Origin: Clostridium sp.
GTDB lineage: Bacteria; Bacillota; Clostridia; Lachnospirales; Lachnospiraceae
DNA: 53,959 bases
Assembly: GCA_023664775.1 (NCBI GenBank)
Contig: JAMPEW010000019.1
Span: 1-53,959, forward strand
Direction of reading: 5' to 3'
Positions 1-53,959 of the stretch are shown piece by piece. The notes under the pieces were generated by a model. It was not told where the DNA came from, made no database searches, and saw only the letters and a list, made by a program, of their open reading frames with translations. The position numbers were made by a program, and so were the translations under genes. Positions within the stretch are counted from its first letter, which is position 1, and the number at the start of each line of letters is the position of its first letter.

Positions 1-3000
1 CAGAGGAAATAACAGCGTCCGCATCAAGAACATATCCAACAAATGTATTATTTCCGCCTGCGTTATATGCGGCAAGCGCATACGTCTTCTTATCCTGGTT
101 GTTGTAAAAGGCAAGGGCAGCTTTGTAATTCTTAGCGGCATCATATGTATGATATGTTATATCGCAATCCTTTTTATATATGGCATATAACGTAATATCC
201 TCTTGTCCTGCCGTAAGCGTCGTGTCAAGTTCCTCTGTTGCATTAGAAGCTGTATTCCAGCCCACAAATTCATATCCCGTTTTGGAGGCGGTATAGGTCA
301 AATCAACCTCGTTTCCGTTTAGATAGCTGATAGTTGTCAGGTCACCATCGCTAAAGGTATCGCCTCCGTTTGTCGTAACGTCATAGGTCACATCACAGCC
401 TTCGGCAAGAATGGCATACGTAGTTGTGCCACTTATCTCGGTTGTTATAATCCAGCCTTCTTTTTTTGCAAACATCTGTGGGGTAAAATCTTTAGTTAAA
501 CTTGCAACCCTTCTGCCGGCTACATATCCGGAATCGGGTGCGTCAAAAACTACCGTACCGTGTATATTATTTACGCCGAATGAATACATCGTATTGTCTG
601 CCACTAAATAGTATACACTGTCATCACTATATAAATCCCGAACATCAATGACTGGAGTATTAAATATAGAATATACATTACCAGCTCCTCCGCCGGTAAG
701 CGTTCCCTCAGTACCTTGCATTACAAAAAATGCATCAGATGCGTCCACATACACATTCCATTCATCGTTATCATAAATCTTGGATACAGGACCTAAAGAG
801 CAATAGTATGCTGTATAAACTCCCGTTTTACAATCATGTATATCAACGCTTGTGGTCGCAATCTGTCCTTGGGCATTAATACCATAATTGCCACAATTAT
901 ATATTTCCAGCCGATTCTCCCATGTCGCTGACTCTGATGTAATATAACTACTATTACAACCATTATTTGAACAGTTGCGGATCGTATCTACATGTGTATC
1001 TGCCTGTGCACCCGTCACGTCAGTAGTTATTTTTTTGTATAATGATCCTGTCATTCCATCGGTGCAGTCTTCTATCAGGTTATTGCCGTGGGAATTAATA
1101 ATGCTTGCTTTAACGCCGGTTTCGCAATTGTGTATATGTGTATCTGCAATATCTAAAGGGCATGTGGCATTAATGCCTATACCGCAATTCAAAACCTCAG
1201 ATTTTCCATTCGTTACAGTTCTGTCAGAATATTGTTTTACTTTATTATAATTTCCAGCGGTAGCGCTCGGTAAGGCATAAAGATGTTCTGAATTATATAT
1301 ATGTAAATATAAAGAACCTGTATCTGCAAAAATGCCCGACTGCGTTGTATCGTCACCCTCTACAATACAGTCAATAAAATAGGAATATCCGCCTCTCATA
1401 GTTACTGCTGCTTCTCCGCCAACAAAGCTTGTATTATAAACCTCTGTATTGAAAGCATTTATGATATTTGTATTCCTGTTTTTGTACTTGCAGCCAATAA
1501 TCGTTACATACCCTGCGCTAGTGTAATCACTTCCGTAATAAAATCCATTGATATCACAATCAATCAGAAAACATCTATTATTTGTGCTAATACCGACGGA
1601 AGGTTGTGTAGCGGAAGCACTTGCAGTTATGGTTGTATCTACTATGGCAACCTCACCGTCCTGTACGGAAATGCCTGACTTGCAATCTGATATTTCGCAA
1701 TTTGACACTACGGCATCACAGCCAAAAGTAAAGTCTATAGCCATATCAAAGCCTGAAATATGGCAATCCTTTATCTGTGGCATTATATTAAAATCATACA
1801 CATCATCAAATGATGAAAAACTTTTTGATGTCAAGCGTCCCTGATTTTTATATCCAACCGTGCCAGTCTCACCCTGCCGTGCCTCTATTGTAAGATTTGA
1901 GATAGTCACATTTTCATAGCGTTCTAAATATGCAGTATAAAGTCCGGTAATACAATCCGTGATTGTAGTATTACTGATTAGGATTGTATTAATATCAGAA
2001 CTGGCAGTGCATCCTCTTAGCGTAATCCCTGTATCAAAGCCTGTGATGGTACAATCTGTAATTTCGCCTACTGCACTGGCTTTATTCTCAATCGCAGTAA
2101 TTCCCGTCTGTGAGGTGCTAAGCTTGCAACCTGATATTGATTCAATAATATAAGCACCATTTTCTGTCTGACCCAAAACGGTTCCTGTACAGTTTTCTGC
2201 GGTAATGCCCAAAAAGCTTACTCTACATACATTTGCAGTTTTAAATAAGCGTCCGCAGTTATCCATATAGCAGTCCGAGATGGTAATAGGACATGGCGCT
2301 GCTGTCGAATTTATACACGGACCTGAACAATTATAAAATTTACATCCTGTAATATACGTTCTTTCTGTGGTACTTTGTCCTGATACTTCAATTGAGGCTG
2401 AAGTAAATGTACTGTCTGTACATTGAAAGCTGGCGAGCGCATTTGCAACCAATGTTCCGTTTTTAACGTGTACATTATCAGTTGTTATTGTATTTGCTGC
2501 CCTCAAATTAAATTTATATCCATCTGCATCTATGATGTGTCCGTTTCCATTCAATAGGAAATCTTTATAAACCGAATTAATTGGAGGAATACTTAGAGTT
2601 GTATTTCCTGACAACGTAATATCACTGTTTAAAATGATTGTTACCGGATTTGATTCTTCGATATATGTTGAAAGCAGTCCTGTACTGTTCCAACCACTGC
2701 CATCACCACCATTATGGGTAAACAAAGCATCCCAATCAGCTTGGGAATTTATCTTACAAGTTACCCCCCCCGATGCGTATAATGCCTCCTCTACCATGGC
2801 TGAAAGAAGCTTTATTTCCTCTGTAAATTCCGAAGCAGGCTCTGCATCTGTACCAGTTGCCATAGGAAGGGCATCTGCTATCTCCGTCTTTTCCGTATCT
2901 GCCTCTGTGGTATCTGTTACCTCTGTCTTTTCCGTATCTGTTTCTGCGTTATCTGTCTCTACCGCATCTGTCTTTGTGGCAGCCTGCTCTACACCTTCAG

Positions 3001-3082
3001 CATAAGACATAGCAGGTGTATTTATCAACAGCAGACATACACATAGTATTGCACACCCAAGCTTTTTCAGGTTTCTCCTCAT
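1..3082 (-). CDS. Secreted beta-helix surface protein, 3' end cut by window edge
   Basis: An open frame of about 1027 codons runs on the minus strand from an ATG at 3082 off the left edge, so the C-terminus is missing. The start has a strong ribosome site (GGAGG) 7 bases upstream. Residues 1-28 form a signal peptide (basic MRRNLKK, hydrophobic core, AMSYA before the likely cut). A Thr/Asp/Glu-rich low-complexity spacer with repeated TDTEKTE-like units covers roughly residues 30-75. From about 130 to 820 there are many short strands punctuated by DC, NC or GC every 20-25 residues (TDCTITG, SNCEISDC, HNCETG), typical of a right-handed parallel beta-helix. Near residues 920-1000 is one InlB-type B-repeat (Listeria-Bacteroides repeat) with the GYEFVGWNT and LYAIYKK signatures. 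It is probably a cell-surface adhesin or glycan-binding protein. The substrate and the mode of anchoring cannot be seen. Confidence 0.85.
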   Translation of the reverse strand, partial: MRRNLKKLGCAILCVCLLLINTPAMSYAEGVEQAATKTDAVETDNAETDTEKTEVTDTTEADTEKTEIADALPMATGTDAEPASEFTEEIKLLSAMVEEALYASGGVTCKINSQADWDALFTHNGGDGSGWNSTGLLSTYIEESNPVTIILNSDITLSGNTTLSIPPINSVYKDFLLNGNGHIIDADGYKFNLRAANTITTDNVHVKNGTLVANALASFQCTDSTFTSASIEVSGQSTTERTYITGCKFYNCSGPCINSTAAPCPITISDCYMDNCGRLFKTANVCRVSFLGITAENCTGTVLGQTENGAYIIESISGCKLSTSQTGITAIENKASAVGEITDCTITGFDTGITLRGCTASSDINTILISNTTITDCITGLYTAYLERYENVTISNLTIEARQGETGTVGYKNQGRLTSKSFSSFDDVYDFNIMPQIKDCHISGFDMAIDFTFGCDAVVSNCEISDCKSGISVQDGEVAIVDTTITASASATQPSVGISTNNRCFLIDCDINGFYYGSDYTSAGYVTIIGCKYKNRNTNIINAFNTEVYNTSFVGGEAAVTMRGGYSYFIDCIVEGDDTTQSGIFADTGSLYLHIYNSEHLYALPSATAGNYNKVKQYSDRTVTNGKSEVLNCGIGINATCPLDIADTHIHNCETGVKASIINSHGNNLIEDCTDGMTGSLYKKITTDVTGAQADTHVDTIRNCSNNGCNSSYITSESATWENRLEIYNCGNYGINAQGQIATTSVDIHDCKTGVYTAYYCSLGPVSKIYDNDEWNVYVDASDAFFVMQGTEGTLTGGGAGNVYSIFNTPVIDVRDLYSDDSVYYLVADNTMYSFGVNNIHGTVVFDAPDSGYVAGRRVASLTKDFTPQMFAKKEGWIITTEISGTTTYAILAEGCDVTYDVTTNGGDTFSDGDLTTISYLNGNEVDLTYTASKTGYEFVGWNTASNATEELDTTLTAGQEDITLYAIYKKDCDITYHTYDAAKNYKAALAFYNNQDKKTYALAAYNAGGNNTFVGYVLDADAVISS

Positions 3083-3233
3083 ATTACATCCTCCTATTTT
3101 TCTTCATGTTCCCGTCAAATTCTGCCTGAACGATTGACGGTTATTTATCATTTGTTTCCATATTCGGTTTCGCTGTGCTTCGTCTCGCTCACGGACATTC
3201 TTCAGACTGACACCGCTCGTTGCTTTTACGTAC

Positions 3234-3242
3234 ATTCTAACA
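3234..3242 (-). promoter_or_regulatory. Possible extended -10 promoter element of the surface-protein gene
   Basis: The minus strand reads TGTTAGAAT here, a good extended -10 element. The -35 position 17 bases upstream is weak. Transcription would start near 3227 and give a leader of about 145 bases before the ATG at 3082. The 3083-3448 gap holds no convincing gene. Besides this element it has two short hairpins (3294-3307 and 3309-3325) with no U-tract on either side. Confidence 0.35.
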
Positions 3243-3448
3243 TATCTTCCAATAATATTAAATATAAAAATTCCTACAAAGTTAATGCTACTTTGGGCGA
3301 AAGCCCAGCAGGATTAAAAGTCCTGTCGTATAGAAAATTCAGATACCCTTCTTATACTGAAAAACTATACAAAAAATCCTGCAAAGTCACGAAATAAAAT
3401 GTAACCCCAAAAAGCATATGATTTCATTACACAAATTCCCAATTCCAA

Positions 3449-4375
3449 TCACACCGTTCCAAGCAGCTTTAAAATACGCTCAAATTCCTCAGGCAGCCCT
3501 GCTTGAAATTCCATATACTTCCCTGTAACCGGATGCGAAAATCCAAGGGTACCTGCATGCAGCACCTGACCGTTTGTTTTAAAGGGCTTGTCCTTTGGAC
3601 CATATAGCTCATCGCCAAGCAGCGGGTGATTGATGCTTGCCATGTGAACCCTGATTTGATGTGTGCGCCCTGTTTCAAGCCTGCACGTAATCAGCGAAAA
3701 ATTTTTTTTCAGATTTTGAAGAAGCTTGTAATGGGTGACTGCACTTCTTCCATTGTTCATATCGATTGCCATCCTCTTTCGGTCTGTTTTATGTCTGGCA
3801 ATCGGCTTGTCAACTGTTCCTTCCGGCTCATTGATATGGTTATAAACAATTGCTGTATAAATGCGTGTAATATCATGGATTTTAAATTTATCCGACATGA
3901 TTTTATGTGCTGCGTCATTTTTGCATACAAGAAGCAGACCTGTGGTGTCCATATCAATTCTGTGGACAATCCCCGGACGCATTACGCCGTTTATGGAGGA
4001 AAGCGAGTCCTTACAATGATACAGAAGGGCATTTACAAGCGTTCCCTCAAAATGTCCCGGTGCAGGATGAACAACCATTCCCTTCGGCTTGTTTACTACA
4101 ATTATGTCATCGTCCTCATAAACAATATCGAGGGGTATATTTTCTGCCTTTATTTCAAGCGCCTCAGGCTCAGGTATGCAGATATATATGTCATCTCCTG
4201 CCCGAAGCTTATAATTTGCCTTTACAGTCTTATCATTTACCTTGATGTTGCCTGCTTCCAACAGCTTCTGAATATATGACCTTGAGCAGTGATTTAACGC
4301 ATCGGACAGATATTTGTCTATCCGTGCTCCTATATTTTCGTTTTCCACAGCTATATCTATCTGATATTCTTCCAT
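3449..4375 (-). CDS. rluD: RluD-family 23S rRNA pseudouridine synthase
   Basis: A 308-residue protein that isomerises uridine to pseudouridine in 23S rRNA (RluD type; B. subtilis YlyB has the same neighbour lspA). Residues 10-70 form an S4 RNA-binding domain (RIDKYLSDAL, IQKLLEAGNI). The catalytic domain contains the motif HRIDMDTTGLL with the catalytic Asp, and the downstream signature GRTHQIRVHM. An in-frame ATG lies 24 bases upstream at 4399 but has no ribosome site. The ATG at 4375 has GAGG 9 bases before it and starts directly at the S4 domain, so I chose it. The gene lies 139 bases downstream of lspA and is probably cotranscribed. Which uridines are targeted is inferred from the family only. 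Confidence 0.92.
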   Translation of the reverse strand: MEEYQIDIAVENENIGARIDKYLSDALNHCSRSYIQKLLEAGNIKVNDKTVKANYKLRAGDDIYICIPEPEALEIKAENIPLDIVYEDDDIIVVNKPKGMVVHPAPGHFEGTLVNALLYHCKDSLSSINGVMRPGIVHRIDMDTTGLLLVCKNDAAHKIMSDKFKIHDITRIYTAIVYNHINEPEGTVDKPIARHKTDRKRMAIDMNNGRSAVTHYKLLQNLKKNFSLITCRLETGRTHQIRVHMASINHPLLGDELYGPKDKPFKTNGQVLHAGTLGFSHPVTGKYMEFQAGLPEEFERILKLLGTV

Positions 4376-4538
4376 TTTACTCTGCCTCGTCTTATCCATA
4401 TGATTTCAGGATATTTTCGTATCTGTTTTATACTTTTCAATCCATCCATTTCACATATTATTTCTATTATTCCATAACTGTTGCACAAATAATGTAACCA
4501 TGACACTATAAACTTCTTACGAAATCTGCTGAACTGCT

Positions 4539-5114
4539 TTACGCATCATCCTTTGCTTCACTGCCATCATTAGAACTGTCTATTTCATCGCTTGATGAAA
4601 TGCCAAGCTTCATTATCTCGTCAAATTCTTCATTTGAATATTTAAAAACAAGCAGAAAAAATAACAGAAAAATGCTTACTACAACCATCATGTCGGCAAC
4701 ATTAAATACAGGAAAGTCGATAAGCTCAAAGCTTAGAAAATCTACGACATAGCCAAGCCTGATACGGTCAAGCATATTGCCAAGTGCGCCTGAAATAAGT
4801 AAAATCAGGCAAATTCTAATAGGGATATATTTCTTTTTATTATAGACATTATAGTAAATCCTGAATGCAAAAAGCAGGGCAATACCTGTTAAAATAAGAA
4901 ATATGATGCGTTTTCCCTTAAACATGCCCCATGCCACGCCAGTATTTCGTACATAGGTAATTGCAAAAACACCGTCAATGACAGGCTTTGTATCATAAAG
5001 AGCGAATTTACTTGTAATGATGAATTTTGTAAGCTGGTCGAGGGCTGTGAACAGCCCGATTAAAATGATTGGTACTATAAATATTTTGATTTTAAATGTA
5101 CTGTGCTGTCTCAT
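4539..5114 (-). CDS. lspA: Lipoprotein signal peptidase (signal peptidase II)
   Basis: A 191-residue polytopic membrane aspartic protease that cuts prolipoprotein signal peptides after lipid attachment. Four hydrophobic segments are visible. The two catalytic aspartates sit in GNMLDRI...VVDF (about residues 112-125) and FPVFNVADMM (about 134-143), both matching the LspA signature. The C-terminus is extended by about 25 acidic, Ser/Asp-rich residues (SSSDEIDSSNDGSEAKDDA), an addition over short LspA proteins. AAGGA precedes the start by a normal distance. The order unknown gene-lspA-rluD resembles the Firmicutes divIVA-ileS-lspA-rluD block, with ileS absent. Confidence 0.95.
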   Translation of the reverse strand: MRQHSTFKIKIFIVPIILIGLFTALDQLTKFIITSKFALYDTKPVIDGVFAITYVRNTGVAWGMFKGKRIIFLILTGIALLFAFRIYYNVYNKKKYIPIRICLILLISGALGNMLDRIRLGYVVDFLSFELIDFPVFNVADMMVVVSIFLLFFLLVFKYSNEEFDEIMKLGISSSDEIDSSNDGSEAKDDA

Positions 5115-5176
5115 TTATTTTCCTTTTTTATTTTAAACTTTATTGATTATATCGACGAAATTTATCTCATCAAAAA

Positions 5177-5764
5177 TTATTTATTTTGCGCTTCCTCCAG
5201 CATTTCTTTCATTGGTGTTAAAAACGGGCGTGTATGCTCTAACACCTTCATATTGCGTAATAAAATACGCCCCCTGTCCTCGTCCTTTTCAATAAAATAA
5301 CGGACGATATTCCATAATTGCTTCTCGCAATCCTCTTGTCTGTAATCTGACAGAGAAATCAATGCACAACAATAATAATATGCTGTGATATCGAACTCTA
5401 AGCTTCCACTTTTATCATTATAGGACGGAATATTGGTTTCAAGAAACTGAAGCACCGCATTCACTGTATTTGGCTTTTCTGCAAAAGGTATCATTCTTTC
5501 ATATTCCTTTTTGGTTACGGGAGCATGGGTTGCACTTGCAAGCTTACTGCATAATTCCCATATTTCTTCTTTTGATGTGCCTGCTGCTTCAGCAGCCTCT
5601 AATAACGGCAAAGTGCTTTTGGCTTTCCAAATCGATTCTCCCGGAAATTTAGGACCGGTTATTACATATGTTTTATTATTTTCTATACAGTCCTTAAGAT
5701 ATGCCTTTTCTTTCTCAATATACGCTTTTAATTCTTCGACTGTCGGTATTTTCTTTTTTGCCAT
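5177..5764 (-). CDS. Conserved hypothetical protein upstream of lspA
   Basis: I do not recognise the family. The predicted soluble protein of 195 residues starts MAKKKIPTVEEL, is rich in charged helices, and has no signal peptide or membrane segment. The frame can be extended 22 codons upstream to an ATG at 5830, but that codon lies inside the divIVA terminator hairpin. The ATG at 5764 has GGGGAA about 10 bases before it, so I prefer it. The middle has several Tyr and Cys residues (DITAYYYCCALISL), and the composition looks like an all-helical protein. It sits 62 bases upstream of lspA on the same strand, in the place where ileS is often found. No function can be assigned. Confidence 0.75.
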   Translation of the reverse strand: MAKKKIPTVEELKAYIEKEKAYLKDCIENNKTYVITGPKFPGESIWKAKSTLPLLEAAEAAGTSKEEIWELCSKLASATHAPVTKKEYERMIPFAEKPNTVNAVLQFLETNIPSYNDKSGSLEFDITAYYYCCALISLSDYRQEDCEKQLWNIVRYFIEKDEDRGRILLRNMKVLEHTRPFLTPMKEMLEEAQNK

Positions 5765-5811
5765 AGCATCTATTCCCCGCAAAATTTTGTGTTTAGTATC
5801 ATGCATAATGA

Positions 5812-5852
5812 TATAAAAACAATATAGCATCCCTTTATACAGATGCTATATT
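5812..5852 (-). terminator. Intrinsic terminator after divIVA
   Basis: On the minus strand a perfect 10-bp stem (AATATAGCAT pairing with ATGCTATATT, 12-base loop) is followed by GTTTTTATAT. It lies 60 bases after the divIVA stop and closes the long division and envelope operon. Confidence 0.85.
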
Positions 5853-5911
5853 ATATATAAGCTGCCGTAACTATTTTATTGTATAAAATGGCGTATCTGC
5901 ATTAAAAATAA

Positions 5912-7093
5912 TTACACAAATTCAAATCCATCCTCGTCAGCTTCCTCACTAGGCGTATCGCCATTCGGAAGCAATGCCTGTTCGTTTGCAGTTGTAACCT
6001 CTATATCAGAAACATCAGGCTGAATGGTAGGAATGCCAGCGTCTTTTTCCTGAACCGTTTTCGCTTCTTTTTCCGTTTCCTTTTCTGTTTCTTTTTCAGG
6101 CTTTTTCTCAGGCGCAGGCGTTACTTTTTCCGCCTTCACTGCCTCCTCTTTTACTGCGCTGCCTGCAGGCTTTGCACTAGCTGTCGTGTCAGATGCCTTA
6201 TGTGTGTCCTTGGAAGGGTCAGGCTTGCTTTCTTCAGCAGCTTTTGCTGATTTATGTGTTGATGAGCTGCCTGTAGACTTTGCCTTGCCTGAAGAATTAC
6301 GCTTTTGTCCCGACTTATTTCCTGAGCTTACCTTAAATGAGCTGCCTGCGGTAGAGCTCTTTGCCGTACGTCCGTCATAAGGATTGTACCTTCCATTTTC
6401 CTCTTTACCGGGATTAAATGGGTCAACAAAGTTTTCATTTGCACCAAGTCCTGCTGTATAAACTGCACTTGTACTTGTACGTGAGTCTTCTCCATATTCG
6501 TTGAATGCGGAGCCTCCTGTAGCACCACCAAGCGTTGATTCATCACGCATCTGCGGGTCACCTGAAAATGTATCGCCTCCGGAAGCCGGCGCCCTGTAGG
6601 AGCCTCCGCCGCCTAAAAGACTGAGTGCCTTTTCATCTATATAAGAACCCAAATCAAAATCCTTTTCCTTAAGAAGCTCATACTGCATCTTCATAAGGGA
6701 ACAGAAATTTGACTTATATGCAGCGTACTGTGTTTCAAGTACTGTCATTTCCTGTGTCATTTTCTTAAGCTTTTTTTCTGCATCGGCTACGATTACCTTT
6801 GCTTTGTTTTTGGCATCAAGCTCAATATTTTTTGCTTCCTTTAATGCCTTTGCTTTCGTGTCCTCAGAATCCTTTTGGGCAAGCATAAGGGATTTTTCCA
6901 ATGCCGCCTCCTTGGATTTGTAATTTTGAAGTCCATCAGTGAGCGTGGCTACCTGCTCCTTCAGCTCTGCATTAGAGCGGTAAAGCTCTGCATAGCTTTT
7001 TGCAACCTCCTCAAAGAATGTGTTGACATCCTTTTTATCATAGCCTAACCCTGAATGAAATGTTTTCTCTTGAATATCGACTGGTGTAAGCAC
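5912..7093 (-). CDS. divIVA: DivIVA-family polar/septal scaffold protein
   Basis: A 393-residue coiled-coil protein. The N-terminal 60 residues carry the DivIVA membrane-binding and curvature domain (MLTPVDIQEKTF, GYDKKDVNTFFEEV). A long heptad-repeat coiled coil follows to about residue 150. The C-terminal 230 residues are low complexity: first Gly/Ser-rich, then Lys/Glu/Thr-rich, ending in an acidic tail. Typical Bacillus DivIVA is about 165 residues, so the long tail is notable. GGGGG precedes the start. It is the last gene of the operon, 37 bases after sepF. DivIVA marks negatively curved membrane at septa and poles and recruits division-site partners. It could be the topological factor for the MinCD pair in the same operon, since no minE is present. 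Confidence 0.93.
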   Translation of the reverse strand: MLTPVDIQEKTFHSGLGYDKKDVNTFFEEVAKSYAELYRSNAELKEQVATLTDGLQNYKSKEAALEKSLMLAQKDSEDTKAKALKEAKNIELDAKNKAKVIVADAEKKLKKMTQEMTVLETQYAAYKSNFCSLMKMQYELLKEKDFDLGSYIDEKALSLLGGGGSYRAPASGGDTFSGDPQMRDESTLGGATGGSAFNEYGEDSRTSTSAVYTAGLGANENFVDPFNPGKEENGRYNPYDGRTAKSSTAGSSFKVSSGNKSGQKRNSSGKAKSTGSSSTHKSAKAAEESKPDPSKDTHKASDTTASAKPAGSAVKEEAVKAEKVTPAPEKKPEKETEKETEKEAKTVQEKDAGIPTIQPDVSDIEVTTANEQALLPNGDTPSEEADEDGFEFV

Positions 7094-7130
7094 TCCATAA
7101 CCCCCTTATGTATCGTGTTTTCTTAACGTA

Positions 7131-7787
7131 TTAATACCTTCCAAGCTCAGGTGAAACAGTTGATTCGTTTAAAATCTCCTCACGCAAATCGCCTGTAACC
7201 TCAATATTGTTTGGAGCCGCAATAAAAATATTGGCGGATATAGCCTGTAATGTACCCTCCAACGCATAGCAGGCACCGCCTATAAAATCAATTATCCTCT
7301 GTGCAGGCGCAAGCTCAACGCCCTCCATATTTATGACGATTGTCTTTCCTCTCCGTAAGAAATCCGTTACCGTCTGCGCTTCATTAATTTCCTGTGGTTT
7401 AATTACATACACTTCGCTTCTACCTCTATAACTTTCCGACTGTTGTCTGCCGCTGTTAAAATCAACGAGCTTACTGCTGCTTGATGCAGGTCTTGCAGTT
7501 CTTGCACTATTATAAGCTGTGGTCTGTGTCTGACCCTTGTATGTGGAGGTCTGACTTACGCCTGAATAACTGCTTTGCCTTGATACTGGCTGTGGCTTTT
7601 CAGCAGATGTACGCCGAGTGCTTCCTGTACTCTGAGCTTTCCTTGACGGCTTCGGAGGAACATAATCGTCCTCATCATCCTCGTCGTCATCGTCATCATC
7701 GAACAAATCATCATCAAATTCATCGTCGTCTAAATCCTTCATTTTAAAAAAGTCAAGAAAGCTTTTCTTACCTGCTTCTTTCGCCAT
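7131..7787 (-). CDS. sepF: Cell division protein SepF
   Basis: A 218-residue FtsZ-associated septum protein. The N-terminal membrane-binding helix (KKSFLDFFKMKD) is followed by an extreme acidic run (about residues 18-42, nearly all Asp/Glu) and a Ser/Thr/Arg-rich linker to about 115. The SepF core then follows (YVIKPQEINEAQTVTDFL, GKTIVINMEGVE, AQRIIDFIGGACYALEG), ending before ELGRY. SepF polymerises into arcs, binds the FtsZ tail and anchors it to the membrane. The gene lies 16 bases after yggS and 37 before divIVA, the arrangement usual for ylmE-ylmF-divIVA. The acidic run makes this protein longer than the roughly 150 residues common in the family. Confidence 0.95.
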   Translation of the reverse strand: MAKEAGKKSFLDFFKMKDLDDDEFDDDLFDDDDDDEDDEDDYVPPKPSRKAQSTGSTRRTSAEKPQPVSRQSSYSGVSQTSTYKGQTQTTAYNSARTARPASSSSKLVDFNSGRQQSESYRGRSEVYVIKPQEINEAQTVTDFLRRGKTIVINMEGVELAPAQRIIDFIGGACYALEGTLQAISANIFIAAPNNIEVTGDLREEILNESTVSPELGRY

Positions 7788-7803
7788 AATAAAATCTCCT
7801 TAA

Positions 7804-8496
7804 TTATATATTATAATTGCGCTCGCCAAAAATGCCGGTTCCTACGCGGACCATAGTGGCACCCTCCTCTATTGCAATCATGTAATCATTTGTCATACCC
7901 ATCGAAAGAATATTCATATCAATATTATCAATGTTTTTTGATTTTATGTCAAGTAATAATTGGTACAAATTTCTAAAATGTATACGGTTGTCCTCGGCAT
8001 TTTCAACAAATGGAGCGATCGTCATAAGACCCTTGACCTTTATATTTTCAAAATCCTTTATTTTGTCTATAAAATCATAAATTTCTCCTGCGTCAATTCC
8101 AAATTTTGTGTCCTCACCAGCGATGTTTACCTGAATTAAAATATTGCATATAACGTCCTTTTTGGCAGCCTCCTTATTGATAGCTTCAGCTAAATGTACA
8201 GAATCAACGGAGTGAATCAGGCAAGCCTTGTCCACAATATATTTCACCTTATTTGTCTGAAGATGTCCAATCAGATGCCAATTTACCTTTGTGGAAATAT
8301 TCTCATATTTATCGGTAAGCTCCTGCACCTTGTTTTCGCCAAATTCCTTAACGCCATAGGTAACAAGCTCCTCAATGTCTGACAGCGGCTTCGTTTTACT
8401 GACTGCAATTAATGTAACCTCATCTAAGCTTCGTCCGGATGCTTCACATGCAGCCTTTATATTTTTCATTACAGTATCTAAGTTTTCCTTCAGCAT
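7804..8496 (-). CDS. yggS: YggS/YlmE-family PLP-binding protein
   Basis: A 230-residue single-domain PLP-binding TIM-barrel protein of the YggS/PROSC family, which maintains pyridoxal phosphate and amino-acid homeostasis and has no firm catalytic reaction. The PLP lysine lies in LIAVSKTKP (about residue 33). Further family motifs are FGENKVQEL, WHLIGHLQTNK, GLMTIAP and LSMGMTNDY. AGGGGG precedes the ATG. It is the standard upstream neighbour of sepF in Firmicutes. Confidence 0.95.
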   Translation of the reverse strand: MLKENLDTVMKNIKAACEASGRSLDEVTLIAVSKTKPLSDIEELVTYGVKEFGENKVQELTDKYENISTKVNWHLIGHLQTNKVKYIVDKACLIHSVDSVHLAEAINKEAAKKDVICNILIQVNIAGEDTKFGIDAGEIYDFIDKIKDFENIKVKGLMTIAPFVENAEDNRIHFRNLYQLLLDIKSKNIDNIDMNILSMGMTNDYMIAIEEGATMVRVGTGIFGERNYNI

Positions 8497-8507
8497 CGTG
8501 ATACCCC

Positions 8508-9890
8508 CTAATATATAATCTGATTTTCCTTTACCTGTGAGGAATCTAAAATAATATTGTCATATACCTTTATCTTTTCATTGCTTTCTATCAGTACAAA
8601 CTCGTCTATTGTTTTAAGGATGGTAATTTCTTTAAATTCGGCAGTTCCCCTGTTTGCAGAGTACACGCCCTTTATTTTTTCCGTTTCCAGCATTGAAACA
8701 GCCAATGTTTCATTGTTGTTTATATTGATTATCACGTCCGCATTGTCAAACAGCATCGTGTCAACAAGGCAGTATTCTTCGTCCGAATAGTATATAGCCG
8801 GGGTAATCTGCGTAATCGTAAGCTCCCCCTCCTCGCTTTTTGACTGGAGGTTAATTCTGTTTGACGCACTTTGGTTTCCGCCTGCCGTAAAATAGCTGGC
8901 AGGAATTTTGTATACGTCCTTCTCAACAATTGAAGAAACCGGTATTTTAAGACCTGTCTCCTCGTCTGTAAGAATTTCTACGTCAACATATCGTTCAGAG
9001 ATAAAGTTTGACATGTATTTGTCAAGCATAATGTTGATGTATGTTCCGTCAGCGCCATGCATAATCTCAAAGGGCATAATGACATCATAGCTTGAGTTGT
9101 TTATTTTAAATCTTATTTTTGTTTTTTCCGAAAGGAGGGATGCCTGTTCTGCCGATATTGGCGCAACAATATTCCATTCCTCGTTTGGAATTATCTTTAT
9201 GATTGGACTTCCCTCTGAAATGATGTCGCCTGTCTTTAAGGTGTCCTTGCTGTATTTTGATTTATCAAAATCAGCCATTGTGACATTCGCTATGTTAAAG
9301 CCCTCGTATCCATCAATATAATAGGTTACAATTCCGCTTTCAGGCGCCGTAATTGCAGTGAGCATGGCACCGGTTAAATCCTGATTGACCTGCTGCATTA
9401 AAATTTCATTTGACAGCTCCAAAACCCTGTTATTTACATTTGTTTCAAAATTGTAAGCCGAGTAAAAGCGTACATCCGAGTAGCCGACCTTGTAAAGGGA
9501 TATCAGGCTGCGGACGTCATTTAAATCGTCAGCGGTAAGCAGGTCTTCATAGTTTTCCGTATCGTCAATTGTGTTGTATACCTGCCCGGTTTCATCAATT
9601 GTACAAACGGTAGACTGATTTTTTATTTTTTCTCCGTCTCTGATATAGTAGCATATGTAGCCTGATTTTGTGGCATTTAATATCTGCTCGTTCCTTACGG
9701 CAAGTCCTTCAAGGGTTATATTATTGTTTACGCTGCTTTTGTTTACCCTATAGGTTGTTATGGGATTTTTATTTGCAGATATAAAAATGCATATGATGAC
9801 ATAAACAAGAATTACTGCAATCATAACTGTTGCAACATTAAACTTGATATCCTTTTTTATCGAAATGACCTTTTGGTTTTTATTACTCAT
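8508..9890 (-). CDS. HlyD-like membrane-anchored protein
   Basis: A 460-residue protein with a cytoplasmic basic N-terminus, one membrane segment (about residues 18-40) and a large extracytoplasmic part. That part has lipoyl/barrel-sandwich-like halves (YRVNKSSVNNNITLEGLAVRNE and ITAPESGIVTYYIDGYEG) separated by a helical segment, as in HlyD/RND adaptor proteins. No transporter gene is adjacent, so an export role is uncertain. Its position 11 bases upstream of yggS and sepF suggests a structural or envelope role linked to division. The family assignment rests on architecture rather than on a strong motif. Confidence 0.7.
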   Translation of the reverse strand: MSNKNQKVISIKKDIKFNVATVMIAVILVYVIICIFISANKNPITTYRVNKSSVNNNITLEGLAVRNEQILNATKSGYICYYIRDGEKIKNQSTVCTIDETGQVYNTIDDTENYEDLLTADDLNDVRSLISLYKVGYSDVRFYSAYNFETNVNNRVLELSNEILMQQVNQDLTGAMLTAITAPESGIVTYYIDGYEGFNIANVTMADFDKSKYSKDTLKTGDIISEGSPIIKIIPNEEWNIVAPISAEQASLLSEKTKIRFKINNSSYDVIMPFEIMHGADGTYINIMLDKYMSNFISERYVDVEILTDEETGLKIPVSSIVEKDVYKIPASYFTAGGNQSASNRINLQSKSEEGELTITQITPAIYYSDEEYCLVDTMLFDNADVIININNNETLAVSMLETEKIKGVYSANRGTAEFKEITILKTIDEFVLIESNEKIKVYDNIILDSSQVKENQIIY

Positions 9891-9915
9891 AACTGTATCT
9901 TCCCTTTTATAGTTA

Positions 9916-10905
9916 CTACTGTCCGATTAGGCATATAAGCTCCACAATGGAATTATACAAGTCCTTTCTGTCTTCCTTCGAGGAAGCAACAACAACGTAT
10001 TCCTGATTGCCGTTTGCTAAATACAGGGCAAGGCAGTTGCCAGCTCCTGTGGTTGTTCCCGTCTTCCATGCAGTTATGTGATAGCCGGACGGTAAGGTTG
10101 CCCTGCCACCTACAAACATGTTTGTGGCATTTATCTCTTTTTCAACCACCTCGCCATAGCTGTCGTGGTATATGTAGGAATACTCGGAAAGGGGTGCAAT
10201 TTCCGTAATATAGGAATGGCTTTTTGCTTCCTTTATTATCAAGTAAATATCATACGCAGTTGAATAATGGTTCGGATCATCTAATCCGTGTGGGTTCATA
10301 TAGTGTGTATTTGTAGCACCGAGAGACTTTGCCTTGTCATTCATCATATTGCAAAAGCTTTCAACATCCCCTGCAATATAATCCGCAAGAATCAGGGCAT
10401 AGTAATTGTTCGATTCAATTAAAAGCCCATGCATGAGATTGTCAACCGTAATGGAACAGCCGTATGTAAGCTCCGAGGTACCGACACCTGGCACTGAAAT
10501 GTAATAATTTTTATCAAGGGTCACAACATCGTCCTTGGAAATGATGCCTGCCTCAAGCTGGTCGCATACGACTATGGCAGTCATAAGCTTTGTCATGCTT
10601 GCAGGGTACATCCTTTTATGCGGATTTTTGGCGGCAACCACTTCATGGCTTGTCTCGTCGATTACAAGGGCATAATAAAGATTGTCAAAGCCTGCTGCAT
10701 TTAGCTCATAATCCGGCGACACAACAGTGTCTGTCATTGCCCCCCCTATAAACCGGGATGATGCGAGCAGCTCCTCGTTCGTGTAAATAATCATCTCCTG
10801 CGGCGTGGTGTATGTATCATCGATATTGTTTTTTACGGTTCCAATTATAAATATTGCAGCAGATAACACAAAAACTGCCGCAATAAGCTTAGGTAAATCC
10901 TTCAT
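9916..10905 (-). CDS. D-alanyl-D-alanine carboxypeptidase (penicillin-binding, S11-type)
   Basis: A 329-residue serine peptidase that removes the terminal D-Ala of peptidoglycan stem peptides. An N-terminal membrane segment (about residues 8-25) tethers or exports it. The three penicillin-binding motifs are all present: SMTK (MYPASMTKLMTA, about residue 102), SNN (LIESNNYYA) and KTG (TAWKTGTTTGAG). The C-terminal PBP5-type beta domain is lacking, so the protein is shorter than DacA of B. subtilis. It starts 4 bases after the mgsA stop, so translational coupling is likely. Confidence 0.92.
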   Translation of the reverse strand: MKDLPKLIAAVFVLSAAIFIIGTVKNNIDDTYTTPQEMIIYTNEELLASSRFIGGAMTDTVVSPDYELNAAGFDNLYYALVIDETSHEVVAAKNPHKRMYPASMTKLMTAIVVCDQLEAGIISKDDVVTLDKNYYISVPGVGTSELTYGCSITVDNLMHGLLIESNNYYALILADYIAGDVESFCNMMNDKAKSLGATNTHYMNPHGLDDPNHYSTAYDIYLIIKEAKSHSYITEIAPLSEYSYIYHDSYGEVVEKEINATNMFVGGRATLPSGYHITAWKTGTTTGAGNCLALYLANGNQEYVVVASSKEDRKDLYNSIVELICLIGQ

Positions 10906-10909
10906 ATGT

Positions 10910-11308
10910 TTAATGCTTAAAAAGCTCTCTCCAATCTAAATCTCCTCTTTCCAGCGCCTTAACCATAAGCTCCGCAGTGGCAAGGTTTGTTGCCAGTGGA
11001 ATATTATGCGTGTCGCAAAGAGAAAAAATGTTATTGATATCAACCTCATGTGACTTCTTTGTCTGTGGGTCACGCAAAAAAATCATCATGTCAAGGTCAT
11101 TACTTTCAATCATTGAGCCTAACTGCTGCTCTCCGCCTGTGTGTCCTGCAAGAAATTTATGCACATTAAGATTTGTCACTTCCTCAATCATTCTGCCTGT
11201 CGTTCCCGTAGCATAGAGTTTATGGTGTGACATAATGTTTTGGTATGCAATGCAGAAATTCTGCATCAGCTTCTTTTTAGCATCATGCGCAATCAAACCG
11301 ATGTTCAT
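10910..11308 (-). CDS. mgsA: Methylglyoxal synthase
   Basis: A 132-residue enzyme that converts dihydroxyacetone phosphate to methylglyoxal and phosphate, a bypass of lower glycolysis. The MGS fold signatures are clear: IGLIAHDAKK at the N-terminus, LYATGTTGRMIEE (phosphate binding), GHTGGEQQLGSMI and MIFLRDP with the catalytic Asp, and NIPLATNLATAELM. The length is typical. It lies between rodA and the carboxypeptidase gene, a common position in clostridial rodA-mgsA clusters. Confidence 0.96.
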   Translation of the reverse strand: MNIGLIAHDAKKKLMQNFCIAYQNIMSHHKLYATGTTGRMIEEVTNLNVHKFLAGHTGGEQQLGSMIESNDLDMMIFLRDPQTKKSHEVDINNIFSLCDTHNIPLATNLATAELMVKALERGDLDWRELFKH

Positions 11309-11324
11309 TAAGGCTATTCTCCTT

Positions 11325-12428
11325 TTAGTATTTTAGTTTTTGGATGCTGATATTTAATACCATGCCAATTCCAATTGATATACTTAGCAGTGAGCTTAGT
11401 CCATAGCTGATAAATGGTAACGGAATACCGGTATTGGGAAGTATTCCCGTTGCAACGCCAACATTGATAAATGACTGATATGCAATAAGTACGCCGACGC
11501 CTGATGCAATCAGCATTCCCGTCGTATCCTTTGCATGCCTAGCTATACTTATACATTGTAACACTATTAGTAATAAAATTGCAATAATAAATACGCTTCC
11601 GATAAAGCCTAATTCCTCTCCCACTACTGAGAAGATAAAGTCCGTCTGCTGTTCGGAAATAAAGTTTGCATCCTTTACCGTCGCCATGGTGGAGGTATTT
11701 AAGCCCTTTCCCGTAAGTCTGCCTGAGCCTATTGCCATGATTGAATTGTCCTGCTGTGAAAAGTCGCTTCCATATTGTCCGGGATATACAAACTGTAAAA
11801 TTCTGTTTGCCTGATATGGCACTAAGAGCTTTTGGTCAGGCTGTCTGATATACCAGAGAAAGCTGCCTGCAAGCGGAATGAAAATCAGCAAAATAACGCC
11901 GATTATTTTATAGCTTAAGCCTGCCACATAGATGAGTGTGACAAGGATAAGCGCAAGACATAAGGTTGTGGAAAGGTCAGGCTCGCTGAGAATGAGAAAT
12001 AAGGGTATGGCACAAAGTATGGCATACCCTGCAATACATTTAAAGGTGTTTATGTCCGATTTGTTTTTGTGCAGATACGCAGCTACACATACAATCATAA
12101 AAATTTTTGAAAGCTCAGACGGCTGAAGCTGCGTTCCCAAAATAACGATCCATCGTCTGGCGTTATTTACGGTAACGCCAAATAATAGAACAAGCACAAG
12201 CAATACGGCGTTTATAATATAAAGCACCCTATAAAATTTACATATAAAATTATAGTCAATCAAGGACACAAAAATCATAATTGTAAGACTTAAAGCAATT
12301 CCTACAATCTGTCTTGACAAATATGAGCTGTTTGCACTGTAAATTACAACGGTACCCATAGCAATTGCCAAAATTACGGTAAAAAGCAGTTTGAAATTAT
12401 AATCCTTGTGATTGAACCTTGTGAACAT
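11325..12428 (-). CDS. rodA: SEDS-family peptidoglycan glycosyltransferase RodA
   Basis: A 367-residue integral membrane protein with about ten transmembrane segments. SEDS proteins polymerise lipid II into glycan strands together with a cognate class B PBP. Diagnostic segments are GTQLQPSELSKI, SEPDLSTTLCLA, GSGRLTGKGLN and EEQTDFIFSVVGEELGF-type residues near the middle, and PFISYGLSSLL at the end. Its partner is most likely the PBP2 encoded in the same operon. The start codon overlaps the 3' end of minD by 32 bases, with AAGAAGGAT as ribosome site, so the two genes are probably translationally coupled. Confidence 0.95.
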   Translation of the reverse strand: MFTRFNHKDYNFKLLFTVILAIAMGTVVIYSANSSYLSRQIVGIALSLTIMIFVSLIDYNFICKFYRVLYIINAVLLVLVLLFGVTVNNARRWIVILGTQLQPSELSKIFMIVCVAAYLHKNKSDINTFKCIAGYAILCAIPLFLILSEPDLSTTLCLALILVTLIYVAGLSYKIIGVILLIFIPLAGSFLWYIRQPDQKLLVPYQANRILQFVYPGQYGSDFSQQDNSIMAIGSGRLTGKGLNTSTMATVKDANFISEQQTDFIFSVVGEELGFIGSVFIIAILLLIVLQCISIARHAKDTTGMLIASGVGVLIAYQSFINVGVATGILPNTGIPLPFISYGLSSLLSISIGIGMVLNISIQKLKY

Positions 12429-13206
12429 TTTTATCCTTCTTCTTAAATAATTTTAATAAGCCTGTATATTGTTTTCTTTTATCTACATATTCGCCTGTAA
12501 GCTTTTCGGCAATTTTTTCGTAAGCATTTCCTGATTTGCTTCTCGTTGCGGCAATCGGCTCGCCCCGATTGGAGGATACTACAATATCCTCATCATCATA
12601 GATGACACCTATCAGGTTGATTGATAATATGTCAACCACATCATCAACTGACATCATATCGCCGCGGCGCACCATATCCTGTCGTATTTTATTTACGACA
12701 AGGTCAATGCGCGGGATTTCATTTGCATCTAAAATTCCTATTATTCTGTCTGCGTCCCTGATTGCAGATACCTCAGGCGTTGTCACGACAATTGCCCTGC
12801 CTGCCCCTGCTATGGCATTTTTAAAGCCGTGCTCGATTCCGGCGGGACAGTCCACCAATATGTAATCAAATTCCGGCTTCAACTGTTCGATCAGCTTTTT
12901 CATCTGCTCTGGCGACACTGAAGTTTTATCCCTTGTCTGTGCTGCCGGAAGCAGGAACAATCCGGGACACTGCTTATCCTTTATAATTGCCTGCGATGCT
13001 CTGCAGCTTCCTTCTATTACATCAACAAGATTATATACAATCCTGTTTTCAAGCCCCATAACGACATCTAAGTTGCGCAATCCGATGTCCGTGTCGATCA
13101 AAAGCGTTTTATATCCGTGGGAGGCAATGCTGTACCCCACATTTGCGGTTGTGGTTGTCTTGCCTACACCGCCCTTACCTGATGTCACTACAATTACTTC
13201 ACTCAT
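12397..13206 (-). CDS. minD: Septum-site-determining ATPase MinD
   Basis: A 269-residue ParA-type ATPase that binds membrane when ATP-bound and recruits MinC to block FtsZ assembly away from midcell. The deviant Walker A motif KGGVGKTT is at residues 11-18. Further signatures are LLIDTDIGLRNLD, DYILVDCPAGIEHG and VVTTPEVSAIRDADR. The C-terminus has an amphipathic basic membrane-targeting helix (GLLKLFKKKDK). The start overlaps the minC stop by one base (TAATG). No minE follows; rodA overlaps the end instead. Confidence 0.97.
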   Translation of the reverse strand: MSEVIVVTSGKGGVGKTTTTANVGYSIASHGYKTLLIDTDIGLRNLDVVMGLENRIVYNLVDVIEGSCRASQAIIKDKQCPGLFLLPAAQTRDKTSVSPEQMKKLIEQLKPEFDYILVDCPAGIEHGFKNAIAGAGRAIVVTTPEVSAIRDADRIIGILDANEIPRIDLVVNKIRQDMVRRGDMMSVDDVVDILSINLIGVIYDDEDIVVSSNRGEPIAATRSKSGNAYEKIAEKLTGEYVDKRKQYTGLLKLFKKKDKNVHKVQSQGL

Positions 13207-13706
13207 TATAATCCCTCCTGAAATAAACCATATATAAAGCTGCCACTTCTTCCGTCACAGCCTGATTTTATATAGCCGTTCATATGCCCTATGACAACCA
13301 CGTTTCCCTTGGACGTGACGGTGGCTCCGGCTTCAATATCACCTATAATAATGATGCTTTCCTCTGCATCGAGAGCCTGTCCGCTTTTTAAGGTTCCGAT
13401 ATAAAACAGGCCGTCCTTTTCATCAGGTATTTTGTTTATTTCTTTCGGTATCTCTGTCGTTTTCTTTTGGTTTACAATGTTTAAACCCGTATAGTTCAGG
13501 AAATTGTAAATTTCTGTTTTTTCATCCTCTGTTATCGTTTTTCCTTCAAAGGTAACTGTGATTGGATTTGAGATTTTAGGCTTCAGTCCTGATGTCTTAA
13601 AATTCCGTTTTAGCTCCTCAATTACCTCCTCCACGGAGGCATCATCATCCATAATCAGCTTTATTCCTGTATTATTACCTTTGACAATAACAGGATTTCT
13701 TTTCAA
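13206..13706 (-). CDS. minC: Septum-site-determining protein MinC, short C-terminus
   Basis: A 166-residue FtsZ assembly inhibitor. The N-terminal domain (to about residue 85) is followed by a linker and the C-terminal beta-helix with the MinD-binding motif as KSGQ (TLKSGQALDAEESI), then GDIEAGATVTSKGNVVVIGHMNG. It ends at FIYGLFQEGL, roughly 15-20 residues short of the usual last strands. The stop overlaps the minD start, so the shortening looks genuine rather than a sequencing error. MinC proteins are more often about 210-230 residues. Partner MinD is directly downstream. Confidence 0.9.
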   Translation of the reverse strand: MKRNPVIVKGNNTGIKLIMDDDASVEEVIEELKRNFKTSGLKPKISNPITVTFEGKTITEDEKTEIYNFLNYTGLNIVNQKKTTEIPKEINKIPDEKDGLFYIGTLKSGQALDAEESIIIIGDIEAGATVTSKGNVVVIGHMNGYIKSGCDGRSGSFIYGLFQEGL

Positions 13707-13723
13707 TTTATCACCTCAATTTT

Positions 13724-16558
13724 TTAGTCGGAGCCGACATTATCTCCACTCATATGGGCATTCACAAGCTTTTCAGGGTCGTATAAATATGCATAAACAA
13801 AGGCGGCAGCCTCCTTTGCATTTCCTGACCAGTAACCATTTTGTATAACACAGGTTATTGCAACCTCAGGCGCTTCATAAGGCGCATAGGAAATAAATAA
13901 TGCATGGTTTGCCTGCGTGTCGCTTTCCTGTGCCGTACCTGTTTTTCCCGCAACGGAAACATCTAAGGACCTTAGTAAATCATTGCTTGAAGATACAACA
14001 TCCTTCATGCCTGCATGTATGACATTCCACTGTGACGGGTCATTCAGCTCCAGCCTGTTTAAAACGGTTGCCTGATTGTCTAATATAAGATTTCCCTCAT
14101 AGTCAGTAACCTTGTCAATCAGTGTAAGATTGTAGCAGGTTCCTGAATTTGCAACCGTGGTTGCATATCTTGCAAGCTGTACAGGCGCATATAAATTTCC
14201 TCCCTGTCCAATTGCACTTCGGACGGCATCCCTGTCGGAAACATTTGGAGATATTTCAGGTATCTCAACACCTGACGTTTCATCAAGTCCAAATGCATGT
14301 GCATATTTTGCCAGCCGCTCAAGCCCGTAAGAATCACTATACAACCCATTCTCATCAATCGCAAGATTATATCCTACATTATAAAAGAACATGTTGCAGG
14401 AATGACCGATTGCCTGCTGTACAGTCAGATATCCGTGTCCGTAAGCATACCAGCATTTTGGAGAAGGCGTTATTTTATCAAACACATCATAGCATAAGTA
14501 AGCTGTATCGGTATTTATAATTCCCTCCGAGTACCCGGCAACCGACGATAATACCTTATAGGTGGAGCCGGGAGCCGTTCTAAGCTGTGTGGCTCTGTTA
14601 TAAAGCGGTCTTGTCCTGTCATTTAGCAGCCTGTTATAGTATTCCGCGTTGATTTCATTTGTAAGATAATTGTTGTCGTAGCTTGGATAGCTTACCATGG
14701 CAAGCACGTCACCCGTATTTACGTCTGTTACAATAAGCGCTCCTGAGCATGGAGCAAGTGCAAGCATGGCAGGCGTTATATCAAGCTTTTGAATTTTCTT
14801 GATGAAAAATTCATATGGACCATATAATCCACGCTTGTACTCCCCATACTCCGCATCATTTTCCGCAGAAAGAACCCCCTGCTCGTAGAGAAGGTCAATG
14901 ACATCGCCACCTGATATTTCAGCAGATTGTATCATACTTTTTATGATTTCATTGTCGAATTCTGCATCATCAGTAAGACATTTTACAATATAATCACAGA
15001 GAACGTCGTAAATTTCATCCGTGTCGTAATAGCTGCTCGGTGTTTCCAGCAGGTCAATGTTGATTGCATCCACGCTGATTGCATATTTCAGGTAATCAGC
15101 AAGGGACGTTTTATTATTGATATAATCTTGAAATTCCTTACTGCTTGAGGATATCAGGGAAGTATTTAATACGCCGTTGGCACTTAACAGCTCACATATA
15201 TATTCCATATAGTCCTGATACTCAACGTCAAGATTTGAAAGTATTGTATGGTCGGTTTTTATGATATTTTCTATTCTTGATATTATATCTTCTTTTCTGT
15301 TTACAAAGCTTCCATACACCCTTTGCTCCAGCGGCGAAGCATCCTCACGTGCCATTTTATCCATTGTAATATAATGATTGTAAAAAAGTCCGTAATATAC
15401 GCTTGATATGGATATTTGAGGATTTTCTGTCGGCGTTACATAAAGCTCAGGCGTAAGGTTTGAAAGTATAATTGATGCAATCTCACGCTCTAAGGTATCG
15501 TAACAGTATTTTTGTAAATCTGTGTCAATCGTAAGATAGATATCATTTCCTGCTGATGCAGGAACAGTCTTGATGGTTTCAATTACCTTTCCAAGATTAT
15601 CCACATACATTGTTTCATATCCGCTTGTGCCTCTTAAATAATCCTGACAATACTGCTCAATTCCTGTTTTTCCAACGATATCCTCAGAGGTATATTTTGT
15701 TATGGGATTTTTTTCATTCATTTCAGTAAGCTCCGTATCTGATATGATACCGGTATACCCTATGATATGTGCATAATATTCCGCATCATTATATCTTCTG
15801 AGTGATTTGACGGACACCTGCATGCCGGGCAGCTCGTCAGAGTATTCATTGATTGCTGCGTTGCTCTCCTCGCTTATGTCATAAGCGATTGTAACAGGCA
15901 TATACTGCTGGAAACGGTTGAGCCACAGCTTGTAACGGCAGGAAAGAATCTTAAGCTTTTCTTCCTTTGAATATTTGTCTGATATTTCAAACCGTTCCTC
16001 ACACAAAAACGCAACAATATCGTCTGCCGTTGCATTTTTGCGCTCATCGGAAAGCTCGTCAAAGCTGTTTGCGGCATATATATCCCTTTTAAAGTTATTT
16101 AAAGAGGTGCCCGAAATTGTAAAGGCATATCCCGACGACGTTACCTCTATCGGAAAATCTACAAAAAGCTCATCTCCGTTTTGTTCAAGAATTTCGATTG
16201 TCCTGTGCACAATCTCATTTTTCAGCTCCGTCTCAGATACGCCAAGCTCCTCTGCCCTTACGGCAACTGCGTTGTCATTGCTGTATACAACGGAATAGGA
16301 AAGCTCATTGTATGCAATCAGCTTTCCGTTGCGGTCATATATATTTCCACGCACCGCCTCGATTGTCAATGTCCGTTCCGTCTTATAGATGAAGTTTTCC
16401 ATATGCTCGTCGCCCTCTATAATCTGGAGCACAAACAGCCTCCTTACAAGGAGAAAAAAGAGTACGATAATAAGCGCAGTGATGGGAAACAGCCTGTGCT
16501 TGACATAATCTAATATTATTTCTTTAATTGCCGTCAGTATTTCACGAAGATTGGACAT
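13724..16558 (-). CDS. mrdA: Class B penicillin-binding protein 2 with large insertion
   Basis: A 944-residue transpeptidase that cross-links peptidoglycan of the lateral wall, probably with RodA. It has one N-terminal membrane segment (about residues 28-44), then the pedestal domain (RGNIYDRNGKLIAYN, EDIVGKTGIEQYCQDYLRG). The transpeptidase domain has all three motifs: STYK (GSTYKVLSS, about residue 665), SCN (GHSCNMFFYN) and KTG (VAGKTGTAQ). Between DLQKYCYDTLE and CSGALIVTDVNTG there is an insertion of about 235 residues (about 360-598) that ordinary PBP2 lacks. The ATG at 16558 has GGAGG 9 bases upstream. A GTG 18 bases earlier sits beside that ribosome site and is rejected. It starts 4 bases after the mreD stop. 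Confidence 0.93.
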   Translation of the reverse strand: MSNLREILTAIKEIILDYVKHRLFPITALIIVLFFLLVRRLFVLQIIEGDEHMENFIYKTERTLTIEAVRGNIYDRNGKLIAYNELSYSVVYSNDNAVAVRAEELGVSETELKNEIVHRTIEILEQNGDELFVDFPIEVTSSGYAFTISGTSLNNFKRDIYAANSFDELSDERKNATADDIVAFLCEERFEISDKYSKEEKLKILSCRYKLWLNRFQQYMPVTIAYDISEESNAAINEYSDELPGMQVSVKSLRRYNDAEYYAHIIGYTGIISDTELTEMNEKNPITKYTSEDIVGKTGIEQYCQDYLRGTSGYETMYVDNLGKVIETIKTVPASAGNDIYLTIDTDLQKYCYDTLEREIASIILSNLTPELYVTPTENPQISISSVYYGLFYNHYITMDKMAREDASPLEQRVYGSFVNRKEDIISRIENIIKTDHTILSNLDVEYQDYMEYICELLSANGVLNTSLISSSSKEFQDYINNKTSLADYLKYAISVDAINIDLLETPSSYYDTDEIYDVLCDYIVKCLTDDAEFDNEIIKSMIQSAEISGGDVIDLLYEQGVLSAENDAEYGEYKRGLYGPYEFFIKKIQKLDITPAMLALAPCSGALIVTDVNTGDVLAMVSYPSYDNNYLTNEINAEYYNRLLNDRTRPLYNRATQLRTAPGSTYKVLSSVAGYSEGIINTDTAYLCYDVFDKITPSPKCWYAYGHGYLTVQQAIGHSCNMFFYNVGYNLAIDENGLYSDSYGLERLAKYAHAFGLDETSGVEIPEISPNVSDRDAVRSAIGQGGNLYAPVQLARYATTVANSGTCYNLTLIDKVTDYEGNLILDNQATVLNRLELNDPSQWNVIHAGMKDVVSSSNDLLRSLDVSVAGKTGTAQESDTQANHALFISYAPYEAPEVAITCVIQNGYWSGNAKEAAAFVYAYLYDPEKLVNAHMSGDNVGSD

Positions 16559-16562
16559 AAAA

Positions 16563-17063
16563 TCAGTCCTCCACACTCTTTTTCAATAATCGGTTTACAA
16601 ATACATAAAATTTGTAGATTATAATTGTGAGAAGCACCGTTGTAAGCATCTCAGGAATTATAACCCTTGTGAAAAACAACCCGAATTCCAGACGGTTTTT
16701 CAGTAAAAATGAAAATATATATACAAAAAAATTAAAAATAATGTCATCAAATATTATTACAATAAGCGGAAGAAGCACATTTTCAACAATGTAATTTCTG
16801 TGGAAAAAGCCATTTACATAGCCAATTATCATATACAGGAACATATAGGGACCAAGCACGGATGAAAAGAAGCTGTCCACAAGAAAGCCGCTAAAAAAGC
16901 CGACAAGCATGCCTTCCCTTCTTCCACGCATAAGCCCAAAGGACATTGTTAGAATCAGCAAAAGATTTGGCGTTATGCTGTTTATGTCATGAAAACCAAA
17001 TAATGTTGACTGTAATGTGAAATTTATTACAATAAGTATAGCAAGTACAATAACTCTAAGCAT
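16563..17063 (-). CDS. mreD: Rod shape-determining protein MreD
   Basis: A 166-residue membrane protein with about five transmembrane helices and little else. The MreD-type central signature is visible (GLMRGRREGMLVGFFSGFLVD, read as overlapping short motifs, followed by FSSVLGPYMFLYMIIGYVNG). MreD is part of the elongasome with MreC, RodA and PBP2. Identification rests on this motif, on length, and on its place directly between mreC and PBP2. Confidence 0.92.
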   Translation of the reverse strand: MLRVIVLAILIVINFTLQSTLFGFHDINSITPNLLLILTMSFGLMRGRREGMLVGFFSGFLVDSFFSSVLGPYMFLYMIIGYVNGFFHRNYIVENVLLPLIVIIFDDIIFNFFVYIFSFLLKNRLEFGLFFTRVIIPEMLTTVLLTIIIYKFYVFVNRLLKKSVED

Positions 17064-17085
17064 AATTACCTCTTATACCGTTTGG

Positions 17086-17928
17086 TTAATATTTTTTCTC
17101 GTCAGTTATGATAAGCACAACGGACAGATTGGAAAAATCCACTGTGGGAGTTAAGTATGCGGTCATTGTAAGGTTGTTTGAGTCAAGGGTTATTTCCGAT
17201 ATATATCCTATCGTTATCCCCTGAAAGTACCGCTCGGATATGTGGGAGGTTACTACCTTATCCCCCACTGAAACTGCCGCATCCTTATCAATATTATTTA
17301 CAACAAGATACCCGTCCTGATATTTGCTAAGGCTTCCCTCAACCGTGCAAAGCGCATTGGACGGCATAATTTTAGCGCTTATGCTGGAATTATCGTCTAT
17401 GATTGCCCTGACCTTTGCATACTCCTCAGAGCATTCTATGACAATACCTGCAAGTCCCTCGCCTGAAAGCACATTTGCCCCGTTAAAAAGTCCGTCATTG
17501 CTTCCTTTATCAATGTAAAAGGTGGAAAACCATGACGTGGAATCCTTTGCAAATATGCGTGCTGCCGTTTTATGAAATTCAGGATAGCTTTCATCTAAAT
17601 CGTACAAAAGGCGCAGGCTGTCAAGCTCTGAAAGCTTGCCCTGATATGTCGTGATTGTGCTGTTTGCTTCGGCAAGCGCATTTTTTAATTCCTCATTTTC
17701 CTTTTGCAACGCCTCTATTTCCTCTAAATTTTCAAGCTTACTGTCCGCCCAAAGTCCAATGGAGTTGATACTGTTTTGTACGGGCACAATAAATTTGTTT
17801 GTATATTTTTTTATGAGGAGAATACTGTCCTTGGCAAAAAAAGATAATATAAGCAGAATGATACATATAATTGTAAGAATTAAAAGCAAATATTTAGGGC
17901 TAAAGTCTTTTTTTGTGTCAAATTTCAT
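17086..17928 (-). CDS. mreC: Rod shape-determining protein MreC
   Basis: A 280-residue bitopic membrane protein of the elongasome. A basic N-terminus is followed by one membrane helix (about residues 13-30), a coiled coil (about 65-100) and the MreC beta-barrel domain (ARIFAKDSTSWFSTFYIDKGS, read as ARIFAKDS then FYIDKGSNDGL; VVTSHISERYFQGITIGYI). The ATG overlaps the radC stop by 4 bases (ATGA), so translation is coupled. mreB, the usual upstream neighbour, is not between radC and mreC. Confidence 0.94.
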   Translation of the reverse strand: MKFDTKKDFSPKYLLLILTIICIILLILSFFAKDSILLIKKYTNKFIVPVQNSINSIGLWADSKLENLEEIEALQKENEELKNALAEANSTITTYQGKLSELDSLRLLYDLDESYPEFHKTAARIFAKDSTSWFSTFYIDKGSNDGLFNGANVLSGEGLAGIVIECSEEYAKVRAIIDDNSSISAKIMPSNALCTVEGSLSKYQDGYLVVNNIDKDAAVSVGDKVVTSHISERYFQGITIGYISEITLDSNNLTMTAYLTPTVDFSNLSVVLIITDEKKY

Positions 17929-18617
17929 TTTATAATTCCTCTTTCAAGCAGGCTGACGTAACAGTCATTTCCCACGATGATGTGATCGCTTAACCGGATG
18001 CCCAAAAGCTCTCCTGCATGCATAATCCGGTTTGTGGCATCAATATCCGCAGTACTCGGCTCAGGACATCCTGACGGATGGTTATGTACCATAATAATAA
18101 AGACAGCCTGATATTTCAGCGCTTCTATAAAAATTTCCCGCGGGGATAGGATTGCAGAATTTACTGTGCCCTCGGATATCAAAAGCTCCTTTATGAGCAT
18201 ATGGCTACAGGATAAAAGCATAATATATGTCTTTTCCTTTGTCAGATATTTACATTTTTCCATGTAGTAATCTGCAATGGAGGAGGGATTTGAAAATATA
18301 ATGTCCTCCTTTAATCGGCGCAAATTCATCCTTTTTGCAAGCTCTCCTATGGCGAGAAGCTCCGTTGCCTTTGTGTTGCCGATGCCCTTTATGGAAGTCA
18401 GTTCCTTTCGGTTCAGAAAATTAAGACCGCTTAACCCCTTGTGAATGGGATGCGCATTTAGCACATGGTTGGCAAGGTCTATTGAGCTTTGACCGCCACC
18501 GCCGTTTCGCAGTATCACTGCAATCAGCTCTGCGTCAGTAAGCACCTCTATACCGAGCGCGCAAGCCTTTTCATAGGGTCTTTCGCAATCTGCAATGTCC
18601 TTAATTAAATTGTTCAT
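17925..18617 (-). CDS. radC: RadC-family JAB/MPN domain protein
   Basis: A 230-residue protein with an N-terminal helix-hairpin-helix region (SIKGIGNTKATELLA) and a C-terminal JAB1/MPN-type metal site (VHNHPSGCPEPSTADIDAT, matching the HxHP...S...D zinc signature). Despite the name, RadC proteins have no proven repair role; a metallo-peptidase-like or nuclease-like activity is suspected from the fold. The ATG at 18617 has AAAGGA 6 bases upstream. A GTG 15 bases earlier lacks proper spacing. In Firmicutes radC usually leads the mreBCD genes, as it nearly does here. Confidence 0.94.
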   Translation of the reverse strand: MNNLIKDIADCERPYEKACALGIEVLTDAELIAVILRNGGGGQSSIDLANHVLNAHPIHKGLSGLNFLNRKELTSIKGIGNTKATELLAIGELAKRMNLRRLKEDIIFSNPSSIADYYMEKCKYLTKEKTYIMLLSCSHMLIKELLISEGTVNSAILSPREIFIEALKYQAVFIIMVHNHPSGCPEPSTADIDATNRIMHAGELLGIRLSDHIIVGNDCYVSLLERGIIK

Positions 18618-18651
18618 ATGTAGTCCTTTCACCTCTCCGGGTGCGAAAAAA

Positions 18652-18915
18652 CTACAGCTTCTTATATATAATTATACCAATTATAATACCGATAATACTT
18701 GCAATATTGATTGATATTGTAAGTCCAAAGGTTAAAATGATGATACCCAAATCCAAAACAACAGGTTCCGAAAGCCCGAAGGACTGTCCGTAATTAAGCC
18801 AGTTAAGCCAGCTTATGTTTCTGCACAGATAGCCTATAAAGCCTCCAAGGACAATACCACTTAATAAAATAAGAAGCAAGGTCCATTTACTTTTATTTGC
18901 AACTCCCTGAGCCAT
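18652..18915 (-). CDS. DUF4321-type small membrane protein
   Basis: An 87-residue protein with two strong hydrophobic helices (about residues 12-30 and 52-84) and a Gly-rich first helix (GIVLGGFIGYL). This matches the clostridial DUF4321 family, which is typically found beside radC-mre genes. GGAGA precedes the ATG. It heads the operon that runs into radC and lies 65 bases downstream of the tandem-repeat array. Function is unknown. Since no mreB is present here, a role in the elongasome is only a guess from position. Confidence 0.8.
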   Translation of the reverse strand: MAQGVANKSKWTLLLILLSGIVLGGFIGYLCRNISWLNWLNYGQSFGLSEPVVLDLGIIILTFGLTISINIASIIGIIIGIIIYKKL

Positions 18916-18980
18916 ATTTCAAATTCTCCATTTCCTAGTTTACTACATATTTTCAAAAATAAAAATCCACTGAGGTATCT

Positions 18981-19225
18981 TTAGCCATAAGGTATCCTCC
19001 ATGCAAAGCCGGGTTTCTATTTAGCCATAAGGTATCCTCCCAGCAAAGCCGGGTTCCTATTTAGCCATAAGGTATTTTTCCGGCAAAACAGGGTCCCCTT
19101 TAGCCATAAGGTATCCTCCCAGCTACGCTGGGTTCCCTTTAGCCATAAGGCATCCTCCATGCAAAGCCGGGTTCCTATTTAGCCATAAGGTATCCTCCCA
19201 GCTGCGCTGGGTCCCTCCTTATGGC
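18981..19225. repeat. Six tandem 39-40 bp repeats with SD-ATG mini-ORFs
   Basis: Copies begin at 18981, 19021, 19061, 19100, 19139 and 19179. There are no unique spacers, so this is not a CRISPR array. Read on the minus strand (the direction of the flanking genes), a unit has a short hairpin of type CCCAGC-loop-GCTGGG, then GGAGG, 7 bases, and ATG GCT AAA. In three copies a TAG follows at once, giving M-A-K-stop. In others the frame runs a few codons further (for example MAKGNPA). Hairpin arms vary between copies; two (starting 19100 and 19179) pair perfectly. One copy (19061) has the ribosome site mutated. At the right end an inverted copy of the core (CCTTATGGC, 19217-19225) could pair with GCCATAAGG at 19182-19190. 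The array fills most of the 18916-19230 gap. Confidence 0.95.
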
Positions 19226-19230
19226 ATAGT

Positions 19231-20520
19231 CTACCACACAATAAGTCCTTTTTCTACAATTTTTTGCAGGGACATCATAATACCCAGCTTTGCATGGGGA
19301 TATGTGAGTCCTCCCTGAAAATAAACTGCATACGGCTCCTTCATCGGAGCGTCTGCACTAAGCTCTATGGATGCACCTGAAACAAATGCGCCTGCCGCCA
19401 TGATGACCTGACTGTCGTACCCCGGCATGTCCCACGGAACCGGCGTTACATGGCTGTCCACAGGTGCCGCCTTCTGTATGCCCTCACAAAATGCCTGTAT
19501 CAGCTCAGGCTTTCCAAATTCCACTGCCTGAATGATGTCGTGTCTTTCGCTTTTTCCGTCAGGAACTGTTTTAAAGCCGAGGCTCTCATATAGATTGGCG
19601 GCAAATATGGCGCCCTTTAATGCGGCTGCCGTTACGGTAGGGGCAAGAAAAAGTCCCTGTGCAATGTTTCTTGTCACGCCTAAGGAGGCGCCTACCTCCT
19701 TTCCAAGCCCAGGCGTAATAAGCCTGTAGGCACAATTTTCTATGCACTCCCTTGTTCCACATATATATCCGCCTATGGGTGCAAGACCTCCGCCCGGATT
19801 TTTTATGAGGGAGCCTACAACCATGTCAGCTCCAACCTCCGACGGCTCCTTATCCTCCACAAATTCGCCATAGCAATTGTCAACCATGCAGATAACGTCA
19901 GGCTTAATGTTTTTAATAAATGCAATGACCTCACCTATCTGCGCTACGGACAATGTTGGTCTTGTATCATACCCCTTTGAGCGCTGTATTTCAATCAGTC
20001 TTGTATTTTTGTTGACTGCCTTTTCTATGCCTTCATAGTCAAAGCTGCCGTCAGGGAGCAAATCCACCTGTTTGTAGGTAATGCCAAATTCAGCAAGGGA
20101 GCCTTTGCTTTTTCTTATTCCGATTACGCCCTCCAGCGTGTCATAAACCTTACCCACAGGAGATAATATCTCGTCCCCCGGTCTTAAATTTGCAGACAGC
20201 GCAATGGAAAGCGCATGTGTTCCACAGGTTATCTGCTGTCTTACCAGGGCGTCCTCCGTCTTAAATACCTTTGCGTATATTTCCTCTATCTTTTCACGTC
20301 CAATGTCATTGTAGCCGTAGCCGGTTGTCCCTGATAAATGCTCCTCTGCAAAGGAAGCCTCCTGCATGGCATGAAGCACCTTTGACTGATTTAATTCTGC
20401 AATGGCATCGATATCCTCAAAGCGGGGCTTCAGTTTTTTTTCTATCGCCTGACAGTACTCGTATACCCTTTCACAAATTCCCATTTCCCTATAATATTCT
20501 TTTAAGGCTTCCTCAAGCAT
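19231..20520 (-). CDS. Methionine gamma-lyase/aluminum-resistance family PLP protein
   Basis: A 429-residue fold-type I PLP enzyme of the family named aluminium resistance protein or methionine gamma-lyase family. It has the substrate and cofactor region GTTGYGYNDIGRE, QITCGTHALSIAL, CMVDNCYGEFVE, and the PLP lysine in GSLIKNPGGGLAP. The reaction is probably elimination on a sulfur amino acid (Cys or Met), but this has not been settled for the family. The ATG at 20520 follows GGAGGAG. A TTG 12 bases earlier lies inside that ribosome site. The stop is 6 bases before the tandem-repeat array. In Clostridia this gene is often next to miaA and mutL, as here. Confidence 0.9.
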   Translation of the reverse strand: MLEEALKEYYREMGICERVYEYCQAIEKKLKPRFEDIDAIAELNQSKVLHAMQEASFAEEHLSGTTGYGYNDIGREKIEEIYAKVFKTEDALVRQQITCGTHALSIALSANLRPGDEILSPVGKVYDTLEGVIGIRKSKGSLAEFGITYKQVDLLPDGSFDYEGIEKAVNKNTRLIEIQRSKGYDTRPTLSVAQIGEVIAFIKNIKPDVICMVDNCYGEFVEDKEPSEVGADMVVGSLIKNPGGGLAPIGGYICGTRECIENCAYRLITPGLGKEVGASLGVTRNIAQGLFLAPTVTAAALKGAIFAANLYESLGFKTVPDGKSERHDIIQAVEFGKPELIQAFCEGIQKAAPVDSHVTPVPWDMPGYDSQVIMAAGAFVSGASIELSADAPMKEPYAVYFQGGLTYPHAKLGIMMSLQKIVEKGLIVW

Positions 20521-20651
20521 AATCTCCTCCAATACCCATTAAGCAAATTCAAGATTTTTCAAAGTGGCAGCTCCCTAAGGCATAACACCCTCCGTCTTTT
20601 TTGAAAGCATCAGCCATTTTATATTTTTCTTTAATAAATGGAATGATGCCG

Positions 20652-21602
20652 TTAAATTATTTTTTTATTTTCTAAATGCTCCATGATAAAAGCAAGCTGT
20701 CCCTCAAGCGTATCATGCTCCTCCTTATCAAGCCAAATCACCTCACGCTCTCGCCTAAACCATGTCAGCTGCCGCTTGGCAAAATGTCTTGTGTCCCGCT
20801 TAATGGTGTATACGGCATCCTCCAAGGCAGTACCGCCCTTTAGGTAATCAAGAAGCTCCTTATATCCAAGTGCCTGCATGGAAACCATATCCTCCGTAAC
20901 ACCGTAATCTCTTACAAGCGATTTTACCTCATCTAAAAGTCCCGCCTCCATCATCATGTCAACACGTCTGTTTATCCTGTCATACAGCTTTTCTCTTGGC
21001 AGGCTTAATACAAAGTATGCAAAATTGTAAGGCGATTTTTTTTGCCGCTCCTCCTCATTGTGCGTGGAAATCTTTGTTCCCGTCTGCTCAAAATATTCCA
21101 AGGCACGTATCACTCTTTTGGCATTGTTTGGGTGTATTTTGGCAGCAGCCTCAGGATCCTTTTCCTTTAAGAGGGCATGCAGATAAGCCTCCCCCTTTTT
21201 CTTTAGCAACGCCTCATATTTTGTTCTTGTGCCGTCTGCGGCTGTCTCCTTAAAATCTATATCGTAAATTAAGGATTGGATATAAAAGCCTGTACCGCCT
21301 GCAATAATGGGAATTTTGCCTTTTGCATGTATTTCCGTAACCGCATGCTTGGCAAGTTCCTTGAACCGTGCAATGCTAAATGCCTCCACAGGCTCGCATA
21401 TATCTATTAAATGATGCGGTATGCCCTGCATTTCGGCTTCCGTTATCTTTGCAGAGCCTATGTCCATATGCTTATATACCTGAACGGAATCGGCAGATAT
21501 GATTTCCCCGTCTATTTTTTTTGCAAGTGCAACAGAAAGCTCTGTTTTACCTGCCGCCGTAGGGCCTGTCAGGACAATAAGGCTTCCCTTTTTATCTGTC
21601 AT
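20652..21602 (-). CDS. miaA: tRNA dimethylallyltransferase MiaA
   Basis: A 316-residue enzyme that adds a dimethylallyl group to N6 of A37 in tRNAs reading UNN codons. The P-loop is GPTAAGKTEL (residues 13-22). Other signatures are ISADSVQVYKHMDIGSAK, PHHLIDI, AGGTGFYIQSLIYD, and RDTRHFAKRQLTWFR near the C-terminus. The product is the substrate of MiaB, encoded 5 kb upstream in the same run. It starts 9 bases after the mutL stop. Confidence 0.97.
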   Translation of the reverse strand: MTDKKGSLIVLTGPTAAGKTELSVALAKKIDGEIISADSVQVYKHMDIGSAKITEAEMQGIPHHLIDICEPVEAFSIARFKELAKHAVTEIHAKGKIPIIAGGTGFYIQSLIYDIDFKETAADGTRTKYEALLKKKGEAYLHALLKEKDPEAAAKIHPNNAKRVIRALEYFEQTGTKISTHNEEERQKKSPYNFAYFVLSLPREKLYDRINRRVDMMMEAGLLDEVKSLVRDYGVTEDMVSMQALGYKELLDYLKGGTALEDAVYTIKRDTRHFAKRQLTWFRREREVIWLDKEEHDTLEGQLAFIMEHLENKKII

Positions 21603-21611
21603 ATGATACCT

Positions 21612-23678
21612 CTATAATACTCTCTTAAATTTCTTTTCAAGCTCCTGCATGCTTATGGAAATAATGGTAGGTCTGCCGTGGGGACAGGTATATGGATTTT
21701 CAAGTGCAAGAAGCTGGTCTATCAGTGCGTCTGCCTCCGCAAAGCTTATATGCATATTCCCCTTAATGGCCGCTTTACATGCCATCGTGGAAAGCTTTTT
21801 TATAAATACATCATCCGACATATAGCCTGAATTGTTTATGAGAGAGCCTACAAATTCCATAAACATTGCCCGCTCGTGGATACCGTAAATGTTTGACGGA
21901 ACTGCATTTATCTTAAATTCGTTTCCACCAAATTCCTCGATGTCATAGCCTGTTCTCATAAATAAATCATAGTTGTTAAGAATTGCCTGCTTTTCCGCAT
22001 ATGTGACGGTAACGACCATAGGCGGCATAAGCTGCTGGGAATACGTTTCCCTGCTGTTAAGCCCCCTGATAAGCTCCTCATATTTGACCTTTTCATGTGC
22101 CGCATGCTGGTCCATGATATAAAGGTTATTTTCATATTCGATTAGCCAGTATGTGCCAAAAAGCTGTCCGATCAGACGGTGTTTTTTTCTCGCCGATTTT
22201 GTGAGAAAATCATCCTCAAATATGGTTTCCTGTCTGCCTGTCATGCTCTTTGCCATTTCTACTGCCTGTTGCTTTTGCGGCGCTGTCTGTGTATACTGCA
22301 CGCCCTCGTCACGCAGGATTGTATTTTCTATGTTCTCGGCATAATTTATGCCATCCGCTGTTTCCTTATTTGTAATAGCATCTATTGTACCTGAACGGTT
22401 GTAGGTTTCCTGCGTTTTGTTAATGCTTTCAACATAGCCCGAATTTTGCCCGCTTGTATTTTCAGCATTTTTCTTTAGTGTCTCAAGTATTTTGTAAGTC
22501 GGGCTATACTTTTCTGCACGCACGTTAGGTTTTGGCATGCTTGTCTGTTTGGCAGAGGCCTCCGTTTCTGCTTCCTCCTTAACTGCCTCATTCATTTTTC
22601 TTACCCGTTCAAACGGCTCGGCAGGTCTTGGCGCTTTTACGGTCTGTACGGCAGCATTATTTTTCTCCTCCGAGGTTTCCTTTGGTATAATCTCACGACC
22701 GGAAAGTGCCTCCCGTATCTGCCTTGTGATAACCTCAAAAAGTGCCTTCTCATTGTCATATTTAAACTCCATTTTTGTTGGATGGACGTTAATGTCGCAT
22801 TTTTCAGCAGGCAGGTCAATGTACAGGACGGTAAAAGGAAATTTGTGCTGCATGACAAAGGTTTTGTAGCCCTCCTCAATCGCCCTGTTTACCACATTGC
22901 TCTTTATGTATCTTTTGTTTACGAAGTAATTTTCAAGTCCACGGTTGCCTCTTGCAATAAAGGGCTTGCCAATATAACCATAAAGCCCTATGCCGTCACT
23001 GCCCGAATAGCTTATCTCAATTAGATTTGAGGTAATATCCCGTCCAAACAGCTCATAGATGTTATCCTTAATATTTCCGTTGCCTGAGGTATTTATTTTC
23101 GTCTGTCCGTTTACAATCAGCTTTATGGAAATCTCAGGATGGGAAAGGGCAATCCGAAGTACAAGGTCCGCAATGTATGACCCCTCCGTCATGGGTGTCT
23201 TGAGGAACTTCTTGCGTGCAGGGGTGTTGTAGAAAAGATTTCTTACAACAATTGTTGTTCCGTCAGGCACGCCTACCTCCTTTGCCTCAATTTCATCTCC
23301 GCCATGAATTACATACTTTAAGCCAATCATGGCTGTGGCAGTTTTTGTAACCATTTCACACTGGGATACGGCGGCAATTGTTGAGAGTGCTTCCCCTCGA
23401 AAGCCTAATGAGGAAATGCCTGTCAAATCCTCTGCCGTTTCTATTTTGCTTGTGGCATGCCTTAAATAAGCTGTGGCAACCTCCTCTCTCGGTATGCCGC
23501 AGCCGTTGTCAGTCACCCTTATAAAGGACATGCCTCCGTCCTTTATCTCAACGGTAACTGCCGTGGCACCTGCATCTATGGAATTTTCAAGAAGCTCCTT
23601 CACAACCGACGAGGGCCGCTCTATTACTTCACCTGCGGCTATCTTATCAATCGTGCTTTGATCCAGTAATCGTATCAT
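21612..23678 (-). CDS. mutL: DNA mismatch repair protein MutL
   Basis: A 688-residue protein. The N-terminal GHKL ATPase has IAAGEVIERPSSVVKELLEN, DNGCGI, TSKI and GFRGEALSTI. A charged linker of about 170 residues (about 330-500) is followed by the C-terminal dimerisation domain with the endonuclease motif DQHAAHEKVKYE, plus ACKAAIKGN and CPHGRPTI. It is therefore a nicking-type MutL, as in bacteria that lack MutH. The stop of mutS is 3 bases upstream. Confidence 0.97.
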   Translation of the reverse strand: MIRLLDQSTIDKIAAGEVIERPSSVVKELLENSIDAGATAVTVEIKDGGMSFIRVTDNGCGIPREEVATAYLRHATSKIETAEDLTGISSLGFRGEALSTIAAVSQCEMVTKTATAMIGLKYVIHGGDEIEAKEVGVPDGTTIVVRNLFYNTPARKKFLKTPMTEGSYIADLVLRIALSHPEISIKLIVNGQTKINTSGNGNIKDNIYELFGRDITSNLIEISYSGSDGIGLYGYIGKPFIARGNRGLENYFVNKRYIKSNVVNRAIEEGYKTFVMQHKFPFTVLYIDLPAEKCDINVHPTKMEFKYDNEKALFEVITRQIREALSGREIIPKETSEEKNNAAVQTVKAPRPAEPFERVRKMNEAVKEEAETEASAKQTSMPKPNVRAEKYSPTYKILETLKKNAENTSGQNSGYVESINKTQETYNRSGTIDAITNKETADGINYAENIENTILRDEGVQYTQTAPQKQQAVEMAKSMTGRQETIFEDDFLTKSARKKHRLIGQLFGTYWLIEYENNLYIMDQHAAHEKVKYEELIRGLNSRETYSQQLMPPMVVTVTYAEKQAILNNYDLFMRTGYDIEEFGGNEFKINAVPSNIYGIHERAMFMEFVGSLINNSGYMSDDVFIKKLSTMACKAAIKGNMHISFAEADALIDQLLALENPYTCPHGRPTIISISMQELEKKFKRVL

Positions 23679-23681
23679 GTT

Positions 23682-26354
23682 TTATCCGTTTAACCTTTCC
23701 TTTAATTCCTGAAGATAAAGCATTGCCTTCATAGGCGTCATATTGTTTAAATCAAGGCTTTTTAATTCGTTGGCAATGGTTATTTCCTCAGGTGACGTAA
23801 ACATGGAAAGCTGCTCATAGCCGTTTTTATCTGTTTTACTCCTGCCGCCTGACCCCTTTCTGTCAGGCATCTTTTCGCTTTCCGCTTTATTATATCCCTT
23901 TGTCTCTATATTTCTTGCCTTTGAGGCAATATCCGAATCAATGAGGAAATCGCATATCTCCCTTGCACGAACCAACACCTGTTCAGGAACGCCTGCAAGC
24001 CTTGCAACCTGAATACCGTAGCTTCTGTCTGCGCCGCCCCTTATTATTTTGCGCAGGAAAACAATGGAATCTCCATCCTCCTTGACGGCAATACAGTAAT
24101 TATTTACGGAGGAGAGCTTTCCCTCAAGCTCAGTCAGCTCATGGTAATGTGTTGCAAATAAGGTTTTTGCCCCGATAAGCGCGCTGTCCGCAATAAATTC
24201 CACAACCGCCCATGCAATGGAAAGACCGTCAAAGGTGGACGTTCCCCTGCCAATTTCATCAAGGATAATAAGACTGTTTTTTGTTGCATTTCTTAATATG
24301 TTGGCAACCTCATTCATTTCAATCATAAATGTGGACTGTCCCGATGCAAGGTCATCGGAGGCTCCCACCCTTGTAAAAATGCGGTCGCACATACCGATAT
24401 TTGCATATTCCGCAGGCACAAAGGAGCCAATCTGTGCCATAAGCACAATAAGCGCCGTCTGCCTCATATAGGTGGATTTACCCGCCATGTTCGGACCTGT
24501 AATAATTGAAATTCTGCTTAATGTATTGTCAAGAAATGTGTCGTTTGACACAAAGCTGTCATCTCCAAGCATGATTTCCACAACAGGATGTCTGCCATTT
24601 TTTATGTCGATAATTCCCTCATTGTTTATGTCAGGCCGTACATAATTATTTTTCATGGAAACATGGGATAGCGATGCAAGCGCATCCAACTCAGCTATGT
24701 AATGTGCCGTATTTTTCACACGCTTTAGGGCTTCCCCAAGCTTATCCCTTAAAATAACGTACTGCTCATATTCAAGTCCGTAAAGCTTGTCCTCAGCGCC
24801 TAAAATTGTATTTGATAAGTCGTCAAGCTCATTTGTTGTATATCTTTCCGCATTGGCAAGGGTCTGTTTCCGGACAAAATAATCAGGCACCATATTTTTA
24901 AAGGAATTCGTCACCTCAAAATAATACCCGAATACCTTGTTGTATTTAATTTTCAGACCTCTTATGCCTGTCTTATCCCGCTCCTTTGCCTCAAGCTGTG
25001 CAAGCCATGTTTTACAGTCCGTTTTGGCTGATTTTAACCTGTCTATATCCTCAAGATACCCCGTTTTAAATATTCCGCCCTCCTTGATGGCAACAGGCGG
25101 CTCCTCATCTATTGCGGCATCTATCAGGGCATATAAATCCGCAAGCACGTCAAAATCATCATAAATCTCCTGAAATCTTGGAGCATCCAATTCAGTTAGC
25201 AGATTTTTTATGTCGGGCAGATATTGGATGGAGTTTTTAAAGGCAAGCAGGTCACGTGGATTTGCCGTCTTGATTGAAATTCTTGTCATAAGACGTTCCA
25301 AATCATATATGGAATTTAGATATTCCCGAAGCTCCTCCCTTGTGATAATCGCATTGTTTAACGCCTCAATGCAATCAAGCCTTTTTGCAATATCCGCCTG
25401 CACCATAAGCGGCTGCTCCACATATTCCCTTAGAAGCCTTGCACCCATAGCTGTTTTTGTCTTATCAAGCACCCACAAAAGCGAGCCTTTTTTCTGCTTA
25501 TCCCTTATGGTTTCCGTAAGCTCAAGATTGCGCCTTGTGGATGAAGCGATAATCATGTAGGAATCAACATTGTATACGGCAATGTCATTGATATGGGACA
25601 TGCTATTCATCTGCGTATCACATAAATACTGGAGTAAAGCGCCTGACGCAGAAACAAGAACAGGATAATCGGAAAGTCCAAGCCCCTCAAGATTTGCTAC
25701 GTTAAAATGGCGTTTTATCAGATTGGCAGCCGTATCGTAATCAAAATAATAATTGTCCAAAAGGGTTTTTGTAATACCGAGCTTATCAATGGTAAATGCA
25801 ATATCCCCCACGGAACAATCAAAGTCCTCCCGATATAAAAGCTCCGACGGCTGATATTTGTTTATCTCATCTATCGCCTTTTCTATGGTTTTTACCCTAC
25901 AGGTTTTAAATATGCCTGTGGATATATCAGCGACCGAAAGTCCATAGCCCTCCTTGCCGCAAAAAATGCACATGATGTAATTGTTTTTGCCCTCCTCCAA
26001 AAGCTCTAGGGACATATTTGTTCCAGGGGTTACAATTCGGATAACCTCACGCTTTACAAGTCCTTTTGCCTGCTTTGGATCCTCCACCTGCTCTGCAATT
26101 GCAACCTTGTAGCCCTTTTCAATCAGCCTGTTCACATAATTTTCAGCAGCGTGAAAGGGAACACCACACATAGGTGCCCGTTCCTCAAGCCCACAGTCCT
26201 TACCGGTAAGAGTTATTTCCAATTCTCTTGAGGCAGTTAGGGCATCATCAAAAAACATCTCGTAAAAATCTCCGAGACGGTAAAATAAAATACAGTCTTT
26301 ATATTGTTCCTTTGTTTCAAGGTATTGCTCCATCATTGGTGAAAGCTTTGCCAC
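23682..26354 (-). CDS. mutS: DNA mismatch recognition protein MutS
   Basis: An 890-residue mismatch sensor. The N-terminal mismatch-binding domain contains the Phe-x-Glu motif in GDFYEMFFDDA. The core and clamp domains follow. The ATPase has Walker A (TGPNMAGKSTYMRQ, about residues 617-626) and Walker B (LIILDEIGRGTSTFDG). The C-terminal helix-turn-helix ends at KERLNG. The start is a GTG giving MAKLSPMMEQYLETKEQYKD, which matches the normal MutS N-terminus. An ATG six codons later is less likely. It leads mutL with a 3-base gap. Confidence 0.97.
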   Translation of the reverse strand: MAKLSPMMEQYLETKEQYKDCILFYRLGDFYEMFFDDALTASRELEITLTGKDCGLEERAPMCGVPFHAAENYVNRLIEKGYKVAIAEQVEDPKQAKGLVKREVIRIVTPGTNMSLELLEEGKNNYIMCIFCGKEGYGLSVADISTGIFKTCRVKTIEKAIDEINKYQPSELLYREDFDCSVGDIAFTIDKLGITKTLLDNYYFDYDTAANLIKRHFNVANLEGLGLSDYPVLVSASGALLQYLCDTQMNSMSHINDIAVYNVDSYMIIASSTRRNLELTETIRDKQKKGSLLWVLDKTKTAMGARLLREYVEQPLMVQADIAKRLDCIEALNNAIITREELREYLNSIYDLERLMTRISIKTANPRDLLAFKNSIQYLPDIKNLLTELDAPRFQEIYDDFDVLADLYALIDAAIDEEPPVAIKEGGIFKTGYLEDIDRLKSAKTDCKTWLAQLEAKERDKTGIRGLKIKYNKVFGYYFEVTNSFKNMVPDYFVRKQTLANAERYTTNELDDLSNTILGAEDKLYGLEYEQYVILRDKLGEALKRVKNTAHYIAELDALASLSHVSMKNNYVRPDINNEGIIDIKNGRHPVVEIMLGDDSFVSNDTFLDNTLSRISIITGPNMAGKSTYMRQTALIVLMAQIGSFVPAEYANIGMCDRIFTRVGASDDLASGQSTFMIEMNEVANILRNATKNSLIILDEIGRGTSTFDGLSIAWAVVEFIADSALIGAKTLFATHYHELTELEGKLSSVNNYCIAVKEDGDSIVFLRKIIRGGADRSYGIQVARLAGVPEQVLVRAREICDFLIDSDIASKARNIETKGYNKAESEKMPDRKGSGGRSKTDKNGYEQLSMFTSPEEITIANELKSLDLNNMTPMKAMLYLQELKERLNG

Positions 26355-26503
26355 GTCTGCACCTGCCCTCTTAAAATTTCAATTTGTCGTCATTCAGTTT
26401 ATATAATTAACTGTTGCACTTTAGATACCTCACAATTTCATCTCTCCTCAGTGCATCTGTTCCTTACCGTCAACCAAAGCTTGATGACGCTTTATTATAA
26501 TTG

Positions 26504-26595
26504 TGCTCCGATAAAATAAAAGCGTAATTCCACGCCCCTTAAGCTCCAGCGTGGTCTTAATTACAACTCTGCTCCGATAAAATAAAAGCCCTTAC
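26504..26595. repeat. Partial duplication of the miaB 3' end
   Basis: The last codons of miaB and its stop (26561-26595) recur about 65 bases downstream at 26498-26530, just past the gene. The conserved core is tgctccgataaaataa. On the minus strand the second copy still reads YFIGAQL-stop, against YFIGAEL-stop in miaB, with one A lost. Between the copies is a hairpin (CCACGC at 26530-26535, GCGTGG at 26549-26554). The rest of the miaB-mutS gap shows no gene. Confidence 0.75.
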
Positions 26596-28039
26596 ACTCC
26601 TTTAAATGAACCCTTACGGTCTGTCCAATCAGGTCCTTGCTTCCTTTAAAATGAACCGTTACATTTTCGCCTGTTCTTCCTGTAACAAATGTATCATCCT
26701 GTGCGTTTATGTCCTCAACAAGCACGTCCTTCGTCTGTCCCTCATAGCGGCGCAGCTGTTCGCCTGCAATTATGTTTACACGCTCCAAAAGACGGTTAAA
26801 CCGTTTTTTTACAACATCTGCATCAATCTGATGTTCCATGGAAGCAGCAGGTGTTCCTGTTCTTTTTGAATATATAAACGTAAACGCCTGGTCGTATCTT
26901 ACACGCTCAACCAAGTCCATCGTCTCCGCAAAGTCTTCCTCGGTTTCGTCAGGGAAGCCAACCATAATGTCCGTAGTAATTGATATATCAGGAATTGCAC
27001 TTCTTATTTTATCCACAAGCGTAAGATAATGCTCCTTCGTATACCGTCTGTTCATTTTCTCAAGTATACGCGAGGAACCTGCCTGTACCGGCAAATGTAT
27101 GTGCTTGCATATTTTTTCCTCTGATGCCATGACAGTAATCAGCTCATCCGACAAATCCTTTGGATGGCTTGTCATAAACCTGATGCGCTCAATACCGGGA
27201 ATGCCGCAGACCATCTTTAAAAGCTTCGGAAATGTAACAGTCTCCTCATCGGGAAGCTGTATCATCCTGCCACCTGAATAATCGTAGATTTTACCGTAGG
27301 AATTTACATTTTGTCCAAGAAGCATAACCTCCTTGACTCCTGCATCGGCAAGCCTCTTTATCTCAGCCGTTATATCCTCAGATTTTCTGCTTCTCTCACG
27401 CCCTCTTACATATGGGACAATGCAATAGGTACAGAAATTGTTGCAGCCATACATAATGTTTACGCCTGATTTAAAGCCGTATTTCATTTTCTGTGGAAGT
27501 GCCTCAACAGTCTCGGAGCTTTGCCCAAGAATTTCTATCGTCTGCCTGCCTGTTGTAAAATATGTGTGCAGAAGCTCGGCAAGCTTGTATATATTATGTG
27601 TTCCGAAAACAATGTCAACAAATTTGTATTTTTCCTTTATAAGCTCAATTACGTGGGGTTCCTGCATCATGCACCCACACAAGCAGATAACCATGCCCGG
27701 ATTTTTTGCCTTGAGATTTTTAAGGTGTCCGAGATGACCGTACAGCTTTTGATTGGCATTTTCCCTCACCGTACATGTATTATATATAACAATGTCAGCA
27801 GCCTCATCCTCTGTTTCCTCACAACCCATCCTATCAAGAATGCCCTTTAGCTTTTCGGAATCATGGGCATTCATCTGACAGCCAAAGGTTGTCACGCAGT
27901 AATTAACCTTGCGGGAATATTTTGCGGCAAGCTCCCAAATGTGTTCCCTGCATTTCGCTATATAATAATACTGCCTGCTTGGCTCTTTTGTCGGCGGCTG
28001 CGTATTTATATCTATGTCTAAATTGATTTCGTTATCCAT
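26561..28039 (-). CDS. miaB: tRNA-2-methylthio-N6-dimethylallyladenosine synthase MiaB
   Basis: A 492-residue radical-SAM methylthiotransferase that completes ms2i6A37 on tRNA prenylated by MiaA. The N-terminal UPF0004 domain supplies three cluster cysteines (TFGCQMNAHDS, YNTCTVRENA, LCGCMMQ). The radical-SAM triad is in YGCNNFCTYCIVPYVRG. A TRAM domain ends the protein (TGRTGENVTVHFKG). The ATG at 28039 starts MDNEINLDID with GGAG about 13 bases upstream. A TTG at 28081 would overlap the antitoxin gene. The start region is duplicated upstream at 28607-28638, evidence of an insertion between promoter and gene. Confidence 0.96.
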   Translation of the reverse strand: MDNEINLDIDINTQPPTKEPSRQYYYIAKCREHIWELAAKYSRKVNYCVTTFGCQMNAHDSEKLKGILDRMGCEETEDEAADIVIYNTCTVRENANQKLYGHLGHLKNLKAKNPGMVICLCGCMMQEPHVIELIKEKYKFVDIVFGTHNIYKLAELLHTYFTTGRQTIEILGQSSETVEALPQKMKYGFKSGVNIMYGCNNFCTYCIVPYVRGRERSRKSEDITAEIKRLADAGVKEVMLLGQNVNSYGKIYDYSGGRMIQLPDEETVTFPKLLKMVCGIPGIERIRFMTSHPKDLSDELITVMASEEKICKHIHLPVQAGSSRILEKMNRRYTKEHYLTLVDKIRSAIPDISITTDIMVGFPDETEEDFAETMDLVERVRYDQAFTFIYSKRTGTPAASMEHQIDADVVKKRFNRLLERVNIIAGEQLRRYEGQTKDVLVEDINAQDDTFVTGRTGENVTVHFKGSKDLIGQTVRVHLKECKGFYFIGAEL

Positions 28040-28056
28040 TTTGCTTGACTTTCTCC
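28025..28056. repeat. Direct repeat copy 1, at the miaB start
   Basis: A 32-base segment carrying the miaB ribosome-site region, ATG and first codons. It matches 28607-28638 with two mismatches. The two copies flank the toxin-antitoxin pair 582 bases apart. Confidence 0.9.
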
Positions 28057-28071
28057 AAATCTGTCCTTTTA

Positions 28072-28284
28072 TCAATCCCAATTTATTTCCTCATGGGAAA
28101 CGGTTTCACCATTCCTGATTTCAACATCAGCATCTTCCAATTCTTTTTTTTCTGTCAAAGTTAATTTTGTAAAATCCGGATCCCATGCCAACACTAACTT
28201 TTTGATGAATTCAAGAGCAAAATTTTGTTCACTCTCTGGTAAAATTTCCATAAGATTTATTGCTTCCTTCGTTATCGCACTCAT
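28072..28284 (-). CDS. Small acidic antitoxin-like protein
   Basis: A 70-residue acidic protein (MSAITKEAINLMEILPESEQ...) directly downstream of a RelE-type toxin. The N-terminal part is predicted helical, and the acidic C-terminal tail (EDADVEIRNGETVSHEEINWD, read as EDADVEIRNG then EEINWD) resembles antitoxin tails that wrap the toxin. No DNA-binding motif is obvious. The order is toxin first, antitoxin second. Family name unknown; the assignment rests on size, charge and context. Confidence 0.65.
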   Translation of the reverse strand: MSAITKEAINLMEILPESEQNFALEFIKKLVLAWDPDFTKLTLTEKKELEDADVEIRNGETVSHEEINWD

Positions 28285-28307
28285 AATTTACTCCTTTCCA
28301 GATAAAA

Positions 28308-28601
28308 TCATTTATAAATATCGCCTCTTGAATCTACATTAATGATATACAAAATTTCTATTTTTCCATCAGAAGTGATGTTATAAATAATTCTGTATTT
28401 GCCAATTCTAAGCCTTTTTCGTCCATCCGAATAGCCTTGAAGTAATTTAATATCGCCTTTTGGCGGTTGCTCTGCCAAACCCTCAATCCCAGCCTTAATC
28501 CTCTGCTTTGTCGGTCTGTCCAACGCAGAAATATATTTTGCGGCTTTTTTACTATATTCAATTTTCAAATTATTATCACACTCCTCTTTATCAGCTACCA
28601 T
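28308..28601 (-). CDS. RelE/ParE-family toxin
   Basis: A protein of up to 97 residues with the RelE/ParE fold signatures: IEYSKKAAKYISALD, a central LLQGYSDGRKRLRIGKYRIIYNI, and a C-terminal SRGDIYK. Members either cut mRNA on the ribosome or inhibit gyrase; which applies cannot be told here. The ATG at 28601 has no ribosome site. A TTG at 28568 has GAGGAG 12 bases upstream and would give a start at KIEYSKK, typical of the family, so the true protein may be 86 residues. The gene lies 23 bases before the antitoxin. It is bounded by the 32-base direct repeats, a sign of mobility. Confidence 0.85.
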   Translation of the reverse strand: MVADKEECDNNLKIEYSKKAAKYISALDRPTKQRIKAGIEGLAEQPPKGDIKLLQGYSDGRKRLRIGKYRIIYNITSDGKIEILYIINVDSRGDIYK

Positions 28602-28606
28602 CTGTA

Positions 28607-28638
28607 GATTTCGTTATACATTTTGCTTGACTTTTTCC
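28607..28638. repeat. Direct repeat copy 2, upstream of the toxin gene
   Basis: This copy contains an AGAGGGG-like ribosome site and an ATG that now opens an 8-codon frame (MYNEIYRW-stop) in place of miaB (MDNEI...). It therefore looks like the original 5' end of miaB, cut off by the insertion. Confidence 0.85.
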
Positions 28639-28689
28639 CCTCTGTTATATAATATGTAGAAAAAGAAATGGGTTTTTTACCGTACAGCT

Positions 28690-29214
28690 TTATTGCTCAA
28701 GCGGGGTGCTCGTTTCTTTTTTTAAGTTTATTATATCATATAAATACAGCTTTCTATTTTCAGAATGTCTTATTACCAGCTCTGCACAAAATACGTTATA
28801 CCTTAAAAAATCATTCATTTCATCAAAAATTGGAATTGCAAATCGGGAATCATACCGATACCACCCAAATTTAGCATTTTTATCATGCTTCTTTGCCATA
28901 TTCTCTTGAAATCTCTTATTTTTTGCAATCTCAACGATTTCAGGAATTCCCTGTGCGGCATTTGCCTTTGCTTTTGCAAGAGCACCCTTTAACTTTGCTG
29001 TATAGTTGGAGCTTGTGTATTCATCGGGAAAATCATTGCCTATGTATATGATTTCTTTACTGTCAGCAATTTCTATGAATTCACCAACATATTGTTTCAT
29101 ATACTGCTCAACATCATTCCAATCTATACTCCTTTTTCCTTTAAATCGTATGTCATTGATTACTGCAATTTGATTTTCATTTACATCCTTTATGATATTT
29201 ACGTTTCTTTCCAT
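28690..29214 (-). CDS. Stand-alone nuclease-like protein, mobile-element type (tentative)
   Basis: A 174-residue protein starting MERNVNIIKDVNENQIAVIN. The C-terminal part (YRYDSRFAIPIFDE, YNVFCAELVIRH, LYLYDIINLKKETSTPLE) resembles the C-terminal domain of large phage and mobile-element polyproteins in gut Firmicutes, thought to be Barnase/EndoU/RelE-like nucleases. I recall the pattern but cannot run a search, so the family is tentative. The ATG at 29214 has GGGGG close upstream. A longer frame from 29367 lacks support. The gene has its own good promoter (29279-29307). It neighbours the inserted toxin-antitoxin pair, so this stretch looks like accessory DNA. Confidence 0.6.
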   Translation of the reverse strand: MERNVNIIKDVNENQIAVINDIRFKGKRSIDWNDVEQYMKQYVGEFIEIADSKEIIYIGNDFPDEYTSSNYTAKLKGALAKAKANAAQGIPEIVEIAKNKRFQENMAKKHDKNAKFGWYRYDSRFAIPIFDEMNDFLRYNVFCAELVIRHSENRKLYLYDIINLKKETSTPLEQ

Positions 29215-29278
29215 AATCCCCCTTGATATGTTCGTTCCAAAACTATTAGGAAGCCCGTCTGTTTTTATCAACTGAATT

Positions 29279-29307
29279 ATTATATGACAGTTGGCATTTT
29301 TTTTCAA
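29279..29307 (-). promoter_or_regulatory. SigA-type promoter of the nuclease-like gene
   Basis: On the minus strand TTGAAA (29307-29302), a 17-base spacer and a perfect TATAAT (29284-29279) lie about 65 bases upstream of the ATG at 29214. Confidence 0.75.
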
Positions 29308-29441
29308 TAGTTTAAAGTGTGGAAAAGTTGTATTAATGTAGGTATGGTATACACGGAAAAGCTGCATTAACCGGATGGGTTTCGGAAAATGCAGCCATGC
29401 ATAAAGGTGTGTAATGTTATGTAATGCCGCAAGGGAACCTT

Positions 29442-29464
29442 CATCGTAAGCTTTGCTTATGATG
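29442..29464. other. Isolated hairpin in a gene-free stretch
   Basis: CATCGTAAGC, three bases and GCTTATGATG form a 10-bp stem with one mismatch. No U-tract follows on either side, so it is not a standard terminator. The remainder of the 29308-29507 gap shows nothing recognisable. Confidence 0.5.
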
Positions 29465-29507
29465 GACCAACGAAGCTGGCAGATGCCTTACGACGTATAA
29501 CCATATA

Positions 29508-29840
29508 TTATTGGGGTGCGGCATAGTACGGTACGATAAGCGTTGCACCGTTGTAAATCTTGTCGCCCTTCAAAGCGTTAATGGATTTAACCTCCTCAAT
29601 ATATTCGTCTATGGAAGCGTACTCCTCCGTCATGTACTCCTCGGCTATGCTCCAAAGTGTATCGTCACGCTCTATGTCTATACACTTAAAATACTTTTCA
29701 TTGTGGGTGCTGGCACTGACTTTATTTGAAAGTCCTGACGCACCAAAAAACAAGGCACAAGTAATCAACAATACGCTCAAACCAATAATAAGCTTTCTGT
29801 GATTGTTATGGATAAAACAAATAATATTATGATAGTTCAT
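29508..29840 (-). CDS. yneA: SOS-induced LysM protein, YneA-type division suppressor
   Basis: A 110-residue protein: short basic N-terminus, one membrane segment (about residues 16-36), then a LysM domain (DDTLWSIAEEYM, about residue 58 onward, ending GATLIVPYY). This is the architecture of YneA, which halts septation during the SOS response in Bacillus and related Firmicutes. The strongest evidence is the promoter: TTGACA-17-TATATT with one LexA box in the spacer and two flanking boxes. GAGGAGG precedes the ATG. Unlike B. subtilis, lexA is not divergently adjacent. The effect on division is inferred from family and regulation. Confidence 0.85.
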   Translation of the reverse strand: MNYHNIICFIHNNHRKLIIGLSVLLITCALFFGASGLSNKVSASTHNEKYFKCIDIERDDTLWSIAEEYMTEEYASIDEYIEEVKSINALKGDKIYNGATLIVPYYAAPQ

Positions 29841-29853
29841 AAAACCGCCTCCT

Positions 29854-29867
29854 CGAATATGTGTTCG
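29854..29867. promoter_or_regulatory. LexA (SOS) box 1
   Basis: CGAATATGTGTTCG, close to the Firmicutes consensus CGAACATATGTTCG. It lies downstream of the -10 element, in the leader of the YneA-type gene. Confidence 0.85.
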
Positions 29868-29879
29868 TCATCTGTAATT

Positions 29880-29908
29880 AATATATCGTACATTTGTTCG
29901 TTTGTCAA
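29880..29908 (-). promoter_or_regulatory. SigA-type promoter of the YneA-type gene
   Basis: On the minus strand a perfect TTGACA (29908-29903) is separated by 17 bases from TATATT (29885-29880). LexA box 2 fills the spacer, so LexA binding would exclude RNA polymerase. Confidence 0.88.
29887..29900. promoter_or_regulatory. LexA (SOS) box 2
   Basis: CGTACATTTGTTCG sits exactly between the -35 and -10 elements, the classical position for repression. Confidence 0.85.
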
Positions 29909-29916
29909 TACATTTT

Positions 29917-29930
29917 CGAATAAATGTTCG
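29917..29930. promoter_or_regulatory. LexA (SOS) box 3
   Basis: CGAATAAATGTTCG lies just upstream of the -35. The three boxes start 33 and 30 bases apart, about three helical turns each, which would put bound LexA dimers on the same face of the DNA. Confidence 0.85.
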
Positions 29931-30100
29931 AAATATTTTTAATTTCTTTTACAGTAATTGTTATACCATTTCATGAGTACAATAAATCTGCCTTATAATA
30001 CATTTTTTATTTTTTTGAAGTTGATACTTGAATTTGATTCATAATACTATTACGTTATTGTCCCTAAGACATAAGACCGACGAAAATATATCTTTATTCT

Positions 30101-30128
30101 TTGACATTTGAGTAATTTACAGTATAAT
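30101..30128 (+). promoter_or_regulatory. SigA-type promoter upstream of the candidate RNA and ttcA-like gene
   Basis: A perfect TTGACA (30101-30106), 16-base spacer and perfect TATAAT (30123-30128) on the plus strand. Transcription should start near 30135, almost 290 bases before the likely ttcA-like start codon. Confidence 0.85.
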
Positions 30129-30130
30129 AT

Positions 30131-30310
30131 ATAAGTCCTATATAAGAATTGTTTAAACCTTATGTAAGTAAAGTGCAGCAGGATTTTTCATCTTGCCTTA
30201 TTTTTAAAGGGCTTACCATGGCAATAAGATGGATTATTCCTTAATGGCTGCATGGGTTATTAACCATAAATTATAGTAAACCACAGGAAATTGTGAAACT
30301 CCTTATTTTC
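30131..30310 (+). ncRNA. Candidate 6S-like long-hairpin RNA
   Basis: About 180 bases after a consensus promoter contain no gene but fold back on themselves. ATAAG (30131-30135) can pair with CTTAT near 30302, GTGCAGC near 30173 with GCTGCAT near 30247, and CATCTT...GCC near 30189 with GGC...AAGATG near 30220. A small extra hairpin (CACA...TGTG) sits in the 3' half. One long interrupted hairpin of about 180 bases with an internal bubble and a small 3' hairpin is the 6S RNA plan, and the 5' end (AAGTCCT) recalls Bacillus 6S-1. It could instead be a long structured leader of the ttcA-like gene. The pairing was done by eye. Confidence 0.4.
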
Positions 30311-30419
30311 AAGACCTAAGATGTACATTGTAGACAAAATTCTACAACGGACATATACAAAACCCGGTTTCGCAATCGCCTATGAAAAAATTATGCTATC
30401 AGGAGATTTTACGTTTGCC

Positions 30420-31157
30420 ATGAAATTACAGAAACTATTAAGCTATACAAGAAGGGCTGTTGACACATATCAGATGATTGCGGATGGGGATAAAATAGCT
30501 GTGGGGATTTCCGGCGGCAAGGACAGCTTGACCCTGCTTTACGCTCTAGCAGGACTTAGAAGATTTTATCCAAAGCATTTTGACATCATTGCAATTACCG
30601 TTAATCTCGGCATACCCGGTTTTGAAACGGAGCATATTGCAAAATTGTGTCAGGAGCTGGACGTGCCATATTACGTGGAAGATACTGAAATATATGAAAT
30701 TATATTTCATGTGAGAAAGGAAACAAATCCCTGCTCTCTCTGTGCCAAAATGAGAAAGGGCGCACTTGACGACAGAATTAAGAAGCTTGGCTGCAACAAG
30801 CTTGCCTACGCCCATCACAAGGATGATATCATCGAAACATTTTTAATGTCACTCATATTCGAGGGACGTATTCATACGTTTTCCCCTGTTACATTTCTTG
30901 ACCGTTCAGGTCTTACGCTTATCAGACCGCTCATGTTCTGCAATGAGGGGGAAATTAAAGCCTTTCAAAATGAAATGAAGCTTCCTGTCGTAGCTGCAAA
31001 ATGTCAGGCTGACGGATATACGAAGCGTGAATATGCAAAAAGCCTTGTAAAATCACTTGATACGGAAAATCCCGGCTGCAAGGAAAAGCTGTTTACGGCT
31101 ATTTTAAATGGAAAGCTGAACGGCTGGCCTGAGGCTATGCCGAGATACAGGCGGTAA
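30420..31157 (+). CDS. TtcA-like tRNA 2-thiolation ATPase
   Basis: A 245-residue PP-loop ATPase of the TtcA/TilS superfamily. Residues include MKLQKLLSYTRRAVD at the N-terminus, the PP-loop GISGGKDSLTLLYALAG, the CxxC motif NPCSLCAKMRKG for an iron-sulfur cluster, YAHHKDDIIETFLMS, and a late Cys in AAKCQADGYTKRE. The family adds sulfur to C32 (TtcA) or related tRNA positions. The frame is open back to an ATG at 30321, but that region has no ribosome site and contains a hairpin (TTGTAG/CTACAA). The ATG at 30420 gives the family's usual N-terminus and has AGGAG 14 bases upstream. It is the only clear plus-strand gene and converges with the next gene 1 base away. Confidence 0.9.
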   Translation: MKLQKLLSYTRRAVDTYQMIADGDKIAVGISGGKDSLTLLYALAGLRRFYPKHFDIIAITVNLGIPGFETEHIAKLCQELDVPYYVEDTEIYEIIFHVRKETNPCSLCAKMRKGALDDRIKKLGCNKLAYAHHKDDIIETFLMSLIFEGRIHTFSPVTFLDRSGLTLIRPLMFCNEGEIKAFQNEMKLPVVAAKCQADGYTKREYAKSLVKSLDTENPGCKEKLFTAILNGKLNGWPEAMPRYRR

Positions 31158-31158
31158 G

Positions 31159-31692
31159 CTATTTATGGTTTTTTAGCATTTCAACTGCCTTTTTTATTGT
31201 GACAGTCTCTCCGTATCTGTCCTTCCATATCAATTCATTAAAATATTTGTATGCAGTTTCCTTATCGAAAAAACAATTGTCAAAGGTTGAATTTGAATAT
31301 TCAGGTATTATCATTTTATAACCATGGTCAAAGCCGCTTTTAATGGTGGCATCTATACAAAAATCCGTCTGCAAGCCTGCCACCATAATGCTTTTTATGC
31401 CCTTGCCGTCCAAATAGTCTGTAAGCCCTGTCATTTTATGCAGAGCGCTGTTTACGGTTTTGTCAAATATCTGTTCACCCTCCAGTGGTTCAAACTCTGA
31501 AAAAATTTCAAAGTCGTCATCCCCCTTGGAAAAGCCTGTTCCCGGTCCATCATCATGCCTGACAAATACGACCTCAATATTATTTTTTCTTGCCTCGGAA
31601 ATAAGCAGATTTATATTTTTCCTGACTTGTTCAAACGCATACAGCCTGTCGTCCATAATGCCTTTTTGCGTATCTACTACCAATAAAACCAT
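31159..31692 (-). CDS. Isochorismatase-family cysteine hydrolase
   Basis: A 177-residue alpha/beta hydrolase. The catalytic triad of the family is visible: Asp in LLVVDTQKG (residue 7), a Lys in FDKTVNSAL, and Cys in VAGLQTDFCIDATI (about residue 112). Members act on amides such as nicotinamide or on isochorismate. Substrate is unknown here, though nadE lies 0.9 kb away. The leader (31693-31884) carries a 23-base direct repeat. Confidence 0.88.
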   Translation of the reverse strand: MVLLVVDTQKGIMDDRLYAFEQVRKNINLLISEARKNNIEVVFVRHDDGPGTGFSKGDDDFEIFSEFEPLEGEQIFDKTVNSALHKMTGLTDYLDGKGIKSIMVAGLQTDFCIDATIKSGFDHGYKMIIPEYSNSTFDNCFFDKETAYKYFNELIWKDRYGETVTIKKAVEMLKNHK

Positions 31693-31722
31693 TAAAAAAA
31701 CCTCCTAATATTTATTGTTAAT

Positions 31723-31810
31723 ATTCTTGATAATTTAATACAAATTATAGTGTTAATAAGCACTCTCGTATCTTCTTCTAGGTTAAAATTCCTAATAATT
31801 TAATACAAAT
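31723..31810. repeat. 23-bp direct repeat pair in an intergenic leader
   Basis: Two 23-base copies (31723-31745 and 31788-31810) differ at two positions and are 65 bases apart. The core is taatttaatacaaat. They lie upstream of the cysteine hydrolase and downstream of the CPBP gene. They could be operator sites or an AT-rich duplication. Confidence 0.6.
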
Positions 31811-31884
31811 CTTGCTCCACATTTATCCTATATTTCTGCGAATATGCTTGTTCCCTCCAAAATCAAGCCTCCTGCCATCCTTTA

Positions 31885-32556
31885 TCATTTAGTTATATAA
31901 GGCAGAATTAACGTGCAATATGAAATTAAATTGTAACCGCAATGTGCAAGAATACAGCAAAATATACAGTTTGTTTTTATATAAAGCAGTCCTAAAATAA
32001 TGCCGCACACAAAAGCTGACAAGGTCTGTACCATGTTAAAATGCAGTAACCCGAACAAAGCAGAAGAAATGAATAACGCTTTTAAAATTCCGTATGTATG
32101 CTTTAATCCACCTAAAACAATGCCCCTCATAAGTATTTCTTCAATAACAGGAGCAAGCAGGCATACCTGAATTAAGCTTGTTATTGGTGCTGTTATCAAG
32201 CTCTGAATTGTTTGCTGATAGTCTTGTTCGCTTTGAGGGAACATGCTTTCAAAAACAGGGTCCAAGCATTTATCCAGCAGCAGAAAAAACAACATGGAAC
32301 AGCAAATGGCTAAAATAATTCCCATAAAAGTTATATTGGAAAATACTTGCAGCTCATAGCCTGTTTTCTTTAGCAGCAAGATGAAGCAAACGATACATAT
32401 TGATATGGTAATAATATTCAGTATATTTGAATATTTCGGAGCGATTTTTCTCCAAAATGCAACATCTAAAAATGTATAGAACAGCATTACACCAAAATAT
32501 GCAGCCGTCAAAAGGAAAGCCTTGCTGATAGTTATGTTATATTCTTTTTTCTTCAA
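31885..32556 (-). CDS. CPBP-family intramembrane metalloprotease
   Basis: A 223-residue membrane protein with about seven to eight hydrophobic helices. It has the ABI/CPBP motifs EEILMRGIVLGGL (EExxxR), FGLLHFN (FxxxH) and CCILAHCGYN. The family includes type II CAAX-prenyl proteases and bacterial proteins tied to bacteriocin self-immunity or membrane signalling. Its substrate is unknown. It lies 13 bases after nadE, so it is probably read through from it. Confidence 0.9.
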   Translation of the reverse strand: MKKKEYNITISKAFLLTAAYFGVMLFYTFLDVAFWRKIAPKYSNILNIITISICIVCFILLLKKTGYELQVFSNITFMGIILAICCSMLFFLLLDKCLDPVFESMFPQSEQDYQQTIQSLITAPITSLIQVCLLAPVIEEILMRGIVLGGLKHTYGILKALFISSALFGLLHFNMVQTLSAFVCGIILGLLYIKTNCIFCCILAHCGYNLISYCTLILPYITK

Positions 32557-32569
32557 TGTAAATTTTTCC

Positions 32570-34531
32570 TCACAATGTTAATTTAATCTCCTCAAGCTCA
32601 CAAAGCCACACATGAACCGAAGCGTCACTTGGCATACGCCAGTCTCCCCTCGGGGAAAGGCATACGCTTCCCACCTTTACGCCGTCAGGCATACAGCTTC
32701 GCTTAAACTGCTGTGAGAAAAATCTTTTGTAAAAGGTCTTTAGCCATTTCAGTATTGTTTTATCGTCATAGAAGCCGTCAAATGTCCTTACAGCCATATG
32801 GTAAATTTTCTTAGGCGTAAAGCCGTATCTGATAATATAGTACATAAAGAAATCATGAAGCTCATACGGTCCTACAAAATCCTCCGTTTTTTGGGCAATG
32901 TTTCCATCCTTGTCAGGTGGAAGAAGCTCAGGACTTATCGGGGTCGCGATAATGTCACGAAGCACCTCTGTGCTTTCAGGGAAAATGTCATGACAAATGA
33001 CGCTGTCAATCATCCATTTCACAAGTGTTTTCGGTATGCTTGCATTTACGCCGTACATACTCATCTGATCTGCGTTGTAGGTGCACCAGCCAAGGGCAAG
33101 CTCGCTTAAATCTCCCGTTCCAACCACGATTGCGCCTATCTTATTTGCATAGTCCATAAGCACCTGCGTCCGTTCCCTTGCCTGCACGTTTTCAAAGGTT
33201 ACGTCCTTTATTTCCACGTCATGTCCAATATCTGCATAATGCCTAAGACATGCCTCCTTAATGGAGATGGTTTTCGTTTCAATTCCAAGCGTTTCCATAA
33301 GCTTTAAGGAATTGTGATAGGTTCTGTCACTTGTTCCAAATGCGGGCATAGTGATTCCCACAAGGTTGCTCATTGGAAGCCCAAGCTCCTTTAGGGTTTT
33401 GGCACATACGAGAAGCGTAAGCGTTGAATCCATGCCGCCTGATACGCCTACAACCATTTTTCCCCCTGTAACGCTAAGACGCTTGGCAAGTCCGCTTACC
33501 TGCATTTTAAATATATCGTTACAGCGTGCAAGACGCTTGTTTTCATTTTCAGGAATAAACGGGTGCCGCAAAATACCGTAGAGAGTTCCGTCAGAGCCAA
33601 GCTCTGTATCTCTTACATATATTTCCCTGATGTCATTGTTTTTACAGTAGGCGGAGTAAGCGTCCTTATAGGTTTTACCCTTCAGCCTGTCAGCCCGTAT
33701 TTTCCCCATGTCAATATCGCAGACAAGCATATAGTCATTGTCTGCAATGGTTTCATTTTCTTTTAGGACACGTCCGTTTTCAACAACCATGGAATGTCCT
33801 GAAAAAACCAAATCCGTTGTCGACTCCCCTGCTCCTGCGGAAGTATATACATAGGTACACATCAGGGAAACAGACTTGCTCTTTACAAGATTTCTCCTAA
33901 ATTCACGCTTTCCTATGGTGTCATTGCTTGCAGAAAGATTTAAAATAAGCTCTGCGCCTGAAACGGTCTGCCATGTGGACGGCGATATAGGCGCCCACAT
34001 ATCCTCGCATATTTCAGCACCGATGATAAGTCTTCCGCCAAAATTATATATGATGTTGTTTCCTACAGGCACAACATAGTCGTCCACGCCATAGGCTGCG
34101 TCAGATGAAATTATCTCCTCACTCTCAAGGTCGCCTGCATAGGAAAACCACCGTTTCTCATAAAACTCGTTATAATTCGGGATAAAGGACTTAATATTGA
34201 TACCGCATATCCTTCCCTTGTGTAAAATATATGCGCTGTTAAAAAGCTGATGCTCAATTTTACATGGTGCGCCTATGGCAATTACCATGTCAAGGTCCTT
34301 GGTTTCCCGCAGTATACGTCCCACTGCCTCCCTGCATTTTTCAAGGAGAATTTCCTGAAAAAATAAATCGGCGCACGTATAGCCTGTGATGCAAAGCTCA
34401 GGAAAGCATATGACGTCAGCCTCCTTATTTCCTGCCTTATTTATCATATCCAAAATACGTTCCGTATTATATTCCACATCTGCAACCTTTACGTCAGGCA
34501 CCGCTGTACATACCCTGTAATAATCAAACAT
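32570..34531 (-). CDS. nadE: Glutamine-dependent NAD+ synthetase
   Basis: A 653-residue two-domain enzyme that amidates deamido-NAD using glutamine. The N-terminal nitrilase-type glutaminase has Glu45 (CFPELCITGY) and Cys175 (GAEICEDMW). The C-terminal synthetase has the PP-loop VVGVSGGMDSTLTLL (about residues 360-374), GTGDLSELALGWCTYN and the ending region GDWRMP. The length matches the long glutamine-using form. It follows recU by 1 base. Confidence 0.97.
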   Translation of the reverse strand: MFDYYRVCTAVPDVKVADVEYNTERILDMINKAGNKEADVICFPELCITGYTCADLFFQEILLEKCREAVGRILRETKDLDMVIAIGAPCKIEHQLFNSAYILHKGRICGINIKSFIPNYNEFYEKRWFSYAGDLESEEIISSDAAYGVDDYVVPVGNNIIYNFGGRLIIGAEICEDMWAPISPSTWQTVSGAELILNLSASNDTIGKREFRRNLVKSKSVSLMCTYVYTSAGAGESTTDLVFSGHSMVVENGRVLKENETIADNDYMLVCDIDMGKIRADRLKGKTYKDAYSAYCKNNDIREIYVRDTELGSDGTLYGILRHPFIPENENKRLARCNDIFKMQVSGLAKRLSVTGGKMVVGVSGGMDSTLTLLVCAKTLKELGLPMSNLVGITMPAFGTSDRTYHNSLKLMETLGIETKTISIKEACLRHYADIGHDVEIKDVTFENVQARERTQVLMDYANKIGAIVVGTGDLSELALGWCTYNADQMSMYGVNASIPKTLVKWMIDSVICHDIFPESTEVLRDIIATPISPELLPPDKDGNIAQKTEDFVGPYELHDFFMYYIIRYGFTPKKIYHMAVRTFDGFYDDKTILKWLKTFYKRFFSQQFKRSCMPDGVKVGSVCLSPRGDWRMPSDASVHVWLCELEEIKLTL

Positions 34532-34532
34532 A

Positions 34533-35063
34533 TTATCTCTCCTTTAAATCTAATTGTAAGCCCTTTAAATAGTGAACCAAGGCTCCCTGCTCCTGCCTTA
34601 TGAAATATTCGTCAGAAAGCTCCTCATACTTAAAATTCTTAGGATGCCCCTGTTTTATCCGTTTTATGTATTCCTCAAGCTCGGAAAACCGCATATAGTA
34701 AAAATCATTTCTTGCCGTAAACATGATAATGAGAAAGCTGATACCCTGCTGCTTTTCAAAATCACGCATAAACGCAATCTGATGTTCATGTATGTTCCGC
34801 ATATTGAAGGTGTCCGTCGCACATTCCTTTGCGTCAAAGCAGATAGGAACCCCCTGCACAACCCCTATATAGTCAACGGTTGAGTCCTTCTCAAAATAAG
34901 CTAGGGAAATGTTGCCGTTTTCCTTATCTATTTTAACAGGTGTAATCGGTGTGGGGATTTTCTGTACAAGTCCAAGTCCCTTTTCCCTGTATAATTCATT
35001 TGTATGGTTGATAAGCTCCTCAAGGGTTGACCCCCTAAGACCTCTTGAATTCCACGTTGCCAT
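34533..35063 (-). CDS. recU: Holliday junction resolvase RecU
   Basis: A 176-residue Firmicutes-type junction-resolving nuclease. The N-terminus MATWNSRGLRGSTLEELIN, the active site DYIGVVQGVPICFDAKEC (D...E-x-K type) and the middle HQIAFMRDFEKQQGISFLI are characteristic. An upstream frame extension to 35093 is not supported. The ATG at 35063 follows AGGAG by 5 bases. In Bacillus recU pairs with a PBP1 gene; here it is followed by nadE. Confidence 0.93.
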   Translation of the reverse strand: MATWNSRGLRGSTLEELINHTNELYREKGLGLVQKIPTPITPVKIDKENGNISLAYFEKDSTVDYIGVVQGVPICFDAKECATDTFNMRNIHEHQIAFMRDFEKQQGISFLIIMFTARNDFYYMRFSELEEYIKRIKQGHPKNFKYEELSDEYFIRQEQGALVHYLKGLQLDLKER

Positions 35064-35138
35064 ATTTTCTCCTAAAAATATCTTAATGTTCAAAAGCTAA
35101 AATGAATTTTTATTATGCACAAAATTTCATATAATATA

Positions 35139-35447
35139 TCACTTACAGGTCATTGTTTCCAATAAATCATCATTATAGGGAGAGATAGTTTCCCCAAATG
35201 CCTTTCGTGCTAAAATAACCGTATCTATATCAAGCATAATTCCTACCTCATTTAGATTTTCAAGCATATTTTCTAATGCAATTTCGCTCTCTCCATATTT
35301 TATAAGCTCCATTGCTTCTGATATTACTGCTTCAATATATGCTGCTTTATGATACGATCCTCGTTCATCATAAACGATTGTGTTTCCATCCGCTTTTTTT
35401 AATTCTTCAATTTGCAAAATAAAACGGTTTAAAAATTCTTTATTCAT
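35139..35447 (-). CDS. Small protein resembling MafI-type immunity proteins
   Basis: A 102-residue helical protein. The segment ELIKYGESEIALENMLENL followed by a helix around VILARKAFGE resembles the conserved pattern of MafI-like immunity proteins of polymorphic toxin systems. This comes from recall, not a search. The ribosome site is poor. No toxin gene is adjacent, so it would be an orphan immunity gene. Base composition is more AT-rich than in the flanking housekeeping genes. Confidence 0.6.
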   Translation of the reverse strand: MNKEFLNRFILQIEELKKADGNTIVYDERGSYHKAAYIEAVISEAMELIKYGESEIALENMLENLNEVGIMLDIDTVILARKAFGETISPYNDDLLETMTCK

Positions 35448-35551
35448 TTCAAAAATCTATGATGTTCAAAGATGAAAACATCTATTTTCCTTTCTTATGA
35501 GATATGTACTAATTTAGCTATTAATCGGGATCAGCCAGATGCGGTACAATT

Positions 35552-36025
35552 TCAACAATCATATGCGTAATAATCTTTTATCCCAATTCCAATTGTTGTC
35601 CAATAATCTTCATCCTCATTATCATCATCTTTCCATATACCAACACTAATGCCCAAAAAACCATAGGAATCAGATTCACTATCATCAATCATATCATTGT
35701 TGTATTCAGACAAAATAGTAACTAATTCATTCATATTAATATCAAATGCAGATACACCATAAATATATGGCTTCAATAATCCTTCATGTCCTGCAAGAAA
35801 TTCTATAAATTCAAGATTGCCGTTTTTATCATAATCTAATGCCAATTCTGAATCATAATAATAGTGACGCCATGTTTCGCCTCCATATTGCAAGAAAATA
35901 TTTTCCGGATTACCTAATAATTTCATAATATGTTGTTTATTGTCTCCAAGGTATATCTCTTTTCCATCAAATACCATTTTTTCTAACGGAAACAAATCAA
36001 TCTTTATTCTTTCGCTTTTTTCCAT
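35552..36025 (-). CDS. Hypothetical protein of an accessory islet
   Basis: A 157-residue acidic, Tyr-rich soluble protein (IKIDLFPLEKMVFDGKEIYL, KLLGNPENIF, YYYDSELALDYDKNGNLEFIE). I recall similar uncharacterised proteins, often near toxin loci, but know no function. The C-terminus ends KDYYAYDC. In the overlapping frame, sequence past the stop reads MIVEIVPHLADPD-stop, possibly a gene scar. It starts 1 base after the membrane protein gene. Confidence 0.65.
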   Translation of the reverse strand: MEKSERIKIDLFPLEKMVFDGKEIYLGDNKQHIMKLLGNPENIFLQYGGETWRHYYYDSELALDYDKNGNLEFIEFLAGHEGLLKPYIYGVSAFDINMNELVTILSEYNNDMIDDSESDSYGFLGISVGIWKDDDNEDEDYWTTIGIGIKDYYAYDC

Positions 36026-36026
36026 A

Positions 36027-36419
36027 TTATGTTCCGTCCTTTCTTAGCACTTTGACTATATATTTAATCATATTTGTAATGAAAAGCAAAATAAGAAGCA
36101 ACAACAAAAAGGAAAAATATATAAACATACCAAGCTCCATGAAGCCCGATGACGTTTGCCAAATATTGAATCGTTCCAATATCAATATTAATATGCCTTG
36201 TAATATTACACACAATGCATATATTAATATTGTATTCCTAGAAATATAATGCCCCTTGTATCTGACTAAGTAAAATATGAATAAGCACATCAAAATGATA
36301 GCACTAACTATTAAAACAGCATCTGCATAGTCATTGACATTAACTATTAAAAATAAAAATAAGACAATATTACTAATTCCTGTTACAATTTTTTCCACCT
36401 GTGCCTCCAAGTGCATCAT
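36027..36419 (-). CDS. Four-helix membrane protein of the accessory islet
   Basis: A protein of about 130 residues with four hydrophobic helices (about residues 13-30, 35-52, 63-80, 92-117) and a basic C-terminus (VKVLRKDGT). No family recognised. Two ATGs (36419, 36416) and a TTG (36431) are possible starts, none with a clear ribosome site, so the 5' end may be damaged or reached by coupling. Its stop is 1 base before the next gene. Confidence 0.55.
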   Translation of the reverse strand: MMHLEAQVEKIVTGISNIVLFLFLIVNVNDYADAVLIVSAIILMCLFIFYLVRYKGHYISRNTILIYALCVILQGILILILERFNIWQTSSGFMELGMFIYFSFLLLLLILLFITNMIKYIVKVLRKDGT

Positions 36420-36489
36420 ATTCACGTTCAAGTTATTTGTTTTTAGGTTTTTCCTTCATATTACTTTACATAATATTTTTATGGTTTAT

Positions 36490-37602
36490 TCATTGCATAT
36501 GATACCGCAAATGCTCGCCCCCGCATATATCCTGAAACAGCTTCGGCAGCGGGTCGTCGATTACGGTTTTATCAGGCAAAATCACCTGTCCCGCATGAAG
36601 AAGCTGGCTTTTTAAGCCATATTTATTCCTAAAATAAGCATTAACAGACGCATCACCATACTTAACGTCCCCGATTACAGGATGTCCAAGTGCACGAAGC
36701 CCTGCCCTTATCTGATGGGATTTCCCCGTAATTAAATGGATTTTAAGAAGGGTATATGTTCCGTTGCTGCTTAGCGGGGTAAAATATGTTTCAATATAAT
36801 CATACTCCTCTTTTCGCAAATGGCTTTTTTGCGTTTTCCCTTTTATAACAGCGTCATTTTTTACTGCGGCGTTTTTTTCAAATACATCTGCACTTACAAT
36901 TTCAGACATATTTTTATCGCTGTCCTTTTTGATATATGCCCTTTGCTCCGTCTCCTGATCCAGCAAGCCCTTCACAACAGCAAAATAATATTTTTCAACC
37001 TCTCTTGTCCTTAAAATTCTTGACAGATACTGGCTTCCCTTCAGGGAAATTCCTGCAAGGATAATGCCCGACGTATTTCTGTCTAAGCGGTTGCACACGG
37101 AGGGCTTAAAGGTGCTGTCGGAAGGTACAAGTCCCTCCTTTTGACAGTAATCGGCTATCATCTCGTTTATGCTGTAATCGCCAGCCTTTGCCTTTTGTGA
37201 AAGTACCCCTGCATCCTTGTGGACTGCAAGAATGTCACTCGTTTTATATAAAATATTAAGATTGCTATAATTTTGTTTTTTCCTTGCCACATGATTAAAA
37301 ATTGCAGTGCCTGACATATCATCATATTTCGGATTTGCCGGTCTGCTTTTCTTGTCAAATCCAGCACCTGTACTATCTGTCTGCTTTTTAAATTTACCGA
37401 TTGTTTCCTCGGACAAAAAAAGCGTTACAATGTCATTGTCTGCAAGTATTTCATCTCCCGCCGCCTTCTTGCCATTTAACGTAATATTCTTTTTGCGAAG
37501 CATCTTGTATACAAATGAGGAAGGTGCAGCATCTAAATATTTCATAAGATATTTATTTAATCTTTGCCCTGCATCATTTGCTAAAATCTGAATCTCTCTC
37601 AT
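36490..37602 (-). CDS. RluA-family pseudouridine synthase with S4 domain
   Basis: A 370-residue protein. The N-terminal S4 domain (GQRLNKYLMKYL, MLRKKNITLNGKK) is followed by the catalytic domain with the Asp in CNRLDRNTSGIILAG and the motif LITGKSHQIRAGLRALGHPVIGD, read as two parts. It is a second, distinct paralogue of the rluD product at 3.4 kb and nearer to RluC types. An insert of about 50 residues rich in Lys and Asn precedes the last catalytic half. The exact rRNA uridines are not predictable. Confidence 0.9.
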   Translation of the reverse strand: MREIQILANDAGQRLNKYLMKYLDAAPSSFVYKMLRKKNITLNGKKAAGDEILADNDIVTLFLSEETIGKFKKQTDSTGAGFDKKSRPANPKYDDMSGTAIFNHVARKKQNYSNLNILYKTSDILAVHKDAGVLSQKAKAGDYSINEMIADYCQKEGLVPSDSTFKPSVCNRLDRNTSGIILAGISLKGSQYLSRILRTREVEKYYFAVVKGLLDQETEQRAYIKKDSDKNMSEIVSADVFEKNAAVKNDAVIKGKTQKSHLRKEEYDYIETYFTPLSSNGTYTLLKIHLITGKSHQIRAGLRALGHPVIGDVKYGDASVNAYFRNKYGLKSQLLHAGQVILPDKTVIDDPLPKLFQDICGGEHLRYHMQ

Positions 37603-37681
37603 ATCATACCCTTATTGTAATTACACTATATTAGAATAGCCATTTGGAAACAATTTACCTAAAATATACTTGCCGATTCCC

Positions 37682-38257
37682 CTATATGCTCATCTCTAAA
37701 ATTGTTTTTGCTATATGCTTATCGATGCTCCTGTTTCTGTCATTTGCCTCGCTTATGGAGTCTGCCTTTTTGATATATGCCTTTACATCGGAAAAAACAT
37801 AGATGGAATAATTGTATTTGCTGTCGGAAATACAGCCCGCAAGCCATTTTTCATAGTCCTTTTTCGTTTCGTCAAAGTGCTTGTCCATCGCAAGGGCACA
37901 TAGTTTTCCGTTTTTTACACATATGGACTGATAAAACCGCATGCCCTCATATCTTGAAATGGCAACATCATAAAGCAGGATTCCATGTTCATTTTTAATT
38001 CCGTCCCTGATGCTTTTGTAATCCTCCTCAGCAAGGGGCTTAAATGTTACGCACATAATAAATGCAATAAAAAACTTTGCAAGGGGAAGCGCCAAAAGGA
38101 TTGCAAAAACTACAATAACCCTGCTTGTTGAGCCCCACAAAAGCAGCATTGTTATAACAATAAATTCAATCATTGCCGCAAATACAATGACGCCAATCAG
38201 CTTACCCAGCCTATAATATTTCAGATAACCATATTCGCCCTTTTCATGCTTTTTCAT
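37682..38257 (-). CDS. Hypothetical two-helix membrane protein
   Basis: A 191-residue protein with two membrane helices (about residues 20-42 and 46-70) and a soluble C-terminal half of about 120 residues (YEGMRFYQSICVKNGKLCAL, KYNYSIYVFSDVKAYIKKA). No family recognised. The ATG directly abuts the stop of the methyltransferase gene (TAAATG), so it is translationally coupled to it. Confidence 0.75.
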   Translation of the reverse strand: MKKHEKGEYGYLKYYRLGKLIGVIVFAAMIEFIVITMLLLWGSTSRVIVVFAILLALPLAKFFIAFIMCVTFKPLAEEDYKSIRDGIKNEHGILLYDVAISRYEGMRFYQSICVKNGKLCALAMDKHFDETKKDYEKWLAGCISDSKYNYSIYVFSDVKAYIKKADSISEANDRNRSIDKHIAKTILEMSI

Positions 38258-39679
38258 TTAAGTAAGTCTCCATCCCGGAAGATATTTATTTTTTAAGACG
38301 CCGTTATTTAGCTTTCCCCAGCCTAAAGGATAGCCGTCAACCAAAACGAGCGCCCAGCCATTTTTACCCTCCGCATCTATCGTCTCGCCCTTTAAGTATT
38401 TTGTTACCCTGATATCGCCACAGGATAACTTAATGGTATTTTTGTAATCATTGCCTGAAAGCCACATTGCAAATGCCTGGCTTGGCTCAAAACGGTTTTT
38501 CTTTATCTCGCCAACAAAAAGACCGCAGCGCAATATCCGAAGTCCCCGAACCTCTGGAAAGCACTCAGGTATATAATAAAGCTTGTCCTGTGAAGCTTCA
38601 AAGCGTGAAAAATCAAAGGTGCGGTTCATTCCTTTAAAAAATTCAGTTACCTCATCTGTAAGCCTTGAAGCTCTTATTTGATAGGAACCTATATCATGCG
38701 TTGATTTATCGTTATTTTCAAAGCCATAAGCCGCCTTATTATGTTCGGAACAATCGTTTTTGCTTCCATCACCCTTTTTTACAAGGCACACAAAATGTCC
38801 CTCGCCCTCTAATCTTTGCGGCCAAAGCCTGACACATTTTTTTAGATCGGCATTATTTGTATTTCCCCACTCAGGATGTCCCCCGTCAAATGCCTCCCAT
38901 CTGTCAAATTCACAGAGGGAGAGCCTTTCATCTAAGGAAAGCATATACTCAACCGACTGCTCATTTTCCATGGGGGAAAATGTACAGGTAGAATAAACAA
39001 GCTTGCCGCCGGGCTTTAGCATGTCAACGGCATAACCGACAATTTCCCTCTGTAGTTTTGCAAAGCTTTCGTTTTTATCATCAGTCCATGCCGTAACCAT
39101 GGAGGTGGATTTACGGAACATGCCCTCCCCCGAGCACGGTGCGTCAATCAGTATTTTGTCAAAAAATTCAAAAAAGCGTTCCTTCAGCTTATGGGGAGCT
39201 TCACTTATGACAAGTGCATTTCCTATGCCGAACAGCTCCATATTTTTCAGCAGTGCCTTTGCCCGCGAAGCGCTTATGTCGTTGGAAACTAAAAGCCCCG
39301 TACCGTTTAACTTTGCTCCAAGCTCCGTTGATTTGCCGCCGGGCGCTGCACATAAATCCAAAATCTTGTCCTGCTTACATACCGGAAGCACGTTTGCAGG
39401 CGTCATCGCACTTGGCTCCTGAATATAATAAAGCCCTGCATAGTAATACGGATGCTTGGAGGGCTTATCAAGCGTTTCATCATAATAAAAGCCGTTTTCA
39501 CACCATGGTACGGCTTTTAGGTGAAACGGATTTATTTTAAGGAAGTCCGAAACACTGATTTTCATGGTATTAATTCTAATGCCATGAAACATAGGCGCAT
39601 CAAGGCACTTTTCATACTGCTCATATTCGTTACCGAGAAGTGCTCTCATATTTGCTTCAAATTTCTTTGGTAATTCCAT
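38258..39679 (-). CDS. RsmF/RsmB-type rRNA cytosine-C5 methyltransferase
   Basis: A 473-residue NOP2/Sun-family enzyme that methylates C5 of a cytosine in 16S rRNA using SAM. Motifs: QEPSAMTPANVLPV, SAM-binding LDLCAAPGGKSTELG, motif IV DAPCSGEGMFRKS and motif VI with the catalytic Cys in VYSTCTFSPMENE. The C-terminal PUA-like RNA-binding region (KYLKGETID, VLVDGYPLGWGKL) matches RsmF. It lies 8 bases downstream of hflX. Confidence 0.93.
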   Translation of the reverse strand: MELPKKFEANMRALLGNEYEQYEKCLDAPMFHGIRINTMKISVSDFLKINPFHLKAVPWCENGFYYDETLDKPSKHPYYYAGLYYIQEPSAMTPANVLPVCKQDKILDLCAAPGGKSTELGAKLNGTGLLVSNDISASRAKALLKNMELFGIGNALVISEAPHKLKERFFEFFDKILIDAPCSGEGMFRKSTSMVTAWTDDKNESFAKLQREIVGYAVDMLKPGGKLVYSTCTFSPMENEQSVEYMLSLDERLSLCEFDRWEAFDGGHPEWGNTNNADLKKCVRLWPQRLEGEGHFVCLVKKGDGSKNDCSEHNKAAYGFENNDKSTHDIGSYQIRASRLTDEVTEFFKGMNRTFDFSRFEASQDKLYYIPECFPEVRGLRILRCGLFVGEIKKNRFEPSQAFAMWLSGNDYKNTIKLSCGDIRVTKYLKGETIDAEGKNGWALVLVDGYPLGWGKLNNGVLKNKYLPGWRLT

Positions 39680-39687
39680 AAAAATAG

Positions 39688-40920
39688 CTATATATCAATC
39701 GTTTTATCCGCATAGGCCCTGATATATATACCGTCCTCTCTGTAGTCTTCCTCTAATATTGTTCCCGATTTTCTGATACGGTTAATCATTCCTGCGTCAT
39801 TGTAAGAAATCAGCTTTTCAATGTAATTTCTGCTCTTTAAGACCTCTGCTTCAATTACAGCCGAAAGCTTATCAAATCCCTTTTCATGCTTTGCGGCAAT
39901 ATAAACAGTCTCCTCCGCCTTAAAATCCTTTATGACAGGCATCTGCCCGACCTTATCAATCTTGTTAAAGGCAGTTATGATAGGCTTATCCTGTATGCCG
40001 AGTCTGCCTAAGGTATCATATACCGTAGCAATCTGCTCATCTGCATTTGGGTTGGAAATATCAACAACATGGAGAATAATATCCGCATATTTTGCTTCCT
40101 CAAGTGTTGAACGGAATGCATTAATCAGGTGATGGGGCAGCTTTTTTATAAAGCCTACCGTATCGGTTATGATTATTTCCTGACCGTTGCCAAGGGTATA
40201 GCTTCTTGATGTAGGGTCAAGCGTGGCAAACAGCTTATCCTCCTCCAAAACGCCCGCAAGGGTAAGATGGTTTAAAAGCGTTGATTTTCCTGCATTTGTA
40301 TAGCCTACAATCGCAACTACGGGAAGGCTTCCGTTGATACGCTGCTTGCGCATGACCTCCCTGTGCTGCTTGACATCCTCAAGCTCCCTTCCCAGCTGTG
40401 CGATACGCTCTTTTATGATACGTCTGTCAACCTCAAGCTTTTTTTCACCGGGTCCCCTTGTACCGATACCTCCGCCAAGCCTTGACAGGGAGCTTCTCAT
40501 TCCCACAAGCCTGGAGGAACGATATCTAAGCTGTGCAAGCTCGATTTGTATTTTGCCCTCCTTCGTGGAGGCTCTTGATGCAAAAATATCCAGTATGACG
40601 GTTGTACGGTCAATGATTTTTGTATCAATCAGCTCCTCAAGATTTTTAATTTGCATGGGACTAAGCTCATCATCAGAGCAAACCCCTGTCGCTCCAAGCT
40701 CCTCCACAAGTGCTTTTAGCTCCAGCGTCTTACCTGAACCGATATAGGTGGCTTTGTCTATGCTTTCCTTTTTCTGTATCATCCTTCCGACCACAACCCC
40801 GCCTGCAGTTTTAATAAGCTCCTCAAGCTCATCCAAATTAGCATCAATATCCTGTCCGTCGTCAAGGTCAACACTTAACAGTATTATTTTTTCTGTAATT
40901 TCGTCTGTGTTATACATCAT
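39688..40920 (-). CDS. hflX: Ribosome-associated GTPase HflX
   Basis: A 410-residue GTPase that splits stalled ribosomes, mainly in stress. The N-terminal HflX domain has GGVVVGRMIQKKESIDKATY, read in part, and GTRGPGEKKLEVDRR. The G domain has GYTNAGKSTLLNHL (G1), DTVGFI (G3) and NKID (G4). Two ATGs, 40920 and 40917, are equally possible. In the same strand run is another ribosome-acting GTPase (43.1-45.6 kb). Confidence 0.95.
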   Translation of the reverse strand: MMYNTDEITEKIILLSVDLDDGQDIDANLDELEELIKTAGGVVVGRMIQKKESIDKATYIGSGKTLELKALVEELGATGVCSDDELSPMQIKNLEELIDTKIIDRTTVILDIFASRASTKEGKIQIELAQLRYRSSRLVGMRSSLSRLGGGIGTRGPGEKKLEVDRRIIKERIAQLGRELEDVKQHREVMRKQRINGSLPVVAIVGYTNAGKSTLLNHLTLAGVLEEDKLFATLDPTSRSYTLGNGQEIIITDTVGFIKKLPHHLINAFRSTLEEAKYADIILHVVDISNPNADEQIATVYDTLGRLGIQDKPIITAFNKIDKVGQMPVIKDFKAEETVYIAAKHEKGFDKLSAVIEAEVLKSRNYIEKLISYNDAGMINRIRKSGTILEEDYREDGIYIRAYADKTIDI

Positions 40921-40994
40921 ATCGCACCATTACTTTACATAATATTATTATTGTCATCTGATAATTTGCCACTACAATTAAATAACGAACCCTC

Positions 40995-41849
40995 TTAATT
41001 CAGATTGTATATGTCATGTACAACCTCTGTGTCAACATTTACCCTTGTGTATAGAAAATCATACAGCTCTCTCCCTGCCGCATCATTCGGATATTTTCCG
41101 ATGTATTCCTCCGCAAGAGAAAATGCTTTTTCGTAATTTTGTAATTTGCTGTAGGACATAATCCGAAGGTATAACAAATCATCCGTATACTCGTCACTTA
41201 TGTCAAGATGAGCCTCTATGTAGGAAAGCGCTTTGTTGTAATCCTCTATCTGCATGTAATAGGCGGCATATTTGTACGCAATCTTTCCCGATGTTCCGTA
41301 TATACTCGTGTATATGTCGTAATATTGAATCATATTTTCATAGTCGCCGTTTTTTTCATAGCAATTTGCCGCATAAAGGCTCATTTCCGTATAGCCCTTA
41401 TCTACAGCCTGTGCAAAAACAGCCGCATTGCTTCCGTAATTGCCATTTGCATAGCTTTCAAGACAAAGGGACAGATTTTGCAAAAACTTAATGCTGTCAT
41501 TGTTATAATATTTGTCATTGTAATCCGTTAAAATCCTGCCGTATGCGTCATAAGCATCATGGAACTGATTTAAACGGATATGACAGTCAGCCTTATACAT
41601 CAAAATGTCAATGTCCGCTTCCTTTGAAAACCACTGCTTACAGGAAAGTGCGTCATCAAAATACTCTATTGCCTGTGTGTAGTCTGCATTATGATAGCAC
41701 GCTACCCCCTTATCCCGATAGCTGTATTTTTTTGTAAAAAGATGCGGTATGCTTATCAGCAGCATAAGGGCAATGATTACTGCAAAGGTTGTCCTTACAA
41801 TAATCTGCGACCTTCGTTCCAGTTGTTTTTTCCGTCTTTGTTTATTCAT
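40995..41849 (-). CDS. Membrane-anchored TPR protein
   Basis: A 284-residue protein with a very basic N-terminus, one membrane segment (about residues 18-36) and about six tetratricopeptide-like repeats (YHNADYTQAIEYFDDALSC, YEKNGDYENMIQYYDIY, QIEDYNKALSYIEAHL, LQNYEKAFSLAEEYIGKYP). TPRs scaffold protein complexes. The domain faces outside if the single helix is a signal anchor. It is 3 bases downstream of the VanY-like gene, suggesting a shared envelope role. Confidence 0.85.
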   Translation of the reverse strand: MNKQRRKKQLERRSQIIVRTTFAVIIALMLLISIPHLFTKKYSYRDKGVACYHNADYTQAIEYFDDALSCKQWFSKEADIDILMYKADCHIRLNQFHDAYDAYGRILTDYNDKYYNNDSIKFLQNLSLCLESYANGNYGSNAAVFAQAVDKGYTEMSLYAANCYEKNGDYENMIQYYDIYTSIYGTSGKIAYKYAAYYMQIEDYNKALSYIEAHLDISDEYTDDLLYLRIMSYSKLQNYEKAFSLAEEYIGKYPNDAAGRELYDFLYTRVNVDTEVVHDIYNLN

Positions 41850-41852
41850 ACT

Positions 41853-42731
41853 TTAATTCCCCAAAAGCTGATAAAATTCTTCGAGGGTAAGGTCATGCTC
41901 GTGCATAAATTTTGCAGCCTCCTCACCAACATACCTGAAATGCCACGGCTCATAGTCCATACCCGTCACCTCAACCTTGTCCTTTGGATATCTCAAAATA
42001 AAGCCATAGCTATAGCAGTTGTCAGTCAACCATTTTACAGTCTCATTTGTCTCCAGCTCCACCGTAAGCGAAAAATGCTCCTCATCTGAAAGGTCAATGG
42101 CAAGTCCGGTCTCATGCTCACTGTAACCTACCATTGGTACCGTTTCAGAGGTTTTCGCCCGAGCCTCCTCCTCGCTTAAGCCTTGGTCCATAAGCGCCTG
42201 AATATTTCTGTCAATAACGCCCTGCTGGGCTTCCTTATCCCTGTATGCAGCAACAATGTTATAATGTAAACCCGTGTCATTGCATGCCTTTGTAAATCTG
42301 TATAAATCTATATACATCTGCTCATCAATGATAAAGCCGCTGTTTAAGGTATGCTGTTCAAAGGTATAATCCTCAGGCAGAGGGTTGTCATTATTTACGA
42401 GAAGCAGCAGTGCTTTATTTCTCTCATATATCTCATTCGCCTCCTTGGAAAGCCCTAAATCGGGATTTACTGCTTCCGTGGTGGCATTTGTAGGCGTAGC
42501 CGTGCTTTCCTTTTTTTTCTCCTTTTTATCAGGCTTCAAAAGGTTTGCAAACAGTACGACAACTAAAATTATGGCAGCAAGTGCAAAAATGGTATACATT
42601 AAAATGCTGTAATCACCGGCTTTTGTGTGCTTAACTAAAAGTCTTACATATTTTTTGAAAAATCGACGGATTTTCTTAAATGCCCGCTTTATTTTTTTAC
42701 CGAGGGCAAGAAAAAATGATTTTACATTCAT
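41853..42731 (-). CDS. M15-family D,D-carboxypeptidase (VanY-like)
   Basis: A 292-residue protein with a basic N-terminus, one membrane segment (about residues 43-64), a Ser/Thr/Ala spacer and an M15B peptidase domain. Zinc ligands are in SEHETGLAIDLSD (H-x6-D) and EPWHFRYVG (H). It would remove D-Ala from peptidoglycan precursors or mature wall. A lone vanY-type gene without van regulators does not imply glycopeptide resistance. GGAG-type ribosome site precedes the ATG. Confidence 0.92.
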   Translation of the reverse strand: MNVKSFFLALGKKIKRAFKKIRRFFKKYVRLLVKHTKAGDYSILMYTIFALAAIILVVVLFANLLKPDKKEKKKESTATPTNATTEAVNPDLGLSKEANEIYERNKALLLLVNNDNPLPEDYTFEQHTLNSGFIIDEQMYIDLYRFTKACNDTGLHYNIVAAYRDKEAQQGVIDRNIQALMDQGLSEEEARAKTSETVPMVGYSEHETGLAIDLSDEEHFSLTVELETNETVKWLTDNCYSYGFILRYPKDKVEVTGMDYEPWHFRYVGEEAAKFMHEHDLTLEEFYQLLGN

Positions 42732-42772
42732 TTGCTGTCTCCTTTGTATATAATGAATTTTTGTCTTACGGA

Positions 42773-43081
42773 TTAATCAAGCATTTCCAAAATTTCATTC
42801 TTTGGTATGGCACCGACCACTCTCTTTACCGGAGTTCCTTTTTTAAATAGCATAAGCGTCGGTATTGACATTACACTGTAGGTTGTGGCAATGTCGCTTG
42901 CCTCGTCTATGTTGCATTTGCAAACCTTAACGTCAGGACGTTCATTTGCAAAATCCTCAATTATGGGACCCATCATTTTACACGGTCCACACCAGTCGGC
43001 ATAAAAATCGACCAAAACTACATCATCTGCTTTTAGAACCTCTTTTTCAAAATTGTCTGAACTAACATGTGTAACTCCCAT
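42773..43081 (-). CDS. trxA: Thioredoxin
   Basis: A 102-residue thioredoxin with the active site WCGPCK, the cis-proline loop MSIPTLMLF and the ending region GAIPKNEILEMLD. It reduces protein disulfides in the cytoplasm. It lies 18 bases downstream of the GTPase fusion gene and is probably cotranscribed with it. Confidence 0.97.
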   Translation of the reverse strand: MGVTHVSSDNFEKEVLKADDVVLVDFYADWCGPCKMMGPIIEDFANERPDVKVCKCNIDEASDIATTYSVMSIPTLMLFKKGTPVKRVVGAIPKNEILEMLD

Positions 43082-43099
43082 AATACTTCCTCCTTTTCA

Positions 43100-45634
43100 T
43101 TATAAATTGTATTGTTCCCTCAATTCCTTTGCCTTTTCATTTATATCAATGATAAGCTCCCTGGAGGACATAATGCTGCAATCCTGTCCTCTTGTTATCT
43201 GCTGTATCAGTCCGTCGGAGCTTGCTACGGTTATATTATAACACTTTCTGCCCGAATTGGTAAACTTTTCTATAAAAGCGTCGGCAGTTTCGCCCTCTTT
43301 TGTATGAATTACGGTTATATTGTCAATTTCCTCGGTCTGTCCCCTGTTATTTTTCAGCCTGTAGCCGTCAAAAACAAGCATAACGGGAATATCAGTCGTG
43401 GCTCTGTAATTGGCAAGAAGCTGTATCAGCTTGTCCTTTGCAGCCACAATATTTGTTTCGGCAAGGCTCTTTAATTCCTCATCTGCAAATATTACATTGT
43501 AGCCGTCCACAATCAAAAGCTTATCAAGGGGCTTAGTCTGTTTATACCGTACCTTATGCTCAGGCTCGGCAACTTTCTTTTCATGCTCATGCTTTTCTGC
43601 CCTTTTGTTTGCATATGCCGTCCTGTTTATGATTTCGTCTATCTCGTCAGCTCCGATGGAATAATCAAATGGTTTATTTTTTGCAGTGGCATATGCATAA
43701 GACGAGGTTTCCTCTTTTATATCATCAAAAACATGCATATGCTGTTCCACCTCATACCATGGAACAATGTAGCCCGAGCCGTGTGCACAAAATACCGATG
43801 AAGAAAGGTTTACGGCATCCTTGTCAGGGTCATAGGCTGATTGTTCAATAACCTCCGCCTCATTGTGACATGGCATATATCCCTTAAAGGTACATGAAAT
43901 ACTGCCAAGCCCCTTTGTGTAGGCATTTACATTTTCCTGATAGTCCCTCAGTGTTGCAACCGGTCCATATCCGTATAAAACTGCCGTATCTGCTTCCAAT
44001 GTATGGCTTGCTATAACTGCATAAAGCAGGTCAAGCTCTGTCATTGCTTTTCCAAGAAGCGAGGCAGGAATTTTAAGCTCAAAATCATAGTAAGGCTCAA
44101 GCAGTCTGGAATCCGCCTTCATAAGTCCCTGTCTGACAGCCCTGCCTGCCGCCTGCCTGAAATCTCCGCCTACCGTATGCTTGTCATGGGCTCTCCCATT
44201 TATGACGGCAATTTTTACGTCCGTAAGGGGCGAGCCTGTCAGCACACCCTTTAAGCTGCGTGACTTTAAGCAGGAAATAACGAGCCTCTGCCAGTTTTTA
44301 TCAAGCTTGTCCGTACTGCACTCAGAAAAAATGCTGATACCGCTTCCACGCTCTCCTGGGGAAAGCTTAAGATGTACCTCCGCATAATGCCGCAAGGGTT
44401 CAAAATGTCCAACGCCTATTACGGCATTTGTGATTGTTTCCCTGTACTCGATATCTCCCATGCCATACGTTACATCAAGGTTATAGTTTCGTTTCAGAAG
44501 CCTTGACAGAATTTCTAACTGCACCTGCCCCATTATTTTTACGTTTATGTCTCCCCTTTGCTCGTCCCAGCTTATATGAAGCTCCGGAAGCTCGTCATTT
44601 AAGGAGGCAATATCCTGATACACCTTTTTGCTGTCGGCATCAGGCGGCAAAATAAGCCTGTATTTTAAGACCGGCTCAAGAATGGTAAGCGTTTCCACTG
44701 TCTCACTGTCTGAAATAATCTCGCCTGCACATGCGCCGCTAAGACCCGTAACGGTGCATATATCGCCTGCCGCCACAGTCTGTACGGCACTATATTTTTC
44801 TCCTGAATACAGCCGTATCTGTGTGACCTTCTCACCATTTATGACATCTCTTGTATTTAAACTGCCGCCTGTAATCTTCATGTGGGTCAGGCGCACATTC
44901 TGCTCATCATATGATATTTTGTATATTGCCGTTTTCAGTGCATCCCCATAAGATGCTTCAAGACAATAAGCGGAAAGTCCGTCAAGAAATTCATTTATTC
45001 CCTCAAGCTTTAAGGAAGAACCGAAAAAGCATGGAAATATAAGACGTTTTTTTATCAGCCCTGCAATATCCGACCTGTCTATAGTATACCCGTTTAAATA
45101 CTTATCAAGCAGATTTTCCTCGGACATTGCAATTTGTTCCATGTCATTTTCATTAAATTCCTTACAGGAAAAATCAATGCACTGTCCGGAAAGTCCGCTG
45201 GAAAGCGCCTTCATAATCTGTCCCTTGTCGGCAAGCGGCATATCCATCTTATTTACAAATAAAAACACGGGAATATCGTACCTTTTAAGAAGCCTCCACA
45301 GGGTTTTTGTATGTGCCTGAATCCCCTCAGTCCCGCTTATTACAAGAATTGCATAATCTATAACCTGAAGCGTTCTCTCTGCCTCAACAGAAAAATCGGT
45401 ATGTCCGGGCGTATCAAGTAAAACAAACTGTGTATCATCATAGGAAAATCTTGCCTGCTTGGAAAATACAGTTATTCCACGGCTTCTTTCGATTTCATCC
45501 GTATCAAGATATGTGTTCTGCTTATCAACTCTCCCCAAATTTTTTATTGCTCCCGCAGTAAAAAGAAGCGCCTCGGATAATGTAGTTTTTCCGGCATCCA
45601 CATGTGCCAGTATTCCTATTGTTATTTTTTTCAT
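43100..45634 (-). CDS. Tet(M)-like ribosomal GTPase fused to a Rae1/YacP-type NYN domain
   Basis: An 844-residue fusion. Residues 1-640 align by motif with EF-G-like ribosomal protection proteins: G1 AHVDAGKTTL, G2 RGITVF, G3 DTPGHTDF, G4 NKMD, then domains II to V. After a charged linker (about 640-680) comes a NYN/PIN-like domain of YacP type: LLIVDGYNVIFADEEL, MLVFDGYRLK, HTKEGETADAFIEKF, VASSDGLIQQ, MSSRELIIDI. B. subtilis Rae1 (YacP) cuts mRNA in the ribosomal A site. The fusion suggests a ribosome-targeted GTPase carrying an mRNA endonuclease. Divergence from Tet(M) makes tetracycline resistance uncertain. It starts with a clean ATG. Confidence 0.9.
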   Translation of the reverse strand: MKKITIGILAHVDAGKTTLSEALLFTAGAIKNLGRVDKQNTYLDTDEIERSRGITVFSKQARFSYDDTQFVLLDTPGHTDFSVEAERTLQVIDYAILVISGTEGIQAHTKTLWRLLKRYDIPVFLFVNKMDMPLADKGQIMKALSSGLSGQCIDFSCKEFNENDMEQIAMSEENLLDKYLNGYTIDRSDIAGLIKKRLIFPCFFGSSLKLEGINEFLDGLSAYCLEASYGDALKTAIYKISYDEQNVRLTHMKITGGSLNTRDVINGEKVTQIRLYSGEKYSAVQTVAAGDICTVTGLSGACAGEIISDSETVETLTILEPVLKYRLILPPDADSKKVYQDIASLNDELPELHISWDEQRGDINVKIMGQVQLEILSRLLKRNYNLDVTYGMGDIEYRETITNAVIGVGHFEPLRHYAEVHLKLSPGERGSGISIFSECSTDKLDKNWQRLVISCLKSRSLKGVLTGSPLTDVKIAVINGRAHDKHTVGGDFRQAAGRAVRQGLMKADSRLLEPYYDFELKIPASLLGKAMTELDLLYAVIASHTLEADTAVLYGYGPVATLRDYQENVNAYTKGLGSISCTFKGYMPCHNEAEVIEQSAYDPDKDAVNLSSSVFCAHGSGYIVPWYEVEQHMHVFDDIKEETSSYAYATAKNKPFDYSIGADEIDEIINRTAYANKRAEKHEHEKKVAEPEHKVRYKQTKPLDKLLIVDGYNVIFADEELKSLAETNIVAAKDKLIQLLANYRATTDIPVMLVFDGYRLKNNRGQTEEIDNITVIHTKEGETADAFIEKFTNSGRKCYNITVASSDGLIQQITRGQDCSIMSSRELIIDINEKAKELREQYNL

Positions 45635-45722
45635 TTCAAATCCCGCCGGTTGTACATCGCCACATTATAATTAACTATTATCTTATTAATTTTATCAATT
45701 TATGACGTACTATGCAATCATT

Positions 45723-47414
45723 TTATAACACACCCCAGCCGATTTCAGGGTTTGGATAGCTTGTGTAGCCCGGAAGGGGTGACGCTTCACGTATCAAATA
45801 AGCCTTAAGCTTTTCTCCATACATAAATGGGTCGTTTCCATTTACAATTCCCCACTCCATAAGTCTTACTGCCCTTGCGGAAACATAAGGCGTGGCAAAG
45901 GAGGTTCCTGACACTGCCGTATATCCCCCGCCTGTTCGTGGAACGGTTATATTTACCCCCGGAGCCGATACATCCGGCTTCACCTCATTGTTTATTGTGT
46001 AGCCCCTTCCCGAAAATGCCGCATAGGACAGCGTTCTTTCATCATATGCCCCAACGCTTATGGTATTTCTTGCCGTAGCAGGTATTGTCATTGTTGTGTA
46101 CTTAGAGGGTGTGGAAAATATTACATCGGCAGAGGTTCCCTCTGAGACGGGAAGCCATATGTCCAGCCTGCCGTCAAGGATTGATTTTGGGTTAAAGCTT
46201 ATGGTCCATATGCCCTGTGATAGATATCCGTTTTGTGGAATAATTGAAATGTACGTTTCCTGATTTTTGTTAAAGGGTGTCGGATAGCCATTAATAACGC
46301 TGATATCCATGCCGGGTATTTTGTAGGTCATTACCTCCTGATATAAATTAAAGGGTCCAATCATGCTGCCGTCAGGCGCCATGAGAAATATGTCCACAAC
46401 ATCGAGAAAGCTTCTCCATATTTGAAGGTTAAGGCTTACAACATAAGGATTTACAATAAAGTCGGTTCTCTGCCATGACGTGTTTCCAAGCATAAGCTGT
46501 GCATGTCTTGCCGCTTCGCCCTCATTTCCCATGCCTGTGACGATGCTTACCCTTGCAATTTCGGCAACGGAATCGATATATTCCTCAACCATTGAATTGG
46601 AGCCATGGTCGCCATAATTGTTCCCATAGCTTAAATTGATAACAAGCGGAAGCCCGTAATTTATTGCGTAGGATATTGCAAAATCAATTGCCATGATAAG
46701 GGATGACGTGCTTGGAAGTCCGCCAGCATAGCCGTTATCAAGCTTAATTGCAAGCAGCTTTGCATTTGGAACCGTATCTGCAATAATGCCTGCAACCGCA
46801 GTTCCATGTCCTGAAAAATCAAAGGCAGGAAGTGTTATCCCGCTTTCCAAAGCCTCGTTAATATCGTTCTCCGAATAAAATCTGCCGATACCATAATATG
46901 CGGAAACAACATCATCAGGGTTTCTTTCATTCGTCTGATCCCATATGCCTGCAAGCCTTGTATTGCCGTTTTCGTAACGAAAAATCTCGTGGTTATAATC
47001 AATGCCTGAATCTATGACGGCAACGAGCACGCCCGCCCCCGTAAAGGAAGATGCCTCCAAAATGCTTTGCTGTGAGGCGGAAATTTCATCGAAAAAAATA
47101 TCAGAAGCAGTAAAGCCTTCAAGATAAATGCTTTTCGGCTTTTCAATAAATATAATTTCAGGGCTTCTGCTGAGCCGTTCAATCATCTCGCTTCTGATTC
47201 GTATAATTGCAAAGCTATTTTTTAATGCAACATAGGTAAAGCCAAGCGATAGGCTTAACGCCTGCAAATCTCCTATATATTTTACAATCAGCTCCCATTG
47301 GTCAAAGGCATTGTTGTAGCCGACGTCAAGGTCAAGTGATTTACGTCTTTCATCCTGAGGCGTCGCAAGCGCAAGGTTTAATTCCGTGCCAAGCTTTGAA
47401 GGATCCTCAACCAT
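45723..47414 (-). CDS. S8 subtilisin-like serine protease, Csp-like
   Basis: A 563-residue subtilase with an N-terminal propeptide-like part (about 1-120). The triad is complete: Asp in VAVIDSGIDYNHE, His in SGHGTAVAGIIAD and Ser in GTSFATPYVSARA. An insert between the His and Ser regions (about residues 290-440) is typical of the clostridial CspA/B/C group, where CspB activates the spore cortex lytic enzyme. No signal peptide is visible, as in Csp proteins. The sporulation genes sigE and spoIIGA are nearby, supporting a spore link, but other subtilases share this layout. Confidence 0.85.
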   Translation of the reverse strand: MVEDPSKLGTELNLALATPQDERRKSLDLDVGYNNAFDQWELIVKYIGDLQALSLSLGFTYVALKNSFAIIRIRSEMIERLSRSPEIIFIEKPKSIYLEGFTASDIFFDEISASQQSILEASSFTGAGVLVAVIDSGIDYNHEIFRYENGNTRLAGIWDQTNERNPDDVVSAYYGIGRFYSENDINEALESGITLPAFDFSGHGTAVAGIIADTVPNAKLLAIKLDNGYAGGLPSTSSLIMAIDFAISYAINYGLPLVINLSYGNNYGDHGSNSMVEEYIDSVAEIARVSIVTGMGNEGEAARHAQLMLGNTSWQRTDFIVNPYVVSLNLQIWRSFLDVVDIFLMAPDGSMIGPFNLYQEVMTYKIPGMDISVINGYPTPFNKNQETYISIIPQNGYLSQGIWTISFNPKSILDGRLDIWLPVSEGTSADVIFSTPSKYTTMTIPATARNTISVGAYDERTLSYAAFSGRGYTINNEVKPDVSAPGVNITVPRTGGGYTAVSGTSFATPYVSARAVRLMEWGIVNGNDPFMYGEKLKAYLIREASPLPGYTSYPNPEIGWGVL

Positions 47415-47468
47415 GTTTCACCACATCATTTATCCATATTAATACTATAATACGGCATTACATTTTTT

Positions 47469-49019
47469 TTATGCTGATTTTTTGATAAATCTGTTTATAA
47501 TTCTGTTTACAATTTCCTTGGATTCGCCAAATTCCCGAAGCCTTGAATAAAACAGCAAAAATACCAGATTTGAAACGACGGCGCAGACAAGAAGCTTTAC
47601 GATAACTGCGCCCATTCCCGCCCCGGGAACAAGCATACATGCAAAATAACATAAAACACATGCAAGCATTGTTATGACGGCATAAAAGAATAACCGAAGG
47701 ACATATTCCCGTTTGCTTCTCTTAAACATTGTCTTAAATATGTTGTGTAAAATCCAAGGCATGCCGACGCAGGAAACCGATAGAACCGATGCGACAAGAA
47801 CGCCGTAAATTCCTAAGAACTGTACGAGTATTATGTTTAAAATCAGATTTGCAAAGGCAGTTGCAAGGGGTCTGAATCTGTCCTCATGCCATATTCCCGC
47901 CGCATTTTTGTAGGTGTGAAGCACAAGGTTCATCTGATCCACAAAGAAATATACCGTAAAGCAAATATCAATGACAATTCCCAGCGTATTTTCACTGCCT
48001 GCCCATATCATCATAAACGGATGCAGCAGACAGAGCAGACAACAGCAGCATATGCCAACAAGCCATGCCACGATAAACGTAAATTTATTCATGTCATTAT
48101 AATTTTTTTCTTCCGTTTCCATTATGATGCTGTTTCCAATTCCTGCCGTGCAGGAGGCATAGATAACCTGAAGCAGCGTAATGACGGATTTTACAATATA
48201 GTAATAGTTATTATAAATTGCAAGAGGCGTAAGACCCATGAAAATGGATATTACGATTGAATCCATTGACATAACCATAACCATGCCAAGTCTTGAGGTA
48301 AATAAATCCTTGATACGCTGGTTTATATTTCTTGTAATATCAGGCGAAAGCTCTCCCTCCGGCTTATATTCAGGATATTTTTTAATGGAAAAATATGCCA
48401 CCACAATATTTGTAAGCACCTGTGTAAGAAATGAAACGATAAGGTACAGATAGTAGCTTTTAAATATAATTACAACAAGGAATTGTCCGACATACTGGAA
48501 TGTATTTGTAATGAGGGAAACCTTGCTTGTAATATCGTCCCTCTGATGTGCCGTAAGCAGGCTGCTTCTGTAAGCAAAAAGCCAATAAGACACAACCGTA
48601 CACGCAAGATTCAAGAGATAAATGATGTATATATTTACGTCGGAGGGAACCTCCCCGACTGCATTTTTCGCAATCAGATGTGGCACAAACGGTAAAACAA
48701 TTGTACCTGCCACTGCGATAACCGCACCGATAATTCTGTAATATCTTCGATAAAGCTTTAAAAGGGCACATATCTCCTGCTTATCATTTCTAATGATAGG
48801 CTCATACATGCTGTAAACCATAGCCGAGCCAACACCCAGCTCCGCCATATTAAGCACAAGAAGAATAGACGAAAACAAGCCATTTAATCCTAAATATTTC
48901 ATACCCATGAAATACATAATGGCTGTTCTCATCAAAAATGGCAGTAATATCTGATACACCTTCAGTATCATGCCAAAAAATATATTTCTTGTAGCATTGG
49001 CTACTCTGCCGTCCTCCAC
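47469..49019 (-). CDS. Polysaccharide/lipid flippase (MOP superfamily)
   Basis: A 516-residue membrane protein with about 12-14 helices, of the oligosaccharide flippase type. The N-terminus EDGRVANATRNIFFGMILK is typical of Firmicutes polysaccharide transporters. The start is the GTG at 49019 with AAGGAGGAG 6 bases upstream. The frame is open further back to 49157, but those codons are the tRNA-Leu gene read in translation (VSELADEADSKSV, VQVPPPA), a well-known artefact. It stands alone without glycosyltransferases, so its cargo is unknown. Confidence 0.88.
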   Translation of the reverse strand: MEDGRVANATRNIFFGMILKVYQILLPFLMRTAIMYFMGMKYLGLNGLFSSILLVLNMAELGVGSAMVYSMYEPIIRNDKQEICALLKLYRRYYRIIGAVIAVAGTIVLPFVPHLIAKNAVGEVPSDVNIYIIYLLNLACTVVSYWLFAYRSSLLTAHQRDDITSKVSLITNTFQYVGQFLVVIIFKSYYLYLIVSFLTQVLTNIVVAYFSIKKYPEYKPEGELSPDITRNINQRIKDLFTSRLGMVMVMSMDSIVISIFMGLTPLAIYNNYYYIVKSVITLLQVIYASCTAGIGNSIIMETEEKNYNDMNKFTFIVAWLVGICCCCLLCLLHPFMMIWAGSENTLGIVIDICFTVYFFVDQMNLVLHTYKNAAGIWHEDRFRPLATAFANLILNIILVQFLGIYGVLVASVLSVSCVGMPWILHNIFKTMFKRSKREYVLRLFFYAVITMLACVLCYFACMLVPGAGMGAVIVKLLVCAVVSNLVFLLFYSRLREFGESKEIVNRIINRFIKKSA

Positions 49020-49052
49020 CTTAAGCTCCTCCTTAGGCTGCGGCTTATATAA

Positions 49053-49136
49053 TGCCGGTGGCGGGACTTGAACCCGCACGACGTCGCCGTCAACAGATTT
49101 TGAGTCTGCCTCGTCTGCCAATTCCGACACACCGGC
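49053..49136 (-). tRNA. tRNA-Leu, anticodon CAA
   Basis: An 84-base type II tRNA. The 7-bp acceptor stem GCCGGTG/CACCGGC ends in discriminator A with no encoded CCA. The anticodon stem-loop GCAGA-CTCAAAA-TCTGT carries CAA, reading UUG. A variable arm and the T-loop GGGTTCAAGTCCC are present. It is followed directly by the flippase gene on the same strand. Confidence 0.96.
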
Positions 49137-49193
49137 AAGCAACAGAAAATATAACATATTTTACCGAGTGTGTCAAGAATATAGACAGTCTTT

Positions 49194-49916
49194 TTACTCA
49201 AGCTTCATCATAGTTCTTTTCAGCCTTTTGATTATTTTCTTTTCAAGCCTTGATATGTATGACTGTGAAATACCAAGCAAATCAGCCACTTCCTTTTGGG
49301 TCATTTCCTCAATGGTGTCCCCAAGCCCGAATCTGAGCTCAATAATAAGACGCTCCCTGTCGCTCAAGGTTTCAAGTGCCTGCATTAAAAGCTCTTTATC
49401 TATCTCGTCCTCAATATCCTTGTATATCATATCATCGTCCGTACCAAGTATATCGGACAAAAGCAGCTCGTTACCGTCCCAATCTACGTTTAAGGGTTCA
49501 TCAATGGACACTTCAATTCTCGTTTTAAGACTTCTTCTGAGATACATAAGAATTTCATTTTCAATACATCTGCTTGCATAGGTTGCCAGCTTGATATTCT
49601 TATCCGCCTTAAATGTATTTATTGCTTTAATTAGCCCGATTGTTCCAATTGAAATTAAGTCCTCTACGCCTATCCCCGTATTGTCAAATTTCTTTGCAAT
49701 GTATACAACAAGTCTAAGATTATGCTCAATGAGCGTTCTTTTTACATCATCCTCCTCCAGCCTGCATATAAATTCTGCTTCCTCCTCAGGAGCAAGCGGT
49801 GCAGGTAAAATTTCCGAGCCTCCTATATAATGAACCTCATTTTTAGGAAATAATATAAAATTGGATATATTTTTTATGCTGAATCTGATTTTTTGATTGC
49901 TAACTAAACTAATCAT
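49194..49916 (-). CDS. sigE: Sporulation sigma factor SigE (pro-form)
   Basis: A 240-residue sigma-70 family factor. The hydrophobic N-terminal pro-sequence (about residues 1-30, [13 protein letters not shown] then VHYIGGSE) is removed by SpoIIGA before activity in the mother cell. Regions: [11 protein letters not shown] and [17 protein letters not shown] (region 2), [21 protein letters not shown], read in part, and region 4 [15 protein letters not shown] with helix-turn-helix [21 protein letters not shown]. The partner protease gene is 32 bases upstream. sigG, usually next after sigE, is replaced by the tRNA and flippase. Confidence 0.96.
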
Positions 49917-49948
49917 TTGAATACTCCTCTCTCTTTTTTTAGGTCATA

Positions 49949-50806
49949 TCACATACTGTTTTTTTGACGTATCATGCATGCGTGCAGTAAAATCTCGTAA
50001 TCGCTGCCGCCTATGGTATTTCTGCTTATTCCGGCAACAACATTTGTAAAAACGGCATTTGTATCAGGCAGGCAAAGTCTGTTAAGCTTAAATCCGGGCA
50101 TGACTGCGCAAGCCTCGCTTATGGTGCTGTAGCAAATGGGATAAATCGATATATCACTTGCTTCCCCTGCTCTTACATAATCAAACACACCGTTTTTTTT
50201 ATATGCTTCCAAAAATTTATTTATATTCTCCCCAAGTAACCTTTTAGAAAGCCTGCGGCTTATAATAATGACAGGACAATCCGTGGCATAATCAAAAAGC
50301 ATATTTCCTGAATCCAAGTATCCCCTGCAGCGTATACATTTATGATTTGCCAAAATAGAAACATTACATATGTTCGTTTCATATTCCCTGTATTTTTTTA
50401 CATTCCGGCAAAGCAGTATCAGAAGAAACACAAATAGTAAAAAAACCGGATATACTGCCCTGCTTTTGATTTTATTTGCAGCAGCTCCCCATATGCCGTA
50501 AATAACAATCATTGCAAGCAGTATTGTAAGCAGCAGCCTGATACTGCCCCAAAAGGATTTCAGGGTAAAAAAACCTGTCGTCATAATTATGTATATGGCA
50601 ACATATAATATATAATGTAAAAATTTGTTACCGCCCATCATCAAAATGTATTCTGCCGTGGTAACAGCACCGGTAAGCGCAGCCCAGATAACCACTCTTG
50701 TTATTTTTATGCGCATGTTTAAAATGGCAGCCGCAAGAGCAAGAACAACTGCATTTATTATGCTGCTCCATACAAGCATGACATCCGCATATAGCACATA
50801 TGTCAT
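49949..50806 (-). CDS. spoIIGA: Sigma-E processing peptidase SpoIIGA
   Basis: A 285-residue membrane-bound aspartic protease that processes pro-SigE. The N-terminal half has five hydrophobic helices. The C-terminal protease half has the catalytic Asp in CRGYLDSGNMLFD. The ATG at 50806 gives MTYVLYADVM and follows GGGGG. A frame extension up to 50947 is rejected. Identification is secured by the adjacent sigE. A TATAAT lies at 50843-50838, with two weak Spo0A-box-like sites further upstream. Confidence 0.93.
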   Translation of the reverse strand: MTYVLYADVMLVWSSIINAVVLALAAAILNMRIKITRVVIWAALTGAVTTAEYILMMGGNKFLHYILYVAIYIIMTTGFFTLKSFWGSIRLLLTILLAMIVIYGIWGAAANKIKSRAVYPVFLLFVFLLILLCRNVKKYREYETNICNVSILANHKCIRCRGYLDSGNMLFDYATDCPVIIISRRLSKRLLGENINKFLEAYKKNGVFDYVRAGEASDISIYPICYSTISEACAVMPGFKLNRLCLPDTNAVFTNVVAGISRNTIGGSDYEILLHACMIRQKNSM

Positions 50807-50837
50807 ATACACCCCCTTTTCAAATGGATTTTTTAAA

Positions 50838-50912
50838 ATTATATACTGATGGGAATGAAAAAAACGTCGTTTACTGTATGAGAATTTCGTAAAAAAAGAA
50901 GAAGAACCGACA
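50838..50912 (-). promoter_or_regulatory. Possible spoIIG promoter region
   Basis: The minus strand has TATAAT (50843-50838), 32 bases from the start codon. Further upstream are two partial matches to the Spo0A box TGTCGAA: reverse-oriented GTCGTTT at 50866-50872 on the plus strand, and TGTCGGT on the minus strand at 50912-50906. The known spoIIG promoter of Bacillus is Spo0A-activated, which is why I looked. The matches are weak, and no good -35 is seen. Confidence 0.3.
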
Positions 50913-50982
50913 GTCCTTCCCTTGAAAAACAACTCGAAAAAAGGCAAAATATGTCTGCCGCAGTAAGGATTTTAGGCACATA

Positions 50983-51020
50983 AAATAAAAAAGAACGTAT
51001 AGATTGGTTTTCTATACGTC
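50983..51020 (-). terminator. Intrinsic terminator after the Rpn gene
   Basis: On the minus strand ACGTATAGA and TCTATACGT form a perfect 9-bp stem with a 7-base loop, followed by a U-rich tract (TTCTTTTTTATTTT). It lies 46 bases after the Rpn gene stop and isolates spoIIGA from it. Confidence 0.88.
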
Positions 51021-51065
51021 CTGTTGCCATTACTATATTTAATTTGAGGTGAATGATTATGTTAA

Positions 51066-51866
51066 TTACATAACTCTTACTTCAATTTTTCTTAATTCAT
51101 CAAGAGATAATAATGGGACACACTCTGCAATTTCTTCAAGTGTCATTTTTCCCTTTTTTATTAGTCTTTCTGCTGTTTCTCTTGCATTATTTAATGCAGC
51201 TTCATTTCTCATATCCTCCATCATTTTACACATGGCTGCAACTCCTTTCTCCTCCTGCTTGAAGTACCTTGCTCTCCCCGCAAGTGCCTCATAATTCATA
51301 TCATCAGGGTTGGTACATGAAAAATCATGCATTAGCTTACCAACTTCATCATCGCCCCTATATTTGCCATTCACATATAGGATATGCGAACCATCTCCAA
51401 ACAATACTTTGTTTTCCCCAATTGTAACATATCTCTCTACTGAATATATCGGCTGATTTCCTTTCATTACATCATTTTCTGTAATAAAAATAACGTAGCT
51501 GTCGGGAATATCCTCCGTGTCATCACCTGTTTTTAATATATGTGCGTCTAACAGGCTGCTGTTATGCCTTGCCCTCTTTGCACCTGCCCCTGCGTCATTC
51601 CTCTGAATTTCCACATCAAATTCCTTATCGGTGCTGTCAATTGCATGGACATCTAAAACAGCAGAACGCCCCTGTAAATTTTTCATTGACTCCTGTGTCC
51701 GAATGGATTTAATCTTTATGTCTTTTCGTCCCAATATAATTTGTAGTATCAGCTCCACGCCTTCAAAGTTATCTGTAAGGCAGACCGTCATAAAATCATC
51801 GTCCATATAACGAAGCGATTTCAGTCGCTCTAAATCCTGCTGGTATGTCTGCTTCGTTGTATTCAA
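51066..51866 (-). CDS. Rpn-family PD-(D/E)XK recombination-promoting nuclease
   Basis: A 266-residue protein of the Rpn/PDDEXK-transposase-like family common in multiple copies in gut Firmicutes. The nuclease core is visible (GRSAVLDVHAID, then EFDVEIQRND with D...E-x-Q). Family segments KRARHNSSLLDAHIL, SYVIFITENDV, HILYVNGKYRG and KLMHDFSC follow. The TTG at 51866 has GGAAGGTGAT just upstream and gives MNTTKQTYQQD. An ATG at 51887 lacks a ribosome site. The E. coli Rpn proteins promote RecA-independent recombination and some act in phage defence. Confidence 0.85.
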   Translation of the reverse strand: MNTTKQTYQQDLERLKSLRYMDDDFMTVCLTDNFEGVELILQIILGRKDIKIKSIRTQESMKNLQGRSAVLDVHAIDSTDKEFDVEIQRNDAGAGAKRARHNSSLLDAHILKTGDDTEDIPDSYVIFITENDVMKGNQPIYSVERYVTIGENKVLFGDGSHILYVNGKYRGDDEVGKLMHDFSCTNPDDMNYEALAGRARYFKQEEKGVAAMCKMMEDMRNEAALNNARETAERLIKKGKMTLEEIAECVPLLSLDELRKIEVRVM

Positions 51867-51949
51867 ACTATCACCTTCCTTCACCATTTTTATTATATAT
51901 CGGCGAATATCTTTTAAAAAGCATTGTTCTACCCCAAAGAAGCAACATT

Positions 51950-52846
51950 TTAATTGAGTTTTTTTGCCACGACGACAAATCTTCCGTTTTCCGTATGATA
52001 TGCGCAGGTAGAAAGCGTTATCAGGCTGTCTCCGTATTTGGCAGAAGCCTCGATATTGTACGGCGTAAGACTTTTGCAGTTTGAAACATAATTTTCAAAT
52101 GCCACGCTGTCCCTTGCATCAAAAAATTCATAATATTTAAAGCCCGTATAATCCTCGTCATATATTTTTGTCCGAAAGGCAGCGATTACCTCATAATTGC
52201 CTGAGCCGTATATGGTATCAAAGGTTATAAACTTGTGCTTTTCGTAATACTCCTCATCATCATATTCCTCAAGCTCATGGAACATTTTGCCGGTATTCAT
52301 ATGATGACCGTATATGATAATGTTATCGCTTGGCTTTTCCACATTGCAGGAGGTGTCAATGAACAGCGTTCCCGCATAGCTGTATTCCTTGTCGAAGTCC
52401 CTCCTCAGATAAAATTCCTCGTCATACATTGACTGCATGACAGGATAATCAATTACCGTTCCCTCAATCGTAAGCCAGCCAATAAAGTCGTTGTTCCGCT
52501 TATAAAGATTTACATATTTGCGGAGTATCTTTTTTCCGTCAACCTCCTCGAAGACATCTTTGTCATTGTCAGCATCCGAAGACGTGCTAAAAGAAGGCTT
52601 GTTCATGCCGCTATCCTCATCGAGGATTACAAGCTCCCGAAGCTCATCTACCTTATCCTCGCTTTTTTTGCTCTCCCAAAAATATTTTACAAGGTAAATT
52701 AGGCAGCCTGCAAATACGGCGAACAACAGCACAAGCAAAACCCAATAAACTGCACGATTCTTTTTTCTTTTTTTATTTGGCTGCCTGCTTTTTTTATTAT
52801 TTGCCTGCTTACCTGTTTTATCATTCATCTGCTTATCTTTTTCCAT
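51950..52846 (-). CDS. srtB: Class B sortase
   Basis: A 298-residue membrane-anchored transpeptidase that links sorted proteins to peptidoglycan. A very basic N-terminus is followed by one membrane helix (about residues 33-55), an acidic spacer and the SrtB domain. The catalytic His is in IIYGHHMNTGKMF, Cys in LSTCAYHTENGRFVVVAKK, with the Arg in the same segment. GGAG precedes the ATG. No substrate with a visible sorting signal lies in the window; the surface protein at the left edge is cut before its C-terminus. Confidence 0.94.
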   Translation of the reverse strand: MEKDKQMNDKTGKQANNKKSRQPNKKRKKNRAVYWVLLVLLFAVFAGCLIYLVKYFWESKKSEDKVDELRELVILDEDSGMNKPSFSTSSDADNDKDVFEEVDGKKILRKYVNLYKRNNDFIGWLTIEGTVIDYPVMQSMYDEEFYLRRDFDKEYSYAGTLFIDTSCNVEKPSDNIIIYGHHMNTGKMFHELEEYDDEEYYEKHKFITFDTIYGSGNYEVIAAFRTKIYDEDYTGFKYYEFFDARDSVAFENYVSNCKSLTPYNIEASAKYGDSLITLSTCAYHTENGRFVVVAKKLN

Positions 52847-52902
52847 AAATACTCCTGCTATATATACTGCAACAGCCTGAATGCTACTTCGGGCAATAAA
52901 GA

Positions 52903-52927
52903 AATAAAACCCTAAAATTAGGGCTTT
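52903..52927 (-). terminator. Intrinsic terminator after the NUDIX gene
   Basis: On the minus strand CCCTAA and TTAGGG pair around a tiny loop, flanked by A-T pairs, followed by TTTTATTTC. It lies 9 bases past the NUDIX stop. The stem is almost symmetrical, so it may also act on the plus strand. Confidence 0.75.
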
Positions 52928-52935
52928 ATTTTTGC

Positions 52936-53388
52936 TTAAAAATATTTTTTACTACCCCATAAATTATTTTGCTTTAGAGTAGTATACTCCGCATATGCCT
53001 GCTCAAGAATCTGTTTCTCATTTGGAAACTTAAGCAGATGATATGCTTCATGATATTTGTAGTAACCTGAGTCCAAAAAATATTCTTCCTTTTGAGGCTT
53101 GCTATAGTAGCTGTCAGCCATCATCAAATACCAGTGAACATCCTTGTTCACTACATCATATGAAGTATTAAATGAATAATTGCTCTTTCCAACATACTTG
53201 ATAATCTGAGCAACAACTCCCGTTTCCTCACGAACCTCCCTAAGTGCAGTCTCATTATACTGCTCGTCCTTTTCTACAGTGCCTTTCGGTAATACCCATC
53301 CTTCATACTTGTTTTTGTAATTTTTATAAAGTAACAATACCTTTCCTCGAAAGATTACCACACCACCACAGCTTGTTGCTTCTATCAT
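52936..53388 (-). CDS. NUDIX hydrolase
   Basis: A 150-residue NUDIX pyrophosphohydrolase. The NUDIX box GTVEKDEQYNETALREVREETG (read as G-x5-E-x7-REVREETG) is intact. The N-terminus (MIEATSCGGVVIFRGKVLLL) and WVLPKGTVE resemble diadenosine polyphosphate or RNA-cap type hydrolases. The ATG at 53388 follows GGAGG by 7 bases. A frame extension to 53427 is rejected. Confidence 0.92.
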   Translation of the reverse strand: MIEATSCGGVVIFRGKVLLLYKNYKNKYEGWVLPKGTVEKDEQYNETALREVREETGVVAQIIKYVGKSNYSFNTSYDVVNKDVHWYLMMADSYYSKPQKEEYFLDSGYYKYHEAYHLLKFPNEKQILEQAYAEYTTLKQNNLWGSKKYF

Positions 53389-53539
53389 TGCAATTCCTCC
53401 TGCAACCAAACAAAATGCATAATACATCCTGTTTCGCTTATTAGTGTGTCTAAATTAGTCTTATTATAGCAAAAAGGCATCTATATATCAAGAATGAGTT
53501 TCCCTCAAGGCAAAACAAACGGTCCGAATAGCCCTTAAA

Positions 53540-53715
53540 TCATACTTCAATATCCCTTACAAGCTCCTCATTGTACTCAGGGGCATAAGGTTCTGCCACT
53601 TTACATATTTCTGATATAACGGCAGTGTCCACCTCTGGCTCGTAGGCTATGACATCTGCTTCTTTTGATTTTCTCAGTTTACGGCAACTGCTGTAATTAG
53701 GTTTCCCATTCTCCC
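53540..53715 (-). pseudogene. Gene fragment, frame-shifted remnant
   Basis: A minus-strand frame of about 58 codons without a credible start ends at 53540. It reads ...RKSKEADVIAYEPEVDTAVI...NEELVRDIEV-stop. The sequence looks protein-coding, but a stop codon opens the frame and it overlaps the short ORF to its right. It is probably the tail of a broken gene. Confidence 0.5.
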
Positions 53716-53786
53716 CTGTTTATGCCATCCTCAAAAGCTTCTTTACGCTTCATATGTAATTCTGCATCATATTCAAATATACTCAT
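53697..53786 (-). pseudogene. 29-codon ORF related to the tail of the Rpn-like partial gene
   Basis: The ORF MSIFEYDAELHMKRKEAFED... ends at 53697. Its ATG overlaps the stop of the partial gene on the right (ATGA). The segment ELHMKRKEAFEDG repeats LHMKMEREEAFEDG of that gene, so this is a duplicated, truncated end rather than a separate gene. Confidence 0.55.
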
Positions 53787-53959
53787 ACTGACTGCAGCTC
53801 CTTTTCCAGTTCAATCACCTGCTCCAACGTAAGATTAGAATACAGTGCGATTTCCTCCAAAGACAGCTTTCCTGCTTCTATCATTCTTAACGCTGACTGT
53901 TTATTTCCCTCTGCACGTCCATCCTCAAATGCTTCCTCACGCTCCATCTTCATATGTAA
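53783..53959 (-). CDS. C-terminal part of an Rpn-like protein, cut by right edge
   Basis: A 58-codon open frame enters from the right edge and ends at 53783. It reads EREEAFEDGRAEGNKQSALRMIEAGKLS..., the Gly/Glu-rich helix and small C-terminal domain (LSLEEIALYSNLTLEQVIEL) found at the end of Rpn-type proteins, like the complete gene at 51.1-51.9 kb (MTLEEIAECVPLLSLDEL). Confidence 0.6.
   Translation of the reverse strand, partial: LHMKMEREEAFEDGRAEGNKQSALRMIEAGKLSLEEIALYSNLTLEQVIELEKELQSV

Follow-up and report, generated by a model that had tools for sequence, protein, structure and literature searches.

The window analysed here (a stretch of 53,959 nucleotides from a Clostridium sp. of the Lachnospiraceae) encodes, in one intact frame, a GTPase resembling Tet(M) and EF-G that carries a YacP/NYN domain of the Rae1 type at its C-terminus. 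This architecture, which an earlier note made from the letters of the window had proposed, is real and Pfam-supported (Table 1), and the frame contains no internal stop. The fusion is under purifying selection and its GTPase part has a single origin, and the best explanation of our data is that in most genera of this family, as well as in some clostridia outside it, fused Rae1 has taken over from free Rae1.

Table 1. Position of the fusion gene, its parts and two neighbouring genes in the window
Feature	Position	Strand	Remarks
Whole fusion gene, 844 aa	43100..45634	-	single frame, ATG
G domain, residues 4-223	44966..45625	-	Pfam GTP_EFTU, 3.8e-48; AHVDAGKTT, RGIT, DTPGH, NKMD intact
Domain II, residues 235-301	44732..44932	-	EF-G_D2, 25.9 bits, slightly below cut-off 27
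Domain III, residues 320-391	44462..44677	-	Pfam EFG_III
Domain IV, residues 393-507	44114..44458	-	Pfam EFG_IV; in EF-G and Tet proteins, this part inserts into the A site
Domain IV loop GxGHFEPLRHYAEV, residues 405-420	44375..44422	-	G407, G409, H410, E412, P413, H416 in 170/170
Domain IV tip loop GRAHxKHTxGGDFRQA, residues 480-495	44150..44197	-	K485-H486 aligned with Tet(M) P509-V510
Domain V, residues 510-592	43859..44107	-	Pfam EFG_C
Cys/His extension after domain V, residues 593-636	43727..43858	-	unfused relatives stop here
Variable E/K/R-rich linker	43523..43726	-	semi-conserved motif at residues 664-672
NYN_YacP (Rae1-type) domain, residues 707-842	43109..43516	-	Pfam 1.5e-36, 126.3 bits against cut-off 24.6
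Thioredoxin	42773..43081	-	19 nt downstream of fusion; neighbour cluster in 4/173 loci
HflX-type GTPase	39688..40920	-	2.2 kb from fusion; cluster in 5/173 loci

Domain plan and conservation of the fused protein

In sequence searches, the best solved relatives of residues 1-589 were TetO, TetM and EF-G, and that of the C-terminus was B. subtilis YacP/Rae1 (E 7e-16). The N-terminal 589 residues align without a break to TetO/TetM, whereas the alignment to EF-G skips ~50 residues; ~50 residues of the G' insert found in EF-G are absent from the G domain of the fusion, as they are from that of Tet(M)/Tet(O). The likeness to Tet(M)/Tet(O) consists in a multi-domain GTPase lacking most of this insert and aligning end to end over the whole range, the difference in a Lys at the position of Pro509, a Cys/His extension after domain V, the NYN domain and a clade of its own. 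EF-G shares with the fusion the domain plan II-V and the GTPase motifs, but its tip loop reads YHxVDSSE and the window genome has a separate EF-G-type protein: two proteins with an EF-G domain IV are encoded there, namely the fusion and a 710-aa frame on contig C23, which is presumably EF-G itself. Furthermore, unfused KHTxGGDF GTPases of clostridia (for instance L166, L171 and L290) have the same domain IV tip and C-terminal extension as the fusion, but no NYN domain; their C-terminus lies 18-26 residues from where the S-V/I-F-C motif starts (24 rows, including three gene repeats).

The NYN half shares with Rae1/YacP of B. subtilis (PDB 5mq8, 5mq9) the NYN_YacP profile and four active-site aspartates, D710, D756, D785 and D807 of the fusion being aligned with D7, D53, D81 and D104 of Rae1, of which D7 and D81 are reportedly the catalytic pair studied by mutation. 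The earlier note had listed the acidic residues of the active site among the features to inspect and their loss across homologues as an outcome that would speak against its idea. No such loss occurred: all 170 distinct fusions keep D710, D756 and D785, and 169 keep D807, the one exception being cut by a contig end. The same note called the domain full, which is slightly overstated in that the match stops at position 138 of 166, leaving the window NYN without the C-terminal ~28 profile positions and hence without the tail of Rae1. This tail is variable, as fewer than 30 residues follow from S823 in 42/170 fusions (among which are the window's and one truncated at the end of its contig), against 30 or more in 128/170. 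In B. subtilis, according to the part of PMC6613710 available to us, replacement of Rae1 R166 by Pro behaved as loss of Rae1, and the short-tailed fusions, that is the window's and 41 others, are without the region of this residue. Rae1 further differs from the fusion in being a free protein encoded beside yacO (an RlmB homologue), while in the fusion the domain is placed C-terminal to a GTPase and the gene lies away from rlmB. Cutting of mRNA in the A site, as stated for Rae1, is presumed for the fusion.

Conservation was counted over 172 of 173 fusions, corresponding to 170 distinct sequences, with the partial L232 left out. K16, D74-H78 (DTPGH), K129 and D131 are present in 170/170 and N128 in 169/170; the His of DTPGH (H78) is the residue that we take to be catalytic in translational GTPases. 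Both domain IV loops, GxGHFEPLRHYAEV and AHxKHTxGGDF, are nearly invariant, although a strict tip pattern was matched by 165/173 fusions and not by 8, and one motif pattern missed the NYN domain of L297, whose gene (G001) is nevertheless fused. In the extension after domain V, Y601, D606, S613 and F615 occur in 170/170, and the region also holds C589 (just before it), H634 (169/170), C616 (167/170) and W626 (166/170). The linker, by comparison, is E/K/R-rich and 68-164 residues long (median 84, window 71), with a semi-conserved motif composed of E664 (160/170), I668 (166/170) and T672 (149/170); these are column counts, the motif pattern as such having matched only 84/170.

Comparison with a 95%-identical relative gave dN < dS in each segment, the NYN domain showing 0 nonsynonymous changes at a dS of only 0.03, and comparison with three relatives of ~60% identity gave NYN dN values of 0.28-0.30 with dS near 3 or saturated. 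This set comprised 12 of 15 relatives (L311, L314 and L316 left out), with figures for the 5 above 60% identity, two of which, L193 and L310, agree in all figures and are apparently one record. The fusion is under purifying selection, and a degraded fusion was ruled out by the residue invariance together with dN/dS.

Distribution, origin and genomic setting

A census of the window's family, taken to be Lachnospiraceae from its named relatives, with one genome per genus found YacP in 100/110 genera: 87 with a fusion-length frame (classes were set by frame length, with 840 or more counted as fusion), 8 with a standalone and 5 with an intermediate frame. Both halves were present in 72/72 of those family-census fusions that were fetched (72 of the 87), in 92/92 long-frame loci fetched by place, which include these 72, as well as in the window, and in 80/80 named loci, L232 being partial. 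Among the intermediate frames, those of G382, G385 and G300 are apparently truncated where their contigs end, that of G331 has a frameshift in the linker, and that of G356 is a standalone YacP with a long tail adjoining an rlmB-like gene. Hence the architecture is common in the family, and the prospect raised in the earlier note, that it would never be found beyond a few degraded fusions, did not materialise, as it is neither rare nor degraded. A second YacP place was seen in 2 family-census genomes, both times a fragment, and in the window genome (60 contigs, 95.9% complete) the fusion is the sole YacP place found.

At the level of the order, YacP was found in 256/295 genomes, and a search with the unfused GTPase hit 120/295, divided into 81 fused-length frames, 35 unfused-length frames (a few of which sit at contig ends) and 4 shorter pieces; by hand tally, 3 of the 81 fused-length genomes have a second YacP place. 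In the phylum sample, YacP occurred in 155/299 genomes with at least 18 fused-length rows, assigned by frame length only; of the fused-length rows listed, 2 belong to different orders within the class and 12 to different classes. Anaerostipes butyraticus, Blautia, Mordavella massiliensis, Clostridium punense, Agathobacter rectalis, Anaerovorax odorimutans, Fusibacter and Desulfosporosinus acididurans are among the named carriers. Within the window's own genus, YacP was detected in 20/31 genomes, or 11/13 among the good ones. Since YacP was not found in 10/110 family genera, nor in 2/13 good genomes of the window's genus, the fusion gene is dispensable.

In a GTPase tree of 34 rows, all 17 fused rows form one clade (support 100/99), sister to two unfused proteins (100/98). 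The clade is placed among 12 unfused KHTxGGDF proteins, with the unfused but distant L165, two tet-like rows and EF-G outside. A larger quick tree of 59 rows (among them 32 of the 173 fusions and 20 unfused proteins), from which the 34 rows of the careful tree were drawn, agrees with a support of 96. The GTPase part thus has a single origin. The NYN tree, in which 31 fused domains (of 32 fused rows, L131 having been missed by a motif pattern) are split from 32 free ones by one branch with a support of 77, agrees weakly. Two independent fusions were rejected, given that the GTPase tree yields one and the NYN tree weakly concurs.

Because the unfused relatives end at the extension, the fusion extended an already existing protein at its natural end by linker and NYN domain. 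In B. subtilis, yacP lies beside an rlmB-type gene. An rlmB-like gene likewise adjoins free yacP in 24/32 standalone loci, against 1/172 fused loci (not the window's), a comparison made with one query, so that some misses may reflect low sensitivity, and with fused stretches that were mostly longer. This pattern indicates that the nuclease moved from the rlmB neighbourhood to the GTPase locus, and most likely a single fusion event joined it to the GTPase gene, the free copy being lost later in most cases. Moreover, unfused GTPase and free YacP tend to co-occur in the family, where the former is found in 5/8 genera with standalone YacP versus 0/10 without YacP (Fisher p 0.0065; the genera are not independent, and one of the five, G386, has a 541-aa frame). 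For the order this is only a trend, with ~30/174 free-YacP versus 2/39 YacP-less genomes (p 0.08, hand-tallied).

Downstream of the fusion, the window encodes thioredoxin, a VanY-type peptidase, a TPR protein, HflX and RsmF, and upstream a Csp-type protease, a flippase-like protein, a sigma factor and SpoIIGA. The earlier note had made a point of the nearby HflX. An HflX-type gene is indeed located there, but the linkage was ruled out, as the cluster occurs in only 5/173 loci including the window and its near-twin, and window neighbours in the cluster list generally recur in at most 5/173. No conserved neighbour was seen across the 173 loci, the commonest clusters reaching 36, 21 and 17/173 at scattered positions. 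By sequence, these commonest clusters resemble generic transporters and signalling proteins. Rfam at gathering threshold revealed no leader RNA between 36000 and 50000, only a tRNA at 49053-49136; promoter-like sites numbered 13 against 8.6 expected (sd 3.1), and terminator-like sites 1 against 3.3.

A mobile or phage gene was ruled out as well, since the viral scan confirmed no relative of the fusion and PADLOC matched no family. A full-length match exists in a 'Bacteriophage sp.' record (H11, MT835514.1), located among uvrD, feoB, mraW and Glu/Gln-tRNA synthetase genes, surroundings by which it looks like bacterial DNA filed as phage; H12 is a further record labelled in this way. Two fusions reside on plasmid-labelled records, one of 252 kb from A. 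rectalis and one of 518 kb from Monoglobus, both typed non-mobilizable.

A possible role on the ribosome and its alternatives

Tet(M) is described as binding the ribosomal A site with GTP (PMC8161019, in the portion accessible to us), and Rae1 as attacking mRNA within the same site (PMC12320835 and PMC6613710, likewise in part). The presence of an A-site GTPase and an A-site mRNA cutter in one chain leads to a model of selection followed by cutting: the GTPase may pick out ribosomes whose A site is open, and the NYN domain may follow once domain IV leaves. We therefore hypothesize, giving it an even chance of being right, that the fusion acts as a GTPase-delivered Rae1, usually the only Rae1 of the cell, for ribosomes with an open A site. 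With GTP bound, the GTPase half would dock on a 70S ribosome that has an empty or slow A site, so that the domain IV tip, with its loops HFEPLRHY and AHxKHTxGGDF, comes to lie in the decoding centre; domain IV would then be pulled out by GTP hydrolysis, and the NYN domain on its flexible tether of ~70 residues would enter the vacated A site and cut the mRNA, as free Rae1 of B. subtilis is described as doing, whereupon the truncated complex would pass to tmRNA-SmpB. As domain IV and the NYN domain cannot share one A site, this model assumes a hand-over, either by sequential steps or between neighbouring ribosomes. Ribosome binding, A-site entry and mRNA cleavage by the fusion are extrapolated from its relatives, and the order of steps and the trigger are speculative. 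The window genome contains tmRNA, SmpB and a MutS2-size Smr protein, which would be there to handle the cleavage products. Going further, one may tentatively picture, for a large family of gut bacteria, a GTP-driven rescue nuclease in one chain, where GTP hydrolysis would set the time and place at which the tethered Rae1 enters, with a counterpart in trans, where the unfused KHTxGGDF GTPases would load free Rae1; this extended version we consider somewhat improbable.

Several observations run counter to the mechanism, namely the short NYN tail in 42/170 fusions, the weak order-level link between GTPase and YacP, the dispensability of the gene and the weak NYN tree (77).

The main rival to the GTPase-coupled model is a plain tether without coupling, in which the fusion would mainly serve co-expression or tethering, the NYN domain being an ordinary Rae1 and the GTPase performing its own translocation- or rescue-type job. 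We regard this as unlikely, though by no means negligible. A mere tether would accommodate the length and variability of the linker, the existence of each half as an unfused gene family, and the finding that only two GTPase positions clearly differ between the 170 fused and 20 unfused proteins, meaning that the GTPase hardly changed upon fusion; however, most of the family has retained the fusion and has no free Rae1 in addition, and the otherwise free linker keeps the semi-conserved E664, I668 and T672. Less probable still, in our opinion, is a role of the pair in ribosome assembly or quality control with rRNA or tRNA as substrate instead of mRNA, where the GTPase would recognise a subunit or immature ribosome and the NYN domain trim the RNA. 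Such a role would be in line with the pairing of free yacP with an rlmB-type rRNA methylase gene, with the first proposal that NYN domains mature rRNA and tRNA (as cited in the available part of PMC4342817) and with the non-additive effects of yacO and rae1 mutations in B. subtilis (excerpts of PMC6613710), but it conflicts with the cutting of mRNA in the A site stated for the characterised Rae1 (PMC12320835, in part) and with the alignment of the GTPase half to the A-site binders Tet(O)/Tet(M) and EF-G.

The reading of the fusion as a tetracycline ribosomal protection protein to which a nuclease was added, suggested by Atkinson et al. 2015 and matching the RefSeq name in A. rectalis, seems to us very improbable. 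TetO and TetM are, to be sure, the closest solved relatives of residues 1-589, tet_protect is the best NCBIfam model, and RefSeq labels the A. rectalis fusion a TetM/TetW/TetO/TetS family protein (the Monoglobus fusion is annotated 'translation factor GTPase family protein'). Yet the tet_protect score of 407.6 bits falls below the curated cut-off of 775. Furthermore, Pro509 of Tet(M), which overlaps the tetracycline site (PMC8161019 and PMC7456112, in the parts available), corresponds to K485 in the window and to Lys in 168/170 fusions, and the fused clade is separated from the two tet-like rows (support 100/99), only one of these rows, the flagged long branch L163, passing the tet cut-off. 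The family-wide distribution and the lack of a relative in the viral scan also speak against a resistance gene, albeit two copies occur on the non-mobilizable plasmid-labelled records. By score, tip residue and clade, the fusion and its relatives do not qualify as tetracycline protection proteins, and the drug-bound ribosomes envisaged in the earlier note as a target lose their footing on the same three features.

Earlier reports and significance

Fusions of this kind were described before. In the part of their paper available to us, Atkinson et al. 2015 reported that Tet proteins from ten clostridial species carry an NYN domain, in which they suspected a new mechanism of resistance (PMC4342817). 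Their 'Tet proteins with YacP-like NYN domain' apparently have the same architecture and represent the earliest report that we found; compared with ten species and a resistance role, we here find most genera of the family, a single origin and no tetracycline tip residue. The assertion of the earlier note that no characterised example was known hence still looks right for function within the searchable literature, but not for the domain fusion as such, described in 2015. A literature search by title found no functional study of the fusion, and a 2018 survey of Rae1 distribution may also mention it.

For annotation, the finding bears on a gene present in 87/110 genera of the family (by frame length) whose product is named by RefSeq after tetracycline resistance in at least one gut species, A. 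rectalis, a name that could inflate resistome counts. For the biology of these bacteria, the GTPase-delivered Rae1, if true, would amount to mRNA cleavage within the ribosome that is coupled to a GTPase, and would explain how a nuclease of the Rae1 type gets into the A site. The same question arises for free Rae1, and the unfused GTPases would become candidate loaders of the free enzyme.

Conserved and variable parts of the fusion

The fusions carry a Cys/His patch close to where domain V ends; counted column by column over 170 distinct proteins, its conservation is complete for C589 (170/170), nearly complete for H634 (169/170) and C616 (167/170), and lower for H590 (149/170). A Cys/His motif near the domain V end is common to the fusions and their unfused relatives, and the patch may form a metal site or a docking surface. 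These relatives, Tet-like GTPases lacking the NYN domain, form a clade with the KHTxGGDF tip of domain IV and a Cys/His C-terminal extension (loci L166, L168, L170, L171, L175 and L191, and the unfused rows of L273-L301); its members are candidates for a protein that partners free Rae1 in trans.

At the C-terminal end of the protein, the length of the NYN tail is bimodal across fusions, being short (fewer than 30 residues counted from S823) in 42 of the 170, one of them through truncation, a distribution hinting at two functional subtypes. In one genome of the family census (G331, locus L326, C93:5000-8600) a frameshift within the linker splits the fusion gene; either misassembly or recent fission may account for this.

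Features of the window and of a relative locus
Feature	Location	Strand	Remark
NYN C-terminal end	window 43100-43168		Rae1 C-terminal tail absent
Cys/His patch, residues 586-636	window 43727-43879		around domain V end; column counts
Subtilase with CspB prodomain	window 45723-47414	(-)	directly upstream of fusion gene
tRNA gene	window 49053-49136	(-)	
Fusion gene of Agathobacter rectalis	L331 3093-5894		NZ_CP143948.1

Neighbouring genes

The cluster of the upstream subtilase gene recurs at 5 of 173 fusion loci. Farther upstream, the tRNA gene overlaps the listed start of a flippase-like ORF (47469-49157), the true start of which therefore probably lies further inside.

Database records

In L330 (MT835514.1, filed as "Bacteriophage sp."), a gene upstream of the fusion (2783-4408) belongs to the same families, subtilase and CspB prodomain, as its counterpart in the window, and uvrD, feoB, mraW and Glu/Gln-tRNA synthetase genes surround the fusion gene; this record, filed as phage, looks like bacterial chromosome. 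The Agathobacter rectalis fusion is named in RefSeq a tetracycline resistance ribosomal protection protein, and could be counted as such by resistome tools relying on that name.
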